A stretch of DNA of 64,000 bases, taken from positions 5,097,001 to 5,161,000 of the forward strand of contig CP031740.1 of NCBI GenBank assembly GCA_022701275.1. Direction: 5' to 3'. The notes beneath the pieces are model-generated. The model did no database searches and had not been told where the DNA came from. It saw only the letters and a program-made list of their open reading frames with translations. This DNA comes from Microcoleus vaginatus PCC 9802 (GTDB lineage: Bacteria > Cyanobacteriota > Cyanobacteriia > Cyanobacteriales > Microcoleaceae). The position numbers and the translations under genes are program-made. Of this stretch, positions 1-64,000 are shown piece by piece (position 1 is the first letter of the stretch; each line of letters starts with the position of its first letter).

Positions 1-112
1 AGAGAGACCAAGCGACGACATATTCGTCACTTTTTTTGAGGTTTTGTTTGCCAAAAACGTCTTTGACAGCTTCAAAAAAAGCGGTCAAAATTCCCAAAAT
101 CAACCAACTCAT
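1..112 (-). CDS. EamA/DMT-family transporter, N-terminal part (runs off window)
   Basis: The reading frame starts at an ATG whose first bases overlap the livF stop codon as ATGA, so the two genes are probably translationally coupled. Only 37 codons are inside the window. The visible part is a hydrophobic first helix (SWLILGILTAFFEAVKDVFG) followed by a basic loop, which is the usual start of EamA/DMT-type inner-membrane transporters in cyanobacteria. The substrate cannot be told. The family call rests on a short N-terminus and is moderate. Confidence 0.5.
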   Translation of the reverse strand, partial: MSWLILGILTAFFEAVKDVFGKQNLKKSDEYVVAWSL

Positions 113-846
113 CCTAAATATGCGCTCCTGACTCGCTCGTCGTTTAGCAAATCCGTTCCAATACCTGTGAGGGTAATATTACCAGCTTCTAGTACGTAAC
201 CCCGATCGGCAATTTGCAGTGCTAAACTGGCGTTTTGTTCGACTAAGAGAATTGTAACGCCTGTTGAGCGGAGGTTTTGAATAATTGCAAAAATTTCTTT
301 GACGATCGCAGGTGCTAAGCCTAAACTAGGCTCGTCTAATAATAGCAGCTTCGGGCGACTCATCAGAGCGCGGGCGATCGCCAGCATTTGCTGTTCCCCG
401 CCGCTGAGAGTTCCTGCTAGCTGGCGACGCCTTTCTGCTAGGCGCGGAAATATCTCAAATTGGCGCTCTAAATCGGCTTTTACTGCGGCCGAGTCCGATC
501 GAATATAGGCCCCCAATTCCAAGTTACTCAACACCGTTTGCTGCGCCAAAACCCGCCGCCCTTCTGGACTGTGGGCGATTCCCAATTTCACAACTTCGTG
601 AGCTTGGCGGCGGCTAATATCGCGCCCGCTATAAATAATTTGTCCTTGCCGCAAATTAACTATTTTAGAAATCGCTCTCAGGGTGGTACTTTTGCCCGCA
701 CCGTTGGCACCGATGAGACTGACAACCTCGCCTGCATTAATCGTGAGATTAATATTTTGTATCGCTTGAATTCCCCCATAACTTACAGAAACATTTTTGA
801 GTTCTAAGAGGATGCTTTGGGTGGTTGTGGGTGAGCTATGTTGCAT
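109..846 (-). CDS. livF: Branched-chain/neutral amino acid ABC transporter ATPase (LivF type)
   Basis: This is the LivF/NatE-type ATP-binding subunit of a HAAT-family amino acid importer. It hydrolyses ATP at the cytoplasmic face to drive uptake. It has Walker A GANGAGKS, the signature LSGGEQQ, Walker B LLLLDEP and the LivF-type switch LLVEQN, in which the usual His is replaced by Gln. The frame is open upstream of this ATG. I chose the ATG at 846 because it gives 245 residues, the usual LivF length, and places the ABC core about 15 residues in. No clear ribosome-binding site precedes it. livG lies upstream on the same strand across a 281-bp gap filled with palindromic repeats. The permease and binding-protein genes are not in the window. 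Confidence 0.88.
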   Translation of the reverse strand: MQHSSPTTTQSILLELKNVSVSYGGIQAIQNINLTINAGEVVSLIGANGAGKSTTLRAISKIVNLRQGQIIYSGRDISRRQAHEVVKLGIAHSPEGRRVLAQQTVLSNLELGAYIRSDSAAVKADLERQFEIFPRLAERRRQLAGTLSGGEQQMLAIARALMSRPKLLLLDEPSLGLAPAIVKEIFAIIQNLRSTGVTILLVEQNASLALQIADRGYVLEAGNITLTGIGTDLLNDERVRSAYLG

Positions 847-920
847 TTTGTGTGACTTGACTGTTGATAAAATTTTCTCTCTTTTGGCACAGTTCGCTAG
901 TCGGTTAGTCCGCGACTCCG

Positions 921-969
921 CCAGAGGTTTCAACCCCTGGCTCATAGCTGAAGTCCTCTTAATAGGACT
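921..969. repeat. Palindromic dispersed repeat between livG and livF
   Basis: Two adjacent hairpins: CCAGAGGTT pairs with AACCCCTGG (921-940) with one mismatch, and AGTCCT pairs with AGGACT (952-969). This resembles a dispersed palindrome family that I associate with Oscillatoriales intergenic regions. It lies in the livG-livF spacer, so it could attenuate livF or protect transcript ends; that is inference. Confidence 0.6.
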
Positions 970-1017
970 GGGAGATACATTTAACAATAACTATTAATCT
1001 TACTCGTTCCCCCGCTC

Positions 1018-1085
1018 TGTCTGATAACGCAGAACCAGAGACTCTGCCTCGATTTTTTATGTTACCAAACGAGGCGGAGCCTGTA
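1018..1085. repeat. Second palindromic repeat (CTGCCTCG...CGAGGCGGAG type)
   Basis: GACTCTGCCTCG (1040-1051) pairs with CGAGGCGGAGCC (1070-1081) in 11 of 12 positions around an 18-base loop. It looks like a degenerate copy of a GGCGGAGCC-type repeat common in these genomes. No coding content is visible. Confidence 0.55.
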
Positions 1086-1127
1086 GATGTCGCTTCCCTG
1101 CCAGAGCCGGGGAAACATTTACAATTT

Positions 1128-1946
1128 TTACGTTTCATCTCCCAAATAAGCCTCAATCACCGCCGGGTCATTCCTCACAACAGCAGGTTTTCCCAAAGCA
1201 ATAAGCTGACCGAAATGCAAGACGGCAATTCGATCGCACAACCCCATAACTAGCGGTACATGATGCTCGATCAATATTACAGTTAAATTGAATTGTTGGC
1301 GTACTTCTCGGATAAATTGGCTTAATTTGTGCTTTTCATTGGGATTCATCCCTGCTGCAGGTTCATCTAACAAAAGTATTTGCGGTTCTAAGGCTAAAGC
1401 GCGGGCAATTTCTAAGCGCCTCTGGTCGCCGTAGGGCAAGTTTTTGGCTTGTTCGCCCGCGCGATCGCCCAATCCGACTAAATCCAACAATTCTAAGGCT
1501 TTTCGCTGGGTTTGGCGTTCCATTGCGTTAGATGCTGGCAAGCCGAAAATCCCCGCCAGCACCGATAAAACTGGATTGCCCGATCGACTGTGGATGTGTC
1601 TGGCGATCGCCACATTTTCTAGGGCAGAAAGTTCCCCAAACAACCGGATATTTTGAAAAGTTCTGGCAATACCTTTATTAGCAATTTGATAAGGCTTCAA
1701 TTGGGAAATATTTTCATTTTGATAAATCAGGTTGCCACTAGAAGCAGGTATCAGTCCAGTCATTAGATTAAATAGAGTTGTCTTGCCCGCGCCGTTAGGA
1801 CCGATTAATCCAAAAATTTCGTGTTTTTCAACTGTAAAAGATACGTTGTTTACAGCAATTAAACCACCAAAACGACGAGTTAATCCTTGGGCTGCTAAAA
1901 CAGGATTGCTTGTTGAGAGGGTAAGGGGTTCGGAAATCATAAACAC
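1128..1946 (-). CDS. livG: Branched-chain/neutral amino acid ABC transporter ATPase (LivG type)
   Basis: LivG/NatA-type ATPase partner of livF, 272 residues. It shows Walker A GPNGAGKT, a signature in the variant form [15 protein letters not shown], Walker B ILLLDEP followed by AAGMNP, and an intact switch His in ILIEHH. These are the hallmarks of the LivG branch of HAAT importers for branched-chain or neutral amino acids; urea-type UrtD is the main alternative. It is transcribed toward livF. No permease gene lies upstream, so the transporter operon is incomplete or split. Confidence 0.87.
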
Positions 1947-2090
1947 ATCATAGAACGAATATAAGATATCTATAGCAATCCTCGCATCATTTGTGAATTT
2001 CTTACTCCCGAGCGAGCGGGTTCAGGGAGGGTTGGGGTGCGGTAAAAAATTTACGACTCCTGCAAGGATTCCTATAATTATGCCTTAGAC

Positions 2091-2124
2091 GGCGGAATGT
2101 TCTTAAAGTGGCGCTTTTTAAGCA
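2091..2124. repeat. Flanking direct repeat, copy 1
   Basis: The segment GCGGAATGTTCTTAAAGT is followed by a CTTTTTAAGC arm. The CTTAAA and TTTAAG halves form a small stem. A second copy lies at 3505-3537 after the HEAT gene: stem and flanks are conserved, while the loop differs (GGCG versus TTCC). The two copies bracket the HEAT gene and its remnant. Confidence 0.65.
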
Positions 2125-2259
2125 GTATTTAGGGCGATCGATTTCACCACAGACAAGCACAAATTTAGATCGTCCGGAGTCCTGAAACAGTTTGATGAGA
2201 ATGTATACACAATTATTCAAATGGCTGAGACGGCTCATCAAATACAAGGATTCTGGCCC

Positions 2260-3126
2260 ATGACGAAGCACTACCGACAAAGATTAGTTGCCGTAATTGC
2301 CCTGTCGTTTCTATCTTTCACATCCCCTTTGCTGTTGACTCGCAATGCTGCGGCTGGAATTAAGGACGAACCCACAGCTAATCCCAAAGAGATTCCCTCC
2401 CTCACCGAGAAGTTAAAGAGTAACGATGAAACGGCACTTGATCCAGCTATTAAGCTGTTACGAAAAATAGGTGAACCAGCCATCCCTGATTGGATGGAAG
2501 CTTTGCAGGATCAGAATTTGTCAGTCCGCCAGAGTGCTGCTGAGGTTCTAAGACAAATTGCTCTTCCTGCTATTCCTGCCTTTGTTAAAACCTTGAAAGA
2601 CTCAGATGTGTCGGTTGGTGCAGAAGCTAAAATTGCACTGCCGCAGCTAATTCGGTTGCTGAAAGACTCCGATGCAACTGTGCGTAGCCGTGCTGACTAT
2701 GCTTTGGGAAGGATGGGTGCAGAAGCTAAAACTGCTGTGCCACACCTAATTCTGTTGCTGAAAGACTCCGATGCAACTGTGCGTAGCCGTGCAGCCAATG
2801 CTTTGGGAAGTATCGGTGCAGAAGCTAAAACTGCACTGCCGCAGCTAATTCTGTTGCTGAAAGACTCGGATGCAAAGGTGCGTAGCCGTGCAGACTATGC
2901 TTTGGCAAGGATGCGTGCAGAAGCTAAAACTGCTGTGCCACAGCTAATTGCCCTGCTTCAAGACTCAGATGTAACTGTGCGTAGTAGTGCAGCCTCTGCT
3001 TTGGGAAGTTTCGGTGCAGAAGCTAAAACTGCACAGTCACAGCTAATTTTCCTGCTTAAAGACTCCCATGTAAATGTGCGTAGTAGTGCAGCCTCTGCTT
3101 TGAATAAAATCCGTGCAAAAGCTTAA
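2260..3126 (+). CDS. Secreted HEAT/PBS-lyase-like repeat protein, probably truncated
   Basis: An N-terminal signal peptide (hydrophobic VAVIALSFLSFT, cleavage near NAAAG) is followed by HEAT-like alpha repeats. From about residue 110 the repeats are nearly identical 33-residue units (99 bp in DNA) with the core LLKDSDATVRSRA and the linker GAEAKTA. I chose the ATG at 2260 over 2221 because it sits 9 bases after AAGGA and gives a proper signal peptide. The gene ends at a TAA where the repeat consensus has AAA (Lys); another repeat unit continues in frame after it. The protein is therefore probably shortened by a nonsense change. HEAT repeats usually bind proteins; the partner is unknown. Confidence 0.75.
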   Translation: MTKHYRQRLVAVIALSFLSFTSPLLLTRNAAAGIKDEPTANPKEIPSLTEKLKSNDETALDPAIKLLRKIGEPAIPDWMEALQDQNLSVRQSAAEVLRQIALPAIPAFVKTLKDSDVSVGAEAKIALPQLIRLLKDSDATVRSRADYALGRMGAEAKTAVPHLILLLKDSDATVRSRAANALGSIGAEAKTALPQLILLLKDSDAKVRSRADYALARMRAEAKTAVPQLIALLQDSDVTVRSSAASALGSFGAEAKTAQSQLIFLLKDSHVNVRSSAASALNKIRAKA

Positions 3127-3493
3127 ACTGCACTGCCGCAGCTAATTGTGTTGCTGAAAGACTCCAATCCAAATGTGCGTAGTAGTGCAGCCTCTGCTTT
3201 GGGGATGATTGGTGCAGAAGCTAAAACTGTTGTGCCGCAGCGAGTGGCTGTTGACAAGGTGGAATTTAGAGTTAAATACTGACAGAATCGGCCCTGATTA
3301 TAGCAATATCTACATTAGCCAACCCGACCCGGATATTTACAAACAAATCCATGTGTTTGATGAACAATGTCCGGCTTTTACTTTCGTGAGCCCGGGAGTG
3401 GAGGGCGATCGAGCTTGGTGTTATTTCAAGAATGGTGTGCCGTCGCCAAGTCTGAGAGAAGGCAGGATTTCTAGTGTAAAACCAAGGCGTTAA
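3127..3493 (+). pseudogene. Remnant of the HEAT gene 3' end with a degraded PAN-like domain
   Basis: After the TAA at 3124-3126 the same frame encodes one more HEAT unit (PQLIVLLKDSNPNVRSSA) up to a TGA near 3283. A different frame then encodes a PAN/apple-like segment with NTDRIGPDYSN, CPAFTFVSPGVEGDRAWC and KNGVPSP. In intact cyanobacterial PAN domains the DP..C...C segment carries cysteines; here it reads DPDIYKQIH, so they are lost. The simplest reading is that a HEAT-PAN protein lost its C-terminus through a stop and a frameshift. The PAN call is from motif memory. Confidence 0.55.
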
Positions 3494-3504
3494 AGAAAAA
3501 CGGA

Positions 3505-3537
3505 AGCGGAATGTTCTTAAAGTTTCCCTTTTTAAGC
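3505..3537. repeat. Flanking direct repeat, copy 2
   Basis: Second copy of the GCGGAATGTTCTTAAAGT repeat seen at 2091-2124, in the same orientation, directly followed by a perfect 10-bp hairpin. Confidence 0.65.
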
Positions 3538-3538
3538 T

Positions 3539-3562
3539 AAACTTCCCCCTACGGGGAAGTTT
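3539..3562. terminator. Perfect 10-bp hairpin, candidate terminator
   Basis: AAACTTCCCC (3539-3548) pairs perfectly with GGGGAAGTTT (3553-3562) around the loop CTAC. No long T-run follows on either strand, so intrinsic termination is only likely. It could end the HEAT transcript. Confidence 0.5.
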
Positions 3563-3711
3563 AACTCAACTTCCGAAGCGATTACAGAATTTCATCGACT
3601 AGAACACCACGGATGTAACCGTTCAGGGGGTTTAAAGCCAGACGTGAGAAAATCGCAGAGTCCGATTAAGGTAAGCCAGTTACATAATTCCTAAACCAAT
3701 CCGGTTACAGG
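3563..3711. other. Intergenic, no recognised gene
   Basis: I see no open frame with a start signal here. It could include the trailing end of a lost mobile element, but I could not identify one. Confidence 0.4.
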
Positions 3712-4635
3712 TTACTGCTGTGGACTTGGAATCTTGCTGAGAAATAATTCCTTAATCCGAGAATCGCGATCGTACATATGTATAACAGGAACAAGGCGAT
3801 CGTCAACCATCACTTTGTCATCCTGAATCTCCCAATCTCCCTCATGATCTCCACACAGTGTGAGGACGGAACCACTCTTCAAATTATGTTTCACTGTTTG
3901 GTTACTGGGAAACTCATAGTTAATCACCTTATTGAACATTGCTTGATCTAGAGGCTTACGACGATGGCGTTGAGCCTCCACCACCATTAATTCAATTAAT
4001 TGCATCATGAGATGGTTTCCTCCTAATACTGTCCCTGCACAGAGTATAGGTTTTCCCAACAGTTTTTCAAGAGTTGTTTTTCCATAAACAGAATTCACCC
4101 ATTCACTATCTACATTTTCTGGAGTGGGCGGCCCAAAATAAATACCTGCTTCTTCAAAAACGTGAAGCTTACTAGAGTCTAAGTCCTCGAAGGGAGAAGC
4201 TTGGAAAACAACATCACGCACATCTGAAGTCATAACCATTCGATAACTGGAGTTAACCTTAAGGAATGTATGGTAAGTAATCCACCGACCTGCTAGCGGG
4301 TGAATCCAATTGGCAACCGTACTCCTATAATCCTCCTCTAAGTAGGTACGGTTAGAGCCTGAACTTAGTCGAATTAAAGCTTGCAGTCCCACCATCTTTG
4401 CGTGATAGATGAGATTTAGGATTTTTGAGCTAGTCACCCACTTCCACACATTTTCAATTGGTATAAGGGTAATATTTTTTTCTAGAGCTACCTTTGCGAA
4501 CTCATCCCCTAAGGCATTAATAAACACAACAATATCAACTTTATCTGGATCACAATGCTGACGAGTTGATGCAACGAATCTGTAGAAATCATCGAATTTA
4601 CAGTTGGTTGCATAACCCATTATTAAGTCTTTCAT
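3712..4635 (-). CDS. Putative glycosyltransferase (GT-A-like), 307 aa
   Basis: Soluble protein without a signal peptide or membrane segment. It contains MVMTSDVRDVVFQASPF near residue 135. Such an acidic S/T-D-x-R-D-V-x-F-Q motif is typical of nucleotide-diphospho-sugar transferases that resemble plant and bacterial GT-A enzymes, where the acidic pair binds the metal and sugar nucleotide. Later segments (GTVLGGNHLMM, DQAMFNKVI) also fit that fold. The start ATG follows TTGAGG at a good distance. Donor and acceptor are unknown. The gene stands alone between decayed genes, which suggests an accessory gene. Confidence 0.55.
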   Translation of the reverse strand: MKDLIMGYATNCKFDDFYRFVASTRQHCDPDKVDIVVFINALGDEFAKVALEKNITLIPIENVWKWVTSSKILNLIYHAKMVGLQALIRLSSGSNRTYLEEDYRSTVANWIHPLAGRWITYHTFLKVNSSYRMVMTSDVRDVVFQASPFEDLDSSKLHVFEEAGIYFGPPTPENVDSEWVNSVYGKTTLEKLLGKPILCAGTVLGGNHLMMQLIELMVVEAQRHRRKPLDQAMFNKVINYEFPSNQTVKHNLKSGSVLTLCGDHEGDWEIQDDKVMVDDRLVPVIHMYDRDSRIKELFLSKIPSPQQ

Positions 4636-4843
4636 TGTTTGTTACCTCAAAATCAGTAGATGTAAACAGTAAAGATACTAACAGAGTCTTAATTGAGTCC
4701 GGGTATAGCCGTCTAACCGTTGACCCAAAACGCCTTCTGTGATTACCAAAAAGTTGGCATAGCCACCACTAATTGTGTCGCAGATATTGGGTAGCAGATG
4801 TATAATAAATGATTCCACTTAACTTACCACAAATAGCTCAGGT
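4636..4843. other. Intergenic region upstream of the glycosyltransferase
   Basis: The segment has no gene. It contains a possible promoter (TATAATAAAT near 4801) for the integrase fragment that follows on the plus strand. Confidence 0.4.
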
Positions 4844-4936
4844 ATGTCAACCTATTCTTACTGCCCGTCGTCATTTTTTTTGGTCGATCGAATTCGGCGC
4901 ACCATCACACTCAAAAATCTGAGTGTTCGCACTTAA
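4844..4936 (+). pseudogene. Integron-type integrase N-terminal fragment, copy 1
   Basis: Thirty codons from ATG to TAA. The protein shares the start MSTxSYxPS and the segment DRIRRTITLKNLSVRT with the fragment at 38628-38825, which reads DRIRHTILLNHLSRRT. That pattern (DRxRxxIxxxHLSxRTE) is the start of the core-binding domain of IntI-like tyrosine recombinases. A stop codon follows immediately and the catalytic domain is absent. The family call is from motif memory; the relation between the two fragments is directly visible. Confidence 0.5.
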
Positions 4937-5175
4937 GAATGTGACCTGCATTACATAATCAAATACCTTATAACTCTCGAAAAAACTCTAAAAACCACCT
5001 TCAGAGCGAGGTGAGAATATTTATTAAGAAAAGCAGTGGGCGATCGTTATTTAGCAAAAATTTCCGGTGCAAAGGATACCAAATTTCTGTCACAACAAAT
5101 CACATCGCGTTATAATGTAACAATTACCATACCGCCTGAATCTCGTTAAGATCTCGCAGGGATAATTGTATAACA
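4937..5175. other. Intergenic, no recognised gene
   Basis: I recognise no gene, RNA or clear repeat in this segment. Confidence 0.35.
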
Positions 5176-5939
5176 ATGTACATACCCGATTCGCCCAACG
5201 CAAACAAAAGTGCTGCTGACGATGTACGCTCTAGCAAGTGAAGGCCCGGATCTCCCAGGCTTGCTTGACGAATATCACCCGGGCAATCACAAAAGTTGTG
5301 CGATCGCTGCTTTATACCTAATTATCCAGGCGATTGCGTATTCTCTGCTAGCGATATAAATCTCTACTACGAATCCAATCATCCCAATTGGTACAAAAGA
5401 CCCGATTGGTATTTAGTTGTCGAAGTTTGGAGAGTTTACCGAGACAGAGACTTGCGCCCAAGTTACGCCCTTTGGGACGAAGCCACAACTCCTTTAATCG
5501 TCATCTAATTTCGGTCACTAGGTAAGGAAGATGAAAATTTGGGGCTGACCGAATCGGAACAAAAAAAACCGCAGACTAAGTGGCAGATTTACGAGATAAT
5601 TTTGAAGATTCTTTATTACTTTATTTTTAGCAAATACAACAACCTATTGAGAGTATTTCGGTTAGTTGGTAACCTTTACCGCGAACAAGTGTTAACAGGT
5701 TCTCGATTCTGGATACTGGAAATAAAGTTGAGTTTGGGTTTGTGGTAAGGTTCTTTCTTGGAACATCAGAGGTTGTGGCTGCGCTGGTATGATGTTAATG
5801 GCAATTTAGTTCTGACTCAGAAGAATTTGCAAGACAGCGAGCTCAATTGGAAAGGCAGCTAGCCGAATCTGAAAGTCAGCGGGCCAATCCATTAGCCGAT
5901 CGACTGCGAGCAATGGGCATTAATCCAGATGAGCTGTAA
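5176..5939 (+). pseudogene. Uma2-family (DUF820) endonuclease-like pseudogene
   Basis: Pieces of a Uma2-type protein can be read in order in several frames: MYALASEGPDLPGLLDEYH, then YYESNHPNWYKRPDWYLVVE and LRPSYALWDEATTP, then TKWQIYEIILKILYY and LLRVFRLVGN, then LWLRWYDVNGN, and finally LADRLRAMGINPDEL followed by a stop. Intact Uma2 proteins of cyanobacteria have this order and the same C-terminal RLRxxGIDPDEL tail. At least three frameshifts or stops separate the pieces, so no functional protein is made. Uma2 is a PD-(D/E)XK-like family of unclear function. Confidence 0.75.
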
Positions 5940-6011
5940 AATTAAGTAGCAGCATGAAATGGTGCAAGCTGCAAGCGCTGTCCATAAAAATTTATTAACT
6001 AAAAATAACTT

Positions 6012-7880
6012 ATGCCTGAATCTACCTCATTGCGCGATCGCTACCTAGCCCTAATCGACAAAATTGTCGAAATCACCCTCAAAGGTCAAATTCGCTCCAA
6101 AGAACAAGTTTATCAAATGCTGGTGCAAGACATTAGTACCGGTACTGGCGAAATCTTTGAACGCTGTTTCGGCGAACGCCTTGATGCCGCCGAAAATCAA
6201 GTCAGAAATGAAAAAGACGAAATCAAACAAGCAAAGGCAAATCGCACCCTGCGATCTCTCAAAACCATCCAAGGAGAATGGGAACGCTGGCAGAAAGATA
6301 ACCGCGTCGATCGCGCAATTGCATCCTCAATCCAACAAATCGTTACCGCCGAATCTAACGCCCGCCTCCTGGCATTATTGCAAGTAATCGATCCGAATAA
6401 AGAACATCCGCTGACTCTGGCTCAATTGCAGCAATTGGCAAAATCCCTACACCAACAAATGCTGCAAACTGCCAATCCCGAAACCGAACAAGATTTGCAG
6501 CAAATCACCGCTGGTATTGCCAAAGGTTTAGAATCTTGGCAGCGTTTGGAACCGGAACTTGTGGGCTGGATTTATCAGCCGCAGCAGCTAGGATTTGCCG
6601 GTAGTCCCGAACAAAATGGGCCTTGGGCTTTTTGGGCAAAAAAAGTTAACAGTCCCTTTCCCCAGGCTCTTTTGAATACTATTGCAGTCGGTGAATCTGT
6701 AGTTCAATTCGCCGCCCAGCAATCGAGTTTAGATTTAGGCATCTTGGTGGAAGTGGCGATTATTTTGCAGTGCTTGCAACGGGCGTTGGCGACATGGTTT
6801 GATAAGCAAGTTTATGATTCCAAAGTTTCAACAAAAGCTTCAATTTCTACTTACATTACTTTTGCGGTAATTTGGAGTCAGCTAGCTAGTGGGTTTAATA
6901 ATTCTACCAAGAGTGGCGAGCAGTTGGCAAATGCTTGTTTTCAAGTAACTTTGCAAATTTTGCGCGCTTTTTCCCAGCGGGAATACTTTCCGCTTTACGG
7001 GGGAATTTTTGCTTCGTTTGATGGTAAAGCGCTGCGGCATACTTTGGATTATTTAGACGAACCGCTGCGGCGAGTTGAAGGCACTCAAGCGAAAGCTCGG
7101 ATTCTGACGCTTTTGGGTTATTCGATGCAGGCGGCTGGGGCCTACGAGCGATCGATCTTGCTGCACAAGCAAGCGCTGGAAATTGCCCGTACCGAAGGAG
7201 ACAAAGCTTGCGAAGTTGCCAATCTCAATCACATCAGCCGCAACTATGTTGCTCAAAAAAATTATCAGGAAGCGATTAATTACAGCCAGCGGGCTTTAAT
7301 TATGGCACGACAAGCGGGAGAAAGGCAAGGCGAGGCAAATGCCCTGGCTAATTTGGGTTACAGCGAAGTGTTTCAAGCGCGGCAGTTGGAGGAGGTGGAA
7401 CCGGAGGTTTACGAGAGTGCGATCGGTTATTTGGAACAAGGTTTGTTGCTATCAGAAAAATTGGGCGATCGCCAAAGTCAAGCTTTTTGTTCCAGCAGTC
7501 TGGGTCTTGCTAAAATCGCCCTGGAAAATGCTGAAGCTGCGATCGAATATTTGCTCAAAGGTTGGCAAGCTGCTCAATTCTCAGGGGATTTATATTTGCA
7601 AGGTCTGAATTTGGCTTACTTGGCTCAAGCTTATTACAGAACCAACTCACTAGAAAAAGCGATATTTGCGGGCAGTTTGGGGATGTATACTTTGGAGCAA
7701 ATTGGAGCGATGGAGTGGCGTCAATCGGCTGGTTTGTTGACAATTTTGCGGGGTCAAATGGGGGCGGAATCTTTTAAACAATCTTTGGCGAAAAGTCGAG
7801 CGAATATCATTCCGGCGATCGGTGTTGACGGCTACGATTACATCCCGGAGTTGCTGGAAAAATATCAGCAATCTATTTAA
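6012..7880 (+). CDS. Tetratricopeptide repeat protein, 622 aa
   Basis: The N-terminal half (about 1-340) is alpha-helical, begins with LRDRYLALIDKIVEITLKG, and has no recognisable enzyme motif. From about residue 355 to 590 there are TPR units, for example GAYERSILLHKQALEIAR, NYQEAINYSQRALIMAR and SAIGYLEQGLLLSEKLGDR. There is no signal peptide or membrane segment, so it is probably cytoplasmic and binds proteins. Its partner is unknown. The ATG follows an A-rich stretch without a strong ribosome-binding site. Downstream lie palindromic repeats that also occur in the tRNA array. Confidence 0.75.
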   Translation: MPESTSLRDRYLALIDKIVEITLKGQIRSKEQVYQMLVQDISTGTGEIFERCFGERLDAAENQVRNEKDEIKQAKANRTLRSLKTIQGEWERWQKDNRVDRAIASSIQQIVTAESNARLLALLQVIDPNKEHPLTLAQLQQLAKSLHQQMLQTANPETEQDLQQITAGIAKGLESWQRLEPELVGWIYQPQQLGFAGSPEQNGPWAFWAKKVNSPFPQALLNTIAVGESVVQFAAQQSSLDLGILVEVAIILQCLQRALATWFDKQVYDSKVSTKASISTYITFAVIWSQLASGFNNSTKSGEQLANACFQVTLQILRAFSQREYFPLYGGIFASFDGKALRHTLDYLDEPLRRVEGTQAKARILTLLGYSMQAAGAYERSILLHKQALEIARTEGDKACEVANLNHISRNYVAQKNYQEAINYSQRALIMARQAGERQGEANALANLGYSEVFQARQLEEVEPEVYESAIGYLEQGLLLSEKLGDRQSQAFCSSSLGLAKIALENAEAAIEYLLKGWQAAQFSGDLYLQGLNLAYLAQAYYRTNSLEKAIFAGSLGMYTLEQIGAMEWRQSAGLLTILRGQMGAESFKQSLAKSRANIIPAIGVDGYDYIPELLEKYQQSI

Positions 7881-7882
7881 CT

Positions 7883-8045
7883 CTTTGTGGAACAGGCCGG
7901 AAAGCCTGTTGCTGAGAGGGGTGCAAAATGTAAGTTTTAACTCACCCAATAGCTGCATTATCAATAAGTCTTTCATGGGCGGGCTCTCCTGCCCACCCCA
8001 CAACCAAATTTAAGTCTTTGTGGAACAGGCATCTTGCCTGTTCAT
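7883..8045. repeat. Palindromic repeats of the GAACAGGCA...TGCCTGTTC family
   Basis: CTTTGTGGAACAGG occurs at about 7882 and 8016. The second copy forms a 9-bp stem, GAACAGGCA (8023-8031) with TGCCTGTTC (8035-8043). The same words occur four times at 26301-26580. The region lies between convergent genes and may also terminate both transcripts. Confidence 0.7.
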
Positions 8046-8075
8046 GTGTTTTTATGCACCCCAACCTCCAAATAA

Positions 8076-8735
8076 TTAATGCTCCACAATCACCGGTGTG
8101 CCAACTGCGACTTTCTCAAATAAAGCCTGTGCGTCTTTATCAAACATTCTGACGCAGCCGTGAGAAGCCGCCCCCCCGATCGACTCTGGATTCGGAGTAC
8201 CATGAAAACCAATCACATTCTTGCCATCCGTCCAAAACCCCATCCACCTACTCCCTAATGGATTGTCGGGCCCAGCAGGAATAAGTTCTCCTGTCCAAGG
8301 ATTTTGCCAAACTGGATCTTTGATCATTTGCATAACTTTAAAATTGCCTGTAGGAGTTTCCCACCCGCCTTTTCCCACAGCAACCGGGAAACTGGCTTGC
8401 ACCTTATTTTGTCGGTAAACATAGACGCGGCGTTCTCGCAATTTCAGCACTAAACGCACTTCCTCAATAGGATTTACCGCAGGTTTTGGTTCCTGGGGAA
8501 TATAACGAAATGGTTCTCCCAGGGGCGGCAGTTCTGGGGTTCCGAGATTCGGCAATTTTGTCTCGGATGTGGGCCGCTGCGCTGCGATCGCACTATTACT
8601 TGAATTAGCCACCACTTCGGCCGTCGCCTGCTGCTGTAGGCCGACCGACAGCGCGGCTGCACTCAAGCTCAGTACAATTAACTTGTTAAACAAAAATTTG
8701 CTCTTCACCATTGTTTTGTTCGCTAAACTCCTCAC
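8076..8735 (-). CDS. L,D-transpeptidase (YkuD domain), exported
   Basis: A signal peptide (VLSLSAAALSVGLQQQATAE) is followed by a proline-rich linker and a YkuD domain. The domain contains the catalytic signature HGTPNPES...SHGCVRM, with active-site Cys in SHGCVR and His in IGFHGTP. Such enzymes form 3-3 or lipoprotein cross-links to peptidoglycan in the periplasm. A GTG start at 8735 is supported by AGGA seven bases upstream; the ATG eight codons later is the alternative. The length of 219 residues is normal for small exported YkuD proteins. Confidence 0.85.
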   Translation of the reverse strand: MRSLANKTMVKSKFLFNKLIVLSLSAAALSVGLQQQATAEVVANSSNSAIAAQRPTSETKLPNLGTPELPPLGEPFRYIPQEPKPAVNPIEEVRLVLKLRERRVYVYRQNKVQASFPVAVGKGGWETPTGNFKVMQMIKDPVWQNPWTGELIPAGPDNPLGSRWMGFWTDGKNVIGFHGTPNPESIGGAASHGCVRMFDKDAQALFEKVAVGTPVIVEH

Positions 8736-9384
8736 CAGCAGTTCCTACAAAGTTCCTATCTAATTATCCGCCAACCGCACCCGAGGAGAAAAATTTTGAG
8801 ATGGCTTTTTGACGGCCACTGCGCTGCACAGTGTTTAGTTGAAATTCCACCACTGATAACTTGTAACTCAACATAAAGCTTAGGCAATAATACTACGAAA
8901 AAAACAAGGTTTTTATAAGCGGCTCAGTGGACTTACGCAATAGAATGTCGTGATAAAACCCGGTTTATGCGTAAATATTGCCAGAAAATGATTAAATTAT
9001 ACCTCCGACTAATTTGATTTTTTAGCCATGACCGACTGGCGATCGAGTATTCAAACTATGGCGCTGCTGTATCCGGCAAGCACAATCTGTCTTTGGGTAG
9101 AGTTGCCCCCAGCAATAGTTAGGTTGGCGGAAAAAAACTGCTACGGTTGATCGAATAAACTCAATATATCACGGCAACACTCTAGAGATGCGAACCGCTG
9201 AACTTGTTGTAAATCGGGAACTTATGATGTAAAATTTAGTCTTTCAATACTTGTTCGATAATCTTTTTTTGAGATTGTCATAAATTTCCTACTCTGGGGA
9301 TTAAACTGGATTAGGTATAGAGGTTGGGACTTTCGCGCAGCGGAAGCAAACCCGACCCTGAATAGCAGTTAATGTGAGGTTTCA
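8736..9384. other. Long intergenic region, no supported gene
   Basis: A possible 40-codon frame starts at about 9029 (MTDWRSSIQTMALLYPA...), but it has no good ribosome-binding site and I do not recognise it. The region probably holds the divergent promoters of the L,D-transpeptidase and the following secreted protein. Confidence 0.35.
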
Positions 9385-9885
9385 ATGCGTCTTCAGAACA
9401 TCAAATTATTGACAGGTGCAACACTGTCGGTGGTAATTTCGGCGGTCTCAGTACATCCTGCGATGGCTAACCCTGCAACTCAAATAGCCCAAACGCAAAC
9501 CACCACCACAGCAAACACTAGAACCATTGTCGGTTTTGTCAAAAGTATTGTCGGCGACGTAGTAACTATTCGCGAAGAAAGCGCGCCGTACAGGACTCTC
9601 AGGATTCAAAGATGCGTCCTGAGAATTATTGGCTTAGTACCGGGAATGAAAGTCAGAGCTACCGTCGCCGGATCTCAGATACAAAATATCGCGGTGATCC
9701 CCGATTATAAGGTGGTAGCCACAACGGTTGCTCGTCCCGCGACCCCAGCACCGGCACCGCGTCCGGCTCCTGAACCGGCACCGCGTCCGGCTCCTCGTCC
9801 GGCTCCGGCTCCGGCTCCGATTCCGGCTCCCCGTCCAATTCCGGCTCCTCGTCAGGCTCCGGCTCCTGTGAGAGGACTGTGGTAG
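9385..9885 (+). CDS. Secreted small protein with a Pro/Ala/Arg-rich tail
   Basis: A signal peptide (LLTGATLSVVISAVSVHPAMA) is followed by a compact beta-rich segment (RTIVGFVKSIVGDVVTIREE...VPGMKVRATVAG) that looks like a small OB- or barrel-type fold. The last 45 residues are almost only Pro, Ala and Arg in PAPAPRPAPE-type repeats ending in VRGLW. The tail may span or bind the cell wall; that is inference. GAGG lies five bases before the ATG. I do not recognise the family by name. The DNA of the tail is a degenerate GGCTCC repeat that may vary in length. Confidence 0.65.
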   Translation: MRLQNIKLLTGATLSVVISAVSVHPAMANPATQIAQTQTTTTANTRTIVGFVKSIVGDVVTIREESAPYRTLRIQRCVLRIIGLVPGMKVRATVAGSQIQNIAVIPDYKVVATTVARPATPAPAPRPAPEPAPRPAPRPAPAPAPIPAPRPIPAPRQAPAPVRGLW

Positions 9886-9900
9886 AGCTAGGTTATACCA

Positions 9901-9929
9901 TTTTCGATTTTCGATTTTCGATTTTCGAT
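9901..9929. repeat. Tandem TTTTCGA heptamer repeat
   Basis: Four tandem TTTTCGA units follow the secreted protein gene. They belong to the class of short tandem heptamer repeats seen several times in this window. Confidence 0.75.
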
Positions 9930-10052
9930 TAGAGAATTGCGAATGACCAAAAGCAATGTGGTCACAAGCCCCGTGATTCATTCGTGGAGCGAGAAAAAAG
10001 CTCGAATCCGGATCGCAAGCCCTCGGAGTTATCAGTGAGGTCGCTTTCTTCA

Positions 10053-10076
10053 ATCTAAAATCTAAAATCTAAAATT
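10053..10076. repeat. Tandem TCTAAAA heptamer repeat
   Basis: Three to four units of TCTAAAA. Other copies in this window are at 15819-15841, 25520-25543, 27007-27038 (opposite strand) and 43023-43054 (opposite strand). Confidence 0.75.
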
Positions 10077-10156
10077 GATTGACTGATCAAGCTCAAACTT
10101 TGGAACACTGGCCTACAGTTGGATTCTTTTTTGCAACTGGTATCAGTAAATGGAAT

Positions 10157-10182
10157 TAAGCCACCGCGTCGGCGGTGGCTTA
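10157..10182. terminator. Perfect 11-bp GC-rich hairpin
   Basis: TAAGCCACCGC pairs perfectly with GCGGTGGCTTA around the loop GTCG. There is no long T-run after it. It lies 60 bases upstream of the dehydrogenase start, so it could be a terminator of the preceding unit or an element in the 5' leader. Confidence 0.5.
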
Positions 10183-10241
10183 GCTATTTAATAGCAGTTA
10201 GAATAATAGAATTGTCCAGCAATTGTGGAGAAATCGCTGCT

Positions 10242-11588
10242 ATGTATTACCTGCGTTTCTTGCTGCTAATTCTGCTGTTGCCGATGATTGCGTGCGATCG
10301 AGCTACTGATGCGATCGCCCCTGCTGTTGGCGACACCGGCCCCGTGTCGCAAATTCCCTCCCGTGCACCGCTGACAAATGTTGGCACAAATCAAATTGTA
10401 CCGACCAAACCGCTGTCGCCGCAGCCAATCCGCATTGTTGCAACTTCTTTGCCACGGCCAGGAGCCAGCGAAAGCGCCTCAAAACCTCCTCAAGTAGTAC
10501 CGATTCCCGCATCGCCAGTGCTGCGAGTGCCTGCTGGCTTTGTGGTCAACGTTTTTGCTGACAATTTAGACGCTCCCCGATGGCTGACTTTGACGCCGAC
10601 AGGCGATGTTTTGGTAACAGAAACGCGACAGAATCGGATTACGCTGTTGCGGGATGCCAACGGCGACGGCGTTGCTGAGGTTCGCAAAACTTTTGCAAGT
10701 GCCCAAAACGGGTTAAATATTCCTTTTGGCATGGCTTTTGCCGATCGCTATTTTTTCCTCGGAAATACCGCTGAAGTCCGCCGATTTCCCTACACAAAAG
10801 GACAGGAACAATTGAGTGGTGCCGGTCAAAAAATTGCCGATTTACCGGGCGGCGGCTACAATCAACACTGGACGCGAAATGTTGTCGTTTCCCCCGACAA
10901 GAGCAAGCTTTTCGTATCAGTTGGATCGCAGTCTAATGCCGATGTCGAGCCGCTGCCGAGGGCCTCTGTTCAAGTGATGAATTTGGACGGCAAGAACCAG
11001 CAAATTTTTGCTTCCGGTTTGCGAAATCCGGTGGGATTGGATTTTCACCCAACAACCAATCAACTCTACACGACGGTCAACGAACGCGATGGTTTGGGAG
11101 ATGATTTGGTGCCGGATTACTTAACAAGAATTCGTCAAGGCGAGTTTTACGGCTGGCCTTACACTTATTTTAAGCCGAATTTGCTCGACCCGCGCCACTC
11201 CAGAAATGGCAATAGCGATCGACCTGATTTAGCGGCTAAAACATTAATGCCGGACGTGCTGTTTCAGGCGCATTCGGCGGCTTTGGGGCTTCAGTTTTAC
11301 GACGGCAAAACGTTTCCCAAAAGATTCTCGAACGGGGCGTTTGTGGCGTTTCGCGGGAGTTGGAACCGGAACGCTGGAACTGGTTATAAAATCGTGTTTC
11401 TACCTTTTAATGCCGCGAACGGACGCCCTCAAGGTTATTATGAGGATTTTCTGACTGGTTTTCTCACAGATCCGTCGGGCCCGAAAACTTGGGGACGCCC
11501 GGTTGGCTTGCTGGTTTTACCTGACGGGAGTTTGCTGTTTACTGAGGAAGCGAACAACCGGATTTATCGGGTGCAGTATCGCGGCTGA
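10242..11588 (+). CDS. PQQ-dependent sugar (sorbosone-type) dehydrogenase, lipoprotein
   Basis: The start at 10242 follows GGAG and gives a lipoprotein signal (LRFLLLILLLPMIAC) with a lipobox Cys. A low-complexity linker leads to a six-bladed beta-propeller of the soluble glucose/sorbosone dehydrogenase type. Typical segments are VPAGFVVNVFADNLDAPRWL, ETRQNRITLLRDANGDGVAE, GLRNPVGLDFHP and GEFYGWPYTYF. Family members oxidise sugars or sugar lactones in the periplasm with PQQ. Many cyanobacteria lack PQQ synthesis, so the cofactor and the activity are uncertain. The reading frame extends further upstream without a start signal, so I do not use the longer form. Confidence 0.78.
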   Translation: MYYLRFLLLILLLPMIACDRATDAIAPAVGDTGPVSQIPSRAPLTNVGTNQIVPTKPLSPQPIRIVATSLPRPGASESASKPPQVVPIPASPVLRVPAGFVVNVFADNLDAPRWLTLTPTGDVLVTETRQNRITLLRDANGDGVAEVRKTFASAQNGLNIPFGMAFADRYFFLGNTAEVRRFPYTKGQEQLSGAGQKIADLPGGGYNQHWTRNVVVSPDKSKLFVSVGSQSNADVEPLPRASVQVMNLDGKNQQIFASGLRNPVGLDFHPTTNQLYTTVNERDGLGDDLVPDYLTRIRQGEFYGWPYTYFKPNLLDPRHSRNGNSDRPDLAAKTLMPDVLFQAHSAALGLQFYDGKTFPKRFSNGAFVAFRGSWNRNAGTGYKIVFLPFNAANGRPQGYYEDFLTGFLTDPSGPKTWGRPVGLLVLPDGSLLFTEEANNRIYRVQYRG

Positions 11589-11799
11589 CGATTGGGCGAG
11601 CGATAAATTCTTCACCCTCGTATACTTTTTGTTGAATCAAGAATTTATCTTCTTTTCTAATTTCACTATTCAATTTGAGATTCGCTGGGTTGCGGCGGGT
11701 TTTGTAGAGAGATTCTCTGCTGTTGGTTCTGATTGCGGCATAAAACTGCCTCTACAAGCCTCAAATATATCAGAACGATCGAGATTTTGCGATCGCACT
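11589..11799. other. Convergent intergenic region
   Basis: No gene seen. The TGA of the dehydrogenase and the end of the DUF924 gene face each other here. Confidence 0.35.
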
Positions 11800-12366
11800 T
11801 TAAAATCCAGAACCGGGTTGTTTGAGAAATTCCGCTTCTTCGGGGGTTGTTTCGCGTCCGAGAATTTCATTGCGGTGGGGAAATCTCCCAAAACGCTCGA
11901 TTATTTCCAAATGCTGTATCGCGTATTCAATGACTGAATCGCTGTCAGGTTCGCCACTGAGTTGGCGAAATAGTTCCACAGATTTTTGCTGGTTTTCTAA
12001 GTTTTCGCTGTGTTCAAAAGGCAGATAAACAAATAATTTTTGGACAGTAAGCAATTCGCGATCGAATTTATTATTAACAGCGTATTCGGCGGTGGCTAAA
12101 GCTTTGTTGTCTGTGGCGAATGCTTGGGGTGTTCCGCGAAACATATTGCGCGGAAATTGATCGAGCAGTAGAATTAATGCTAGGCAGTTTTCCGGGGAAT
12201 CTTGCCATGAGTCGAGTTTACCGGAGGCGGCGAGTTCGTATTGCTGCATAAAGCGCGATCGCACTTCTGCATCAAAATCCGCATCTTTTTCAAACCATTT
12301 CTTTTGGGCTTTGCCAAACTCAGGAGACTGCGCTCGACCAAACCAAAAATCTAAAACTTCATTCAT
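11800..12366 (-). CDS. DUF924 family protein
   Basis: The protein begins NEVLDFWFG and contains WFEKDADFDAEVRSRF, ALILLLDQFPRNMFRGTPQAF and LPFEHSENLENQQKSVELF, all hallmarks of DUF924. The family has a TPR-like helical fold and no proven enzymatic role. The length (188 residues) is normal. An in-frame TTG two codons upstream is possible, but the ATG is preferred. The gene stands alone. Confidence 0.85.
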   Translation of the reverse strand: MNEVLDFWFGRAQSPEFGKAQKKWFEKDADFDAEVRSRFMQQYELAASGKLDSWQDSPENCLALILLLDQFPRNMFRGTPQAFATDNKALATAEYAVNNKFDRELLTVQKLFVYLPFEHSENLENQQKSVELFRQLSGEPDSDSVIEYAIQHLEIIERFGRFPHRNEILGRETTPEEAEFLKQPGSGF

Positions 12367-12509
12367 TAGCAATCTAGTATGCGATTGATTGTTGATTAAA
12401 GCTTCTGTGTCTGTAGTTGCACAAAATGCGCTATCTGTGCAACTACAAACGGCAGCGATTAATGATTAGCAATAATGACTTAGGAACCTTTGTTGTGCAG
12501 TGCTTAAAT

Positions 12510-12866
12510 TTACGAACTAGCAAACAGTCTGTCCCAAGTTTTGCCTCCTACCACTCCGTCTACAGGAATATGAGCTTGCCGCTGAAATTTCTTCACTGCA
12601 TTTTCGGTTGTCGGACCGAACACGCCATCAATTACGATCGGGTGTGGGGACAAGCCCCGCGCGTTCAACAACTTTTGCAGTTTCTTCACATCGTGCCCTT
12701 TCGAGCCGCATTTTAAAATCCTTTTATGCTGTCTCACTGCGGGTCGATGGCAATCATCAGTGTAGCAAACTGCCGAGCCTGCTGCATAGTTTGCTCTACT
12801 TGTGCCCGTCAAAACTAATAGGGCGAAAATTCCTAGTAAATAATAAAAAGTCTGTGATCCGGCCAT
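12510..12866 (-). CDS. Exported peptidoglycan-binding domain protein
   Basis: A signal peptide (YYLLGIFALLVLTG) is followed by a short Cys-containing linker (VCYTDDCHR) and a PG_binding_1 domain with HDVKKLQKLLNARG, IDGVFGPTTENAVKKFQ and VDGVVGGKTWDRLF. Such domains bind cell-wall peptidoglycan in the periplasm. The ATG at 12866 has AGGGA just upstream and gives 118 residues; the frame is open further upstream but lacks a start signal. There is no catalytic domain. Confidence 0.8.
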   Translation of the reverse strand: MAGSQTFYYLLGIFALLVLTGTSRANYAAGSAVCYTDDCHRPAVRQHKRILKCGSKGHDVKKLQKLLNARGLSPHPIVIDGVFGPTTENAVKKFQRQAHIPVDGVVGGKTWDRLFASS

Positions 12867-12995
12867 ACTTTCCCTGTTAATTTTTAAAGCGTTTTTTGCA
12901 AGTTGGACGATTGTTTGAGGGTGAGAAACCGGGTTTATAGGATGGGGGCATCCAATCTTGATTGACCAGGTTTCTGGCAACAGTCAACCGACATT

Positions 12996-13634
12996 CTACA
13001 ATATAAGTGGCTTTAGTGCAAAATCTCCGATCGTGCAAGTTAAATTTTGTTGCTCTTTGGTAGCAGCAAAGGTAACAATAACTTCGCAGGCAACTGCAAC
13101 TGTCAGGATTACCAAGTTTCGCGCCAGTGGGTAATCGCAAACGTCATCATTCGCCGCTGAAGGAACCCGATAGTGTTCGTTCCAAATTATTTCGGAGTAA
13201 TCGGCAGCTAATCCGACGTGCACGCAGGGAAGGGAGACACTCGCACAGTAATCCTTGACTGCTTGTCGGCCGACACTGTTATCAAAAGTATCGATGACAG
13301 CGGCGCTGTTGGCAAGCAGCCGATCGGCATTGGCGGGTGTCAATTCTTTTGAGTGCGCGTCAATGCTGACTCCCAAAGCGCGGTAGAGGTTGTTGGCGAG
13401 AATTTTGGCTTTGAATGCGCCGATGTCCGATCGATAATAGGGTTGAGTGGAAAGGTTGCGTTCCTCAATGCGATCGCGATCGATGACTTTTAACTGACAA
13501 AAGCCCGATCTCGCCAGACTTTCTGTAATATTCGCACCCAAGGCACCCGCCCCGCACACCGTTACCGGGAAATTTTTGATCTGCGACATCACTGCGGCAC
13601 TTCTGTAAAGTTGTTCGTGAAAAAATATACTCAT
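12996..13634 (-). CDS. ThiF/E1-like adenylyltransferase
   Basis: A Rossmann-type ATP-binding motif, VTVCGAGALGANITESLARSG, is followed by IDRDRIEERNLSTQPYY and IDTFDNSVGRQAVKDYC, the order found in ThiF/MoeB/E1-like enzymes. These adenylate the C-terminus of a ubiquitin-like protein or another carboxylate. The protein is short (212 residues) and lacks the zinc-binding Cys pairs of MoeB. The start lies only 12 bases after the stop of the upstream unknown gene, so the two are very probably co-expressed. A partner ubiquitin-like protein is not certain; the 66-residue protein at 19766 is one weak candidate. Confidence 0.7.
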   Translation of the reverse strand: MSIFFHEQLYRSAAVMSQIKNFPVTVCGAGALGANITESLARSGFCQLKVIDRDRIEERNLSTQPYYRSDIGAFKAKILANNLYRALGVSIDAHSKELTPANADRLLANSAAVIDTFDNSVGRQAVKDYCASVSLPCVHVGLAADYSEIIWNEHYRVPSAANDDVCDYPLARNLVILTVAVACEVIVTFAATKEQQNLTCTIGDFALKPLIL

Positions 13635-13646
13635 GGTAATCAAGAA

Positions 13647-14492
13647 TTAGCGATTTTCGACGACTCCAACCAATGAATGCAAGTCGAAGTCTTTGTCCAA
13701 TCCGCTGAGACAAATCCCCGCACTCATAACTGTCAAGTCATTTTTGGCGATCGCAGAAGTGTGGTGTTCTCCCGTTCCGCTAGTCCATTCAACCAGCCAA
13801 TAATTTTGGCGATCGCCAAAATCCCGCAATTCACCGCCGCCCATTTTTAGCGCCCGCTGCAAGCGCTGTTGGGCCCGCACTTTCGGATCGAAATCTTTAA
13901 TATTTCGGGACACCAATTCATAAACAGTTCGCATTTCCGGTGTCATCCCTTTAAAGCGAACTTCTTGAGGCAAAATCAACTTTTTTATAGCTGCTTTTAA
14001 CTTCTCAGACGGCAGCGGATCGGCGCGTCTGTCAATCTCTTCAAACCACAAACAATGACCGTCCCACCGCGCAAGGATCGGCTCAAACTGCGAACCTTCT
14101 GTTACTAAATGAACTGGTACGGGTTTCGCAACACCAGTGCGCTGTTTAGCATCAGATTCGTTAACAGGATAAGCCAGCCACGTTTGCCCTTGCAAGACGT
14201 AAGCCAAGTGCAAGCGAACGGGTACGAGCAGTTGCAAATACTCGGCAATTTGCGGCAAACTCGGCTCCTCAATTACCGCAGCAATTTTTTCATTTACTGG
14301 CGCAAAAATACCCCACCCTTCAAAGTTGCGTGGCTGCGGTTGAAAATTATAAATCAATGAGCTAACTCTTATCCGCACGCTTCCCCCGGGCACGCAAGGA
14401 GCCAGGAATTGGGTATCGAGTAGGTGCGCTTCTTGGGCAGCGAGTTGGCTGAGGATTTTGCGGATATCTGGCACTGAATTGACCTCCATCAT
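13647..14492 (-). CDS. Unknown protein paired with the ThiF-like gene
   Basis: About 281 residues, soluble, not recognised. It begins with a helical segment (IRKILSQLAAQEAHLLDTQFLAPC), has a central beta-rich part (NFEGWGIFAP, LHLAYVLQGQTWLAYPVNE) and ends with NYWLVEWTSGTGEHHTSAIA and ICLSGLDKDFDLHSLVGVV. The ATG at 14492 is the best start; a GTG eight codons upstream is possible. The 12-base spacing to the ThiF-like gene suggests a two-gene operon, so it may be a substrate, activator or E2-like partner; that is inference from position only. Confidence 0.6.
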   Translation of the reverse strand: MMEVNSVPDIRKILSQLAAQEAHLLDTQFLAPCVPGGSVRIRVSSLIYNFQPQPRNFEGWGIFAPVNEKIAAVIEEPSLPQIAEYLQLLVPVRLHLAYVLQGQTWLAYPVNESDAKQRTGVAKPVPVHLVTEGSQFEPILARWDGHCLWFEEIDRRADPLPSEKLKAAIKKLILPQEVRFKGMTPEMRTVYELVSRNIKDFDPKVRAQQRLQRALKMGGGELRDFGDRQNYWLVEWTSGTGEHHTSAIAKNDLTVMSAGICLSGLDKDFDLHSLVGVVENR

Positions 14493-14627
14493 CTTACTTT
14501 TTGTTACCGAAAACACTTTTACTTTAAGAAAACATAAAGATTGCTCAACACTATTGACAGGAATTAATCTCCTAATCTAATATTGAGCGAACCTTGCAAC
14601 TTAACCTTGTAAATATCTTAAGTAAAT

Positions 14628-15020
14628 ATGCTGCAAAAGCTTTTTTCTAAGTGGGTTGTAGTCACTGCTTTGACACTTCCTCTTTTTGGCTCAGTCCAGG
14701 TAGCGAAAGCTCAGGACACCTATGGAGCTACTGCTTATTCTCCGACTTCTGACGCCACTGGTATTAGTTGGGATCATGCGACAGAGAAAGAAGCACTAAA
14801 CGCAGCAGTAGCCGTCTGCAATGAAAAAAGCGGAGGTGCGAACGACTGCGAAGCCCTGACCTCTAATAGCAATAATTGTGGAGCGATCGCAGTAGGCAAA
14901 GGAGGAGCAGGTGCGGGCTGGGGTGACGATAAAGAAGCAGCAGAAGCTCAAGCTCTTGCCGGTTGCAGCGAACTAGAGGGCGGCAGTTGTAAAGTGCAGC
15001 TTTCAGCTTGCAACAACTAA
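14628..15020 (+). CDS. DUF4189 family secreted protein
   Basis: A signal peptide (WVVVTALTLPLFGSVQVAKA) is followed by a domain with YGATAYSPTSDATGISWDHA, EALNAAVAVC and CGAIAVGKGGAGAGWG. The mature part has six Cys, which fits three disulfides. This is the DUF4189 pattern of short exported proteins. The function is unknown. The 130-residue length matches the family. A divergent promoter region with the unknown gene at 13647 lies upstream. Confidence 0.8.
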   Translation: MLQKLFSKWVVVTALTLPLFGSVQVAKAQDTYGATAYSPTSDATGISWDHATEKEALNAAVAVCNEKSGGANDCEALTSNSNNCGAIAVGKGGAGAGWGDDKEAAEAQALAGCSELEGGSCKVQLSACNN

Positions 15021-15090
15021 TTAAAGGGATAAAAATCGGTGGAAGAGGTGTAGATGTTGGGTGCGAAAGCAGCTTAAAAAATAGTAAATG

Positions 15091-15158
15091 TATGGTGTGC
15101 ATTGCACACCATACCAAATACAACTCAGCTAAAATTAGGGTACGCAATGCACACCCTA
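15091..15158. repeat. Two palindromes of the GGTGTGCATTGCACACC type
   Basis: TATGGTGTGC pairs perfectly with GCACACCATA around ATT (15091-15113). A related hairpin, TAGGGTACGC with GCACACCCTA, follows at 15136-15158 with two mismatches. They lie between convergent genes and could act as terminators. I associate the motif with dispersed palindromes in cyanobacterial genomes. Confidence 0.65.
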
Positions 15159-15163
15159 CGCAG

Positions 15164-15505
15164 TTAATCTCCTACTTCGGAAGTAACTGCATCTGGTGGC
15201 AGCAAAGTTTCTAATCTATCTTTAGACCAATATTCAGTAGGGTAAGCGAGTGCAATAATATCAGAGAGTCGAATCAGCCACGTAACTTGTCCGTAAGCAT
15301 CGATATGTTCCGCCTGTTCGTTAGGGGGAACTATCACCAAAAGTTCCACAAACTCCCCGAACAAATTAGTCGGGATGCCGCCGAAACTGCTATTATTTGT
15401 TTTAATCCAAACTTTACTGCCTCGATCGAGAGCTTCTTGGAGTCGCTGGCAGAGCAAACTGGATTTTTTGAGCTGGGATTTTTTGGCTTTCGACTTTTTT
15501 CCCAT
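15164..15505 (-). CDS. Hypothetical protein, 113 aa
   Basis: A basic N-terminus (GKKSKAKKSQLKKSS) is followed by a compact domain with QRLQEALDRGSKVWIKTN and YPTEYWSKDRLETLLPPD. There is no signal peptide or membrane segment and I recognise no family. The gene has a 12-bp tandem repeat just upstream of its start. Confidence 0.5.
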   Translation of the reverse strand: MGKKSKAKKSQLKKSSLLCQRLQEALDRGSKVWIKTNNSSFGGIPTNLFGEFVELLVIVPPNEQAEHIDAYGQVTWLIRLSDIIALAYPTEYWSKDRLETLLPPDAVTSEVGD

Positions 15506-15536
15506 AGTTTTAAGAAGTTAAAGTAGTTGTATTGTG

Positions 15537-15588
15537 GGTTGCACAGTTCGTTGCACAGTTCGTTGCACAGTTCGTTGCACAGTTCGTT
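15537..15588. repeat. Tandem 12-bp repeat, unit GTTGCACAGTTC
   Basis: Four near-perfect units of GTTGCACAGTTC lie about 30 bases upstream of the start of the 113-residue gene. They could be protein-binding sites or a slippage-prone spacer. Confidence 0.85.
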
Positions 15589-15951
15589 GAGATTTAGCGC
15601 GATCCTCTTCGAGGGCTTCGCTAACGCAGTTTGCTATAGAAACGGACTGAAGCAAAAAGGTCGATCGCCCCGTCGCTACCCCATCACTCTAGTCTATAAG
15701 AAACCGCTTTACTGCGATCGTAATAACAATTTAATCGCAAAATGGGGAAATGACACCAGCTCAAAAAAAATGCCACTGTCGCCAAACTCCAAACCCTGGT
15801 TGTCATCAGTGATTCGCAATCTAAAATCTCAAATCTAAAATGGAATTACCTGCCGTATCATGTTACACAATCAATCAACGAGGCCCGTGTTTCTACTGTG
15901 CCCAAATGCAGTATAATCGGCGGAATCTTCCCAAATCGTTTAAGTAAAACA
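15589..15951. other. Intergenic region with a TCTAAAA heptamer repeat
   Basis: No supported gene. It contains a TCTAAAA-type repeat at 15819-15841 and, at the right end, the upstream region of the DUF433 gene. Confidence 0.4.
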
Positions 15952-16218
15952 ATGGACTGGCGAAAGCTCATTCATCCAAACCCGAAAGCTTCAACAAGTC
16001 AACCAGCAGCCCCAGAAACTCGATTGTCTGTAGAATTTTTGCTGGGGCTCTTTGCTGCGGGATGGACTCAACAGCAGGTTTTAGAGAAATATCCTGCACT
16101 GACTGCAGAAAAGTTGCGCGCTGCTTTAGCTGCTGCTGATTCCCAGTTAGTGTCATCCATCGCTAATCCAGAATTACTAGAAATTATCGCCGAAGAAAGA
16201 AGGAAGAAGTCGATGTGA
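15952..16218 (+). CDS. DUF433 family protein (antitoxin-like)
   Basis: The segment TRLSVEFLLGLFAAGWTQQQ followed by VLEKYPALTAEKLRAALAAA is the DUF433 winged-helix pattern. DUF433 proteins are often antitoxins for DUF5615 PIN-like toxins. Here no partner gene follows, so this is an orphan or has another role. The ATG at 15952 (MDWRKLIHP) is preferred over an upstream in-frame ATG because it gives the family length. Confidence 0.72.
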   Translation: MDWRKLIHPNPKASTSQPAAPETRLSVEFLLGLFAAGWTQQQVLEKYPALTAEKLRAALAAADSQLVSSIANPELLEIIAEERRKKSM

Positions 16219-16295
16219 AAAGGCAATAATAGGAATCGCTTGAGGAAAGGCAGCCGGGAGTTGTGGAATAAAGGGCGCTCGGATTCCTCACTCTA

Positions 16296-16616
16296 TTACT
16301 TTACTCTCATTTGTAGGATTTTTTCAGTATCATTCTCTTCATCAAGCCCAAATTTTTGGCAAATTTCATCGAGTGTCTGAGGTTGAATGACTCTTGATTT
16401 AGCTCGCTTCAGTGCCGTTAACAAGCGAGTTGCATTAGCAGGCGACCTCAGCAAATAAAGCGTTTCTAGCAAACTTTCTAATTCTGCCTCAGAAATCAAA
16501 ACCGCATTTTTGCCGTTAGGTCTAGTAATAACTATTACTTCCCCAGTTTCAACAGCGCGATCGCAGAAATCTTTAAAATTTGCTTCAGCTTCAGTGTATG
16601 TAATCTCAGTTGACAT
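16296..16616 (-). CDS. yefM: Type II antitoxin, Phd/YefM family
   Basis: The N-terminal DNA-binding part has ITYTEAEANFKDFCDRAVET and GEVIVITRPNGKNAVLISEA, the Phd/YefM pattern. The C-terminal tail should wrap and inhibit the toxin encoded 47 bases upstream. The order is reversed compared with the classical yefM-yoeB operon, where the antitoxin comes first. The DNA-binding form normally represses its own operon. Confidence 0.82.
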   Translation of the reverse strand: MSTEITYTEAEANFKDFCDRAVETGEVIVITRPNGKNAVLISEAELESLLETLYLLRSPANATRLLTALKRAKSRVIQPQTLDEICQKFGLDEENDTEKILQMRVK

Positions 16617-16663
16617 AAATTTATAACTCCGACTAACTTAATGACTCAACCTTTATCACTTTA

Positions 16664-16951
16664 CTAATAGTGATAGCGCGCTTTCAGAAAATCAATACGG
16701 TCATCACTAACTAAATAAACAATACGATGTTCTTTATTCAAGCGACGCGACCACGCGCCAGAAAACTCATATTTCAAGGGTTCCGGCTTGCCAATGCCTT
16801 CAAACGGGTCTCGCAGAATTTCTCTGACCATTTTGATTAAGCGTAACGCCATCTTGCGGTCAGTTTGTACCCAATATTCTAGGTCTTCTAAAAACTCCGG
16901 CTGAAAAACGGCCTGACGTTCTACGCGATCGCTCTCACCCTCAGCACTCAT
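16664..16951 (-). CDS. yoeB: Type II toxin, YoeB/Txe family mRNA interferase
   Basis: The protein contains DPFEGIGKPEPLKYEFSGAW, SRRLNKEHRIVYLV and the C-terminal ARYHY. It therefore keeps the YoeB residues Glu in GKPEPLK, Arg in WSRR and the terminal His-Tyr. YoeB enters the ribosomal A site and cuts mRNA. The gene is transcribed before its antitoxin, which is unusual. The toxin looks intact. Confidence 0.85.
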   Translation of the reverse strand: MSAEGESDRVERQAVFQPEFLEDLEYWVQTDRKMALRLIKMVREILRDPFEGIGKPEPLKYEFSGAWSRRLNKEHRIVYLVSDDRIDFLKARYHY

Positions 16952-17052
16952 CTGGCAAACCCTGAATCATTTTTTCAATTTTATGCTCCCTCCTCGAAAA
17001 AATAAGGTGAGCATTGGCCGCGAGCTTAACTCACGAGCCATGCCCCATTATA

Positions 17053-18582
<1,530 letters not shown>

Positions 18583-18592
18583 TTAAAAATCA

Positions 18593-18678
18593 CCGCGCAA
18601 GTTTGGGGAGCTTTTTTTAGTAAACCTATGGCTAAACCTAATAGGGTCTGTATGTAAGCTCTCGCGATTGGGGCGCGG
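18593..18678 (-). ncRNA. Y-RNA-like small RNA D (short form)
   Basis: CCGCGC pairs with GCGCGG at the ends. Inside come CCCCAAU on the 5' side and AAACUUG on the 3' side, then the helix AGAGCUU with AAGCUC(C). The loop is a simple hairpin (CCUAU with AUAGG) without a tRNA-like arm. The 5' word AGCUUACAUAC is identical to that of RNA B. It lies between the Ro60-like gene and the 153-residue gene, so it may be cut from their common transcript. Confidence 0.6.
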
Positions 18679-18701
18679 CAAAAACTGCGATTTGAAATTA
18701 A

Positions 18702-19163
18702 CTATTTCAGGGAAACTGTTTCTAATTCTATCGCTCTCAAATCTGGTTCAACCCAGTTATTTCGAGCTTCCCAAGACATCAGCCGATCGCGCGTGTAGTA
18801 GCGAAATGGTAAAGTGCGATCGGCATATTTTGCAATCAAACCGTTAGCAAGATTTACCATCGATCGATTCCGGCTTTCATCGGCGAGATACCGGCGAATA
18901 GTTCGCACCCAAAACAGCGTTAGGGTTTCGTGATATCCGCCATCTTTTGTAGTCTCAATTCCCTGAACCGAGTTGTAACGTTTAATGCCATTCCGCACCG
19001 CATTTATCGCTTCTTGTTCCGAATCATAAAACAGATACCAAAGGGCAACGGTTAAATGCGCTTCGTGCGTCCATTGACTTCGCGGCAGGCTGCATTCTTG
19101 GAAAGCGTGAATCAGACTGTCTATCTCGCTGGGCGATCGGTAAATTAGAGTTGTATTTTTCAT
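18702..19163 (-). CDS. Conserved hypothetical protein, 153 aa
   Basis: The protein contains QWTHEAHLTVALWYLFYDSE and VRNGIKRYNSVQGIETTKDG followed by GYHETLTLFWVRTIRRYL. This WTHxAHL...GYHExxTLFWxR pattern belongs to a widespread family without known function; the conserved His residues suggest a metal or active site. GAGGAG lies nine bases before the ATG. It sits between Y-RNA-like genes A and D and upstream of the Ro60-like gene, so it may belong to that unit. Confidence 0.65.
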   Translation of the reverse strand: MKNTTLIYRSPSEIDSLIHAFQECSLPRSQWTHEAHLTVALWYLFYDSEQEAINAVRNGIKRYNSVQGIETTKDGGYHETLTLFWVRTIRRYLADESRNRSMVNLANGLIAKYADRTLPFRYYTRDRLMSWEARNNWVEPDLRAIELETVSLK

Positions 19164-19218
19164 AATTTAAGTCTCCTCACACACCACTGTTCTATCTAAC
19201 TTTTTATAAAGATGAGAT

Positions 19219-19362
19219 GTTCCGCACAAGTTTACAAAGCGTTTTGACTGTCCGATGGCTCTACCCCTGAGCTACAGCCCCTTAAACGGGGCTGGCAGGA
19301 TTTGAACCTGCGACAAATCGATTATAATGTGTGTATTCGCTTCACTCGTTAGGGTGCGGAAC
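19219..19362 (-). ncRNA. Y-RNA-like small RNA A with a permuted tRNA-like module
   Basis: The ends pair as GUUCCGCA with UGCGGAAC. A conserved internal loop has CCCUAAC opposite AAACUUG, followed by the helix GAAGCG/CGCUUU. The inner module reads, in order: a T-arm (GCAGG, UUCAAAU, CCUGC), an acceptor stem closed by a loop (CAGCCCC, GUUUAA, GGGGCUG) and a D-arm (GUAGCUCAGGGGUAGAGC). This is a tRNA in circularly permuted order without an anticodon arm. The outer part matches RNAs B, C and D. Confidence 0.75.
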
Positions 19363-19454
19363 AAAATTTTTCTAATCTCTAAACTAGAAAGTTTTGACTT
19401 GTGATTCTTCTAAATTGCTCAATTATTTTTGCCTTTTATAGCATTAAAAGTCAC

Positions 19455-19579
19455 TCCACGCAAGTTAAGAAAGCCGTTGGCACATACGCAGGAGTTGAAC
19501 CCGCGACCTTTTCCTTAACAGGGAATTGCTCTACCAATGAGCTAGTATGTAAGCTTCCTTTGTTGGGGCGCGAAGTGGA
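19455..19579 (-). ncRNA. Y-RNA-like small RNA B with a complete tRNA-like module
   Basis: The outer stem pairs UCCAC with GUGGA, followed by GC pairs. CGCCCCAAC lies opposite UAACUUGCG and GGAAGCU pairs with GGCUUUC. The module is a complete cloverleaf in normal order: ACAUAC with GUAUGU as acceptor, the D-arm AGCUCAUUGGUAGAGC, an anticodon-like loop CUGUUAA (GUU, as in Asn) and the T-arm GCGGG, UUCAACU, CCUGC. It is embedded inside a longer RNA, so its ends would not be free for charging unless RNase P and Z cut it out. Confidence 0.72.
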
Positions 19580-19623
19580 ACTTTTAAGCGCCTGAAAGAT
19601 ATAAAAAATTCAGCTATAAAAGG

Positions 19624-19740
19624 CAGCGCACAAGTCAGAGAAGCTTTGTTTCAGCCTCACGGCAAGTAGGACTCGAACCTACAATTCGATTTTAAGTCGA
19701 ACGTATCCAGTTTGTAAGCTTCTTTAGTTGGGGTGCGCTG
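19624..19740 (-). ncRNA. Y-RNA-like small RNA C with T-arm and anticodon-like arm
   Basis: CAGCGCAC pairs with GUGCGCUG at the ends. CCCCAACU lies opposite CUGACUU and AGAAGCUU pairs with AAGCUUCU. The module has an anticodon-like arm (UUCGA, loop CUUAAAA, UCGAA), a perfect T-arm (GUAGG, UUCGAGU, CCUAC) and a short stem closed by a GNRA-type tetraloop (GCC, GUGA, GGC) where the acceptor would stack. A full D-arm is missing. This is a second example of a closed acceptor position. Confidence 0.75.
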
Positions 19741-19765
19741 TCTAATACGTGCTTTAAGTGAATTT

Positions 19766-19978
<213 letters not shown>

Positions 19979-20089
19979 CTAGAGCAATGTTGGATTTTGG
20001 ATTAGTAGCTTATCTGCTCTCGACTTTGGCTTTTTGTGAGACTTAGCAAATTGCCAGTATCGGTAAAGATTCACGAAATCTGATAATCT

Positions 20090-20296
20090 TTACTGAAAGA
20101 AGCGCCGTTCTAAATGATAAGCTTGTTTGAGCTTGCGGATTTCCTCAGCCTTATTGGTTGATTGAAATCTGGCTGAACTTGTCTGTTCTGAATCCGCATT
20201 AAATTCGTTGAAATTAGACTGAGTTCGTACAACATCTGACTCGGCCAGAGTCAGTTTGTAACCGAACAGTCTCGTATAAAGTAACAACATGACCAT
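20090..20296 (-). CDS. Possible small protein, 68 aa
   Basis: A frame from an ATG encodes VMLLLYTRLFGYKLTLAESD, a polar middle and the basic end NKAEEIRKLKQAYHLERRFF. It has no strong ribosome-binding site. It lies in the leader region between the promoter at 20422 and the 66-residue gene. It may be a leader peptide or chance; I do not recognise it. Confidence 0.3.
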   Translation of the reverse strand: MVMLLLYTRLFGYKLTLAESDVVRTQSNFNEFNADSEQTSSARFQSTNKAEEIRKLKQAYHLERRFFQ

Positions 20297-20348
20297 CAAG
20301 TCTATATTACAAGACTTTCAAATTGATCTTCGTTGAAATTTTGAACAA

Positions 20349-20368
20349 TATTTAGTTGTCAAGGTTCA
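20349..20368 (-). promoter_or_regulatory. Leader motif TGAACCTTGACAACTAAATA
   Basis: On the minus strand this 20-base motif differs by one base from the one at 28737-28756, which lies in the leader of the tRNA array. It starts about 55-80 bases after the promoter in both places. It may be an antitermination or processing signal. Confidence 0.55.
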
Positions 20369-20421
20369 GAATTGGCACGAAAAATACAGGTTTTTGCTTG
20401 TCCTGCGCTTTCCATATTTAT

Positions 20422-20450
20422 ATACTACATTCATACTACACAAGTGTCAA
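20422..20450 (-). promoter_or_regulatory. Promoter of the Y-RNA/66-aa unit
   Basis: The minus strand reads TACCCCCTTGACA, 17 bases, then TAGTAT followed by ATAAAT. The same -35 context and -10 are found before the tRNA array at 28808-28837. TTGACA is a consensus -35 box. Confidence 0.65.
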
Positions 20451-20493
20451 GGGGGTAGCAAAAGTTTTTTAGATAAAACTTACACGAGTGGCG

Positions 20494-20560
20494 AGAAACC
20501 TGGTTTTTTCAGGAAAATATTTCGTTGCTACCCGCATATCCGGTAAAAAACCGGGTTTCT
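20494..20560. repeat. Inverted repeat of the AGAAACCxGGTTTTTT type
   Basis: AGAAACCTGGTTTTTT (20494-20509) pairs with AAAAAACCGGGTTTCT (20545-20560) with one wobble. A half-copy (GAGAAACCGGGTTT) occurs near 12930. It lies between the GNAT gene end and the promoter at 20422 and could terminate the GNAT-side or upstream transcript. Confidence 0.6.
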
Positions 20561-20594
20561 TGGGTCAAAGCGCGATCGCCAACTGTAACATGGA

Positions 20595-21557
20595 TTAAAT
20601 ATCCTTAACATAGGAAATACTGTCGCGAATATTGTGGAAGCCAGCAGACTCGTAAAGTCCCATCGCACCGGAGGGATTTTCAGCATCGACGCCGACAATA
20701 GCAGTAGCGACACCCGCAGCTTTCAGTCGATGCAAACCAGCGAGCAACATAGCTCGTCCCAATCCCATTTTGCGGAAGCCGCGCCGCGTACCGAGACAAG
20801 CAATCCACCCTTCATTGCGCCCGGTACGATCGCACTCTTGCACACTAATCTCGCAGTAACAAAAACTGACAAATGTGCCGTCATCAGCAACAGCAATCAA
20901 GTCTAAATCATTTCTGTAATCGGGTTTAGCTAACTCGTGCTTAAATTTATCCACCGTTAAATCGTGATGATTCCAGTGATCGATAAACGACTGGTTGAAC
21001 ATTTCTACCCAAGCTTCGGAATCCTGTTCGCCCGGGAATTGACGCAGCAAGAAGCCTTCGGGGAATTGCGGTTCTGGGATCGGTTCCAAGAGCGATCGCG
21101 CCATTCGGCAAAAATAGCGATCGACCTTAAAACCGCAGCTTGTCAGCACAGAAATGCGATCGCAATCCTCAGCGCGCGCGTAGGTTCGCAACTTCACGCG
21201 CGCGCCGCGCATCGCAGACACTTCGCGCATCCGCACTTCACCCCAGGCGATCGCGGCTGCTTCCACATCGCCTCCGCGCGCCTCCGGGTGGACGCGAAAC
21301 CACAGCCAACCGTCAATTACTTCCCCAGGCTCAGAAACTGACAACTGAGCAAAACCGATTAATTTTCCTTCCGCATCTTCCCAAAGGCGAATATCCCGAC
21401 TTTTGTTGAAAAACGGGGCGTTAAATTCTTGTTGCAGTTCCGATATGGAAGTACCTTCATCGAGCCGATCGACTTGTTCGCAAGTATTGATTAAATGGGC
21501 GATCGCACTTAAATCGCGATCGCCCGCATAGCAGCGCACCGAGAGACTTGCCATCAT
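20595..21557 (-). CDS. Tandem GNAT acetyltransferase, 320 aa
   Basis: Two GNAT-like halves are seen. The first has LWFRVHPEARGGDVEAAAIA. The second has IACLGTRRGFRKMGLGRAML, where the Q/RxxGxG/A acetyl-CoA loop is visible, and ATAIVGVDAENPSGAMGLYE with the Asn-Pro/AxxxYE motif. Such proteins transfer acetyl from acetyl-CoA to an amine; mycothiol synthase has the same double layout, but cyanobacteria lack that pathway. The substrate is unknown. Two ATGs in tandem start the gene. Confidence 0.75.
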   Translation of the reverse strand: MMASLSVRCYAGDRDLSAIAHLINTCEQVDRLDEGTSISELQQEFNAPFFNKSRDIRLWEDAEGKLIGFAQLSVSEPGEVIDGWLWFRVHPEARGGDVEAAAIAWGEVRMREVSAMRGARVKLRTYARAEDCDRISVLTSCGFKVDRYFCRMARSLLEPIPEPQFPEGFLLRQFPGEQDSEAWVEMFNQSFIDHWNHHDLTVDKFKHELAKPDYRNDLDLIAVADDGTFVSFCYCEISVQECDRTGRNEGWIACLGTRRGFRKMGLGRAMLLAGLHRLKAAGVATAIVGVDAENPSGAMGLYESAGFHNIRDSISYVKDI

Positions 21558-21746
21558 AGCTAATCACCATTTCCTGTCGTTATTCAGTTTAAAAATAGCT
21601 TGGACGATCGCACTTTTATCGATCGACTGATCCGATCGGTCGATCGGCGTTAAAAATCCGACAAGGCAAACACCCCGACGCATCGAACCGCTACAGCAGT
21701 TGACTGCACTCGTGAGTTTCGATAAATTTAGGTTCAGGATTTGGCA

Positions 21747-21820
<74 letters not shown>

Positions 21821-21940
21821 GCATCTAACCTAGTATAACACAACCCTTCGGAAAAATCAACTATTTTCGTAAAAATTTGTGGCGATCGCCCTTACTGCAA
21901 TATTTAATTTAAGTTTGAGCGCCCTGATTCCACATTTGAT

Positions 21941-22171
21941 TTAAGCGCGATCGACCTCAAGCACCTCGGGTGAAAGCATCCAACCTCTGTAAACTACTTC
22001 TGAGTTTTGGGGAAGCGGCGGGCTGATTTTAGGTGAATTGTCCCCCAAGGATTCTAAGCAAATAGCGGCTGTGCTGAATCCTGCGTTATTCAGCGATGCA
22101 GCTTGGTCGATGTACATCTCATCAATGTGTTTTGGATTGAAGTAATCGCTAGGAAAAAGAAATATCATCAC
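21941..22171 (-). pseudogene. Truncated ATP-grasp-like protein, 76 aa
   Basis: The start MIFLFPSDYFNPKHIDEMY, then ESLGDNSPKI and VVYRGWMLSPE, resembles the N-terminus of a cyanobacterial ATP-grasp domain family from memory. A stop after 76 residues removes the whole catalytic part. It is probably a remnant and no downstream continuation was found. Confidence 0.45.
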
Positions 22172-22221
22172 AGCTTTATTATTGCGATTTAGCCTAACAA
22201 GAATATGAGTAATTGTACATA

Positions 22222-22257
22222 AAAAAATTAGTAAGGTGGACTTTTGCCCACCCTACT
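22222..22257 (-). terminator. Intrinsic terminator of tuf
   Basis: AGTAGGGTGG pairs with CCACCTTACT (one mismatch), read on the minus strand, and is followed by TAATTTTTTTATG, a clear T-run. It lies 25 bases after the EF-Tu stop codon. Confidence 0.8.
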
Positions 22258-22281
22258 GATTCTAATTGGTTCCGAAAGCGT

Positions 22282-23511
22282 CTACTTGAGAATGTGGGAG
22301 ACGACACCGGCGCCGACAGTGCGATTACCTTCGCGGATGGCAAAACGCATATTTTGTTCGATCGCGATCGGCTGCAACAACTTCACAGTCATATTAACGC
22401 GATCGCCCGGAACTACCATGTTGATCGCGCTTCCGTCATCAGCCGTAAAAGATGCGATCGTACCTGTAACATCCGTTGTCCGCACGTAGAATTGAGGGCG
22501 ATATCCCGCAAAGAAAGGAGTTCGGCGGCCGCCTTCTTTATCCGACAGCACGTAAACCTCAGAATCGAATTCAGTGTGAGGTTGAATAGAACCGGGTTTA
22601 GCAAGCACCATCCCCCGCTCAATTTCGTCTTTTTGGATGCCACGAAGCAACAAACCGACATTATCTCCAGCCATTCCTTCATCCAGAAGTTGCTGGAACA
22701 TTTCAACACCGATAACAGTTATCGTGCGAGTGTTTTGGATTCCCACCAATTCCACAGTATCGCCGACTTTGATTTTACCGCGCTCGATTTTGCCAGTTGC
22801 GACAGTTCCCCGACCTTTGATCGAGAACACATCTTCAACAGCCATCAGAAAAGGTTTGTCAATATCGCGATCGGGCGTAGAAATCCAGTCATCTACCGCA
22901 TCCATCAAATTGTAAATGCCATCAACCCACTCATCCTCGCCGCGGTGTATTTTCGGATTAGCAGTCATCTTTTCCAGCGCTTTCAGTGCGGAACCTGCGA
23001 CAATTGGAATATCATCGCCTGGAAAACCGTAAGAACTGAGAAGTTCGCGAATTTCTAACTCGACCAACTCCAAAATTTCCGCATCGTCCACCATATCTTT
23101 CTTATTCAAAAAGACAACCAACTTCGGCACTCCCACTTGCCGCGCTAACAAGATATGTTCGCGAGTTTGAGGCATCGAACCATCTGCCGCCGACACGACG
23201 AGGATTGCACCATCCATTTGAGCGGCACCCACGATCATGTTTTTCACGTAATCAGCGTGACCCGGACAATCAACGTGAGCATAATGGCGATCGCCTGTTT
23301 CATACTCAACGTGAGCCGTATTAATCGTGATTCCCCGCTGTTTTTCTTCCGGTGCAGCATCGATTTCATCGTACTTTTTAGCCTTGGCCCGACCCTGTGC
23401 AGCCAGCGTCATTGTAATCGCCGCTGTTAAGGTTGTTTTGCCGTGGTCAACGTGACCGATCGTACCGACATTGACGTGGGGTTTGTTCCGTTCAAATTTG
23501 GTGCGTGACAT
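22282..23511 (-). CDS. tuf: Elongation factor Tu, apparently an extra divergent copy
   Basis: 409 residues with all EF-Tu parts: [13 protein letters not shown] (P-loop), [13 protein letters not shown] (switch 1), [12 protein letters not shown] with the catalytic His, NKKDMVDD, and the C-terminal [19 protein letters not shown]. It delivers aminoacyl-tRNA to the ribosome. The usual cyanobacterial tuf is in the str operon after rpsL, rpsG and fusA; none of these is here. From memory the sequence differs at many sites from standard cyanobacterial EF-Tu, for example DGSMPQ instead of DGPMPQ and [20 protein letters not shown]. Two tRNA genes lie upstream on the same strand, as in the tRNA-tufB operon of E. 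coli. The ATG is the conserved start. Confidence 0.93.
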
Positions 23512-23614
23512 TACATTTGATTCTCCTCTAAGAGTTGTTTTTGGTTTCTAATCATGAGTTTTGAGTCCTTAGCCTGTTATTGATGACTAAGGACTGATGA
23601 CTAATGATTAAAAA

Positions 23615-23697
23615 GGAAAGTGGAGGAGTCGAACCTCTACAGCTTTCGCTCTACGCTGGTATTCCAAACCAGTTGCTGTCCACACAGCCGCACCTCC
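23615..23697 (-). tRNA. tRNA-Ser(GGA), unusual acceptor stem
   Basis: The anticodon stem CTGGT/ACCAG with loop TTGGAAT gives anticodon GGA, and a long variable arm is present as in Ser tRNAs. The T-loop is TTCGACT. The acceptor is irregular: GGAGGTG would pair with CACTTTCC only with a bulge and a G-U pair, and TGGAGG can also pair with CCTCCA further in. It may be a decaying copy. Confidence 0.6.
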
Positions 23698-23752
23698 AAG
23701 TTTTTGATTTTTAACCGCAGATAATTGCAGATGAACGCAGATAGATTGAAAG

Positions 23753-23824
23753 TGGGTGGTATAGGAGTTGAACCTATCTGGTACCGGTTAAAAGCCGGGT
23801 GCATAACCGCTTTGCTAACCACCC
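23753..23824 (-). tRNA. tRNA-Lys(UUU)
   Basis: Acceptor GGGTGGT/ACCACCC, anticodon loop CTTTTAA (UUU) and T-loop TTCAACT. It lies 56 bases upstream of the Ser gene and points toward tuf. Confidence 0.85.
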
Positions 23825-23925
23825 TTAAAAATTCAGCGTTTGTGTAATTCCTAAAAAATCATTGTGTAGTAAACACTTCAGTCCTTTTTTGCCCCCAGCA
23901 ATGGCAACGCATAAAGTCCCGATTG

Positions 23926-24498
23926 CTAATGCTTCACTCGATAATGAAGCAACATGAAACCGTTGCTATAGATTTTGCGATCGGCAAGTTCCAAATTGGT
24001 TGGCTCGATTGCACCGGAAAAAAGAGGAATTCCGGCTCCGATAACTACCGGATTCAACTTCACAATCATCTCGTCAATCTCAGAAAAAAGAGTTGCCGCT
24101 AAAGCGCCACCACCGCAGAGCCAGATGTCTTTACCACTTTCTTTTTTCAATTCCTGAACCAATGCGACAGGATTGTCCGAAACAAGTTGAATATTCTCAT
24201 CGGGACTGGCTTCCATAGTGCGCGAAAAAACATACTGCTTCAAGCTGGGATAAGGATTAGTTACACCAACATTTAGCCCTACCTCATAGGTTTTCCGTCC
24301 CATCAAAACCGCATCAAACTGCTTGTTTTCTGCAGGAATGCCTAGTGCTTCCTGAAGGTTAGCCGGAATAGTCTCAGGAAAGGAATCGAACAAATCAGCG
24401 AAATGCTCTCCTTCCATAGGGAAAAAATTAAATGAGCCATTTTCGCGAGCAATAAAACCGTCAACGGTGCAAGCAAGGTAATATTTGACTTTTCTCAT
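23926..24498 (-). CDS. Dihydrofolate reductase-like protein (RibD C-terminal fold)
   Basis: The protein starts RKVKYYLACTVDGFIARENG and contains FDAVLMGRKTYEVG, KDIWLCGGGALAATL and NPVVIGAGIPLF. This is the YwjB/RibD_C pattern of NADPH-dependent reductases related to dihydrofolate reductase. The substrate is unknown. It lies on the same strand between the VapBC pair and the tRNA-Lys gene. Confidence 0.8.
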   Translation of the reverse strand: MRKVKYYLACTVDGFIARENGSFNFFPMEGEHFADLFDSFPETIPANLQEALGIPAENKQFDAVLMGRKTYEVGLNVGVTNPYPSLKQYVFSRTMEASPDENIQLVSDNPVALVQELKKESGKDIWLCGGGALAATLFSEIDEMIVKLNPVVIGAGIPLFSGAIEPTNLELADRKIYSNGFMLLHYRVKH

Positions 24499-24526
24499 GT
24501 TTCACGTTCATTTTGATAATTTGATA

Positions 24527-24907
24527 TTACAACAATTTTACATCGTACTGTTTGAACCTATCGTCATGTGTAATGATAGTGTAATCTTCTGCTTGGGCTT
24601 GAGAAATAATTAGGCGATCGAAAGGATCTTGATGGTAAAAAGGAAGATTTTGCAATTTATCGTAATGGAGGAACTTAGTTTCTAGAATTTGAAAGTCGTG
24701 GTCGAGCAGAAAAATTTCTAACTCCGACACAGAAATAGACAAAGACAACTTACCGATGCTGATTTTGATAGTAAGCTCCCACAGACTCGCTTGGCTGATA
24801 TAGATTTCATTGACAGGATTAGCAATCAGCGAGCGCACATACTCATCAAGCCGAGCGTTACCTTCAACAAACCAAATTAGAATGTGAGTGTCAATTAGAT
24901 ATTTCAT
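24527..24907 (-). CDS. vapC: PIN-domain toxin, VapC family
   Basis: The PIN acidic residues are visible: Asp in YLIDTHILIW, Glu in ASLWELTIK, Asp in HQDPFDRLIISQA and Asp in IITHDDRF. VapC toxins are metal-dependent RNases; characterised members cut initiator tRNA, other tRNAs or the sarcin-ricin loop of 23S rRNA. The start overlaps the antitoxin stop as ATGA. The pair lies directly downstream of the tRNA array on the same strand. Confidence 0.85.
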   Translation of the reverse strand: MKYLIDTHILIWFVEGNARLDEYVRSLIANPVNEIYISQASLWELTIKISIGKLSLSISVSELEIFLLDHDFQILETKFLHYDKLQNLPFYHQDPFDRLIISQAQAEDYTIITHDDRFKQYDVKLL

Positions 24908-25122
24908 GGCAACATATATTCTTCAAAACCAGGAGGTGTTTCATCAAAATCATCCGCAACGTAAGTAAAAATTCCTTGACCACAGCCAAATTGACGAGGT
25001 TTTAGAACAGCAGTCTTTTCGGGTGACTTTTCTTTCAGTTTTTGGATTTCCTTTAAAAGTTGAATATCCTTTAATAACAAAATCCACTGAATCAATTCTA
25101 ATTTGAGAACTTGAATGCTCAT
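24904..25122 (-). CDS. Antitoxin partner of VapC
   Basis: 72 residues with a helical N-terminal part (LLLKDIQLLKEIQKLKEKSP) and an acidic C-terminus (DDFDETPPGFEEYMLP) that is typical of the toxin-wrapping tail of such antitoxins. Its stop overlaps the VapC start. I do not recognise the DNA-binding family. Confidence 0.65.
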   Translation of the reverse strand: MSIQVLKLELIQWILLLKDIQLLKEIQKLKEKSPEKTAVLKPRQFGCGQGIFTYVADDFDETPPGFEEYMLP

Positions 25123-25175
25123 GGCTTCTATGTTGAATAACTAGCAAATCTAGACTTATTATAAACCAATCCATC

Positions 25176-25246
25176 CACCGAGGAGGTACTGCCCCTCCTA
25201 TCGCCGCGTTATCAGCACGGTGTCTCGCTTTTCGACTTCCGGTGGT
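25176..25246 (-). tRNA. tRNA-Ile(GAU)-like, non-canonical T- and D-loops
   Basis: Acceptor CCACCGG with (T)CGGTGG, anticodon stem CCGTG/CGCGG with loop CTGATAA (GAU), and T-stem GGAGG/CCTCC. The T-loop is GGCAGTA instead of TTCGANN and the D-loop lacks the GG pair, so the normal elbow cannot form. This is the last element of the array. Confidence 0.55.
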
Positions 25247-25256
25247 TAATTAAAAG

Positions 25257-25337
25257 GAAGATGAAGGAATCGAACCCTTACAGTTACCTGTACCCCAGTT
25301 TTCAAGACTGGTTGCCAACCATTTAGCGGCATCTTCC
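25257..25337 (-). tRNA. tRNA-Ser(UGA)
   Basis: Acceptor GGAAGAT/ATCTTCC, anticodon loop CTTGAAA (UGA), a long variable arm as expected for Ser, and T-loop TTCGATT. Confidence 0.88.
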
Positions 25338-25341
25338 CAGG

Positions 25342-25416
25342 GGTGTCTGACGGGAATTGAACCCGCTATTACTGGTTCCACAAACCAGCGCCGCTACCGC
25401 TTTGGCTTCAGACACC
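25342..25416 (-). tRNA. tRNA-His(GUG)
   Basis: Acceptor GGTGTCT/AGACACC, anticodon stem CTGGT/ACCAG with loop TTGTGGA (GUG), and T-loop TTCAATT. Confidence 0.88.
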
Positions 25417-25421
25417 GCAAG

Positions 25422-25494
25422 TGGAGTCAAGGAGAATCGAACTCCTGGCCTCTTGCGTGCAAAGCAAGCGCTCTACCAATTGAGCTATGACCCC
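25422..25494 (-). tRNA. tRNA-Ala(UGC)
   Basis: Acceptor GGGGTCA/TGACTCC with the G3-U70 pair that marks Ala, anticodon loop TTTGCAC (UGC), and T-loop TTCGATT. Confidence 0.92.
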
Positions 25495-25551
25495 GCGTAA
25501 AAGATTCACCTGTGGAGTAAATCTAAAATCTAAAATCTAAAATTGGTGTGG

Positions 25552-25626
25552 TGGATTGCGATCGGATTTGAACCGATATCTTTCTAACAGCCAGTTAGAT
25601 GCTTTACCAATTAAGCTACGAACCCC
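25552..25626 (-). tRNA. tRNA-Ala(GGC), weak acceptor stem
   Basis: Anticodon stem TCTAA/TTAGA with loop CTGGCTG (GGC) and T-loop TTCAAAT. GGGGTTC and GCAATCC pair imperfectly in the acceptor (two mismatches), but a G3-U70 pair is kept. A TCTAAAA repeat precedes it at 25520-25543. Confidence 0.7.
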
Positions 25627-25632
25627 AGACAG

Positions 25633-25706
25633 CAGGAGCGGTAGGACTTGAACCCACAACATTCGAGGTAGAAGCTCGACACTCTATCCAGTTGAGTTAC
25701 ACTCCC
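25633..25706 (-). tRNA. tRNA-Arg(UCU)
   Basis: Acceptor GGGAGTG/CGCTCCT (G1-U72), anticodon stem TCGAG/CTCGA with loop CTTCTAC (UCU), and T-loop TTCAAGT. It directly follows the rRNA-mimic RNA in transcript order. Confidence 0.85.
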
Positions 25707-25781
25707 ATGTTTTTTGTTAATGCGCGATTCCCTACGGGATAGCTGCGCTTAACGCACTTTGACGTGCAAGTTATCAGAGCA

Positions 25782-25967
25782 TTGCGTTTTCTCAATTACT
25801 AGAGGGACTCCCCCGATGAGTTACTACACACTCTTTAAAGGATGGCTACCTTTAAGCCAACCTGCCGGGTTCATGGCACTCCTCGTTCGCAAACGCCCGC
25901 TGATTTTGACAGCGTTACCTTTCCTCTCGTACTAAAGTATGTAGGCTCCAAAGATTGGGACACGCAA
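25782..25967 (-). ncRNA. Ribosomal SRL-GAC mimic RNA inside the tRNA array
   Basis: On the minus strand UUGCGU (25962-25967) can pair with ACGCAA (25782-25787) and encloses a branched domain. Its first arm (25917-25938) has the exact sarcin-ricin core UAGUACGAGAGGA of 23S rRNA on a different stem (ACUUU with AAAGGU). Two small hairpins follow (CGCUG/CAGCG and CGUU/AACG). The last arm (25812-25869) matches the L11-binding GTPase-associated center, E. coli 1051-1108: it keeps GUUGGCUUA (with A1067), UUUAAAGA (with A1088) and GUGUA (with A1095). In 23S rRNA the two elements are about 1.5 kb apart and in the opposite order. No tRNA lies in this 333-base gap. Confidence 0.7.
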
Positions 25968-26039
25968 AGGGCGATCGCTCTTAATATAAAAAATTATCCA
26001 TTCAATGGAATCAACCTCCTTAAATTAAAGCAAAAACAA

Positions 26040-26112
26040 CGAGAGTGGCAGGACTTGAACCCACAACATCCGCGTCCGAAGCGCGGCGCTCTATCCATTG
26101 AGCTACACTCCC
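26040..26112 (-). tRNA. tRNA-Arg(UCG)
   Basis: Acceptor GGGAGTG/CACTCTC, anticodon stem CCGCG/CGCGG with loop CTTCGGA (UCG), and T-loop TTCAAGT. Confidence 0.88.
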
Positions 26113-26120
26113 ATAAATGG

Positions 26121-26192
26121 TAGTCCTGACAGGAGTTGAACCTGCAACATCTTGCTTGTAAGGCAAACGCTCTACCGTTGAGCTACAGGACT
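26121..26192 (-). tRNA. tRNA-Val(UAC)
   Basis: Acceptor AGTCCTG/CAGGACT, anticodon stem TTTGC/GCAAG with loop CTTACAA (UAC), and T-loop TTCAACT. Confidence 0.9.
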
Positions 26193-26197
26193 ACAAA

Positions 26198-26269
26198 AGC
26201 GGATGATGGGACTCGAACCCATGCGCTGAGAATGGCATACTCAGATGCTAGCCGCTACATGACATCCGC
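26198..26269 (-). tRNA. tRNA-Gly(GCC)
   Basis: Acceptor GCGGATG/CATCCGC, anticodon loop ATGCCAT (GCC) above a U-U mismatch, and T-loop TTCGAGT. Confidence 0.85.
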
Positions 26270-26300
26270 AAACCGATTTAAAATTTGAGATTTTGGGCTT

Positions 26301-26580
26301 AACTGAGATGTTGCACCATTGTCAATAAGCCTTTTATGAATAGGCAAGATGCCTGTTCCACAAGAAAATCTATTCTTTGTGGAACAGGCATCTTGCCTGT
26401 TCTGGAGAATGGTGCAAGATGTGAGATTTGAGATGTGAGATTTGAGATTTAACTGAGATGTTGCACCAGTGTCAATAAGCTTTTTATGAACAGGCAAGAT
26501 GCCTGTTCCACAAGAAAATCTACTCTTTGTGGAACAGGCATCTTGCCTGTTCTGGAGAATGGTGCAAGATGTGAGATTTA
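26301..26580. repeat. Two 150-bp palindromic units inside the tRNA array
   Basis: Two copies with a 150-bp period begin with TTGCACCA at 26311 and 26461. Each contains AGGCAAGATGCCTG, TTCCACAAGAAAATCTA and TTTGTGGAACAGGCATCTT, then ends with TGGTGCAA, so each can fold into one long hairpin. The same words occur at 7883-8045. There is no transposase; it looks like a MITE-type or REP-type element that doubled in place. Confidence 0.8.
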
Positions 26581-26600
26581 ACAAAATTATTGTTTCGCCA

Positions 26601-26671
26601 AGCGGATAACGAGGCTCGAACTCGTGCCTAGAGTTTGGAAGACTCGAATGCTACCGTTACACCATATCCGC
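26601..26671 (-). tRNA. tRNA-Gly(UCC)
   Basis: Acceptor GCGGATA/TATCCGC, anticodon loop CTTCCAA (UCC), and T-loop TTCGAGC. Confidence 0.88.
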
Positions 26672-26679
26672 AATTGTGG

Positions 26680-26753
26680 GGCTGGTGATAGGAATTGAAC
26701 CTACAACCGACTGATTACAAATCAGTTGCTCTGCCTAATTGAGCTACACCAGC
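26680..26753 (-). tRNA. tRNA-Thr(UGU), copy 1
   Basis: Acceptor GCTGGTG/CACCAGC, anticodon stem ACTGA/TCAGT with loop TTTGTAA (UGU), and T-loop TTCAATT. Confidence 0.9.
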
Positions 26754-26759
26754 ACGCCA

Positions 26760-26831
26760 AGCAGATGGCGAGATTTGAAATGGCCAGAAAGCTTTACAAA
26801 AGCCTCATGTTGCCAATTACATCACACCTGC
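26760..26831 (-). tRNA. tRNA-Thr(UGU)-like, copy 2, abnormal T-arm
   Basis: Acceptor GCAGGTG/CATCTGC, D-arm ATGTAATTGGCAACAT and anticodon loop TTTGTAA (UGU). The T-arm reads GGCCA, TTTCAAATC, TCGCC: a 9-base loop and a C-C mismatch. It is probably a degenerate duplicate. Confidence 0.6.
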
Positions 26832-26840
26832 ATTTTTGGT

Positions 26841-26914
26841 GGCGGGGGCAGGAGTTGAACCTGCTATTAAGAGGCTTATGAGACCTCCAAGCCTACCCAG
26901 GCTACTTCACCCGC
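26841..26914 (-). tRNA. tRNA-Met(CAU), copy 1
   Basis: Acceptor GCGGGTG/CCCCCGC with one mismatch, anticodon loop CTCATAA (CAU), and T-loop TTCAACT. The D-arm CCTGGGTAGG recalls initiator tRNA, but the C1-A72 mismatch and three G-C anticodon pairs of initiators are absent. An Ile-accepting CAU tRNA cannot be excluded. Confidence 0.75.
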
Positions 26915-26926
26915 GATGTCACCAAA

Positions 26927-27000
26927 TACCCCTGACTGGCATCGAACCAGCACTAACTAGATCCTAAATCTAGCGCCTCTACCGATTGGGCTACAGGGGC
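26927..27000 (-). tRNA. tRNA-Leu(UAG) on a class I body
   Basis: Acceptor GCCCCTG/CAGGGGT, anticodon stem CTAGA/TCTAG with loop TTTAGGA (UAG), and T-loop TTCGATG. The variable region is only five bases (TTAGT), whereas bacterial Leu tRNAs have a long arm. Confidence 0.75.
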
Positions 27001-27051
27001 AAAACTGATTTTAGATTTTAAATTTTAGATTTTAGATTGAATAAAACCTCA

Positions 27052-27127
27052 TACCCCTGACAGGCCTCGAACCTGCAAAAAACACTCGTTTTGAGCGAGT
27101 GATGTTTTCCAATTACATCACAGGGGT
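27052..27127 (-). tRNA. tRNA-Leu(CAA) on a class I body, copy 1
   Basis: Acceptor ACCCCTG/CAGGGGT, D-arm ATGT-ACAT, anticodon stem ACTCG/CGAGT with loop CTCAAAA (CAA), and T-loop TTCGAGG. The variable region is about seven bases and unpaired. Confidence 0.72.
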
Positions 27128-27131
27128 AAAG

Positions 27132-27204
27132 TCGGGATGGTTGGATTTGAACCAACGACTCCATGCTCCCAAAGCATGGCTTCTGGCCGCTGAATTACAT
27201 CCCG
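27132..27204 (-). tRNA. tRNA-Pro(UGG)
   Basis: Acceptor CGGGATG/CATCCCG, anticodon stem CATGC/GCATG with loop TTTGGGA (UGG), and T-loop TTCAAAT. Confidence 0.9.
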
Positions 27205-27208
27205 TTCA

Positions 27209-27289
27209 TGCTCCTAGTGAGACTCGAACTCACACTCAAAATAAAACAGATTTTAAGTCTGCCGCGTCTGCCAATTCCGCCACAGGAGC
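27209..27289 (-). tRNA. tRNA-Leu(UAA), intronless
   Basis: Acceptor GCTCCTG/TAGGAGC, the Leu-type D-arm GCGGAATTGGCAGACGC, anticodon loop CTTAAAA (UAA), a long variable arm, and T-loop TTCGAGT. There is no group I intron in the anticodon loop, although many cyanobacterial trnL-UAA genes have one there. Confidence 0.9.
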
Positions 27290-27315
27290 AAGTAGAAACT
27301 TAGTTAAAAATTTGG

Positions 27316-27389
27316 TACTCCTGGTGAGATTTGAACTCACACAACACAATTTTTGAAATTGCGGCCTCTGCCAATTGGGCTACAGGAGT
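27316..27389 (-). tRNA. tRNA-Leu(CAA) on a class I body, copy 2
   Basis: Acceptor ACTCCTG/CAGGAGT, anticodon stem GCAAT/ATTGT with loop TTCAAAA (CAA), and T-loop TTCAAAT. The variable region is five bases. The D-arm is like that of Leu(UAG) at 26927. Confidence 0.7.
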
Positions 27390-27418
27390 GTAATTGATCT
27401 GCTTTGGTAATAGCAGAA

Positions 27419-27492
27419 CTGGGAAGGCAGGGATCGAACCTGCATTTTTCCGCTTTCAAAGAGCGGTGCCATACCGATTAGACGACTTCCCA
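27419..27492 (-). tRNA. tRNA-Gln(UUG)
   Basis: Acceptor TGGGAAG/CTTCCCA, anticodon stem CCGCT/AGCGG with loop CTTTGAA (UUG), and T-loop TTCGATC. Confidence 0.9.
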
Positions 27493-27501
27493 ATAATTGG
27501 G

Positions 27502-27575
27502 TGCCGGGGTAGGCTTTGAACCTACAGAAACTCCTATTTCAGAGATAGGCGACTTTACCAATTTGTCTACCCGGC
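27502..27575 (-). tRNA. tRNA-Gln(CUG)
   Basis: Acceptor GCCGGGT/CCCCGGC with one mismatch, anticodon stem CCTAT/ATAGG with loop CTCTGAA (CUG), and T-loop TTCAAAG. Confidence 0.82.
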
Positions 27576-27589
27576 AATTTAAAAAATGG

Positions 27590-27661
27590 CTGCCCCAGTA
27601 GGACTCGAACCTACAACCTAGCGGTTAACAACCGCTTGCTCTACCATTGAGCTATAAGGCA
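27590..27661 (-). tRNA. tRNA-Asn(GUU)
   Basis: Acceptor TGCCTTA/TGGGGCA with two G-U pairs, anticodon stem AGCGG/CCGCT with loop TTGTTAA (GUU), and T-loop TTCGAGT. Confidence 0.88.
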
Positions 27662-27667
27662 ACGCAA

Positions 27668-27740
27668 TCCCCCAAGTCAGTATCGAACTGACGACCTCTT
27701 GTTCTTCAGACAAGCGCTCTACCAACTGAGCTATCGGGGG
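27668..27740 (-). tRNA. tRNA-Phe(GAA)
   Basis: Acceptor CCCCCGA/TTGGGGG, anticodon stem CTTGT/ACAAG with loop CTGAAGA (GAA), and T-loop TTCGATA. Confidence 0.9.
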
Positions 27741-27744
27741 AAAA

Positions 27745-27831
27745 CGGAGAAGGAGGGATTTGAACCCTCGACGGCTGTTAAACCGCTCTTTCTTAGCAGG
27801 AAAGCGCCTTAAGCCACTCGGCCACCTCTCC
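27745..27831 (-). tRNA. tRNA-Ser(GCU)
   Basis: Acceptor GGAGAGG/CTTCTCC, anticodon stem CTTTC/GAAAG with loop CTGCTAA (GCU), a long variable arm, and T-loop TTCAAAT. Confidence 0.9.
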
Positions 27832-27835
27832 ACAC

Positions 27836-27909
27836 CGAAAACGGAGGGATTTGAACCCTCAATCTTCAGTTTTATTAACTGAGATGTTATCCGGCTACAC
27901 CACGTTCTC
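27836..27909 (-). tRNA. tRNA-like gene, anticodon undetermined
   Basis: Acceptor GAGAACG/CGTTTTC, D-arm GTGT-ACAT and T-arm GAGGG, TTCAAAT, CCCTC are good. The anticodon stem TCAGT/ACTGA closes the loop TAATAAA, which has A instead of U at position 33 and would give AUA. Such a loop is not normal for any elongator tRNA. Confidence 0.6.
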
Positions 27910-27943
27910 AAAATTGCAACTGCGGATTAAATGCAGTTACAAA

Positions 27944-28025
27944 TGGGTCGGGCTGGAATTGAACCAGCAACGCTTTAAGCTACTGTTTTACAGACAGCTA
28001 CCCACGCCAGTAGGAGGGCCGACCC
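27944..28025 (-). tRNA. tRNA-Tyr(GUA)
   Basis: Acceptor GGGTCGG/CCGACCC, anticodon loop CTGTAAA (GUA), the long variable arm of bacterial Tyr tRNA, and T-loop TTCAATT. Confidence 0.88.
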
Positions 28026-28032
28026 AGTTTGG

Positions 28033-28106
28033 AAGTGCTGACGGGAGTTGAACCCGCAATCACTTGGGTGAAAACCAAGCGGCTTAAACCATTTGCCTAC
28101 AGCACT
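28033..28106 (-). tRNA. tRNA-Glu(UUC)
   Basis: Acceptor AGTGCTG/CAGCACT, anticodon stem CTTGG/CCAAG with loop TTTTCAC (UUC), and T-loop TTCAACT. In cyanobacteria charged Glu-tRNA also feeds tetrapyrrole synthesis; whether this copy can do so is unknown. Confidence 0.88.
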
Positions 28107-28115
28107 ATAAATTGG

Positions 28116-28187
28116 CACAGGAACTGAGATTTGAACTCAGAATGCTGGTTTTGGAGACCAGAGTGTTGCCAGTTACACCATCCCTGC
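28116..28187 (-). tRNA. tRNA-Trp(CCA)
   Basis: Acceptor GCAGGGA/TTCCTGT with G-U pairs, anticodon stem CTGGT/ACCAG with loop CTCCAAA (CCA), and T-loop TTCAAAT. Confidence 0.88.
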
Positions 28188-28193
28188 TTGTGG

Positions 28194-28265
28194 TCGCAGC
28201 GGCCGGAATTGAACCCGCATTGACCAAGGTATGAACTTGGCGCTTTACCATTAAGCTACGCTGCA
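28194..28265 (-). tRNA. tRNA-Met(CAU), copy 2
   Basis: Acceptor TGCAGCG/CGCTGCG, anticodon stem CCAAG/CTTGG with loop TTCATAC (CAU), and T-loop TTCAATT. One T-stem mismatch is present. It could also be an Ile2-type (CAU) tRNA. Confidence 0.8.
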
Positions 28266-28367
28266 ATGTCACTTTCGCTTCGTTCCTTTTCAAAGTTAAA
28301 AAATTCAATTAAAAGACTGTTAGTTTAATCTTTTAATTTCTATTTTTTAATTTCTGATTAGAAACAG

Positions 28368-28441
28368 AGGTTAGGGCGGGATTTGAACCCGCGCAATTCG
28401 GTTTTGCAGACCGACGCCTTCAACCACTCGGCCACCTAACC
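28368..28441 (-). tRNA. tRNA-Cys(GCA)
   Basis: Acceptor GGTTAGG/CCTAACC, anticodon stem TCGGT/ACCGA with loop CTGCAAA (GCA), and T-loop TTCAAAT. Confidence 0.9.
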
Positions 28442-28444
28442 TGG

Positions 28445-28516
28445 GAGTCCCGACGAGGTTTGCACTCGCAATCTTCTCCTTGAGGGGGAGACGGCTTGAC
28501 TTTTGCCTACGGGACT
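28445..28516 (-). tRNA. tRNA-Glu(CUC)-like, degenerate loops
   Basis: Acceptor AGTCCCG/CGGGACT is perfect. The anticodon stem TCTCC/GGAGA closes the loop CCCTCAA, giving CUC but with C instead of U at position 33. The T-loop is TGCAAAC. It resembles the Glu(UUC) gene at 28033 and may be its decayed copy. Confidence 0.6.
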
Positions 28517-28520
28517 TTGA

Positions 28521-28594
28521 CGGGAGTAACGAGACTTGAACTCGCAACCTTTCGCTCGACAGGCGACTGCTCTGACCGGTTGAGCTATACCCCG
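28521..28594 (-). tRNA. tRNA-Asp(GUC)
   Basis: Anticodon stem TCGC/GCGA with loop CTGTCGA (GUC), D-arm GCTCAACCGGTCAGAGC and T-loop TTCAAGT. The acceptor CGGGGTA/TACTCCC has a C1-C72 mismatch. Confidence 0.82.
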
Positions 28595-28642
28595 CGAAAA
28601 TGAACAATATTCTGTCCTTGAATCACTCAAGTTGGGACGGGG

Positions 28643-28704
28643 TGGCGGTTGATTCCGCGTACTACAACCCGATCGGGCTTTTGTTGCCGGAGTCTACACC
28701 GCCA
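28643..28704 (-). ncRNA. tRNA-sized structured element at the start of the array
   Basis: TGGCGGT pairs perfectly with ACCGCCA at the ends (7 bp, like an acceptor). Inside are AGCCC with GGGTT around GATC and a weak TCCG/CGGA pairing. There is no normal T-loop or anticodon loop. It is the first element after the promoter and may be a decayed tRNA or a leader structure. Confidence 0.45.
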
Positions 28705-28736
28705 ATGTCCACAATTATGTGACATGATTAACTTCC

Positions 28737-28756
28737 TATTCAGTTGTCAAGGTTCA
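28737..28756 (-). promoter_or_regulatory. Leader motif TGAACCTTGACAACTGAATA
   Basis: One base different from the motif at 20349-20368, read on the minus strand, in the leader of the tRNA array. Confidence 0.55.
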
Positions 28757-28807
28757 TATTGCTCGTGGGGTAAAGCTTTGAAGCTCTTTCCCCTTCGCCA
28801 TACATTT

Positions 28808-28837
28808 ATACTACATTACGTATTACAAGACTGTCAA
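28808..28837 (-). promoter_or_regulatory. Promoter of the tRNA array
   Basis: The minus strand reads TACCCCCTTGACA, 18 bases, then TAGTAT followed by AAATG. The -35 box is consensus and its flank is the same as at 20422-20450. The first array element begins about 100 bases downstream. Confidence 0.7.
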
Positions 28838-28963
28838 GGGGGTAATACAACTTTTTTTTAAAGTTGCTGCGAAGCGGCAAAACTGAGGCGCTGCTTTTTG
28901 CTAAACCCCTTATAAATCAAACATTTGGCTGCTGAACTGGTAGTGTCGCCTTAGTTGAATCCG

Positions 28964-29235
28964 ATGCTGAAGTTGTACTACAGTCGGATTTCTCTAAATT
29001 CTCGCGGTCGCGCGAGGTGGCACTTCGGGAAAAGCAGATGGCGTTTGAGCCGATCGCACTTAATCTCGACGGCGACCAATTTAAGCCAGATTTTCTGGCA
29101 ATTAACCCGTTCCACCGCATACCGGTTTTAGTGGATGAAGATTTGACTGTGGTGGAGTCGCTGGCAATTCTTGATGATCGGGAGGCGAAATACCCCACGC
29201 CTGCACTGTCAATTTCCGCTGAGACATATCTATAG
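28964..29235 (+). pseudogene. Glutathione S-transferase pseudogene (N-terminal part)
   Basis: From an ATG at 28964 one frame reads MLKLYYSRISLNSRGRARW. After a frameshift near 29000 another frame reads VALREKQMAFEPIALNLDGD, then INPFHRIPVLVDEDLTVVES and EAKYPTPAL. Together this is the thioredoxin-like N-domain of a cyanobacterial GST with the glutathione-binding PVL...VVES part. The C-terminal helical domain is missing. Confidence 0.7.
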
Positions 29236-29357
29236 AAGACTTCGATCGCAACCGCAAGAATTAACACTGACGAAAATGCCGATAGCCCAAACTCGCACAA
29301 AAGATTAATCGCCCTGCGATAATCAGCTTTTAGATATCCAATACTACAAATCAAACC

Positions 29358-30182
29358 TTGTCTGAATTGCCCTTAACTCCCGTGCCCGCATTGCCAGAAG
29401 CCGATCGTCCAAACCTCCATCAGTGGCTACACTCCTTGGATACCTGTCCGAGTACCAACAGTTGGGCGATCGCCCGCGCGGCCCAACTCCACCACGGAGA
29501 TGCAGTATTTACTAGGCGACAAACCAGCGGGCGCGGCCAACACGGGCGCACCTGGCACGCCCCAACTGGTGTCTTGACTGTTAGTTTTGTACTCGACAAC
29601 CTCAACCCCACTCTGTTGCCCGGGCTCAGTTTAGCAGCCGGTTTAGCCGTGATTTACGCGATCGAAGATTTGGTTCCCGACTGTCGCGATATGCTGCGCC
29701 TGAAATGGCCAAACGATGTCTGGATCGATCGCCACAAATTAGCGGGAATTCTCTGCGAAGCTACTTCCGGCAATGTTTTTGGTAAAACTCGTGCCGTTGT
29801 GGGAATTGGACTCAACCGCTGCGTAGATTTCGCGGCTGCGGGATTGGATGAAAGGGATCTCGGCAATGCGGTAAGCTTGCATTCTATTGCTAGTACAGTA
29901 CCAGATGAACTGTGTTTGGTCGATCGACTGCGGCACTATTTACTCGAACTAGCCGATATGTTTTCCATCACAGACAAGCCAGCCTCCAAGTCCGGTTTAG
30001 CGCTACTTTTACCCGAATTGCGCCGCCGCGATCCGTTGATTGGCTGCCCGGTGGCGATCGAACTTGCGTCGGAAACCATCTGCGGAGAAGCAGCGGGCAT
30101 GGACGGAAGCGGCCGCTTGTTAGTATGCTTGGCGGGCGATCGAATACAAGCCTTTACCTCCGGGCGAGTTCGATTAATTTAA
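29358..30182 (+). CDS. birA: Biotin--[acetyl-CoA-carboxylase] ligase
   Basis: 274 residues with the biotinyl-AMP loop SGRGQHGRTWHAP, then LRLKWPNDVWIDRHKLAGIL and VVGIGLNRC. These are the class I biotin ligase motifs; there is no N-terminal DNA-binding domain, so it does not act as repressor. It activates biotin and attaches it to the biotin carboxyl carrier protein. The best start is TTG at 29358; no suitable ATG lies nearby. A heptamer repeat follows the gene. Confidence 0.88.
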   Translation: MSELPLTPVPALPEADRPNLHQWLHSLDTCPSTNSWAIARAAQLHHGDAVFTRRQTSGRGQHGRTWHAPTGVLTVSFVLDNLNPTLLPGLSLAAGLAVIYAIEDLVPDCRDMLRLKWPNDVWIDRHKLAGILCEATSGNVFGKTRAVVGIGLNRCVDFAAAGLDERDLGNAVSLHSIASTVPDELCLVDRLRHYLLELADMFSITDKPASKSGLALLLPELRRRDPLIGCPVAIELASETICGEAAGMDGSGRLLVCLAGDRIQAFTSGRVRLI

Positions 30183-30258
30183 GAGGAAGGAGGAAGAAGG
30201 AAGAAGGAAGAAGGAAGAAGGAAGAAGAAAGAAGGAAGAAGGAAGAAGGAAGAAGGGA
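30182..30258. repeat. Tandem GGAAGAA heptamer repeat
   Basis: About ten units of GGAAGAA with few changes, purine-only on the plus strand, directly after birA. Short runs of TTAGTCA and CCCTATT follow up to about 30410. Confidence 0.85.
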
Positions 30259-30415
30259 AATGCGGTCAGAGCAATATTTTCACCGATCAAAAATGTCCTA
30301 ACCTTCTTGCCAGTTACTATAAATTAAGAGAAAGAAGTCATTAGTCATTAGTCATTAGGGAAAATTCCCAATTAACAATGCCCGATGCCCTATTCCCTAT
30401 TCCCTATTCCGAATT

Positions 30416-33400
30416 TTAATTTATCACCTCAAATACTACCAATCTGCTCAGCCACAGGGGTTGACTGGCCTCCACACCTTCGGGACGACCCTTAGTAGAA
30501 GCAACTTGTATTCTGTTGCCATTTATCCCTTGTCTAACCAAAATACCTTTCACATTTGTCGCCCTTTCCAGTGCCAACTTTTGATTTTCTACCGGAGTGC
30601 TTTTAAAATCGCTGTAGCCAACTATCCTTAAATTCTTCGTGCTATTTTTCTCCATATATTCCTTGACTTTACTAAGCTTTTGTGCTACATCTTTCGCCTC
30701 CAAACTTGCCGAACCTGCACCGAAATACACGCGAACTGGCATTATTATCTTTGGCGGCGGTGGAGTTCCTATTATCACTGTATTTGTTACCGACTTCACC
30801 CCCGGAATTTTCTCAAAAGCTTGAGTTATTTTCTGAGCATCTGGCACTTTGCTTACGCTGCCTGCAACGGCGACTTTTCCCTCTGCATAGCGAGCTGAGA
30901 TATTAATGCTTTCTACTTTATTCAAAAGAGCTGCCGTCCGCTTGACATCGGCTTCGACTAAAACCGGATCTGGAGGTACTTCAACGGCTATAATTTTATT
31001 TTCAATTCTTGATTGTGGAGCCACTTGCTGAGCGATTTTTTCCGCTTTCAATCGCAGATTTTGATTCGGCACTCGTCCCGAAATCTGCAATAATTTATCT
31101 TTAACATCTGCCGCGATACGATAAACCGATAACTCGGGAGCAGATTGTAATGCTAAATTCGTATCTGCTTCTAAGCTCGCTTCAACTGCGCTGCGGTATT
31201 GATGAATTCCCCAAGGTACCCCAATTAAACCTAACGCTGCCAAACCGATAATTGGTAAAATGGGAAGTTTAGAAGATTTAACTTTTACCTCTGTATCGAT
31301 TAATTTTTGCAATTTCGAGTTTACTTCTGGTGGTACAGTTGCTGGATCGCCGTTAAATGACCGAATTTGATCTCCGTATTCTTGAACAATATTGTTGAAT
31401 ATCGCTCGCATTTTGTACTTAAACCACTGGCGGGTTTCTCCTTGCATCACTACTGCCAGATAACACGAACCCGCTACTTCCAATACGATCGTAAATGGGC
31501 CGTATTCTATAGCATCAATCTCTGCAATATTTCCAGACTGAGATATGCAATCGTTGACAAAAGCCCGAATAGCAGTCAGCATCCCCGCTACCATGTCTGA
31601 TTCTAGCTGTTCGCGTTCAGACTTCTGCACTGCTGAAATTACTAATCCCGATTCTGTTTGAATTAAAAAAACAGCTTTAACACTCAGCGGTGTTGTTTCT
31701 TTCATCAGCAATTCTGCTTCAGAAATGCCCTGTAATTTGGATTTAATTTTGCGACTAATTCTCTCTGGACTTAAAGATGCTTCGAGTTTTTCATTAATTT
31801 CCCGCATCATCTCGGCGATGTATTTTAAAATCGTGCTACCGATGATCGGATAAAGTGCATCCGACATTGCTTCTCGCTTGAGATGAATTTGCTGTTTGAT
31901 AGCGGCGGCCATTTCCGGCGCTATCGCCATTGCAATTTCATCGGGCGATTCACTGATTCTGTGGCTGATTCCTACAGGAAGAGCCGCCGATATGGCTACT
32001 CCCATCGATTGCCTGTTTTCTCGGGTTTTGGTATTAATTACTTCATCAATTATCGGAGCTATGGTTTCGGCAAATGAGGTTCTCGACTCCTTAATTGTTT
32101 GGAGCATCATTTCGGGAAACATGATTTTAATTCTAGCGATTAATTCTTCCCGATTGCCTCCCCATTCAGCCTCAGTAATTTTGCGATCGAGTTCCCCTAC
32201 TTTATCGTTGAGTCTGTAATTATAACTTACAACTTCATCTAACAATGGTAAAATAGATTCGATGACCGACTTTTGCAGTTGGGCGTGATGGCTAACCATC
32301 AGCTCGTCAATCAAAGGTTTCAGTAAATCGGTAAACAAGTCTGTCGATTCATAAATTCGGTGTTCGATCGCCACAATCTGTTGTTCGATCTTCCCGAGTC
32401 TTTGATCGATCCTTTTATTCTGAATGATGGCATCGACAGCCGGGGCGATCGCAGATTCTATCTCTAGCTTTGCTTCCCCGATGTTTCGAGACAGCATTTC
32501 TACAATCACTGGCATTATTCTTGCCATCAACCCTTCTATCTCGGCTAAAACTTGCTGCTGAACTTCGACAATCTTACTTTCATTATTTAATATTTGTGCT
32601 GCAATACCGCTGTTTTGAAGAGCTGTGTTGACACCCGGTGCGATCGCCTCTCTCACCTCTAACTTTGTCTCCTCGATTTTTCGGTTCAGCGACTCAATCA
32701 TTAACGGCATTAACCTTGCCATTATATCTTCTGGCTGAGATTTTTGCTGTCGCTGGAGATTATTTAGTCTACTTTCTACGTCGCTCAATTTTCCTTGAAC
32801 TTCTCTTTGAAGAATTGCTGATTCTATCAAAGGTTCAATGGTCGCTGCTACTTGTAATTTAGATTCATCGATTTTATGATTTAGCAAATCAGTTATTGCG
32901 GGCATTAGAATCGCCATTATCTCTTCTGGCTTCTGAATAGGCGACTGTTGTGTAGCCAGTCGGCGTTCGATGATGCTCAATACTTTTTCTTCTATTTCTA
33001 CCCAAGCTATTCTTACCTGTACTGAGGGGGTAACAGCTTCTACAATCTCTGATTTTAATTCACTAATTTTGCGGTTCAGCAATTCGCTAACTACTGGTAC
33101 TAGCTGCTTGATTAAATCTTCCGGTTGCTGCTGGTAACGCTGCTGAATATTCGCAACTCTCTCTTCAATTCTTACTACGTGTTCTTCAAGTCCGTTTTGA
33201 TTGCGAATTACTTTATTGACTGTCGGTGCGATCGCCGAAGCTACCTCTAACTTAGACTCCTCTACCTTACGCTTGAGCAGCTCGCCCACCACCAACATCA
33301 CCCGTTGCATTAACTGTTCTGAATTCGGCAGTTGCTGCGGGTTAAAGTTAGCAATTTTATTTTCCAAATCCGCTATTTTTGTCTGCAATTCGAGCCGATT

Positions 33401-34027
33401 AATTTGATCGCCGCTAGCGAGTTCGATCGCCTTTTTTAATTCCGACTTCAACCGCTCTAATTCATCTCTCACTAACTCAGGAATTAACGGTTTCAGTAAA
33501 GTCATCAACTCTTGGGGTTCAGACATCAACTTCTCAAAATTTTCTAACCTTTGTTCCACGCTCAAAACATTACTGTAAAATTCCGGTAAATCCCTTTCAA
33601 ACAGCAATTGTTGCAACCGTTTAAACTCCTCTACTGCTTGTTCTAATTCTTCCTCCGACGGCCGATTTTTTTTTGCTACGTTCCCGGCTATAGATAAATC
33701 GGATTGCTCATTATGGTTTTCTCGTCTTTGATATGGGATCTCTTCCTCGTTAGTTAATACTTCCGGTACAATACTTGGTGATTCGATCCGAAAAGACAAT
33801 TGTTTGCGCCGATTTTCCTCATCCTCCAACCGCTGCACAGACTTTTCAGAAAGCGGTAACTTCAGCTCGCTTGGTTCTTTTTTTGATTTCTTTAATAACT
33901 GGAATTCAGTCAGTATGGTTAGCAATTCCTGAAGTTGCTCTCCCGCTTTAGAACTTCCCAGAGTTGCATCAGAAACCTCTTTTTCTGACTGAGGTATTTT
34001 GCCTGAATTATCATTAGATGCTGCCAT
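30416..34027 (-). CDS. Giant coiled-coil protein with Roadblock-like, BON and OmpA domains
   Basis: 1203 residues. Residues about 130-690 consist of seven or so 62-65-residue helical repeats with the core EDIMARLMPLMIESLNRKIE and ETKLEVREAIAP. Residues about 770-890 resemble a Roadblock/LC7-type domain (VFLIQTESGLVISAVQ, YGPFTIVLEVAGSCYLAVVM). One membrane segment follows near 925 (ILPIIGLAALGLIGVPWGI), then two BON-like segments (IAADVKDKLLQISGRV, GSVSKVPDAQKITQAF) and a C-terminal OmpA domain (VYFGAGSASLEA, LRIVGYSD). The N-terminus is cytoplasmic and the OmpA part would bind peptidoglycan. It may link a cytoplasmic GTPase system to the envelope; that is inference. Confidence 0.75.
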   Translation of the reverse strand: MAASNDNSGKIPQSEKEVSDATLGSSKAGEQLQELLTILTEFQLLKKSKKEPSELKLPLSEKSVQRLEDEENRRKQLSFRIESPSIVPEVLTNEEEIPYQRRENHNEQSDLSIAGNVAKKNRPSEEELEQAVEEFKRLQQLLFERDLPEFYSNVLSVEQRLENFEKLMSEPQELMTLLKPLIPELVRDELERLKSELKKAIELASGDQINRLELQTKIADLENKIANFNPQQLPNSEQLMQRVMLVVGELLKRKVEESKLEVASAIAPTVNKVIRNQNGLEEHVVRIEERVANIQQRYQQQPEDLIKQLVPVVSELLNRKISELKSEIVEAVTPSVQVRIAWVEIEEKVLSIIERRLATQQSPIQKPEEIMAILMPAITDLLNHKIDESKLQVAATIEPLIESAILQREVQGKLSDVESRLNNLQRQQKSQPEDIMARLMPLMIESLNRKIEETKLEVREAIAPGVNTALQNSGIAAQILNNESKIVEVQQQVLAEIEGLMARIMPVIVEMLSRNIGEAKLEIESAIAPAVDAIIQNKRIDQRLGKIEQQIVAIEHRIYESTDLFTDLLKPLIDELMVSHHAQLQKSVIESILPLLDEVVSYNYRLNDKVGELDRKITEAEWGGNREELIARIKIMFPEMMLQTIKESRTSFAETIAPIIDEVINTKTRENRQSMGVAISAALPVGISHRISESPDEIAMAIAPEMAAAIKQQIHLKREAMSDALYPIIGSTILKYIAEMMREINEKLEASLSPERISRKIKSKLQGISEAELLMKETTPLSVKAVFLIQTESGLVISAVQKSEREQLESDMVAGMLTAIRAFVNDCISQSGNIAEIDAIEYGPFTIVLEVAGSCYLAVVMQGETRQWFKYKMRAIFNNIVQEYGDQIRSFNGDPATVPPEVNSKLQKLIDTEVKVKSSKLPILPIIGLAALGLIGVPWGIHQYRSAVEASLEADTNLALQSAPELSVYRIAADVKDKLLQISGRVPNQNLRLKAEKIAQQVAPQSRIENKIIAVEVPPDPVLVEADVKRTAALLNKVESINISARYAEGKVAVAGSVSKVPDAQKITQAFEKIPGVKSVTNTVIIGTPPPPKIIMPVRVYFGAGSASLEAKDVAQKLSKVKEYMEKNSTKNLRIVGYSDFKSTPVENQKLALERATNVKGILVRQGINGNRIQVASTKGRPEGVEASQPLWLSRLVVFEVIN

Positions 34028-34147
34028 ACTGCCCTACCCAAACGTGATTTTAATCGACCGAAGGAAATTACCAGCTTGCTTGCCGCCTCACCCCAGCGAA
34101 AATCAATAGGAATGACACAATTTTTCCAAGCGTCAGGCGTACTAAAG

Positions 34148-35245
34148 CTATCGCCTTATTTTAACTGCTGTTCTGCGACTAGCCAACTGGGCCGCCAACT
34201 GCAATGCTGCCTTCATGCTGGAGGCATCTGCAATCCCCTGACCTACAATATCAAAAGCTGTGCCGTGATCCGGAGAGGTGCGGACAAAAGGCAAGCCAAT
34301 TGTAGTGTTGACTGCTTTATCGAAAGCCATCAATTTTACTGGAATCAACCCCTGGTCGTGGTACATTGCCAAGTAACCGTCGTGAGCTTCCTTGGCTAAA
34401 CCGTACCAAACTTTAGCCGGTTTTACCCACAGGGTATCTGGGGGGACTGGCCCGTCTAACTGCACTTGAGGAAAGCGATCGCGCTGCGTTTCCAACCAAG
34501 GTATCATCCAGTCTTGCTCTTCATTTCCCAGTTTGCCGTTTTCGCCGCTGTGAGGATTTAAGCCAGAAATCGCAATTTTCGGTCTTTCCAGCCCAAAATC
34601 TTCCCGCAAACAGTCTATCAGTAATTCTAGTTTTTCACTCAGTAATTCGGGACTCAACGCATCGGGGACTTGACGGAGGGAAATATGTGTGGTAGCCAGT
34701 AAAGTTACGAGCGTCCAGCCACTGTGGGGAGATGTGGCGGCAAACAGCATTCCGAATCGCTGCGATTTTGCTCTTTCTGCGAGGAGTTCTGTTTGTCCGG
34801 GATAATTGTAACCGGCCGCCTGCCAGCAAGTTTTGGAAATCGGGCCTGTCACGATGGCGGAGAATTCGCCGGCAATGGTACGGGCGATCGCACTTTCCAT
34901 GTAAGCAAAGCTAGCCGCCCCGCTAGCTGCACTCCCGACACCGGGGACAATTTCGCCCCACTTGCTGTCTGGTTCAATATCAATAATGTTTAATGTTTCG
35001 GGATTTGCCGCTTCTGCTGCTGGATTGCTCGATCGCAACTTATCGTAAGTTTCCTGCAAAACTCTCCTAGAGCCTATAACCGTTACTCTCAAGCCAGTAG
35101 CGGGCTCTGCCAACGCCTTGAGAATCACTTCCGGGCCAATTCCCGCCGGATCTCCCAGAGTTACAGCTAGTTGTGATTCCCGATCGAGACTCAAGGCAGT
35201 TTTCTCCAACAAAATACAGCAATTTCGGCACTGAAATTTTAGCAT
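34148..35245 (-). CDS. pdxA: 4-hydroxythreonine-4-phosphate dehydrogenase
   Basis: Typical PdxA motifs are [56 protein letters not shown] and [17 protein letters not shown], which carry the metal-binding His residues. It oxidises 4-phosphohydroxy-threonine in vitamin B6 synthesis. The 365-residue length is normal with a slightly long N-terminus; the start could be a few codons further in, but no better ATG exists. Confidence 0.93.
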
Positions 35246-35315
35246 TCATGTACCTGCTTGCCCCAAATTATATTATCTTTATTTAATGCGATCGCCCAAT
35301 TAGACATATCAAACC

Positions 35316-35420
35316 ATGAATCCTGAAATTTTCACTGCAGCCTTTTTGTCCTTTTCCCTAATTTTCGTGGGTATAGGTGGAGGCTTCCTCCTGCTCAAAT
35401 TGCAAGGCCGCGAAGAATAA
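35316..35420 (+). CDS. petM: Cytochrome b6f complex subunit VII (PetM)
   Basis: A 34-codon gene encoding [17 protein letters not shown] and then one membrane helix ending in [14 protein letters not shown]. The ending FLLLKxQGxE is the signature of PetM, a small subunit of the cytochrome b6f complex in the thylakoid membrane. It stands alone with its own upstream region, divergent from pdxA. Confidence 0.88.
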
Positions 35421-35530
35421 GTTTTTTTCAACCAATCCTTCAGAAGCCTTCTACCTTCAGCCTTCTAGAGTCTACTTGCTGCCGAAAGTCAGCCTTGTGC
35501 CGAATATCTCAAGCCTAAAATGAGAAAATT

Positions 35531-35575
35531 TCAGGTTTTTGTTAAGTTTGTTATAAAAACTTAACAAAAACCTGA
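35531..35575. terminator. Perfect 19-bp hairpin after petM
   Basis: TCAGGTTTTTGTTAAGTTT pairs perfectly with AAACTTAACAAAAACCTGA around a 7-base loop. It is A/T-rich and could terminate petM or act on the ycf39-nadK transcript 40 bases downstream. Confidence 0.6.
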
Positions 35576-35617
35576 TACCATCTTATTGAAAGTTTAAGAT
35601 TCATAATTAATCCCTAG

Positions 35618-36595
35618 ATGACTTTATTGATTTTAGGTGCCACCGGCACTCTCGGCCGCCAAATAGCCCGCCGCGCCCTAGACGAGGGCTACCAGGTGCG
35701 CTGTTTAGTCAGAAGTTACAGAAAAGCTGCATTTTTGAAAGAATGGGGCGCTGAACTCGTACCGGGGAACCTTTGCCAGCCAGACAGTCTGCCTCCGGCC
35801 CTAGAAGGCGTCAGTGCTATTATCGATGCAGCAACAGCCAGTGCAGCCGATTCTGTCAGCATCAAAAGAGTAGACTGGGACGGAAAAGTATCGCTGATCC
35901 AAGCAGCAGCAGCAGCAGGCATCAAGCGTTACATATTCTTTTCCTTTCTCGACGCGGAGAAATATCCCCAAGTCCCCTTGTTGGAAATCAAGCGCTGTAC
36001 CGAATTGTTCTTAGCAGAATCCGGTCTAGACTACACAATCTTGAGACCTTGCGGCTTTTTGCAAGGACTGCTGAGCCTGTATGCAATGCCGATTTTGGAC
36101 AATCAGGCAGTCTGGCTGCCCAACAAGCCATCCGCCCTTGCCTACATGAACACTCAGGACGTTGCTAAATTTGCCGTCCGGGCCCTTTCCGTTCCCGAAA
36201 CGGAGAAAAAAAGCTTTCCGGTGGTGGGAAGTCGTGCTTGGGATGGTGAAGAAATCGTGCGGTTGTGCGAACGGCTGTCAGGGAAGCAAGCCAAAATTAC
36301 GCGCACCCCAGACGCCTTGTTGAAGGCTACTCGTCAATTTGCTAAGTTCTTTCAGTGGAGTTGGAACGTAGCTGACAGATTGGCTTTTTCAGAAGTTTTG
36401 GCAGCCGGAAAACCCTTGAAAGCTCCGATGGATGATGTTTACAGTGTCTTCGGAATCGACCCTAAAGAAACTACTACTTTGGAGTCTTATCTCGAAGAAT
36501 ACTTTAATCTGATTATGAAGAAGCTCAAGGAAATAGAGTACGAGCAGCTTAAAACTAAAAAACGGAGTAAACAAAAAATGCCCTTTACATTTTAA
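35618..36595 (+). CDS. ycf39: Ycf39-type NmrA-like protein, PSII assembly
   Basis: A short-chain-dehydrogenase-like Rossmann domain begins at once with [20 protein letters not shown]. Other family segments are [40 protein letters not shown] and [12 protein letters not shown]. The Tyr-Lys catalytic pair of true reductases is missing. In Synechocystis, Ycf39 binds chlorophyll synthase and high-light proteins and helps insert pigment into new D1. The tail ([12 protein letters not shown]) is basic. nadK starts two bases after the stop. Confidence 0.85.
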
Positions 36596-36596
36596 A

Positions 36597-37514
36597 GTGC
36601 CGAAAGCAGGGATTATATACAACGACGTTAAACCTGTGGCTTGTCGCATCGCCGCAGAGTTGGAAGACAAGCTGACTGCCCGCGGCTGGGAGGTTTGCTC
36701 GGTTTCTGGTTCCGGAGGAATTCTGGGCTATTCTAGCCCCGATCGCCCGATGTGCCACAATCCGATCGAACAACTCGTCCCCCCCGGTTTTGACAGCGAC
36801 ATGGAGTTTGCAGTGGTTTTGGGCGGCGACGGTACGGTACTGTCGGCATTTCGCCAAGTTGCTCCGATTGGAGTGCCGCTGCTGACTGTCAATACCGGTC
36901 ACATGGGCTTTTTAACAGAAACTTACCTTAACTTGCTGCCGCAAGCTTTGGAAAAGGTAATCGCCGGAGAATACGACATCGAAGAAAGGTCAATGCTGGC
37001 CGTGCGACTGTTTCGAGAAAACGACTGCCTCTGGGAAGCCCTTTGTCTCAATGAAATGGTGCTGCACCGGGAACCGCTGACTTGTATGTGTCATTTTGAA
37101 GTGGCGATAGGTCAGCACGCCTCTATTGACATTGCCGCCGATGGAGTCATCATCGCGACTCCCACAGGATCGACAGCTTACGCCCTTTCTGCCGGCGGCC
37201 CTGTCATCATTCCCGGAGTGCCAGTGCTGCAGTTGCTGCCTATTTGCCCGCATTCAATGGCTTCGCGGGCTTTGGTGTTTTCCAACACCGAGCCGGTCAA
37301 GATTTTGCCGGCGAGTCCAAACCGCCTGGTAATGGTGGTAGACGGGAACGGCGGATGTTATGTTCTGCCGGAGGATTGGGTGCAAGTCGAGCGAGCTCCG
37401 TACCAAGCCCGGTTTATTCGGGTGCAATCTTTTGAGTTTTTCCACATTTTGCGGGAAAAATTAGGCTGGGGCTTGCCTCACATTGCTAAACCGAGTTCCG
37501 TTGAGTTGCCTTGA
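36597..37514 (+). CDS. nadK: NAD kinase
   Basis: The GGDGT motif is in [16 protein letters not shown], followed by [20 protein letters not shown] and [20 protein letters not shown]. This is the full NAD kinase pattern. The enzyme phosphorylates NAD to NADP. The start is GTG just after the ycf39 stop. Cyanobacteria have two NadK groups; the C-terminal [15 protein letters not shown] is typical of this one. Confidence 0.93.
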
Positions 37515-37530
37515 TAGTTGTTGTTGACAC

Positions 37531-37554
37531 TCCCCGACTATCAAGGTACGGGGA
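37531..37554. terminator. Hairpin after nadK
   Basis: TCCCCG pairs with CGGGGA around a 12-base loop and is followed by TTGTTGG. It resembles the stem at the end of IS200/IS605 elements in cyanobacteria, but no transposase is present. Confidence 0.5.
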
Positions 37555-37593
37555 TTGTTGGCTCAACCAGTTGGCTTGCTCGTAGATATCATA

Positions 37594-37830
37594 TCAAGTC
37601 CTAGCTGTAGGAGACCGCAATTCCCGTTCCCGTTTTTCACCGATTGAAGGGATTTTGATTTCTTTATCTGTTGATAAATCGTAGAATAAAGCAGCAATTA
37701 GTGTGGGTAATGTAGGGCGACATTTATCCACCGGAATCCTTAATTCTCGATCGAGCTTCCGAACCATCTCCAAAGTCAGGCAGTGTTTACGAGATAACGA
37801 TAAAGTTGAGCTGCTGCCGATCGTCCCGAT
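37594..37830 (-). pseudogene. Possible HigA-type HTH antitoxin remnant
   Basis: The segment LSRKHCLTLEMVRKLDRELR followed by IPVD resembles the end of HigA-type regulators (KRxLTLxMIRKLHxxLGIP). No full helix-turn-helix or start is present. Weak call; it could also be chance. Confidence 0.25.
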
Positions 37831-37882
37831 TACCCACAAACACACTTGATGCAGTCGGATCCAACGCAAGGTTGGACTGTGC

Positions 37883-38452
37883 TTACTTATTTTGGGTAAG
37901 CTTACCAAGCAGTGCTGTATGTTTAGCTCTCAAAAACTCAAAAGTTTCTATCACTTCCCGCTCAAAATCAACAGGCCAATTAATTTTTGAATGCCACGAA
38001 TATTCGACACCTTCCTCCTTCCATCGCTTGTGTTGGATTGACCATGAGTTTTGATGATCTAGAAAAGCAACATAGCTATCAGGAAAACGAGTTCCTTCAA
38101 TTAAATGTGTTTTAGATGTTAGCAATTCTTTAATCTGCTCATTTCTAGGTAGAAAAGATTTTTCAGCCCAGAACAGCCAAGTTTTAAGTTCTTGTTCAGG
38201 AAGTGGTTTACCTTTTATAAAAACATAATCCCTTTGTAGCGTATCAAGGAGATCCTGATACGTTCGACGAGCTTCATAAAGAAGAAAAGCCATTGGACCA
38301 TATAATTCCTCAAGCTGTCTTTCTACGTGTTTTAACGAAGCTTCTGTTCTTTGTCGTATACGATCGCGTCGATCGGTAAGTATATGATTGACTATCCATC
38401 CGACAGCACTAACAGCACCAGCTATTAAAGCAACAACTACTGAAGTATCCAT
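37883..38452 (-). CDS. Membrane-anchored hypothetical protein, 189 aa
   Basis: One N-terminal membrane helix (VVVALIAGAVSAVGWIVNHI) is followed by a basic stretch and a helical soluble domain with VERQLEELYGPMAFLLYEAR. The rest is charged and has no enzyme motif. The topology suggests a cytoplasmic domain anchored to the membrane. An ATG four codons upstream is possible. Function unknown. Confidence 0.6.
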   Translation of the reverse strand: MDTSVVVALIAGAVSAVGWIVNHILTDRRDRIRQRTEASLKHVERQLEELYGPMAFLLYEARRTYQDLLDTLQRDYVFIKGKPLPEQELKTWLFWAEKSFLPRNEQIKELLTSKTHLIEGTRFPDSYVAFLDHQNSWSIQHKRWKEEGVEYSWHSKINWPVDFEREVIETFEFLRAKHTALLGKLTQNK

Positions 38453-38627
38453 ACAATTCGTCACTTAACCTTACAACCTAATTCAGCATTGGTTGATCGT
38501 TAACATAAATTTCCCACCCATAGCTTTGAAACAGGGTCTAGATTCAGAAATAAAGCAGTCCAACTTATAATTCGCCGTTGCGGTAAAATACTGAATATAA
38601 TCGAATAATACCGCAACTTGATGATGT

Positions 38628-38825
38628 ATGTCAACCCCTTCTTACTCCCCATCGAAATCTCCTTTTCTCGATCGAATTCGCCACACGATTCTACTCAATC
38701 ACTTAAGCCGTCGCACTGAAAAAAGTTATCTTTATTGTATTTTAGATGAGAGTCGATCGCACACTTTCGGCGATCGGAAAAATCGAGACATTCATCACAA
38801 CTTCTTGACACACGAATCACTGTAA
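38628..38825 (+). pseudogene. Integron-type integrase N-terminal fragment, copy 2
   Basis: Encodes MSTPSYSPSKSPFLDRIRHT, then ILLNHLSRRTEKSYLYCI and, after a damaged stretch, HHNFLTHESL. DRIRxTIxxxHLSxRTExSY and FLTHLA are landmarks of the core-binding domain of IntI-like tyrosine recombinases. The catalytic domain (R, H, R, Y) is absent. It shares its start with the fragment at 4844. Confidence 0.6.
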
Positions 38826-38959
38826 CCGAGCGCCCCATATTGTTGTATGAATTTCTGTATTCAACCGTTCTTCCTAGTCGGGTGCATTCTCGCGCCGATC
38901 GCCCTTCTGTTTTCTCCATCTGTAAAAAACGTGGAAATAGGCCCAAAGCCATCGGTGCA

Positions 38960-39293
38960 TTATGATAAAGCAAGCAGCGATAAATTCTCGTCTTCATAAA
39001 ATAATTTAATTGCGTTAAAATGCCCACGTAGCAAATTTTCAATTTGCAATGTCGAACAGTTTCCAAGGCAAAGCCAAATAACTTTCGGGGGATTTCCAAA
39101 TACTAAGCTCAGGTCGTGCATATCCGCGTCTTTCGAGACAATCATCAAATTATTGTATGAATGCATAATCCCAAACTATTGGGTCGATCGTTGCTTTCAT
39201 TCCCAGATCTCGAACGTGAAGCGAATTTGGGAAAATATCGCTCAAATGATTCGGCAACTTGGGCGACAAGTTTTCATCAAAAAGTAATTTCAT
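38960..39293 (-). pseudogene. DUF5615 PIN-like toxin gene with a frameshift
   Basis: From an ATG at 39293 one frame reads MKLLFDENLSPKLPNHLSDI and HVRDLGMKATIDPIVWDYAF, then stops. After a one-base shift near 39150 another frame reads MIVSKDADMHDLSLVFGNPP and STLQIENLLRGHFNAIKLF. Together this is a full DUF5615 protein. Its start overlaps the stop of the DUF433 gene as ATGA. The toxin is probably inactive unless the shift is a sequencing error. Confidence 0.75.
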
Positions 39294-39520
39294 GCCGATA
39301 AGGTCGCGGTCATAAACCGACGCTCGCGGTCAGCAGCATAAGCTATGCAGGCTTTTAAATCTTCTCGCGTCAAATCGGGAAAATCATCAAGAATTTCTGC
39401 TTCGGTCATCTCGGAAGCCAGGTACTCAAGCACTTCATAAACCGTAATTCGCAAGCCGCGCACACAAGGCTTACCACCGCGTTTATTTGCTTCGATCGTG
39501 ATGTGGTTTCGGTAGTTCAT
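39290..39520 (-). CDS. DUF433 antitoxin
   Basis: 76 residues with ITIEANKRGGKPCVRGLRIT, VYEVLEYLASEMTEAEILDD and FPDLTREDLKACIAYAADRE, the classical DUF433 pattern. It is the antitoxin of the DUF5615 PIN-like toxin encoded next. The partner is frameshifted, so this may be an orphan antitoxin. Confidence 0.85.
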   Translation of the reverse strand: MNYRNHITIEANKRGGKPCVRGLRITVYEVLEYLASEMTEAEILDDFPDLTREDLKACIAYAADRERRFMTATLSA

Positions 39521-39663
39521 AGTTGGAATTATCGTCCTTGTGTTCTCGACCTTTGCAAAATCTTAGCCTATGGCTGCGGATCTGGCAAAGTTGTCAATCT
39601 TGTTTTTAATCTGCTGCTGAACACATCAGGATTAAGAGAGGGAAACTGCCAACAGATAAAGTT

Positions 39664-40620
39664 TTATTCTTCTACCCGATAGCCCAATTCCGCCAAACGA
39701 GTGCGCGACTGCCGCCACTTCGGCTGCACCTTGACAAATAATTCCAAATACACTTTGCCTTCAATTAACTTTTGAATCTGTTCCCGGGCCGCACTGCCGA
39801 TCGACTTGAGCATACTGCCGCTTTTACCGATTAAAATGCCTTTTTGGGAATCCCGTTCGACGTGAATTGTCGCCAGAATCCGAGTAATTTTTGCTTCTTC
39901 TTGAACAATGTCGATCGCAATTGCTACGGAATGCGGCACTTCTTCCCGCGTCAGCAGCAAAATCTGTTCCCGAATCAATTCGCCCATAATAAAGCGTTCC
40001 GGCTGGTCAGTCACCAAATCGGGCGGATAATAATAAGGCCCAACCTCCAAATGTTCGATTAACAATTGTTGCAGCGGCTCGACACCCTCGCCCGTGAGAG
40101 CCGAAAATTTCACTACAGGCCACTCAGGATTGACAATTTGCTCGTAAGTGCGATCGATCAACACGGAATCCTCCGGTTGTTCGTCCAACTTATTCATCCC
40201 CAAAATCACCGGAACTTTGCAATTGCTGAGAATTTCGACAATATATCGATCGCCCCCTCCCGATTCCACCGAACCATCCACCACAAACAGCACCACATCC
40301 ACCGACTGAATCGCTGTGCGGGCATTCTGCACCAAAACCTTGCCCAATTGGTGATGCGGCTTGTGAATTCCGGGAGTATCTACAAAAATAATTTGTGCTT
40401 CCGGTGTCGTTAGGATGCCCCGCAGCCTGTTACGCGTCGTCTGAGACACCGGCGAAGTAATCGCAATTTTCTGCCCCACCAACTGATTCATCAGCGTTGA
40501 TTTTCCGACATTCGGGCGTCCGACAATACCCACAAAGCCGGATTTGTAACCCGCCGGAGCTGCGGGAACCCCCATAATGTCCGATACGTCGATAAATTTA
40601 CTATCTTCCACTAAAATCAC
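39664..40620 (-). CDS. era: GTPase Era
   Basis: GTPase motifs are GIVGRPNVGKSTLMNQLVG (G1), TTRNR (G2), FVDTPGIHKPHHQLG (G3) and MNKLDE (G4). The C-terminal KH domain is seen in RDSQKGILIGKSGSMLKSIG. Era binds the 3' end of 16S rRNA and helps 30S assembly. The frame starts at a GTG at 40620; the ATG at 40575 (MGVPAAPAGYKS) would give a shorter, also plausible protein. Confidence 0.93.
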   Translation of the reverse strand: MILVEDSKFIDVSDIMGVPAAPAGYKSGFVGIVGRPNVGKSTLMNQLVGQKIAITSPVSQTTRNRLRGILTTPEAQIIFVDTPGIHKPHHQLGKVLVQNARTAIQSVDVVLFVVDGSVESGGGDRYIVEILSNCKVPVILGMNKLDEQPEDSVLIDRTYEQIVNPEWPVVKFSALTGEGVEPLQQLLIEHLEVGPYYYPPDLVTDQPERFIMGELIREQILLLTREEVPHSVAIAIDIVQEEAKITRILATIHVERDSQKGILIGKSGSMLKSIGSAAREQIQKLIEGKVYLELFVKVQPKWRQSRTRLAELGYRVEE

Positions 40621-41083
40621 CTATTTTCAAGCCCCTTCTCTGTCTATTGTCGCCTGAAAATACTCAAACGCCCATTGGTGCACTCTAGCATCTTTCTCGC
40701 TTTGGTATACCTTGCAACAGTCAAAGCTCGATCGAGCCGCAAACCACTGTTAAAACGTGATAGGCGATCGGCAAAACTTGATATCTGAGACAAAATTTGA
40801 TAAAGTTCCAATGACATCGCTCAAAAATGAATCATTCTGGTAAAACCGACTACCAAATGCTGTAACAACTTCAGATGTGTAAATGTCTAACTCAACTGAA
40901 ACTATTCTACAGTTTGTCAGGCCAACCAGTTATAACATTTTTGAGAATGTTTGGTAATAAATTAGGTAGATTAAACTCAAACTCAAAAGCTCAATGTCAT
41001 GAGGCGCTTTTTTCATAAAAGCTACTGTTTTTAGAGCCTACCTAATTAGTGCTAATCGTCATAAAGTTGAGGAGATGAATCAG
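40621..41083. other. Long intergenic region, no gene seen
   Basis: No frame with a start signal or known RNA was found. It contains GATCG sites and probably the promoter of the secreted protein that follows. Confidence 0.35.
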
Positions 41084-41515
41084 ATGAAATCGAAATTATT
41101 TTGGAGTTTTTGCACCGTTTTGGTAGCCAGCCTGCCTGTTCCTGGGTTGGCTCAAACAAGCCCTCCCACAAGCCCTCAAGTAGATTTTGACTACAAGGGT
41201 GGCTCAATGAAATACCAGTTGCTACCAGGCAGAATACAGGACAGAACCTTGCCCAGAGCCTTTGACTTTCCGATTATTACCAATGTTGGTACTGACACTA
41301 GCATCACCTCGGATTTCCTAATTACCGATCAGTTTCGCGCCCCAGCGGGTCGTACAGAATACACCGGAGCTCTCACCGCCTGGGCAGCATCAATCAGAGA
41401 ATGTCTCGCCAAACAGCCTCTCTTGATTCGAGCCAGCACTAAGAATCCGGTTCGGATTAATGGCAGAGTAGGCACGATTGTTAGAAACGTAAATAACCGT
41501 GCAGTTTGCAAATAA
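41084..41515 (+). CDS. Secreted hypothetical protein, 143 aa
   Basis: A signal peptide (LFWSFCTVLVASLPVPGLAQ) is followed by a small domain with DFDYKGGSMKYQLLPGRIQD and RAPAGRTEYTGALTAWAASI. Two Cys are left in the mature part and could form a disulfide. The ATG at 41084 lies nine bases after GAGGAG; the ATG at 41075 touches that site and is unlikely. I do not recognise the family. Confidence 0.6.
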   Translation: MKSKLFWSFCTVLVASLPVPGLAQTSPPTSPQVDFDYKGGSMKYQLLPGRIQDRTLPRAFDFPIITNVGTDTSITSDFLITDQFRAPAGRTEYTGALTAWAASIRECLAKQPLLIRASTKNPVRINGRVGTIVRNVNNRAVCK

Positions 41516-41689
41516 ACCAGCAATATCATGACGGCTAAATTGACCGTAATTGCTGTAACGGCGGGTTCACCAATATCTCCAATGCAAGCATCGGTACAGT
41601 AAACCCCTCACCGCGACGATATTGTGGTCAATCGACCCTACTTGATATAACTTCCAGTGTGTGAAGACAAAAACTAGAGAGTGTTTTTA

Positions 41690-41728
41690 AACAAAAAGAG
41701 CAATAGGTTTTCTATTGCTCTTTTTGTT
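41690..41728. terminator. Bidirectional intrinsic terminator, 17-bp stem
   Basis: AACAAAAAGAGCAATAG pairs perfectly with CTATTGCTCTTTTTGTT around GTTTT. A/T tracts on both sides fit termination in both directions, but mainly of the secreted protein gene. Confidence 0.8.
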
Positions 41729-41757
41729 AGCGAAATTTCAATTAATATGTATTAGGA

Positions 41758-41856
41758 CTTATATGATGTCCGCTGGAACGACATCATATAAGAGGTTTGC
41801 AGAGAGGAATGCAAGTCCTTATCAAACTTTGAGGACTTGCATTCCTCACTGCAAAC
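41758..41856. repeat. Double hairpin, MITE-like
   Basis: CTTATATGATGT pairs with ACATCATATAAG (41758-41792). A second arm follows in which a 25-base stretch starting GTTTGCAGAGAGGAATG pairs with CATTCCTCACTGCAAAC at the far end (41795-41856, loop of 12). It is non-coding and close to the 41690 terminator. It could be a mobile palindrome or a small RNA. Confidence 0.65.
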
Positions 41857-41955
41857 GACATAATTACGCAGAAACCAGCTTTTGTCCAAAATATCCGGTG
41901 GAACCCGAGGGATATGGATTTTAACACCCGGTTTATGAAAGTTTGTCTGCGTAAT

Positions 41956-42228
41956 TCAGGATTTAGTAGCGCAAAATTCATGTGTACTCAGTAATATTTC
42001 GCCATAATCAGGAATCCAAGCTAGCCACTGTTCTTCCGAACATTCACACAACAGCCACGCTTCGTCAAAGCTGAATGCGGTTGGCGGATTGAACAATTTA
42101 ACCCACATAGAAGGAGCCAATTTTGGTGCAGGTACGGCGCAGCCAAATTTTTCCCAGTCGCGGGTGCTGGCGAAGCTTCCTGGGGTTGGTTGGGATGACC
42201 AAGTACGAATATCTGTTTGCAGTTTCAT
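41956..42228 (-). CDS. Hypothetical protein, 90 aa
   Basis: A small soluble protein that starts KLQTDIRTWSSQPTPGSFAS and contains FSFDEAWLLCECSEEQWLAW and IPDYGEILLSTHEFC. AGGAG lies six bases before the ATG. The Cys/Trp/acidic composition suggests a folded domain. I do not recognise it. Confidence 0.6.
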   Translation of the reverse strand: MKLQTDIRTWSSQPTPGSFASTRDWEKFGCAVPAPKLAPSMWVKLFNPPTAFSFDEAWLLCECSEEQWLAWIPDYGEILLSTHEFCATKS

Positions 42229-42479
42229 AACAACTCCTTTCGAGCTAAGAGTCTACACCAGGGCCGGGTTGTAACAACCCAGGGCGAAGGCGCAGAAAAA
42301 ATTTATTATGTAGTCTATGCTACGGAATTTCCCAGGCGAATGTGTAAGGTTGTAGCAAAAATTTACAATCGAGAGGAAAACACAGGCTCAAAGCTGAAAA
42401 GGTCGATCGGCTATTGTTGCGCTCGGCAACGATAGCCTACCATAGCAAACAACATCTGATTTATTTCAAAAATTCCCAC

Positions 42480-43037
42480 ATGAACCAAACTGCAAAATCC
42501 CACTGGAAAACTCTAGACCGCTTTGTAGAAATCAACTCTCATTGGGTAAAATTAATCGCGGAACATCTCGAAACAACCGAAGGAAAAACAGTAGAATATT
42601 GGCGAGTAGAAAGAGCAGATTCAGTGGTTATCTTGACAATTCAAGCTGACAAATTGCTGTTTCCCCCACCGATGTATCGCCCCGGCGTGGCAGAAGCAAC
42701 CCTGGATTTTCCCGGCGGTCGCGTACCAGCCCAAGCCACGCCAGCAGCGGCTGTCCCAGCTATACTCAAGAAAGAATTAGGCGTGACAGAAAGCGCGATC
42801 GCCCGCATCGAACCGATTAACACCGTCGGCTGGGCAATAAACAGTTCCTTCTCCAATCAAAAACTCTACGGTTTTGTTGCAGAATTGCGCCCGACAGCAA
42901 CAGTAAACCCCGAACTGATCGGTGCTGAATATCCTCTCACCCCAGACGGAATTCGCGACTTGCTCAAAAAATTAACTTGCCTCCAATGTCGAGCATTACT
43001 GCTAGAATGGCAAAATCAAGTCGATTTTAGATTTTAG
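42480..43037 (+). CDS. NUDIX-like hydrolase with a damaged Nudix box
   Basis: The protein has the ADP-ribose-pyrophosphatase-like layout (WRVERADSVVILTIQ, LDFPGGRVPAQATPAAAVPA, ILKKELGV, YGFVAELRPTATVNPE). The Nudix box normally reads GGxxExGE...AAxREL.EE.G; here the glutamates that bind metal are mostly replaced (GGRVPAQATPAAAVPAILKK). It may be catalytically dead or act as sensor. The ATG at 42480 gives 185 residues. A short gap leads to an ABC transporter. Confidence 0.65.
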   Translation: MNQTAKSHWKTLDRFVEINSHWVKLIAEHLETTEGKTVEYWRVERADSVVILTIQADKLLFPPPMYRPGVAEATLDFPGGRVPAQATPAAAVPAILKKELGVTESAIARIEPINTVGWAINSSFSNQKLYGFVAELRPTATVNPELIGAEYPLTPDGIRDLLKKLTCLQCRALLLEWQNQVDFRF

Positions 43038-43118
43038 AGTTTAGATTTTAGATTAGGAATTGTTTTCCGAGGGTCGCCGATTTTAAGTTGCTCAAAACCA
43101 AAATCACCAAAACTAATC

Positions 43119-43874
43119 ATGCCTCTCAATAATGAAGTTGCTGTCGAATGCCTCGACGTTACATATCGCCTCAACCGCAGGCATTTAGTAGACAAACTCA
43201 ATTTCAAAGTGCTGCAAGGAGAAGTTTTAGTATTGCTGGGACGAAGCGGGAGTGGTAAAACTACCACCATGAAATTGATTAACAATTTACTAACGCCAAG
43301 CAGCGGTGAAGTTCTTGTCATGGGAAAACCGACAACTCAGTGGAACCCCATTCAACTGCGTCGAAAAATTGGCTATGTGATTCAAGAAATCGGTTTATTT
43401 CCCCATTTTACCGTCGAGCAAAACGTCGGTTTAGTGCCGAAATTGGAAGGTTGGGAGGGCGATCGTATTCAATCTCGCGTCCGGCAACTGTTAGAATTAG
43501 TCAACCTCGACCCCCAGCACTTCGCCAAACGCTATCCCCATCAGTTATCCGGCGGACAGCGACAGCGGGTAGGCGTCGCTAGAGCACTGGCGGCTGACCC
43601 TCCGATATTGTTAATGGACGAACCGTTTGGTGCTTTAGACCCGATTACTCGTCTGGAATTGCAGCGGGAATTCGGTCAATTGCAGCAGCAACTCGGCAAA
43701 ACTGTGATTTTTGTGACTCACGGCATTCAAGAAGCTTTTTTGTTAGCTTCTAGAATAGGTTTGATGCAAGATGGACGGTTGGTTGAAGTGGGATCGCCCG
43801 ATGATTTTCTAAAATCTCAGCATCCAGAAGCTCGCGCATTTCTTGAATGTTTGCAAGTAGCTAAATTTGAATGA
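43119..43874 (+). CDS. Osmoprotectant-type ABC transporter ATPase (OpuCA/ProV-like)
   Basis: Walker A is LLGRSGSGKTTTMKLIN, signature LSGGQRQRVGVARAL, Walker B ILLMDEPFGALDP and switch His FVTHGIQEAF. The order GYVIQEIGLFPHFTVEQNVG is typical of the glycine betaine/choline group. No CBS domains follow. It should work with the permease at 44423, but a DUF29 gene lies between them. The solute-binding gene is not visible nearby. Confidence 0.83.
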   Translation: MPLNNEVAVECLDVTYRLNRRHLVDKLNFKVLQGEVLVLLGRSGSGKTTTMKLINNLLTPSSGEVLVMGKPTTQWNPIQLRRKIGYVIQEIGLFPHFTVEQNVGLVPKLEGWEGDRIQSRVRQLLELVNLDPQHFAKRYPHQLSGGQRQRVGVARALAADPPILLMDEPFGALDPITRLELQREFGQLQQQLGKTVIFVTHGIQEAFLLASRIGLMQDGRLVEVGSPDDFLKSQHPEARAFLECLQVAKFE

Positions 43875-43927
43875 TTTTAGCAAAAGTTTGGTACTATAGT
43901 TTTAGTAACTAAGCTGATAATCAAACG

Positions 43928-44389
43928 ATGCACAGTCTTTACGAGACAGACTTCTATGCTTGGACGCAAGAACAAGCCAAGTTACTTCGCAAGTGTCAGT
44001 GGAGTCAACTTGACTTGCCAAATTTAATTGAGGAGATTGAATCTTTGGGCAAACAGGAACGTCAAGAGCTTAGAAATCGTTTGAGCATTTTGCTGGGACA
44101 TTTGCTGAAGTGGCAATATCAGCCCCAGCAGCGGAGTCGTAGCTGGCTGTCTACAATTCGAGTGCAGCGGCGGGACACTCAGAGACTGATACAAGATAAC
44201 CCCAGTCTGAAACCTTACTTGCAAGAAGCTTTCCAAGAAGCTTATCAAAACGGTAGAGATTTGGCAGTAGGAGAAACAGATTTACCTCTCAAAACATTTC
44301 CTCAAAACTGCCTTTACACCTTAGAAGAAATTCTGGACTCTCGCTTCTATCCTGGTGAACAAAGTCCTGAAATGGAAAATGATTTATAA
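43928..44389 (+). CDS. DUF29 family protein
   Basis: Starts LYETDFYAWTQEQAKLLRKC and contains DLPNLIEEIESLGKQERQEL and LLGHLLKWQYQPQQRSRSWL, the DUF29 pattern very common in cyanobacteria. The function is unknown. It is inserted between the ATPase and permease genes of an ABC transporter on the same strand, so it is probably a late insertion that keeps the operon transcribed. Confidence 0.85.
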   Translation: MHSLYETDFYAWTQEQAKLLRKCQWSQLDLPNLIEEIESLGKQERQELRNRLSILLGHLLKWQYQPQQRSRSWLSTIRVQRRDTQRLIQDNPSLKPYLQEAFQEAYQNGRDLAVGETDLPLKTFPQNCLYTLEEILDSRFYPGEQSPEMENDL

Positions 44390-44422
44390 GATTGACAGCA
44401 ATCAGGAATAACCAATTACCCG

Positions 44423-45064
44423 ATGATAATTTTTATCAACCGCTATGGCGCTGAGATAATTCAGCGCGCCACCGAGCATTTATATTTAGTAACTGTTGCA
44501 ATTTTTATCGCTATTAGTGTGGGGATTCCCCTCGGGATTTTAGTCACGAGAAAACCAAAATTGAACAAGCCCATTTTGGGATTTGCTAATATTATGCAAA
44601 CAATTCCCAGTTTAGCTTTGTTTGGCTTGCTACTCCCGGTAAGTGGAATAGACAAGAGCACGGCTATTATCGCCCTCACTCTGTATTCTTTACTGCCAAT
44701 TATCCGCAATACTTATACTGGTATTGTCGGCGTCGATCCAGCGATTACGGAAGCAGGAAGAGGCATGGGGATGACTGATATGCAACTGTTATGGCAAGTG
44801 GAAATTCCCCTGGCACTGGGCGTGATTCTGGCGGGGGTGCGAGTAGCGACAGTAATTGCGATCGGACTTGCTACAATCGCCGCTGCAATTGGCGCGGGTG
44901 GCTTGGGGGTGTTTATTTTTCGCGGCGTTGCTACCGTCAACAATCAGTTACTTTTGGCTGGGGCAATTCCGGCCGCTTTAATGGCCTTAGCTGCGGATTT
45001 TGGGCTGGGTTGGGTAGAATGGCACCTCTCTAAAACTACCTTAAAAACTATTAATGAGGACTAA
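44423..45064 (+). CDS. Osmoprotectant-type ABC transporter permease (OpuCB-like)
   Basis: About six membrane helices (LVTVAIFIAISVGIPLGILV, LALFGLLLPVSG, AIGLATIAAAIGAGGLGVFI) and the EAA-loop region EAGRGMGMTDMQLLWQVEIP mark a binding-protein-dependent permease. IPLGILVTRKPKLNKPILG is typical of betaine/choline systems. It pairs with the ATPase at 43119. The 3' end overlaps the convergent DUF1802 gene by 14 bases. Confidence 0.85.
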   Translation: MIIFINRYGAEIIQRATEHLYLVTVAIFIAISVGIPLGILVTRKPKLNKPILGFANIMQTIPSLALFGLLLPVSGIDKSTAIIALTLYSLLPIIRNTYTGIVGVDPAITEAGRGMGMTDMQLLWQVEIPLALGVILAGVRVATVIAIGLATIAAAIGAGGLGVFIFRGVATVNNQLLLAGAIPAALMALAADFGLGWVEWHLSKTTLKTINED

Positions 45065-45686
45065 AATCCTGGCTACCTTCCGTCAGCGTTGTCACTCTCT
45101 GCGAACCAGAAGCATTCGCAGGATTTGCTATCAGATTGCGGATTTCATTTGAGCGTTCAATGTACTCTCGATCGCTCAAAACAGCTTCGCTTCCCTCCAG
45201 CGAAATACCATCTGCCAAATCGAGCCAAGAACGGCAACCGCCGTATTCAGGAGTGTAGGGAATTTCGCGGATTTCTGCAAGGCGATAAGCCCGCAGCAAT
45301 AAAATATAAATTGGCTGATTTTGTTTCCATTTCAGGCGATCGCTGACAAAATTTTCATTCCAAATATGGTACGGAAATAGCGCAGTAATTGCCGGTTCCC
45401 AAGCTACCAAAAAAACATCGGTAATCTCAGCCCAACTGCCAATTCTAATAATTTCTGGATGCCAACCAGATTCTACAGTTTTTACCTGACTCGCAAACTC
45501 CGGCTTTAATAAACCCGGCTGTTGGTGTTCAAAAGTTGGATACAGCAAAACCTGTTTGTCATTGACATTGAACTGTCCTGCTTGCTCGCGAATTCCCCCC
45601 TTCCGCAACAGCACAATCGTTTGACCTTGTTCCAAAGCATTAACTGCTACATTCCATTCTTTCAGCGCCCTAGTAGTTGATTTCAT
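45051..45686 (-). CDS. DUF1802 family protein
   Basis: Starts RALKEWNVAVNALEQGQTIV and continues LLRKGGIREQAGQFNVNDKQ, then LLYPTFEHQQPGLLK. These are hallmarks of DUF1802, found mostly in cyanobacteria and of unknown function. It may be a nuclease-like or effector fold. The length of 211 residues is normal. Convergent overlap with the permease gene. Confidence 0.82.
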   Translation of the reverse strand: MKSTTRALKEWNVAVNALEQGQTIVLLRKGGIREQAGQFNVNDKQVLLYPTFEHQQPGLLKPEFASQVKTVESGWHPEIIRIGSWAEITDVFLVAWEPAITALFPYHIWNENFVSDRLKWKQNQPIYILLLRAYRLAEIREIPYTPEYGGCRSWLDLADGISLEGSEAVLSDREYIERSNEIRNLIANPANASGSQRVTTLTEGSQDFSPH

Positions 45687-45760
45687 AGGAATTTAGTTGA
45701 GTTTTAACAATAATAACAAAAATCGGTATTTTCAAGCAAGTACAGCCATTTTTTCCTGTT

Positions 45761-45800
45761 AAAATAAGGTAGTCGTGACTATGTAGGACTACCTTATTTT
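45761..45800. terminator. 14-bp hairpin terminator
   Basis: AAAATAAGGTAGTC pairs perfectly with GACTACCTTATTTT around a 12-base loop. It lies upstream of DUF1802 and so more likely insulates it from unknown upstream transcription, or is a dispersed palindrome. Confidence 0.6.
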
Positions 45801-46171
45801 GATAAAGACAATAATTGGTTGGACTACAGAGGGGGCGAACTGCTGTTTTCTTTGTTACTCTAACCGATAAAATAATCGTCTCTTCTGTGTCCCAGCTATT
45901 TTCTACTATCACATCGGTAGATGCAGCAATTTTGTCGTTAATTTTTTCAGGACTTTACTTAAACATTTAATAAAGTTTTAATATTCTCGCATATTAACTA
46001 CCAAACAACCGTATTGAGATTTGTTAAAATTTAAATATTATTCAAAAAGCTTTGATTATACTTATTTAGAGTGCATTGAAAATTGTTTTTTAATTCGGTT
46101 CTGTCATAAATATCAGTAGACCTACTGAAATACCGCCTGCTCTTCAACTTGTCATTAGTGAAATTACGCAC
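45801..46171. other. Upstream region of the large kinase gene
   Basis: An AT-rich region without a gene that probably carries the kinase promoter. I see no clear -10/-35 pair. Confidence 0.35.
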
Positions 46172-49100
46172 ATGAGCATTACTATTTTGGGTTACAACCT
46201 AAGCGCAGCTATTTACGAAAGTGTCAATACTATTATTTATCGCGGCATCAAAGAGAGTGATAGAACCTCAGCAATTATCAAAACCTTCAAAGCTGAGCAT
46301 CCGACAATCGAAGAAATTTCCCGATTAAGACACGAACATAAAATACTCCGACATTTAGACAGTCAAGGAATAGTCAAACCCATAGCCTTAGAAAACTATC
46401 ATAACGGCTTAGCGCTGATAGTAGAAAATTTTAGCGGTCAATCTTTAAAAGATTTTCTTAACAATCAACCCTTGGCTATAAACGCCTTTCTAAAAATCGG
46501 AATTCAGTTGGCAAAAACTCTGGGAGAAATTCATCACAGGAATGTAATCCATAAAGACATTAAACCCTCAAATATCCTAATTAACTCAGAGACAAAAGAA
46601 GTAAAAATTATTGATTTTAGCATTGCTTCTCTTTTAGAGCGAGAAAATCAAACTGTCACCAATCCAAACTTATTAGAAGGAACTCTTGCTTATATGTCGC
46701 CGGAACAAACCGGCAGAATGAACCGCTCAGTGGACTACCGTACCGACTTTTACTCCCTTGGTGTTACATTTTATGAAATGCTGACGGGTAAGCTACCTTT
46801 TTCCGCAAAAGACCCCCTAGAACTCGTTCATTGCCATATAGCTAAAGCACCCATACCACCTAAAAAGCTCAATCCAGAAATCCCGGATGCAGTTTCTGAA
46901 ATTGTAATGAAATTATTATCTAAAACTGCTGAAGATAGATATCAAAGTGCTTGCGGAATAAAAATTGACTTGGAAACCTGCCAGCAGATGCTTTCTGCTG
47001 GAGAGATTTTCCCCTTTATGATAGGTCAACTAGATTCCTACAGCCAATTTATGATTCCGCAAAAACTCTATGGGCGGGAAATAGAAGTTGCTAGTTTGCT
47101 AGAAGCCTTCGCTCGCGTCAGTGGTGGGACAACGGAAATGATGCTAGTTTCCGGTTATTCAGGTATCGGCAAATCTTCCTTAGTTAACGAAGTTGATAAA
47201 CCTATAGTCGGAGCACGAGGGTATTTTATTTCCGGTAAATTTGACCAATTTAAGCGGAATATTCCTTATGCTGCTCTAATTCAAGCATTTCAAGGATTGA
47301 TGCGGCAACTGCTCACTGAAAATTCGGCTCAAATAGCAATTTGGAAAGCTAAAATTCTCGAAGCCCTTGGTGCCAATGGGTCAATTATTATTGAGGTTAT
47401 TCCCGAAGTAGAAAAGATTATTGATCCACAGCCTGCGGTTCCGACTTTGGGACCCACTGAATCTCAAAACCGATTTAATCGAGTGTTTCAAAAATTTATA
47501 CAGGTGTTTAGTAAACCCGAACACCCCCTAGTGATATTTTTGGATGACTTGCAGTGGGCAGATTCGGCTTCCCTCAAGCTTATCCAGCTAATTATGACCG
47601 ATCCAGATAGTAAATATCTGCTATTAATTGGGGCTTATCGAGATAATGAAGTCAGTGCCACTCATCCCTTAATTTATACCTTAGAGCAAATTCAAAATAC
47701 TAGGGCAACAGTAAATAATATTATCCTCCAATCTTTAGAGCTCTCTCATGTTAACCAATTAGTGAGCGAAACTCTTCGTAGTCACATTTCCGAAGTTTTA
47801 CCCCTGGCTGAGTTAGTTTTTAAGAAAACCCAGGGAAATCCCTTCTTCTTAACTCAACTGCTCAAATCCCTTTATCAAGACAAACTTCTATCCTTTGATT
47901 TTGATCGAGTTTGTTGGCAGTGGGATATCCAACTGCTTCAAGGCATTGATATCAGCGATAATGTCGTCGAATTGATGGTCAGCCAAATTCAAAAGCTATC
48001 GTCCCCGACGCAGAATGTCTTAAAATTAGCTGCCTGTATAGGAGATAAGTTTAGTTTAGACGTTTTGGCAATTGCTAATAAAAAATCTCAGTCAGAGACG
48101 GCAAGGGATTTATGGGAAGCGCTACAAGCTGGTTTCGTTCTGCCACTAAATAATTTCTACAAAATCCCCCTGCTATTTGACTCGGAAATATCTACAGAAA
48201 ACTCAACGGAGCAGTTTAATGTCACCTACAAGTTTTTGCATGACCGAGTGCAACAGGCGTCTTATTCTCTGATACCCGACGCTCAGAAAAAAGAAACTCA
48301 CCGAAAAATTGGTCAACTCCTGCTGAATTCCACAACCCCTGAAGAACGAAAAGAAAATATCTTTGCACTGGTTAACCAACTAAATTATGGAACGGATTTA
48401 ATCACTTTAGAGTTGGAAAGATATGAGTTGGCAGAACTGAATCTGATCGCCGGACAGAAAGCCAAAGCTGCCACAGCTTATGAGTCGGCTGTCAAATATT
48501 TGAATGTGGGTTTAGGACTCTTGGCGGAGGATAGTTGGGAGAGTCAATATGATTTGACATTAAACCTCCATCTGGAAGCAGCAGAAACTGAATATATAAA
48601 CACTAACTTTGAGCGATCGCAACATTTGTCTGAGACGAGCCTGAAACAAGCAAAAACCCTTCTCGAAAAAGGCAAGGTTTACGAGCTTAGAATTCAATTA
48701 GAGATGTCTCAAAATCGAAGAATATCAGCTATAGATAATGGACTCGCCGTTCTGGAAATGTTCGGAATTAGCCTAGAGCAAGAACCCCCTCAAGAACTGA
48801 TAGTTGATGATTTAGCTAACTTGCCGACAATGACAGCTCCCGATCAACTCGCAGCTATGCGAATATTAAATCTTATTATAACACCAGCTTTTATTGTAGA
48901 TCCTGCGCTGTTTCCGCGAATTCTTTATACAAAAATAGCCTTGTCTATTAAGTATGGGAATTCGCCTGAATCTGCTTTTGCTTATGTTTGGTATGGAGTG
49001 CTACTCTGTGGAGGATTAGGAGACATAGATTGTGGCTATCGATTTGGCAAATTAGCTATTTTTTTACTAGAAAAATTTAACGCAATTACCCTTAAATCAA

Positions 49101-52100
49101 AAATAATTTGTATATTTAATTGTCTGGCTAGGTTTTGGAAAGATCCGCTTAAGGCAACCCTAGAATCTTTGGTTGATGCAATTCAAAGTGGTATAGAAAC
49201 TGGAGATATAGAATATGCTTGTCACAGTATTGCAAATTATTGCAATCACTTATTTTTTAGCGGGGGAGAGCTCCAAAAAGTTGAGCAAGAACAGGCAAAA
49301 TATGTTGCTATGACCATTCAGCTCAAACAAGAATATGATACTTTATTTGTGAAAGTTCACCAGCAAATAGTTGACAATTTACTGGACAAAACCTCAGACA
49401 AATACCATTTACTAGGTCCAAGCTTTAATGAAGAAGAACTACTGCCTGGAATTATAGCTTCTAACAATGGGACTTTGCTCTATGCCTATTATGTCGGCAA
49501 AATGATGGTATCTTATTTATTTAAAGAGTTTAATCAAACCGTGATACTTGCTCATTTAGCATTAAAATACGCCAGCATGGGGGCAGGATTAATCCACATG
49601 AGTATCGACAACTTTTACCATTCTCTTTCCCTCCTAGCACTGTATCCAAAAGCCTCGCCAAAAGAGAAAGAAAAATATCTAAGTGTAGTAGCAGCTAACC
49701 AAGAAAAAATGAAGACTTGGGCGTTCCATGCGCCGTGCAATTTTCAGCACAAGTATGAGTTAGTAGAAGCAGAAAAAGCGCGGGTTTTGGGACAACCTTT
49801 AGAAGCGAGCGATTATTACGATCGCGCCATAGCAGGAGCCAAAGAACAGGGATATATCCAAGAAGAAGCATTAGCCAACGAATTAGCAGGAGACTTTTAT
49901 TTTTCCCGTTCTAAAGATAAAATTGCTCGGATTTATTTAACCGATGCTCGCTACGGATATATTCGCTGGGGAGCTAAAGCTATAGTCAAAGATTTGGAAG
50001 CCAGATATCCTCAAATATTTTCCCGGATAGCCAAGCCCGAAAGTCAAGGTAGCCCGGTCACGATGCTCACTAGCTCGACGAGTGGAGGAAGTGCAGGATC
50101 TCTAGATTTAGCTACTGTGATCAAAGCATCCCAAGCTCTTTCTGGTGAAATTGTACTGAGTAAGCTGTTGGCAAAATTGATGAAAATTGCGATCGAGAAT
50201 GCGGGCGCTCAAAGTGGCATTTTTATTTTAGAAAAAGCGGGAAGTTTACTAATAGAAGCCTATGGAACCGTAGATAGCGATGTAGAAGTGCTGCAAACAA
50301 TACCAGTGGAAAATAGTCAGCAACTACCCATATCTTTGATTAACTATGTTGCCCGAACTCAGGAAAATGTTGTATTAAGCGATGCGAGTTGTGAGGGAAC
50401 CTTCACAGCGGATACTTATATCGTAAACCAAAAGCCAAAGTCAGTATTATGTACTCCAATCGTTCATCAAGGAAAACTTACTGGGATTCTGTATTTAGAA
50501 AATAATCTCACAACTGGCGCTTTTACTCCCGAGCGTTTAGAAGTTTTACAACTTTTATCTTCTCAAGCAGCTATTTCGATTGAAAATGCCCGTCTTTATA
50601 ACGATTTGGAAGCAGCAAACGCTACTTTAGAAGCGAAGGTGGCAGAAAGAACGCAACAGTTACAAGAAAAAAATATCCATTTACAAAAAGCAGAAAAATC
50701 AGCGAAAGCCGCCAACTCTGCCAAGAGTGAGTTTCTTGCTAATATGAGCCACGAGCTCCGAACGCCACTTAATGGCATTTTGGGTTACACGCAAATCCTC
50801 AAACGACAAAAAAACTTACCTGACCAGCAAAAGGATAGTCTGAACGTCATTAGTCAGTGCGGGGATCACCTCTTAACCCTGATTAACGATATTTTAGATC
50901 TCTCTAAAATCGAAGCCAGAAAAATGGAAATCCACCTGAGTAAGTTCCATTTATCAGAATTTTTGGAAGGCCTGGCTGAAATTTGCAATATTCGGGCAGA
51001 ACAAAAGGGAATCTCCCTGATTTACGAGGCAATTACCCCACTACCTATTGCCGTCCAGGGTGATGAAAAAAGGTTGCGGCAAGTTTTAATCAACTTACTC
51101 GGCAATGCGATTAAGTTTACCGAAAAAGGTGGGGTGGCATTCAAAGTAGGATATCAGGATGGCAAAATCCGGTTTCAAGTGGAAGATACCGGAGTTGGTA
51201 TGGCACCAGAGCAATTACAAGATATATTTTTGCCTTTTCACCAAGTAGGGGATGCCAACCGCAAGGTTGAAGGAACCGGGTTGGGACTGGCAATTAGTCG
51301 CCAATTAGTCCAGATGATGGGCGGTGAAATAAAGGTGAAGAGTACATTAGGACAAGGGAGCATTTTCTTCTTCGATTTAGATTTGCCAGAGGTATCGGAA
51401 TGGGCGACTAATGCAGCCAAAGCCAATGCCCACACAATCGTTGGTTTCAAAGGCGGAAAGCGAAGAATTCTCATAGCTGACGACAAGTGGCAGAATCGCT
51501 CGATCATGGCAGGAATGCTTCAGCCGTTAGGATTTGAAATTCTGGAAGCAACGGAGGGTCAGGAGTGTTTAAACAAGGTGGCAGAGTTTAAACCAGACTG
51601 TATTTTAATGGACTTGATGATGCCAGTAATGAGTGGCTTAGAAGCAACGCGCCGGCTTCGCAAATCACTAGGTCAGAGTAAGTTAGTGGTGATTGCTACT
51701 TCTGCCAGCGTTTTTGATTTCGATCGACAACAAAGTGCCGAGGTAGGTTGCAATGATTTTATTCCCAAACCCATACGAATCGAGGAGCTTTTAGAAAAAT
51801 TACGTACTCATTTAGGGTTAGAATGGATTTATGAAGAAAACCAGGAAGAGATTAGGAAAGCAGAAGGAGAAAAAAAATCTCTAAGTTCTGAAATTGTAGC
51901 TCCTCCCGATGAGGAAATCGCCGTTCTATTCGATCTAGCGATGATGGGTGATCTGCGAGGGATTGCGGAGGGAGCTGCAAAACTAGAACAACTCAATGAG
52001 CAATGGGTGCCCTTTGCTACCCATCTGCGCCAGTTAGCGAAAGGATTTGAAGAACAACAAATCCTCGAGTTTATTAAAAAATATAGGACGACAACCAATG

Positions 52101-52105
52101 AGTAG
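46172..52105 (+). CDS. Ser/Thr kinase-ATPase-GAF-histidine kinase-receiver fusion, 1977 aa
   Basis: Residues about 7-270 form a Ser/Thr kinase (Lys in [17 protein letters not shown] near 127, DFS instead of DFG near 148, [10 protein letters not shown]). Residues about 290-560 are an AAA-type ATPase with Walker [12 protein letters not shown] and [13 protein letters not shown] long helical TPR-like part follows. A GAF domain lies at about 1315-1475, a histidine kinase with [16 protein letters not shown] near 1524 and [12 protein letters not shown], and a receiver near 1765 (ILIADD...[11 protein letters not shown]). Cyanobacteria have several such dual kinases; some respond to nitrogen or oxidative stress. 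The next gene overlaps by eight bases. Confidence 0.9.
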
Positions 52106-53642
52106 TAAACTTGCCGAACAAAGCACCATTTTAATCGTAGATGACACTCCGACTAATTTAGGTGTCCTGTTCGATTTTTTGGCTGATTTTGGCTTTAAAG
52201 TATTGGTAGCTAGGGATGGCCAAAGTGCTCTCCAGAAGGTCGCATATGCTGCGCCCGATCTGATCCTGTTGGATGTGCTTATGCCGGGAATAGATGGGTT
52301 TGAAACTTGTCGCCGTTTGAAAGCGAATGATTTAACGAGAGACATTCCCGTGATTTTTATGACGGCTCTTGCTGATACGGTGGATAAGGTTAAAGGTTTG
52401 AGTCTGGGTGCGGTGGATTATATCACTAAGCCTCTTCAGCATGAAGAGGTTTTAGCTCGTGTTAATGTCCACATGAAGCTCCGCAACCTGTCGAAGAAAC
52501 TCCTAGAGCAAAATGTGTGCTTGCAAGCAGAAATCGAACAGCGTGTCAAAGCGGAATCCTCGCTGTTGAAGCTGGCATCGGAGTTGGAAAGGCGAGTTGA
52601 CGAAAGGACGGCTGAACTTTTTCTATCCAATCAATTGCTCAAACAAGAGATTCAAGAGCGTCTGCAAGCAGAGGCGGGATTGCAAGAATCGGAAGCTCAA
52701 TTGCGAACCCAAGCTCAATGTTTAGAAAAAGCTTTTCGCGAATTGCAATTGACCCAAACTAAACTTGTGCAGAGCGAAAAAATGTCTTCTCTCGGTCAGC
52801 TTGTTGCAGGTGTAGCCCATGAAATCAATAATCCCGTTAATTTTATTTTTGGGAATCTTTCTTACGCCCATGATTATACCCAAAATCTGATTGATCTAGT
52901 TAATCTTTATCACCAAGAATTCCCTGCGACTGGGCAAATAATTGAAGATAAAATAGACGAAATAGAACTAGATTTTTTGGTTGAAGACTTACCTAAATTG
53001 CTGACTTCAATGAAGGTAGGTGTAGACCGGATTCGGGAAATTGTTCAGTCGCTGCGAATCTTCTCGCGATTGGATGAATCTGAAATGAAACCGGTGGATA
53101 TTCACCTGGGTATTGATAGCACTCTGTTAATTTTGCATAACCGCGTTAAAGGAAGGGGCGATAGACCTGCAATTGAGGTGGTTAAAGAATTCGGCAATCT
53201 GCCTCTGGTAGAGTGTTATGCCGGTCAGCTTAACCAGGTGTTTATGAATCTTGTTGCTAATGCTATTGATGCCATAGATGATTATAATACGACGCGATCG
53301 TTAAGTGAAATGAAAGCTAATCCTTCTAAGATTTTCATTCGCACGGAGGTCACGGAATCTAATCGGGTGTTAATTCATATTAAGGATAACGGCCCTGGGA
53401 TGACAGAAGAAATTAGCCAACATTTATTTGAGCCATTTTTTACTACTAAGCCTATCGGGAAGGGTACTGGTATTGGGCTGTCCATTTCCCATCAGATTGT
53501 AGTGGATAAACACGGGGGTCAGCTCAATTGTATTTCAGCTCCCAATCAGGGGGCAGTCTTTATTATTGATATTCCAATTCACCAGAAAATTTTTGCTAAT
53601 AATTTAATTACGATGTCTGAAACAGCTTTGGGTATTTCTTAG
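52098..53642 (+). CDS. Receiver-histidine kinase hybrid, 514 aa
   Basis: An N-terminal receiver domain (ILIVDDTPTNLGVLFDFLAD, LILLDVLMPGIDGFETCR, KP in YITKPLQHEE) is followed by a coiled coil, the phospho-acceptor GVAHEINNPVNFIFGNL and the ATPase boxes IHIKDNGPGMTEE and GTGIGLSISHQIV. The start at 52098 overlaps the stop of the large kinase as ATGAGTAG, which makes coupling certain. It should pass phosphate with or from the upstream fusion kinase. No output domain is present. Confidence 0.92.
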   Translation: MSSKLAEQSTILIVDDTPTNLGVLFDFLADFGFKVLVARDGQSALQKVAYAAPDLILLDVLMPGIDGFETCRRLKANDLTRDIPVIFMTALADTVDKVKGLSLGAVDYITKPLQHEEVLARVNVHMKLRNLSKKLLEQNVCLQAEIEQRVKAESSLLKLASELERRVDERTAELFLSNQLLKQEIQERLQAEAGLQESEAQLRTQAQCLEKAFRELQLTQTKLVQSEKMSSLGQLVAGVAHEINNPVNFIFGNLSYAHDYTQNLIDLVNLYHQEFPATGQIIEDKIDEIELDFLVEDLPKLLTSMKVGVDRIREIVQSLRIFSRLDESEMKPVDIHLGIDSTLLILHNRVKGRGDRPAIEVVKEFGNLPLVECYAGQLNQVFMNLVANAIDAIDDYNTTRSLSEMKANPSKIFIRTEVTESNRVLIHIKDNGPGMTEEISQHLFEPFFTTKPIGKGTGIGLSISHQIVVDKHGGQLNCISAPNQGAVFIIDIPIHQKIFANNLITMSETALGIS

Positions 53643-54202
53643 TTGATTTTAACTTAAGGGGAGTTCAATAAATTTTAAGGGTTGCACAACTATATCAAAA
53701 TCGATCAGGCAGGGGGATATTCCAATACTTTAGGTAATGAAGTAAGAGACGGATAGAAGCCTTCGGTAGCATCTCACTTTTGCAGCCAAGCTAGAAATTG
53801 GAGTTTTGAGGCAGGAGGCAGAAGGAAGGAGAAGAAGTGTTTTTACAAATATGAGATGCTCCCTTGCTATTGCGGATGGGGGCGGATTCACATTTAGGAC
53901 ACATTTAGGACAGTTTGTATTTCCATTATGCAACGCCCGAAAATACACCGGACGCGCGGGACGCCCATCCCACAAAAAAAATCAAAATCATCCCGCTATT
54001 ATGCAACGCCTAAATTATTGCTCTCGAAGCTAGTTTGCGACTAGCCTAGAAAGGATTAACGGACTGCTATCACACTATTTAATTTGGCAACTAAAACGTC
54101 CAGATGTTCCGATGTTTATCGTCTAGTGGGTGGAGTCTCCTGTGCGGTGTAGTAGCACAGGAGAGCTTATGACCAGGGGTTTAGTGCTGACCAACTTTAT
54201 TG
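53643..54202. other. Intergenic region, no supported gene
   Basis: A purine-rich stretch (GGCAGAAGGAAGGAGAAG) and HIP-poor DNA; small frames look like chance. TGTGCGGTG...CACAGGAG near 54140 forms a weak hairpin. Confidence 0.35.
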
Positions 54203-55483
54203 CTAAATTCTCACGGCAAAAGATGCTGCTAATTCCCGTTCTGGTTCCATACCAACTGTGGGTGGCATGGAACGATTTGCTACTTGCTCGATCAGTTGTA
54301 AATGTTGTGGCAGCATTTTAGCTAAACTGTAGCGTTCTAGGGCGGTTTGACGGGCTTTGATGCGAATTTCTGCCATACGGGTAGGATGGTCTAAAACTTC
54401 ATCAATGCGATCGGCTACTTGTTTCGGTGAGAAGTAATCGACTAGCAAACCGTTTTCTCCGTCGCGGATCACTTCTCTGACTGGCCCTGTGTCGGAACCG
54501 ATTACTAAACATCCTGTCGATAAAGATTCAATCATCGACCAAGATAGTACAAAAGGTCTGGTCAAATAAACGTGTACGTCCGATGCTTGAATTACTTTTA
54601 AATACAGTCCGTAAGGTAGCGGCCCCACAAAGTGAACTCGCGACAAATCTAGGGGGACTTTTTTGAGCATATAGTCTTTGTAAGACTCGCCGTTGGGTAA
54701 AGAACGCCCGTAACAAACTCTTTCGGAACCAACGATTACGACGTGACAGTTGGGGCGGCGTTCTTGTACATAGGCGATCGACTCAATGAATTCGGGAAAA
54801 CCCCGGTAAGGTTCCATTCCCCGTGATACGTAGGTGACAATTTCATCAACGCCAGACAAGTCTAAGTTAGGCAAAACCAGTTTAGCACCGGGGTCTGGTT
54901 TGAAGTAATCGGTATCTACGCCGTCGTGGAGTGTGGATAATTTTTGTTGTAATTCTGGCGGAAATTGCGATCGCTGCCAATAAGTGGGCGACACACCCCA
55001 ATCGCAAGAATATAAATCGATCAGAATCGGCGCATTTTTGATTCTAATTCTGGCCATATCGTCAACTGTTAAAGGTTCCGCTGGGTCGAAATCTGCGTCG
55101 GAACCAATAGCATGATAAAACCACTCGAAATAACACAAAAGCGGCGTATTTGGAAAAGCTTCTTTGACAAATAATGTTGGCCCCCAACCGGAATGTCCGC
55201 AGATAATATCGGGTACGAAACCGTCTGCTTTGAGTTGTTCTGCCATTCTAAATACGGCTTGTCCGTAGATGACGGCACTTTCTAAAGGGCGGACGTATTG
55301 GTGAGTCTGCGCGTGGGGTTCCCGGCTGGGGGTAAATGCTGCTTTGCGAACGCCGGGAATGTTCCATTCGGGACGCTCGTTTTTAGTGCCAAAAACAATT
55401 TGATTTTTGGGATCTGCGCCTAAAGCCGTGATAATGTGGCGGTATTGGGCGGGGAAGTTGGGATGAAGAAATAATGCTTTCAT
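54203..55483 (-). CDS. Glycosyltransferase, GT4 family
   Basis: A GT-B enzyme of 426 residues. The N-domain has LFLHPNFPAQYRHIITALGA and DIICGHSGWGPTLFVKEAFP. The C-domain has VSRGMEPYRGFPEFIESIAY, HVHYLTRP-like (VHVYLTRPFVLSWSMIESLS) and the acidic pair ESLSTGCLVIGSDTGPVREV. It transfers a sugar from a nucleotide donor in a surface polysaccharide pathway. Donor and acceptor are unknown. It is the last gene of a minus-strand cluster (62642-54203). Confidence 0.85.
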   Translation of the reverse strand: MKALFLHPNFPAQYRHIITALGADPKNQIVFGTKNERPEWNIPGVRKAAFTPSREPHAQTHQYVRPLESAVIYGQAVFRMAEQLKADGFVPDIICGHSGWGPTLFVKEAFPNTPLLCYFEWFYHAIGSDADFDPAEPLTVDDMARIRIKNAPILIDLYSCDWGVSPTYWQRSQFPPELQQKLSTLHDGVDTDYFKPDPGAKLVLPNLDLSGVDEIVTYVSRGMEPYRGFPEFIESIAYVQERRPNCHVVIVGSERVCYGRSLPNGESYKDYMLKKVPLDLSRVHFVGPLPYGLYLKVIQASDVHVYLTRPFVLSWSMIESLSTGCLVIGSDTGPVREVIRDGENGLLVDYFSPKQVADRIDEVLDHPTRMAEIRIKARQTALERYSLAKMLPQHLQLIEQVANRSMPPTVGMEPERELAASFAVRI

Positions 55484-55522
55484 TGTCTGTTGTCTGTTGT
55501 CTGTTGACTGTTGACTGTTGTT
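55484..55522. repeat. Tandem TGTTGTC/TGTTGAC heptamer repeat
   Basis: Five to six units, read as CAACAGT/CAACAGA on the other strand, just before the glycosyltransferase start. CAACAGT is one of the heptamers known from cyanobacterial short tandem repeats. Confidence 0.8.
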
Positions 55523-55563
55523 AGTTGGATAAAATATTTAGATTCGGCTAAAAAGCTGTGGTT

Positions 55564-57228
55564 TTATTCATGGGGGGTTGGTGCTTTGCATATCCAGACG
55601 CAATCTCGCGGTACTGAAGATGTATTTTTCACGAGGATTTCATAGTTTAAATGAGTGAGAAATTTTTCCATAATTGTATCAGTCATAACTGAAAATGCAG
55701 TGCCGTCTCTGCGTCCCAGCAGGTTTTTGTCCCACTCGCTGGCGAATTTTTGCCACCCTAATTCGCTGAGAATATTGCCGTGGTGAAAGACGCAAATTCG
55801 ATCGCCCCGCAGTAGTTTGGGAATTTGAGTTAGGTAGTTGAATATGTCTACCGGCTCTATGTGTACCATTGTATCGTAACAAAAGCAGGCATCGGCTGAG
55901 GACGGGGCGATGCTGTCTAATGTTAAACCGTTGAGTTTGACGTAAGAAACGCGATCGCTCCCCAAGCGCGATCGGGCGGCTTGCAGCATTTGACTGGAAA
56001 TGTCGGCACAAATTAGTCGATCGCAATATTTTAGCAACAGCGAACCTGTTTTTCCGCCGCCGATACCAATTTCTAAAACCCTATGTTCTTTTTTGATGTA
56101 CGGTGCAATAAATTGCTGTTCTATCAAGGATTCATATTCTGATAGCGAGTTAGCCGCACCGGCACCTTTCCCTATCCATTCATCCCCCAAATAAGCGAGT
56201 TCAGGATTATTATCTTTCCATTCTTGGGCGTAGCTATCCCAAGCTTCTTCGTAGTCTATTTTAGGCGGTATTATTTCCATTGTTTTTGGTTTTTTTGGTC
56301 TCAGAATACACAAACAAAAATCGCTTGATAGTCCTCCGGGTACAGCCATTAAGATTTTTTCAATCTCAAGCAATAACTTGACGATCGTTTCACTCTTGGG
56401 TTCTCCGTCTGAAAGTTGATAGTGATCTAACAAAGGGTAAAGTTCGTGAAGCAACCCCCCACCGGCTGGATTCAAGACTTCCACATCAAAGTAGAATTCT
56501 AAAAACGGAAGTATCAGCTTTGACCGGACTGCTTCTGAAGGGTCTTTTGCCAATACTCTCTCAATACTTGGACTCGTAAATATTTCACTTGTTCCCGATC
56601 TTAGCGTGTAGTGAAAACATTTGTAAATGCCATTAATCAAATTCACTTGATTTTGATTGTATATATTGTAGCAATCTCCTACGTATTCATTTACAATAAA
56701 ATATCCATCGGGTTTTAAACATTTCCGAACACTTGATAAACATCGTTCTAGTTCTCTGACGTGGTGCAGCGAACCCGAGCAAAAAACTAGATCGTATTTT
56801 TTATTATCATCAATCGTAAACAAATTAAAGTCATCTTGATAAAAATTAATCTCTACTCCCGCTGCTGCGGCATCTTTTCTAGCCATTTCTAAAGAACTTT
56901 CAGAAAAGTCAAAGGCATCAATTTGAGTGACTAATCCTAATTTAGCCATCGCAATCTCGTGATTCCCCACACCGCAACCAATAGACAAAAGACGATCGAA
57001 CCGTCGATTCTTGAAATAATTTTTGACTAACCACTGTAGCCAGTAATCATTAGTCTGACAACCTGACAACCGATGGTTTATAGCTTTTTCAATAATTGGA
57101 TTAGACAACCAATAACCTTGCTTCCCAATGGCGGCTGTTGGGTTAGCCTCCCAGTAATTTTTAGCTGTTAATTCATTGGAGCTGTTCTCTTCCCTACGCT
57201 CAGAATTTGACTCCATACTTTTACCCAT
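55564..57228 (-). CDS. Double SAM-dependent methyltransferase, 554 aa
   Basis: Two class I methyltransferase domains in tandem. The first has LLSIGCGVGNHEIAMAKLG near residue 80 and LVFCSGSLHHVRELERCLSS. The second has VLEIGIGGGKTGSLLLKYCD near 386 and ACFCYDTMVHIEPVDIFNYL. The N-terminus NYWEANPTAAIG is common in sugar-linked methyltransferases. It probably methylates a polysaccharide or its precursor. It lies between the GT4 gene and the giant fusion and is likely in their operon. Confidence 0.85.
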   Translation of the reverse strand: MGKSMESNSERREENSSNELTAKNYWEANPTAAIGKQGYWLSNPIIEKAINHRLSGCQTNDYWLQWLVKNYFKNRRFDRLLSIGCGVGNHEIAMAKLGLVTQIDAFDFSESSLEMARKDAAAAGVEINFYQDDFNLFTIDDNKKYDLVFCSGSLHHVRELERCLSSVRKCLKPDGYFIVNEYVGDCYNIYNQNQVNLINGIYKCFHYTLRSGTSEIFTSPSIERVLAKDPSEAVRSKLILPFLEFYFDVEVLNPAGGGLLHELYPLLDHYQLSDGEPKSETIVKLLLEIEKILMAVPGGLSSDFCLCILRPKKPKTMEIIPPKIDYEEAWDSYAQEWKDNNPELAYLGDEWIGKGAGAANSLSEYESLIEQQFIAPYIKKEHRVLEIGIGGGKTGSLLLKYCDRLICADISSQMLQAARSRLGSDRVSYVKLNGLTLDSIAPSSADACFCYDTMVHIEPVDIFNYLTQIPKLLRGDRICVFHHGNILSELGWQKFASEWDKNLLGRRDGTAFSVMTDTIMEKFLTHLNYEILVKNTSSVPRDCVWICKAPTPHE

Positions 57229-57242
57229 TGAATCTTGAACGA

Positions 57243-60200
57243 TTACTTTTTAGTAAAATAAGCTTCTCGAAAAATTTGACCGTAAGTTTGAGTCATTTCT
57301 GCAAAAGTATTCAACGACTCTAACACATATTTAGCATTTTCTGCTAACCGCTGGCGCAAAGATTTATCCTCCAATAAAGTATGCAGTGATGCCGCTAGTT
57401 CTTCTGGGCGATCGGGCGTATAAAATAAACCATTAATTCCTGGTCGCACTTGTTCTCTAATTCCAAAAACAGGCGTTGTAATAATTGGCAACTCGCAAGC
57501 CATCGCCTCCAAAATCACTCTCGGAAAACTTTCGACGCGAGAAGTGCAAACAAAAATATCAGCCGCTTTGTAATATTTCCCTGTCTCCCCAGTTTCCGGG
57601 ACTACTGTCACCCTTTGCCGCAACTCTTCTGGCAATTCCCCCACTAACTCGGCTAATTTATTGCTGTAAATACTCGGACGATCGCCCACAATAAAACACC
57701 TAATTTTATTGTGCCATTTGTCAGACAAAAGTGAAAGTGCTTTAACTAAATCCTGCTGTCCTTTGCGTTCGCATACCGTTCCCAGCAGCAAAATTACCAC
57801 ATCTTCCGCTGCAACACCTAAACTTTTTCTAGCCGATTCAGAATTATCCGAATTTTCCAGTTTGCTCAAATCTAAACCGTTGTGAATCACGGTAAAATTG
57901 TGGTGGCTGTTGAGAGACCAATACCTGTCCCGCGTTGCATCCGCCACAAAAATTACCTTGTAAGGAAAGCGAAAACACTCTAAAGCTCTCGCCGCAATCT
58001 CCGAACCAAACCTGTTAAAATAAGTTTGCCAAGGTTCGCTTTCGTGCACGTTCCACACCACAGGAATTCCGATTTGGTGCGCCGCATCAACTACAAAAAA
58101 GTTTTCTAAAGTATTGGCATAAATTGCATCTATTTTTAAACTTTCAATCTCTTTGCTAAAACTGCGGATGGCTTCATCATAAGCATCGCGCTGATAGATG
58201 TGTTCGAGAGGATTGTCGCGCACCATTACTTCAATTCCCTGCTGTTGGTAAGCTTGACGCAGAGGCCCCTCTGTTGTGCAAAGTACGATCGGCTTAATCA
58301 CACCCTCAGCCGCCAATTTCACCGCGATTTCGTACTGATGCAGCGGCGCACCAGTGAAATCCAGCGAATTGCTGCACATCAAAACTTTGATAGGATGGAT
58401 AGAACTGTTTGCTACTGATAACCAACCACTCTCAGCAAATTCTAATTCTTCCTTATTCCTGACATCAGTTACATCAGTTACATCTTGTACAGTGCTCGTT
58501 GCCGAACTTCCTTCTTCCTTCATAAAAACCCGTCGAGGTTGAATATGAAAATACTCATCTTCTAAAGACAAGTGAGGGCTGTAAAAACTGTCTTTTTTCC
58601 CCGCATACTTGCGTCTAAAAGCCGCCACTTCTTGAGGATTGTCGGTAAAACCCCTAGAAGTTCCCTCTTTGTGCAACAACTCCGCATCGGGACAATATAC
58701 GCACCGATAACCCCGTTCTAACAGTCGGTATCCGTAATCTGCATCATTGTAAGCAACAGCAAAATTCTCTTCATCAAAACCGCCCAATTCTAAGAACAAT
58801 TGACGCGGAGTAATCGTGCAAGCGGCTGTTACCGCAGAGTAATTTCGCGTTACCATCGCTTGAGACAGATAGCCTCGATTTTCGCTGTTCATCAGCTTAA
58901 AAGCGTGACCCGCCAAACCGTGATGCAGCCCGTGAATTACGCCCGCGTGCTGAATTCTGCCGTCGGGATATAACAGCCTCGCGCCGACTGCACCCACGCC
59001 AGGGATTTGAGCGTATCCCACCATTTGACTCAGCCAGCGCGGGTTAATTACTTCAGTATCGTTGTTCAAAAACAACACATATTCGCTATCAACTTGTTCG
59101 GCAGCGCGGTTGTTAATTGCTGCAAAACTAAATTTCCCACCAGGATTTTTTATATGCAAAACTTGGCAATTTAATTGCTTTAAATATTCCAGAGTTTTAG
59201 GGTCGTCGCTTTCGTTGTCGATGACGGCAACTTGATAATTTTTATATGTGGTAGTTTCTAGAGAATCCAGACAGGCTTTCAGCAATTTAAGCTGATTTTT
59301 AGTAGGAATAATTACCGTTACTGAGGGACCATTATCTGGGAAATCCTGGGCAAATATACCCAAATTTTCTTTAGTCGCCCATGCGTGCTGAGCAACATTG
59401 CCGTTAATTTGGCGACGGTTTAGTGCATCTTGAATGGCTTTTTGGCCTGCGGCAAAACTGGCGGGTTTCGCGGCCCCAGATATGGCTGTAGAACCGGGTG
59501 CGGTTCGCCAGTGATACAGCACTAACGGCAGGTGCGCGACGTGGCGAGAAATTTCGGTTGCTCTCAATGCAAAATCGTAATCTTGCGAGCCTTCAAGACC
59601 TATCCGCAAACCGCCTATTTGTTCAAAAATGTGTCTTCTCACGGCGCACAAATGACCGAGATACATATAGGAAAGCAGCAGTTCCGGCGACCATTCCGGT
59701 TTGAATTGCGGGGCGAAGCGGCGACCTTTAGTGTCGATTTTGTCGTCGTCGGAATAGAGAAAATCGGTAGCTGGATGCGAGGCAAAATATAGGGCGACTT
59801 CGCCTAATGCGTCGGGAGTGAGTTCGTCGTCGTTGTCTAAAAACAGGATGATGTCGCCTGTTGCGAGGGCGGCGGCGCTGTTGGTGGCTGCGCTGATGTT
59901 GCCGTTTTCTGTACGAAATGTGATGCGGATACGATCGTCCTTTTGAACCCAGCTTTTCAAATTTTCAGCCACAGTAAATTCGGTGCTGCAATCGTCGGCA
60001 ATGCAGAGTTCCCAGTTTGGATAAACTTGATTGATTACGCTGTCGATCGCACTTTCGAGAAAATCTATCTGCGGGTTGTAAACTGGCATTACTACCGAAA
60101 TTTTTGGCAGGGGTTCCCGGCAGGATTTTAACCGAGAAATTAAGTAATCGCGCGCGCGATCGTTCCACTGATTCACACCCAGCCATGCGTCATATCTATC

Positions 60201-62600
60201 AATGGGTTGAGGCACCACAAAACCCGCAGGCGGCAGCAAATCTCCCGGCGCAGTAAACTGTTTTTGCTGCCGATAAATCTTGCCCAACTGGCGAATCACC
60301 TTCACAATTTCCCAAGGCATCGGCACAATCCTGCCCAGACGCTGTTTTCTTTCCCTCGCCCGCTGCTGGATTGCGGCTGTAAACCTTGATAACTCCTCAA
60401 ATTTATCAGCACTTCGCTGCCAGATATGGTAGCGCCGCACAGTCAATATTTTCGGCGCTTGAAAAGACAAAATTTCCCCGGTTTCTAACTCAGCTTGCAG
60501 AGAAACGTGCCATTCGCCCGGAGGCAAATCGACAAGGGCCTCAAAACCGCTTTCCGAACTGTTAACCCAGTCGGGAAACACTTCGCCGACATCTTTTCGC
60601 CGCAAACCGTAGGCGCATTCTACAGAAGTATCGCCGCACAACAAGCTTAATTTAGCAATTTTGCGATCGTGGTGGCAGCACCAACCTGCAAACAAAATTT
60701 GACCCTGACGCTGTTCCCACACCACCGGTACATCTAACGATGCTTGAATCGTTGAAACTAACAACGGATAAGCTGCCAACAAATGCCATTTACCTCGCTC
60801 ATCTTGCGCTTCCAGTAGCACTTCGTGCCGTCCGGCAGGGGCTTCCAATTGAATTGTAAAACCTGATTTCTTCGCAGCCGGAATATTAGAGTGTGCTAGC
60901 GCTATATCACTTCTGTCTAGGCCGTAAACGCCTGCGAAACTCTGGTCTTTAATTCTAGCCCGGACTGCTGTAGTCTCTCTTTTTTTGTGAAAAACCCAGC
61001 CCACAATTAGCAGGTGGGAATCGCAAACTTGCCAAGTAGTGGGTTGGTCTAACGAAAAAACAAATTTAGGGAATAAGTCGCGGATTCTGCGCTGAACTTC
61101 CCACCATTTTTCTCTCACTTGCCACCATCTAGAAGACTTGATTGTAGCCAGTTCTGCCCGAAAAAGTTCATTTTCCTGGCGGGCTTGTTCTAAATTTTCC
61201 TGAGTATCCTTTAATTTTTCCTGAGTTTGACTTTGTGCTGTTTCTAACTGAAGTAACTCAGCTAACTTTTGCTGCAATACAAATTCAGTCTCTTCAAATT
61301 GTACCTGAGTTTGCCCTAATTCTGCTTCTAATTCTAATACTTTCGCTAAAGCGGTTTGAAATTGCGATTCTTTGCCGGCAAGCTGTACCTGAGTTTGTCC
61401 TAATTCTGTTTCTAATCCGAGGAGTTTCGCTAAGGCTTCTTGAAATTGCGATTCTTTGCCGGCAAGCTGTACCTGAGTTTGCCCTAATTCTGCTTCTAAT
61501 TTTAAGACTTTTGTTAAAGCTTCTTGAAATTGCGATTCTTTGCCGGCAAGCTGTACCTGAGTTTGTCCTAATTCTGTTTCTAATCCGAGGAGTTTTGCTA
61601 AAGCTTCTTGAAAATTTGATTCTTTGCCTGCAAGCTGTACTTGAGTTGCTCCTAATTCTGTCTCTAATCCCAACACTTTCGCCTGGGCCTGGTGAAATTG
61701 TTCTTGCCACTGTTTGAGTTCGGAAGACCTAGTTTTTTGCTGTTTTTCCAGCAAGCGGATTTTTAGCCAATCTTCAAATGGCCAGACTGGAGAACCTGGG
61801 AAATGAATAACTTGATCGATCGCACCTTTCGATTCGCTGCTCAGATTGCCAGCTTGGGTTTCCAAAAGTTCATATAGTTCTAATGCTTCGGGAAAATATT
61901 TTTCTATTAAACTCGGTCTGTGACTTTTGACAATATCGTTGACTAATAAAGATTCTTCAAAATTGTCGCCCGGTATGGCACCTAAGTTAACATTAAATTT
62001 TTCGTTGACTCGATCGAGGAAAAGTTCAGGAGTGTTGCCGATGGGGTAAACGTTGGCTAGGAGACAGCGGTCGGGGAAACGTTCGTAAAGTTCTAAAACT
62101 TTTTGATTGTAGTGAACCCACATTTTTACTGCCATTTCGGGGTTTTGCAGCAAGCTGACATCGGTTCCCCGGCGGTAAAGGGAATCGACTACTTCCCAGG
62201 GCGATCGATAAACACAGATAAAATTAGCTTCGGGGAGTAAATTCAGCCAAAAATCCCAAAAAAGAGCTGTTCGCGGGTCTTTCCAACCCCAATGTTTGTG
62301 AGTTTGTTGATTTTGGTCGATCGCGCGTTTAGCAATTTCCACATATTCCGCTGCTACCGGAATCGTTTTTTCAAACGTACAGCCCAGTTCATCAATACCG
62401 TGCGATCGCAAAACACTTTTGTGAAACTCCACAAAATCAACATTCTCGAAATGACCCTTCACATTTCCGTCGGCCGGGCCCACTAACTTTTTGCCAATAT
62501 CAACCCCGACTTTCTGAAACAAAGAAGCTGTTAAAGACGTACCGGAACGGTGCATTCCGGTAACAATAAAAACCGACGGTTTGCTGTCATTTGTACTCAC
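57243..62600 (-). CDS. Sulfotransferase-coiled coil-glycosyltransferase fusion, 1785 aa
   Basis: Residues 1-260 are a sulfotransferase-like domain (VFIVTGMHRSGTSLTASLFQ as PAPS-binding loop, WGWKDPRTALFWDFWL, FICVYRSPWEVVDS). Residues about 285-490 are a coiled coil with five near-identical 30-residue repeats (LETELGQTQVQLAGKESQFQ). A beta-rich part follows (500-760). Two GT2 domains begin near 830 (ISVVMPVYNPQIDFLESAID, FLDNDDELTPDA) and 1090 (VTVIIPTKNQLKLLKACLDS, FLNNDTEVINP). A GT4 domain ends the protein from about 1405 (VLMCSNSLDFTGAPLHQYEI, ESFPRVILEAMACELPIITT). It probably builds a sulfated or sulfate-related surface glycan. Confidence 0.87.
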   Translation of the reverse strand: MSTNDSKPSVFIVTGMHRSGTSLTASLFQKVGVDIGKKLVGPADGNVKGHFENVDFVEFHKSVLRSHGIDELGCTFEKTIPVAAEYVEIAKRAIDQNQQTHKHWGWKDPRTALFWDFWLNLLPEANFICVYRSPWEVVDSLYRRGTDVSLLQNPEMAVKMWVHYNQKVLELYERFPDRCLLANVYPIGNTPELFLDRVNEKFNVNLGAIPGDNFEESLLVNDIVKSHRPSLIEKYFPEALELYELLETQAGNLSSESKGAIDQVIHFPGSPVWPFEDWLKIRLLEKQQKTRSSELKQWQEQFHQAQAKVLGLETELGATQVQLAGKESNFQEALAKLLGLETELGQTQVQLAGKESQFQEALTKVLKLEAELGQTQVQLAGKESQFQEALAKLLGLETELGQTQVQLAGKESQFQTALAKVLELEAELGQTQVQFEETEFVLQQKLAELLQLETAQSQTQEKLKDTQENLEQARQENELFRAELATIKSSRWWQVREKWWEVQRRIRDLFPKFVFSLDQPTTWQVCDSHLLIVGWVFHKKRETTAVRARIKDQSFAGVYGLDRSDIALAHSNIPAAKKSGFTIQLEAPAGRHEVLLEAQDERGKWHLLAAYPLLVSTIQASLDVPVVWEQRQGQILFAGWCCHHDRKIAKLSLLCGDTSVECAYGLRRKDVGEVFPDWVNSSESGFEALVDLPPGEWHVSLQAELETGEILSFQAPKILTVRRYHIWQRSADKFEELSRFTAAIQQRARERKQRLGRIVPMPWEIVKVIRQLGKIYRQQKQFTAPGDLLPPAGFVVPQPIDRYDAWLGVNQWNDRARDYLISRLKSCREPLPKISVVMPVYNPQIDFLESAIDSVINQVYPNWELCIADDCSTEFTVAENLKSWVQKDDRIRITFRTENGNISAATNSAAALATGDIILFLDNDDELTPDALGEVALYFASHPATDFLYSDDDKIDTKGRRFAPQFKPEWSPELLLSYMYLGHLCAVRRHIFEQIGGLRIGLEGSQDYDFALRATEISRHVAHLPLVLYHWRTAPGSTAISGAAKPASFAAGQKAIQDALNRRQINGNVAQHAWATKENLGIFAQDFPDNGPSVTVIIPTKNQLKLLKACLDSLETTTYKNYQVAVIDNESDDPKTLEYLKQLNCQVLHIKNPGGKFSFAAINNRAAEQVDSEYVLFLNNDTEVINPRWLSQMVGYAQIPGVGAVGARLLYPDGRIQHAGVIHGLHHGLAGHAFKLMNSENRGYLSQAMVTRNYSAVTAACTITPRQLFLELGGFDEENFAVAYNDADYGYRLLERGYRCVYCPDAELLHKEGTSRGFTDNPQEVAAFRRKYAGKKDSFYSPHLSLEDEYFHIQPRRVFMKEEGSSATSTVQDVTDVTDVRNKEELEFAESGWLSVANSSIHPIKVLMCSNSLDFTGAPLHQYEIAVKLAAEGVIKPIVLCTTEGPLRQAYQQQGIEVMVRDNPLEHIYQRDAYDEAIRSFSKEIESLKIDAIYANTLENFFVVDAAHQIGIPVVWNVHESEPWQTYFNRFGSEIAARALECFRFPYKVIFVADATRDRYWSLNSHHNFTVIHNGLDLSKLENSDNSESARKSLGVAAEDVVILLLGTVCERKGQQDLVKALSLLSDKWHNKIRCFIVGDRPSIYSNKLAELVGELPEELRQRVTVVPETGETGKYYKAADIFVCTSRVESFPRVILEAMACELPIITTPVFGIREQVRPGINGLFYTPDRPEELAASLHTLLEDKSLRQRLAENAKYVLESLNTFAEMTQTYGQIFREAYFTKK
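61330..61690 (-). repeat. 90-bp tandem repeats inside the fusion gene
   Basis: Four to five units of 90 bp encode the coiled-coil repeats. They are close to identical over long stretches (for example TTGCCGGCAAGCTGTACCTG in three units), so the number of units may vary between strains. Confidence 0.9.
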
Positions 62601-62641
62601 AATTTATCTCCCTCGCCCTAATTCCACACCAAATTTACTCG

Positions 62642-64000
62642 CTATTCTCCCGCTAAGCCCAGGGAGCGCCTGACTTGAAACCACGCGCTTCTGATCTTCC
62701 AGAACTTGCTGCTTTCCATTGCTACAACTCGACACTGCGCTTGCTCTAGTTCTTGCTTGAGATTAATTAGTTGATTTTCCGTTTTCTCCAACTCCACTTG
62801 CACAGATACTAACTGATTTTGAGTTTGCTCCAATTGCGTTTGAGCTAAAACTAATTCAGTTTGAGTTTCTTCCAACTTCGTTTGAGTAATCATTAACTTA
62901 CTTTGCTTTTGCTCCCCTTCTATCTTAGCCGAGGCTAACTGAGTCTCGAGTAATTTGAGTTTGGTCTGGGTAGACCCCAACAAAGACTGCGATTGCCTTT
63001 GGTTAACCAGCGATTTAACAGTGCAAGTTTCCAGAATCCATTCCAAACCATAGTTATTGATTGCTTTGACTATTAACACATCCTGCAGCGCCACCGTATT
63101 TTTTGGTAAATAACACCTCCAACCCGACTGCAAAGCCCCATCATTTTCAAAATATCCAGCCACATCAGGGCGATCGTAAAAAGGCTCGCACGTCTGTACA
63201 ACCTCGCCGTTTACCAGCACTTGCAGCTCCTTAACTCGACCGTCGAAATTCACATCAGCCACCCATCCTTCCAGATACAAATTCTCTTTATTCGTAAAAG
63301 CAGCAACATCAATATATCCTTCCGGATGATGATGTAATTTCAACTCCGAAAAATCTCTAACTAACTCATTTGTTACAACATACAAATCTTGAAACCTGCA
63401 TATGCCTTTTTGGAGGCGGTGAACAAAAGCTTTGCCTCCGCTAACTTTCTCCACACATTCTCTCACAAACTTTTCAGTTACATAAGTTGTGCCGTATTCC
63501 TCCTTATCTAAAGACTGACTTTCACTTTTAGGACTAAACAAAATACCCTTGACCGGCATTTCTGTATTAGCTGCACGCAAACACTCATCGTGAACGCTGA
63601 ACATCAAAATGCCGTTAGGAGTCAACAAATCGTACAAATTTTGTAACCAACTTGTAAAAGTTCTTTCCGGCATATGGCTGAAAAAAGAATTAGCCAGAAT
63701 GCAGTCAAACTTTCGGTCAATTAAATAATTTTCTGGTTCTCCAGTTGAGACAATACCGTTGACGCCCAGGTATTCCGTTTGAAACTTAACCGCGTTAGCA
63801 TAAATATCAGAAACCCAAATTTGTTCCTGCGACATTTCCTGAATCAAAAACCGGGTAAATCGACCGTAACCGCAGGCAAAATCTAGAAAAGAGGGGACAT
63901 TTTCAAAACTGCCAAAATGCCATTCCACAACTTGTTTAACCGTATCCAAGATGCGACGCCCGAGCGAATAATAGCGCACCAAAGCCCGATCGCGATCGTC
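62642..64000 (-). CDS. Methyltransferase with C-terminal coiled coil (5' end outside window)
   Basis: The frame is open to the right edge, so the start lies beyond 64000. The methyltransferase fold has FLDFACGYGRFTRFLIQEMS and CILANSFFSHMPERTFTSWL. A beta-rich segment (LYLEGWVADVNFDGRVKELQ) follows, and the last 110 residues are a coiled coil with LAQTQLEQTQNQLVSVQVEL-type repeats like those in the fusion protein. It is probably a partner in the same glycan pathway. Confidence 0.8.
   Translation of the reverse strand, partial: DDRDRALVRYYSLGRRILDTVKQVVEWHFGSFENVPSFLDFACGYGRFTRFLIQEMSQEQIWVSDIYANAVKFQTEYLGVNGIVSTGEPENYLIDRKFDCILANSFFSHMPERTFTSWLQNLYDLLTPNGILMFSVHDECLRAANTEMPVKGILFSPKSESQSLDKEEYGTTYVTEKFVRECVEKVSGGKAFVHRLQKGICRFQDLYVVTNELVRDFSELKLHHHPEGYIDVAAFTNKENLYLEGWVADVNFDGRVKELQVLVNGEVVQTCEPFYDRPDVAGYFENDGALQSGWRCYLPKNTVALQDVLIVKAINNYGLEWILETCTVKSLVNQRQSQSLLGSTQTKLKLLETQLASAKIEGEQKQSKLMITQTKLEETQTELVLAQTQLEQTQNQLVSVQVELEKTENQLINLKQELEQAQCRVVAMESSKFWKIRSAWFQVRRSLGLAGE

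Follow-up and report, generated by a model that had tools for sequence, protein, structure and literature searches.

The window analyzed here, a 64,000 nt stretch of Microcoleus vaginatus PCC 9802 DNA, contains an array of tRNA genes in which the gap between tRNA-Arg(UCG) and tRNA-Arg(UCU) is filled by a conserved predicted RNA of approximately 213 nt, encoded on the same (minus) strand. This RNA (25969-25757) carries a copy of the sarcin-ricin loop (SRL) of 23S rRNA followed by a copy of the GTPase-associated center (GAC), and we refer to it as the SRL-GAC RNA. The initial annotation of the window had described the SRL core UAGUACGAGAGGA (25934-25922) between two Arg tRNAs, with a GAC copy (25869-25812) approximately 50 nt further along the same strand and the two elements in the opposite order to that of 23S rRNA, and we found these observations to be correct. 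The element that it placed at 25782-25967 is real, but its extent is slightly larger (25757-25969). Along the RNA come P1, P2, the SRL, P4, and finally an arm (P5-P6-P7) with the GAC at its end. A divergent Ro60/Rsr-like protein has its gene 7 kb away.

Table 1. Coordinates of the predicted features in the window
Feature	Position	Strand	Remarks
SRL-GAC RNA (predicted Y RNA with ribosome-mimicking domain)	25757..25969	minus	~213 nt, predicted ends
Array of 30 tRNA genes holding the SRL-GAC RNA	25254..28594	minus	
P1 lower stem, 5′ strand CUUUGCGUG	25961..25969	minus	8/9 pairs with two-sided changes
5′ side of internal loop, CC(C/U)AA(C/U) type	25954-25960	minus	ahead of P2
P2 upper stem, 5′ strand GAGC	25945..25948	minus	covariation
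UACAUAC	25937..25943	minus	in 99/101 copies
SRL copy UAGUACGAGAGGA	25922..25934	minus	AGUACGAGAGGA exact in 96/101 copies
P4 variable hairpin CGCUG/CAGCG	25898..25914	minus	5/5 pairs with two-sided changes
GAC copy (E. coli 1051-1108)	25812..25869	minus	42/58 identical; base triple and U1060-A1088 kept
P2 3′ strand GCUC	25777..25780	minus	covariation, scaffold rule
AACUUG, 3′ side of internal loop	25767-25772	minus	after P2 3′ strand
P1 3′ strand CACGUCAAAG	25757..25766	minus	one bulged base in window copy
Promoter of tRNA array, TrcR-type boxes, TTGACA ... TGTAGTAT over -10	28803..28837	minus	sequence only
Promoter of sibling-RNA/Ro60-like operon, TTGACA ... TGTAGTAT over -10; two TGTAGTAT boxes in all	20417..20450	minus	sequence only
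Sibling scaffold RNA, partial tRNA with T arm and UAA anticodon arm	19624..19740	minus	
Sibling scaffold RNA, tRNA-Asn(GUU)	19452..19577	minus	acceptor stem made from UACAUAC
Sibling scaffold RNA, permuted tRNA, YrlA-like	19218..19363	minus	RF02553 37.7 bits, E = 2.2e-6, gathering 69
Short sibling scaffold RNA (short hairpin)	18590..18681	minus	just upstream of Ro60-like gene
Gene of divergent Ro60/Rsr-like protein, 479 aa	17053..18492	minus	helical N-terminal half and vWA with DKSGSM

We extracted 103 SRL-GAC copies from related cyanobacteria, a set that excludes nhmmer places below 110 bits; omission of L100 (a run of N) and L102 (a mismatch at the 5′ end) left the 101 copies to which the counts below refer. 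The GAC copy of the window matches the genome's own 23S rRNA at as many positions (42/58) as it matches that of E. coli, and the number of changes is 16 of 58 rather than the 11-15 estimated originally. The resemblance exceeds chance, because comparison with the genome's own 23S rRNA gave E = 1.6e-8 and a local score of 44 (the best of 200 shuffles reached 27), and because the family covariance model scored 56.5 bits (E = 2.9e-18) on the E. coli 23S GAC. The covariance-model match to rRNA that the initial annotation had envisaged was thus obtained with this model, and also with LSU_rRNA_bacteria (RF02541), which exceeded its gathering score in 4 of the 12 homologue loci searched (52.1-52.7 bits). 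The SRL-GAC copy of the window itself had no match in Rfam 15, even at E ≤ 10. For the SRL, the 13-mer alone is not significant (E = 0.05; its score ties with the best of 200 shuffles), and it is the near-universal exact conservation of AGUACGAGAGGA that makes this copy convincing.

U1060, A1067, A1088, and A1095 are all kept in the window copy, as had been reported. Across the 101 copies, both members of the U1060-A1088 pair are retained without exception, and A1095 is retained in 88. Bases 1072, 1092, and 1099, which we take to form a base triple in 23S rRNA, 1072.(1092-1099), are CCG in E. coli and in the genome's own 23S rRNA and UUA in 97 of the 101 copies; the remaining copies have CCG (one copy, all three bases changed), CUA (two), or UUG (one). 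Judged from the sequences, the mimicry is constrained down to tertiary contacts.

DNA searches gave matches in 28 of 61 genomes of the family and in 110 of 388 genomes of the order, some of which are true 23S GAC; 11 of the 110 were dropped as such by score and position (G255 being uncertain), which left 99. The covariance model, run on 386 genomes of the phylum, detected 22 full-length places (>160 bits); these fall in 21 genomes, each belonging to the window's own class. Many other matches score 48-61 bits and lie mostly on the GAC part; these were taken to be true 23S rRNA because the genome's own and the E. coli 23S rRNA score 49-57 bits. An exact-pattern scan matched 114 stretches; carriers named among the 80 that were listed include Microcoleus, Nostoc, Okeania, Moorena, Fischerella, Calothrix, and Oscillatoria, and two of the 80 bear the label of a non-cyanobacterial MAG. 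Some genomes (G079, G126, G143, G163, G365, and G432) have two SRL-GAC copies, one of which is sometimes degenerate (L083b). There was no SRL-GAC match in the phage collection and none by exact pattern in viral contigs, and a phage origin was rejected for this reason.

Alignment A1 comprised 49 of the 99 distinct copies considered, picked at <90% identity. When a hand-drawn structure of 46 pairs was placed on these 49 copies, 91.4% of cells were paired and 33 pairs showed two-sided changes. The number of cells with two-sided changes was 250 (shuffled mean 89.5), and none of 500 shuffles reached the observed value for any of five measures; slid versions of the structure paired in only 36-52% of cells. 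RNAalifold, unaided, produced 38 pairs, 26 of them with compensatory change, so the homologues with compensatory stem changes that had been looked for exist under either structure. Two-sided changes occur in P1 and in P2 (5 of 7 pairs), and an internal loop separates the two stems. In one clade (L109 and its kin) the alignment displaces P6, so that the 75% pairing of this helix is, by eye, an underestimate.

A different closing stem, the outer helix UUGCGU/ACGCAA, had been proposed originally. Conservation of the bases allows its GCGU/ACGC core to pair in 94% of cells, but this core shows no covariation, and 379 of 500 shuffles pair as well (298 of 500 for a 5-pair version, one pair beyond the earlier claim). 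The bases of the outer helix covary instead with other partners, in P1 and P5. We therefore rejected it as the closing stem, which is P1 (CUUUGCGUG/CACGUCAAAG in the window).

The covariation also bears on another explanation of the locus, which is that a random 23S rRNA pseudogene landed in the tRNA array. Such a pseudogene would account for a sequence that is partly 23S-like, but the SRL-GAC RNA is conserved with compensatory changes across many genera, its elements are in reversed order, and the coordinated change in the triple is absent from both the genome's own and the E. coli 23S rRNA. The covariation and the triple change led us to reject this explanation, to which we assign a negligible probability, and the presence of homologues in many genomes of the order shows that the RNA is not a lone pseudogene.

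The two-part stem of the SRL-GAC RNA recurs in four other RNAs of the window. A covariance model built from SRL-GAC RNAs only matched three more places in the window, all on the minus strand (19452-19577, 33.4 bits; 19622-19742, 32.2 bits; and 18589-18682, 24.9 bits). Three siblings share the outer stem and the internal loop of the SRL-GAC RNA, CCCCAA(C/U) ... GCUUACA(U/A)AC / ... ACUUG, and differ in their cargo. In the tRNA-bearing siblings, UACAUAC is a strand of the tRNA acceptor stem; it is kept in nearly all of the SRL-GAC RNAs, though its pairing partner (the 3′ strand of the siblings' tRNA acceptor) is absent there. Two small genes (approximately 65 and 153 aa), with no Pfam domain assigned, also lie within the operon of the sibling RNAs, at 19769-19985 and 18702-19163 on the minus strand.

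We ran a scaffold rule over the window and 60 fetched loci (61 loci, 818,783 bases), most of which were picked because the gene of the Ro60-like protein is present; a few genomes supply two loci, so that 61 loci are not 61 genomes. The rule gave 200 matches in 56 of the 61 loci, of which 196 are non-overlapping (there are 4 overlapping pairs), compared with none in the reversed sequences of the same loci and none in an earlier run on 98,746 bases of other sequence. The consensus of the loop motifs is partly built in, because the rule itself demands them. Scaffold RNAs cluster near the Ro60-like gene. Automatic typing of the cargo of the 200 matches assigned 78 to tRNA, 46 to partial or permuted tRNA with a T arm, 31 to short, 24 to other, 12 to SRL-GAC, and 9 to H69-71, under a rule that misses many SRL-GAC copies, including that of the window. 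Reading of the motifs identified H69-H71 of 23S rRNA (approximately E. coli 1916-1941) in 13 RNAs from 13 loci, and in 8 of the 13 a short match to approximately 1904-1913 comes afterward, indicating that the piece is permuted around the H69 loop. These H69-H71 scaffold RNAs are approximately 180-195 nt long (e.g., L183:3088-3271, L189:10036-10223, and L216:5291-5481, with further examples in ten other loci). An exact-pattern search of the M. vaginatus genome itself detected no H69-H71 mimic, the sole match being the 23S gene.

In a Y RNA, the 5′ and 3′ ends form a stem whose lower and upper parts are split by a bulged region, according to the accessible text of the source of this definition (PMC4030889). 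In the SRL-GAC RNA, P1 and P2 covary with an internal loop between them, and CC opens the 5′ side of this loop in nearly all copies, with no single base standing out as the counterpart of the conserved bulged cytosine that Ro60 recognizes. The most instructive comparison is with the YrlA (RF02553)/Rsr system. In both cases, the two ends of the RNA pair into a stem whose lower and upper segments are interrupted by an internal loop, and AACUUG flanks the lower segment; a modular domain acts as a mimic; the genes lie near that of a protein with a Ro60 fold; siblings carry permuted tRNAs; and there is a tie, as far as the accessible literature goes, to the response to translation or tRNA damage. 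In Salmonella, for example, rsr, Y RNAs, and rtcBA form one RNA-repair operon that is induced by tRNA damage, according to the part of that report available to us (PMC7790460). The system described here differs in that its cargo is 23S SRL and GAC (or, in other RNAs, H69-H71) or intact tRNAs, in the many mimics per genome, in a protein that is too divergent for Pfam TROVE, and in its TrcR-type promoters. Permuted-tRNA siblings matched YrlA with 37.1-37.7 bits (E = 2.2e-6 to 1.5e-4), which is below the gathering score of 69, and we found three further YrlA-like matches in five other loci; the SRL-GAC copy itself had no match to YrlA (RF02553).

The AlphaFold model of the Ro60-like protein, which is of moderate confidence (pLDDT 70.4, pTM 0.54), predicts a fold that matches Ro60/Rsr from end to end, in which a ring of helical repeats leads into a vWA domain as a single fold. 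The vWA domain has a MIDAS-type DxSxS motif, in which D302, S304, and S306 (within DKSGSM) are invariant in 42 aligned sequences. Pfam TROVE (PF05731) has no match in the protein or anywhere in the genome, profile comparison of the protein with ten TROVE proteins was negative (0.7%), and a profile search of the PDB gave a weak result (E = 0.63). By raw genome counts that ignore kinship, 98 of the 99 RNA-bearing genomes have the Ro60-like gene, and when the RNA and the gene lie within 5 kb of each other, they are on the same strand in 43 of 43 pairs. The gene occurs with no detected SRL-GAC RNA in 35 genomes, and the RNA occurs without the gene in one (G073). These counts use 133 of the 136 protein-bearing genomes, the weak cases G027, G122, and G252, none of which is in the RNA-bearing list, being counted as lacking the gene.

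We conclude that the SRL-GAC RNA is very probably a Y RNA linked to Rsr. The original proposal of an undescribed RNA that mimics the elongation-factor site of 23S rRNA and may be a decoy fits these findings; what it had not seen is the carrier stem of Y RNA type and the linked Ro60/Rsr-like protein. It is improbable, in our view, that the stem and the protein form a separate class of RNP, analogous to Y RNA/Ro60 in plan and unrelated by descent. The failure of TROVE to match at the sequence level and the subthreshold scores of YrlA would be consistent with a separate class, as would the results for canonical cyanobacterial TROVE genes: a looser scaffold rule gave six chance-like matches in ten such loci, none with the 5′ loop motif. 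The predicted match to the Ro60 fold over the whole length and the E values of the permuted-tRNA siblings against YrlA speak for common descent. Near the canonical TROVE genes of other cyanobacteria (L358-L367) there is, instead of a scaffold RNA, a tRNA with a long insertion in its anticodon arm, which is perhaps a tRNA-Y RNA fusion.

Both operons of the window carry TrcR-type boxes and, from their promoter sequences, are putative TrcR targets. The SRL-GAC RNA lies approximately 2.8 kb downstream of the array promoter (28837). We found 30 TrcR-type promoters in 28 of the 61 loci, compared with 3 in the reversed sequences, and each of the 30 has a scaffold RNA downstream on the same strand, at a distance of 47 to 9,097 nt; the downstream RNA listed for the first promoter of the window is not the SRL-GAC RNA. 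Between these two operons of the window is a second EF-Tu gene (22282-23511, minus strand), which is complete and shares 80% identity with the full-length copy at C1:5438531. The window array, which holds the SRL-GAC RNA, resembles the trn operon/L-array (TrcR) of Anabaena 7120 in its many tRNA genes and in the TGTAGTAT box that overlies the -10, a comparison confined to promoter and array plan. In Anabaena 7120, as described in the accessible part of the TrcR study, the repressor TrcR binds boxes of this kind, among them those of the 26-tRNA trn operon and of rtcB; its repression is relieved by Cm, Sp, and Sm and not by kasugamycin or penicillin, and loss of the trn operon leaves the kasugamycin/BMAA resistance of a trcR mutant unchanged (PMC10272220). 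The same part of that study mentions no rRNA-like RNA (PMC10272220).

The reading that we favor, by a little over an even chance, is that the SRL-GAC RNA is a Y RNA that presents a ribosome-mimicking domain on a Ro60/Rsr-bound stem and acts as a decoy under translational stress. If the RNA is a Y RNA, decoy action in particular has, in our estimate, slightly under an even chance. Such a stress-induced decoy is likely because a site at which factors dock has been copied onto a stem that also carries copies of tRNAs, in RNAs whose genes lie near that of a predicted Ro60-like protein. P1, the internal loop, and P2 would constitute the candidate binding stem for Ro60/Rsr, and the remainder of the RNA would be an effector domain that presents the factor-binding site of the ribosome. 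In this scheme, the RNA would be transcribed and stable, derepression of TrcR in translational stress would switch it on, the Ro60/Rsr-like protein would bind the P1/P2 stem, and the mimic domain would serve as competitive bait for toxin ribonucleases that cut the SRL or for translational GTPases, rather than as an adaptor. The bait reading is weakened by the Anabaena results, because kasugamycin leaves TrcR repressing and loss of trn has no effect on the resistance of the trcR mutant. It also has against it that YrlA is not cleaved by an anticodon nuclease that it might inhibit, according to the accessible text of the report (PMC7790460).

The sibling RNAs present other known targets of translation-directed ribonucleases, namely tRNAs and the H69-H71 region. 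A broader proposal, which we put forward tentatively, is a "ribosome-in-pieces" shield, in which one Ro60-type protein would be equipped with a battery of Y RNAs that each show one vulnerable piece of the translation machinery, and that, when translation is under stress, would be set free along with a spare array of tRNAs as bait for ribonucleases and factors in many cyanobacteria. The pieces found are intact tRNAs, permuted tRNAs, 23S H69-H71, and 23S SRL plus GAC.

Base 1067, a contact of EF-G and thiostrepton, is A in the window copy; among the 101 copies, A occurs at this position 69 times, G 25 times, C 6 times, and U once. A simple binder of EF-G or of the thiostrepton site is a weakened proposal because A is kept here in no more than 69 copies, against a near-invariant GAC core, and the variability of A1067 likewise weakens a sponge for the thiostrepton site. 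It also counts against a sponge that would sequester a translational GTPase, for example the second EF-Tu, and slow elongation in stress. SRL and GAC together are the factor site, the second EF-Tu gene lies between the two operons, and Munishkin and Wool reportedly found in 1997 that oligonucleotides of the SRL and of the GAC, each on its own, bind EF-G in vitro; with these points in its favor, the GTPase sponge still has little probability in our estimate.

In contrast to base 1067, bases corresponding to approximately 1046-1050 and 1109-1113 of E. coli, which are presumably the H42 kink-turn that holds L10, are strongly conserved among SRL-GAC copies. Greater constancy of the GAC core and the H42 bases than of the tip base 1067 is as expected of an L11/L10-type binder, and this pattern suits an adaptor, in which the domain would tether the Ro60/Rsr RNP (perhaps with PNPase, as in RYPER) to L10, L11, or translational GTPases and thereby steer quality control or repair of the 50S subunit. 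There is a precedent in D. radiodurans, where a Y RNA tethers Rsr to PNPase, according to the accessible portions of two reports (PMC8394870, PMC7790460). The adaptor explains less simply why most siblings carry tRNA cargo. We consider it somewhat unlikely overall, and it ranks close behind the bait role.

Ribosomal-protein leaders, such as the L10 leader, also mimic rRNA, and like the SRL-GAC RNA they are non-rRNA RNAs that copy a protein-binding site of rRNA. The SRL-GAC RNA is set apart from them by its position, among tRNA genes or close to the Ro60-like gene rather than in an mRNA leader, and by its joining of two distant rRNA elements. The "ribosome in pieces" oligonucleotides of Munishkin and Wool (1997) reportedly comprised the same two elements (the SRL and the thiostrepton domain) as free RNA, synthetic and separate, whereas here both are contained in one natural predicted RNA. 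Our literature search, whose coverage leaves out most subscription papers, found no rRNA-mimicking Y RNA and no RNA that combines SRL and GAC. The plan, in which Ro60 is accompanied by a Y RNA that bears a modular mimic, is known; as far as we have seen, what is new is that the cargo is rRNA, that the different mimics are numerous, that the Ro60-like protein is divergent, and that the control is of TrcR type.

A ribosome-imitating RNA of the Y RNA class would thus be new. The bacterial Y RNAs in the literature covered, as far as its accessible text goes, mimic tRNAs; here, because a scaffold of the same plan carries the 23S factor-binding site and another carries H69-H71, mimicry would extend to the rRNA elements that are touched by factors and toxins. 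The system would also join the stress-induced tRNA arrays of cyanobacteria, the TrcR repressor, and Ro60-type RNPs, which have so far been known separately. It makes the purpose of Y RNA effector domains (decoy, tether, or gate) testable, and a natural small RNA with SRL and GAC would offer a means to study translational GTPases off the ribosome.

Two further features adjoin these genes. The gene of a PIN-domain (VapC-like) protein lies beside the tRNA array (24527-24907, minus strand), and a dispersed repeat (25722-25760, minus strand) abuts the 3′ end of the SRL-GAC RNA; the best part of this repeat (query 279-331) has 29 further matches elsewhere in the genome.
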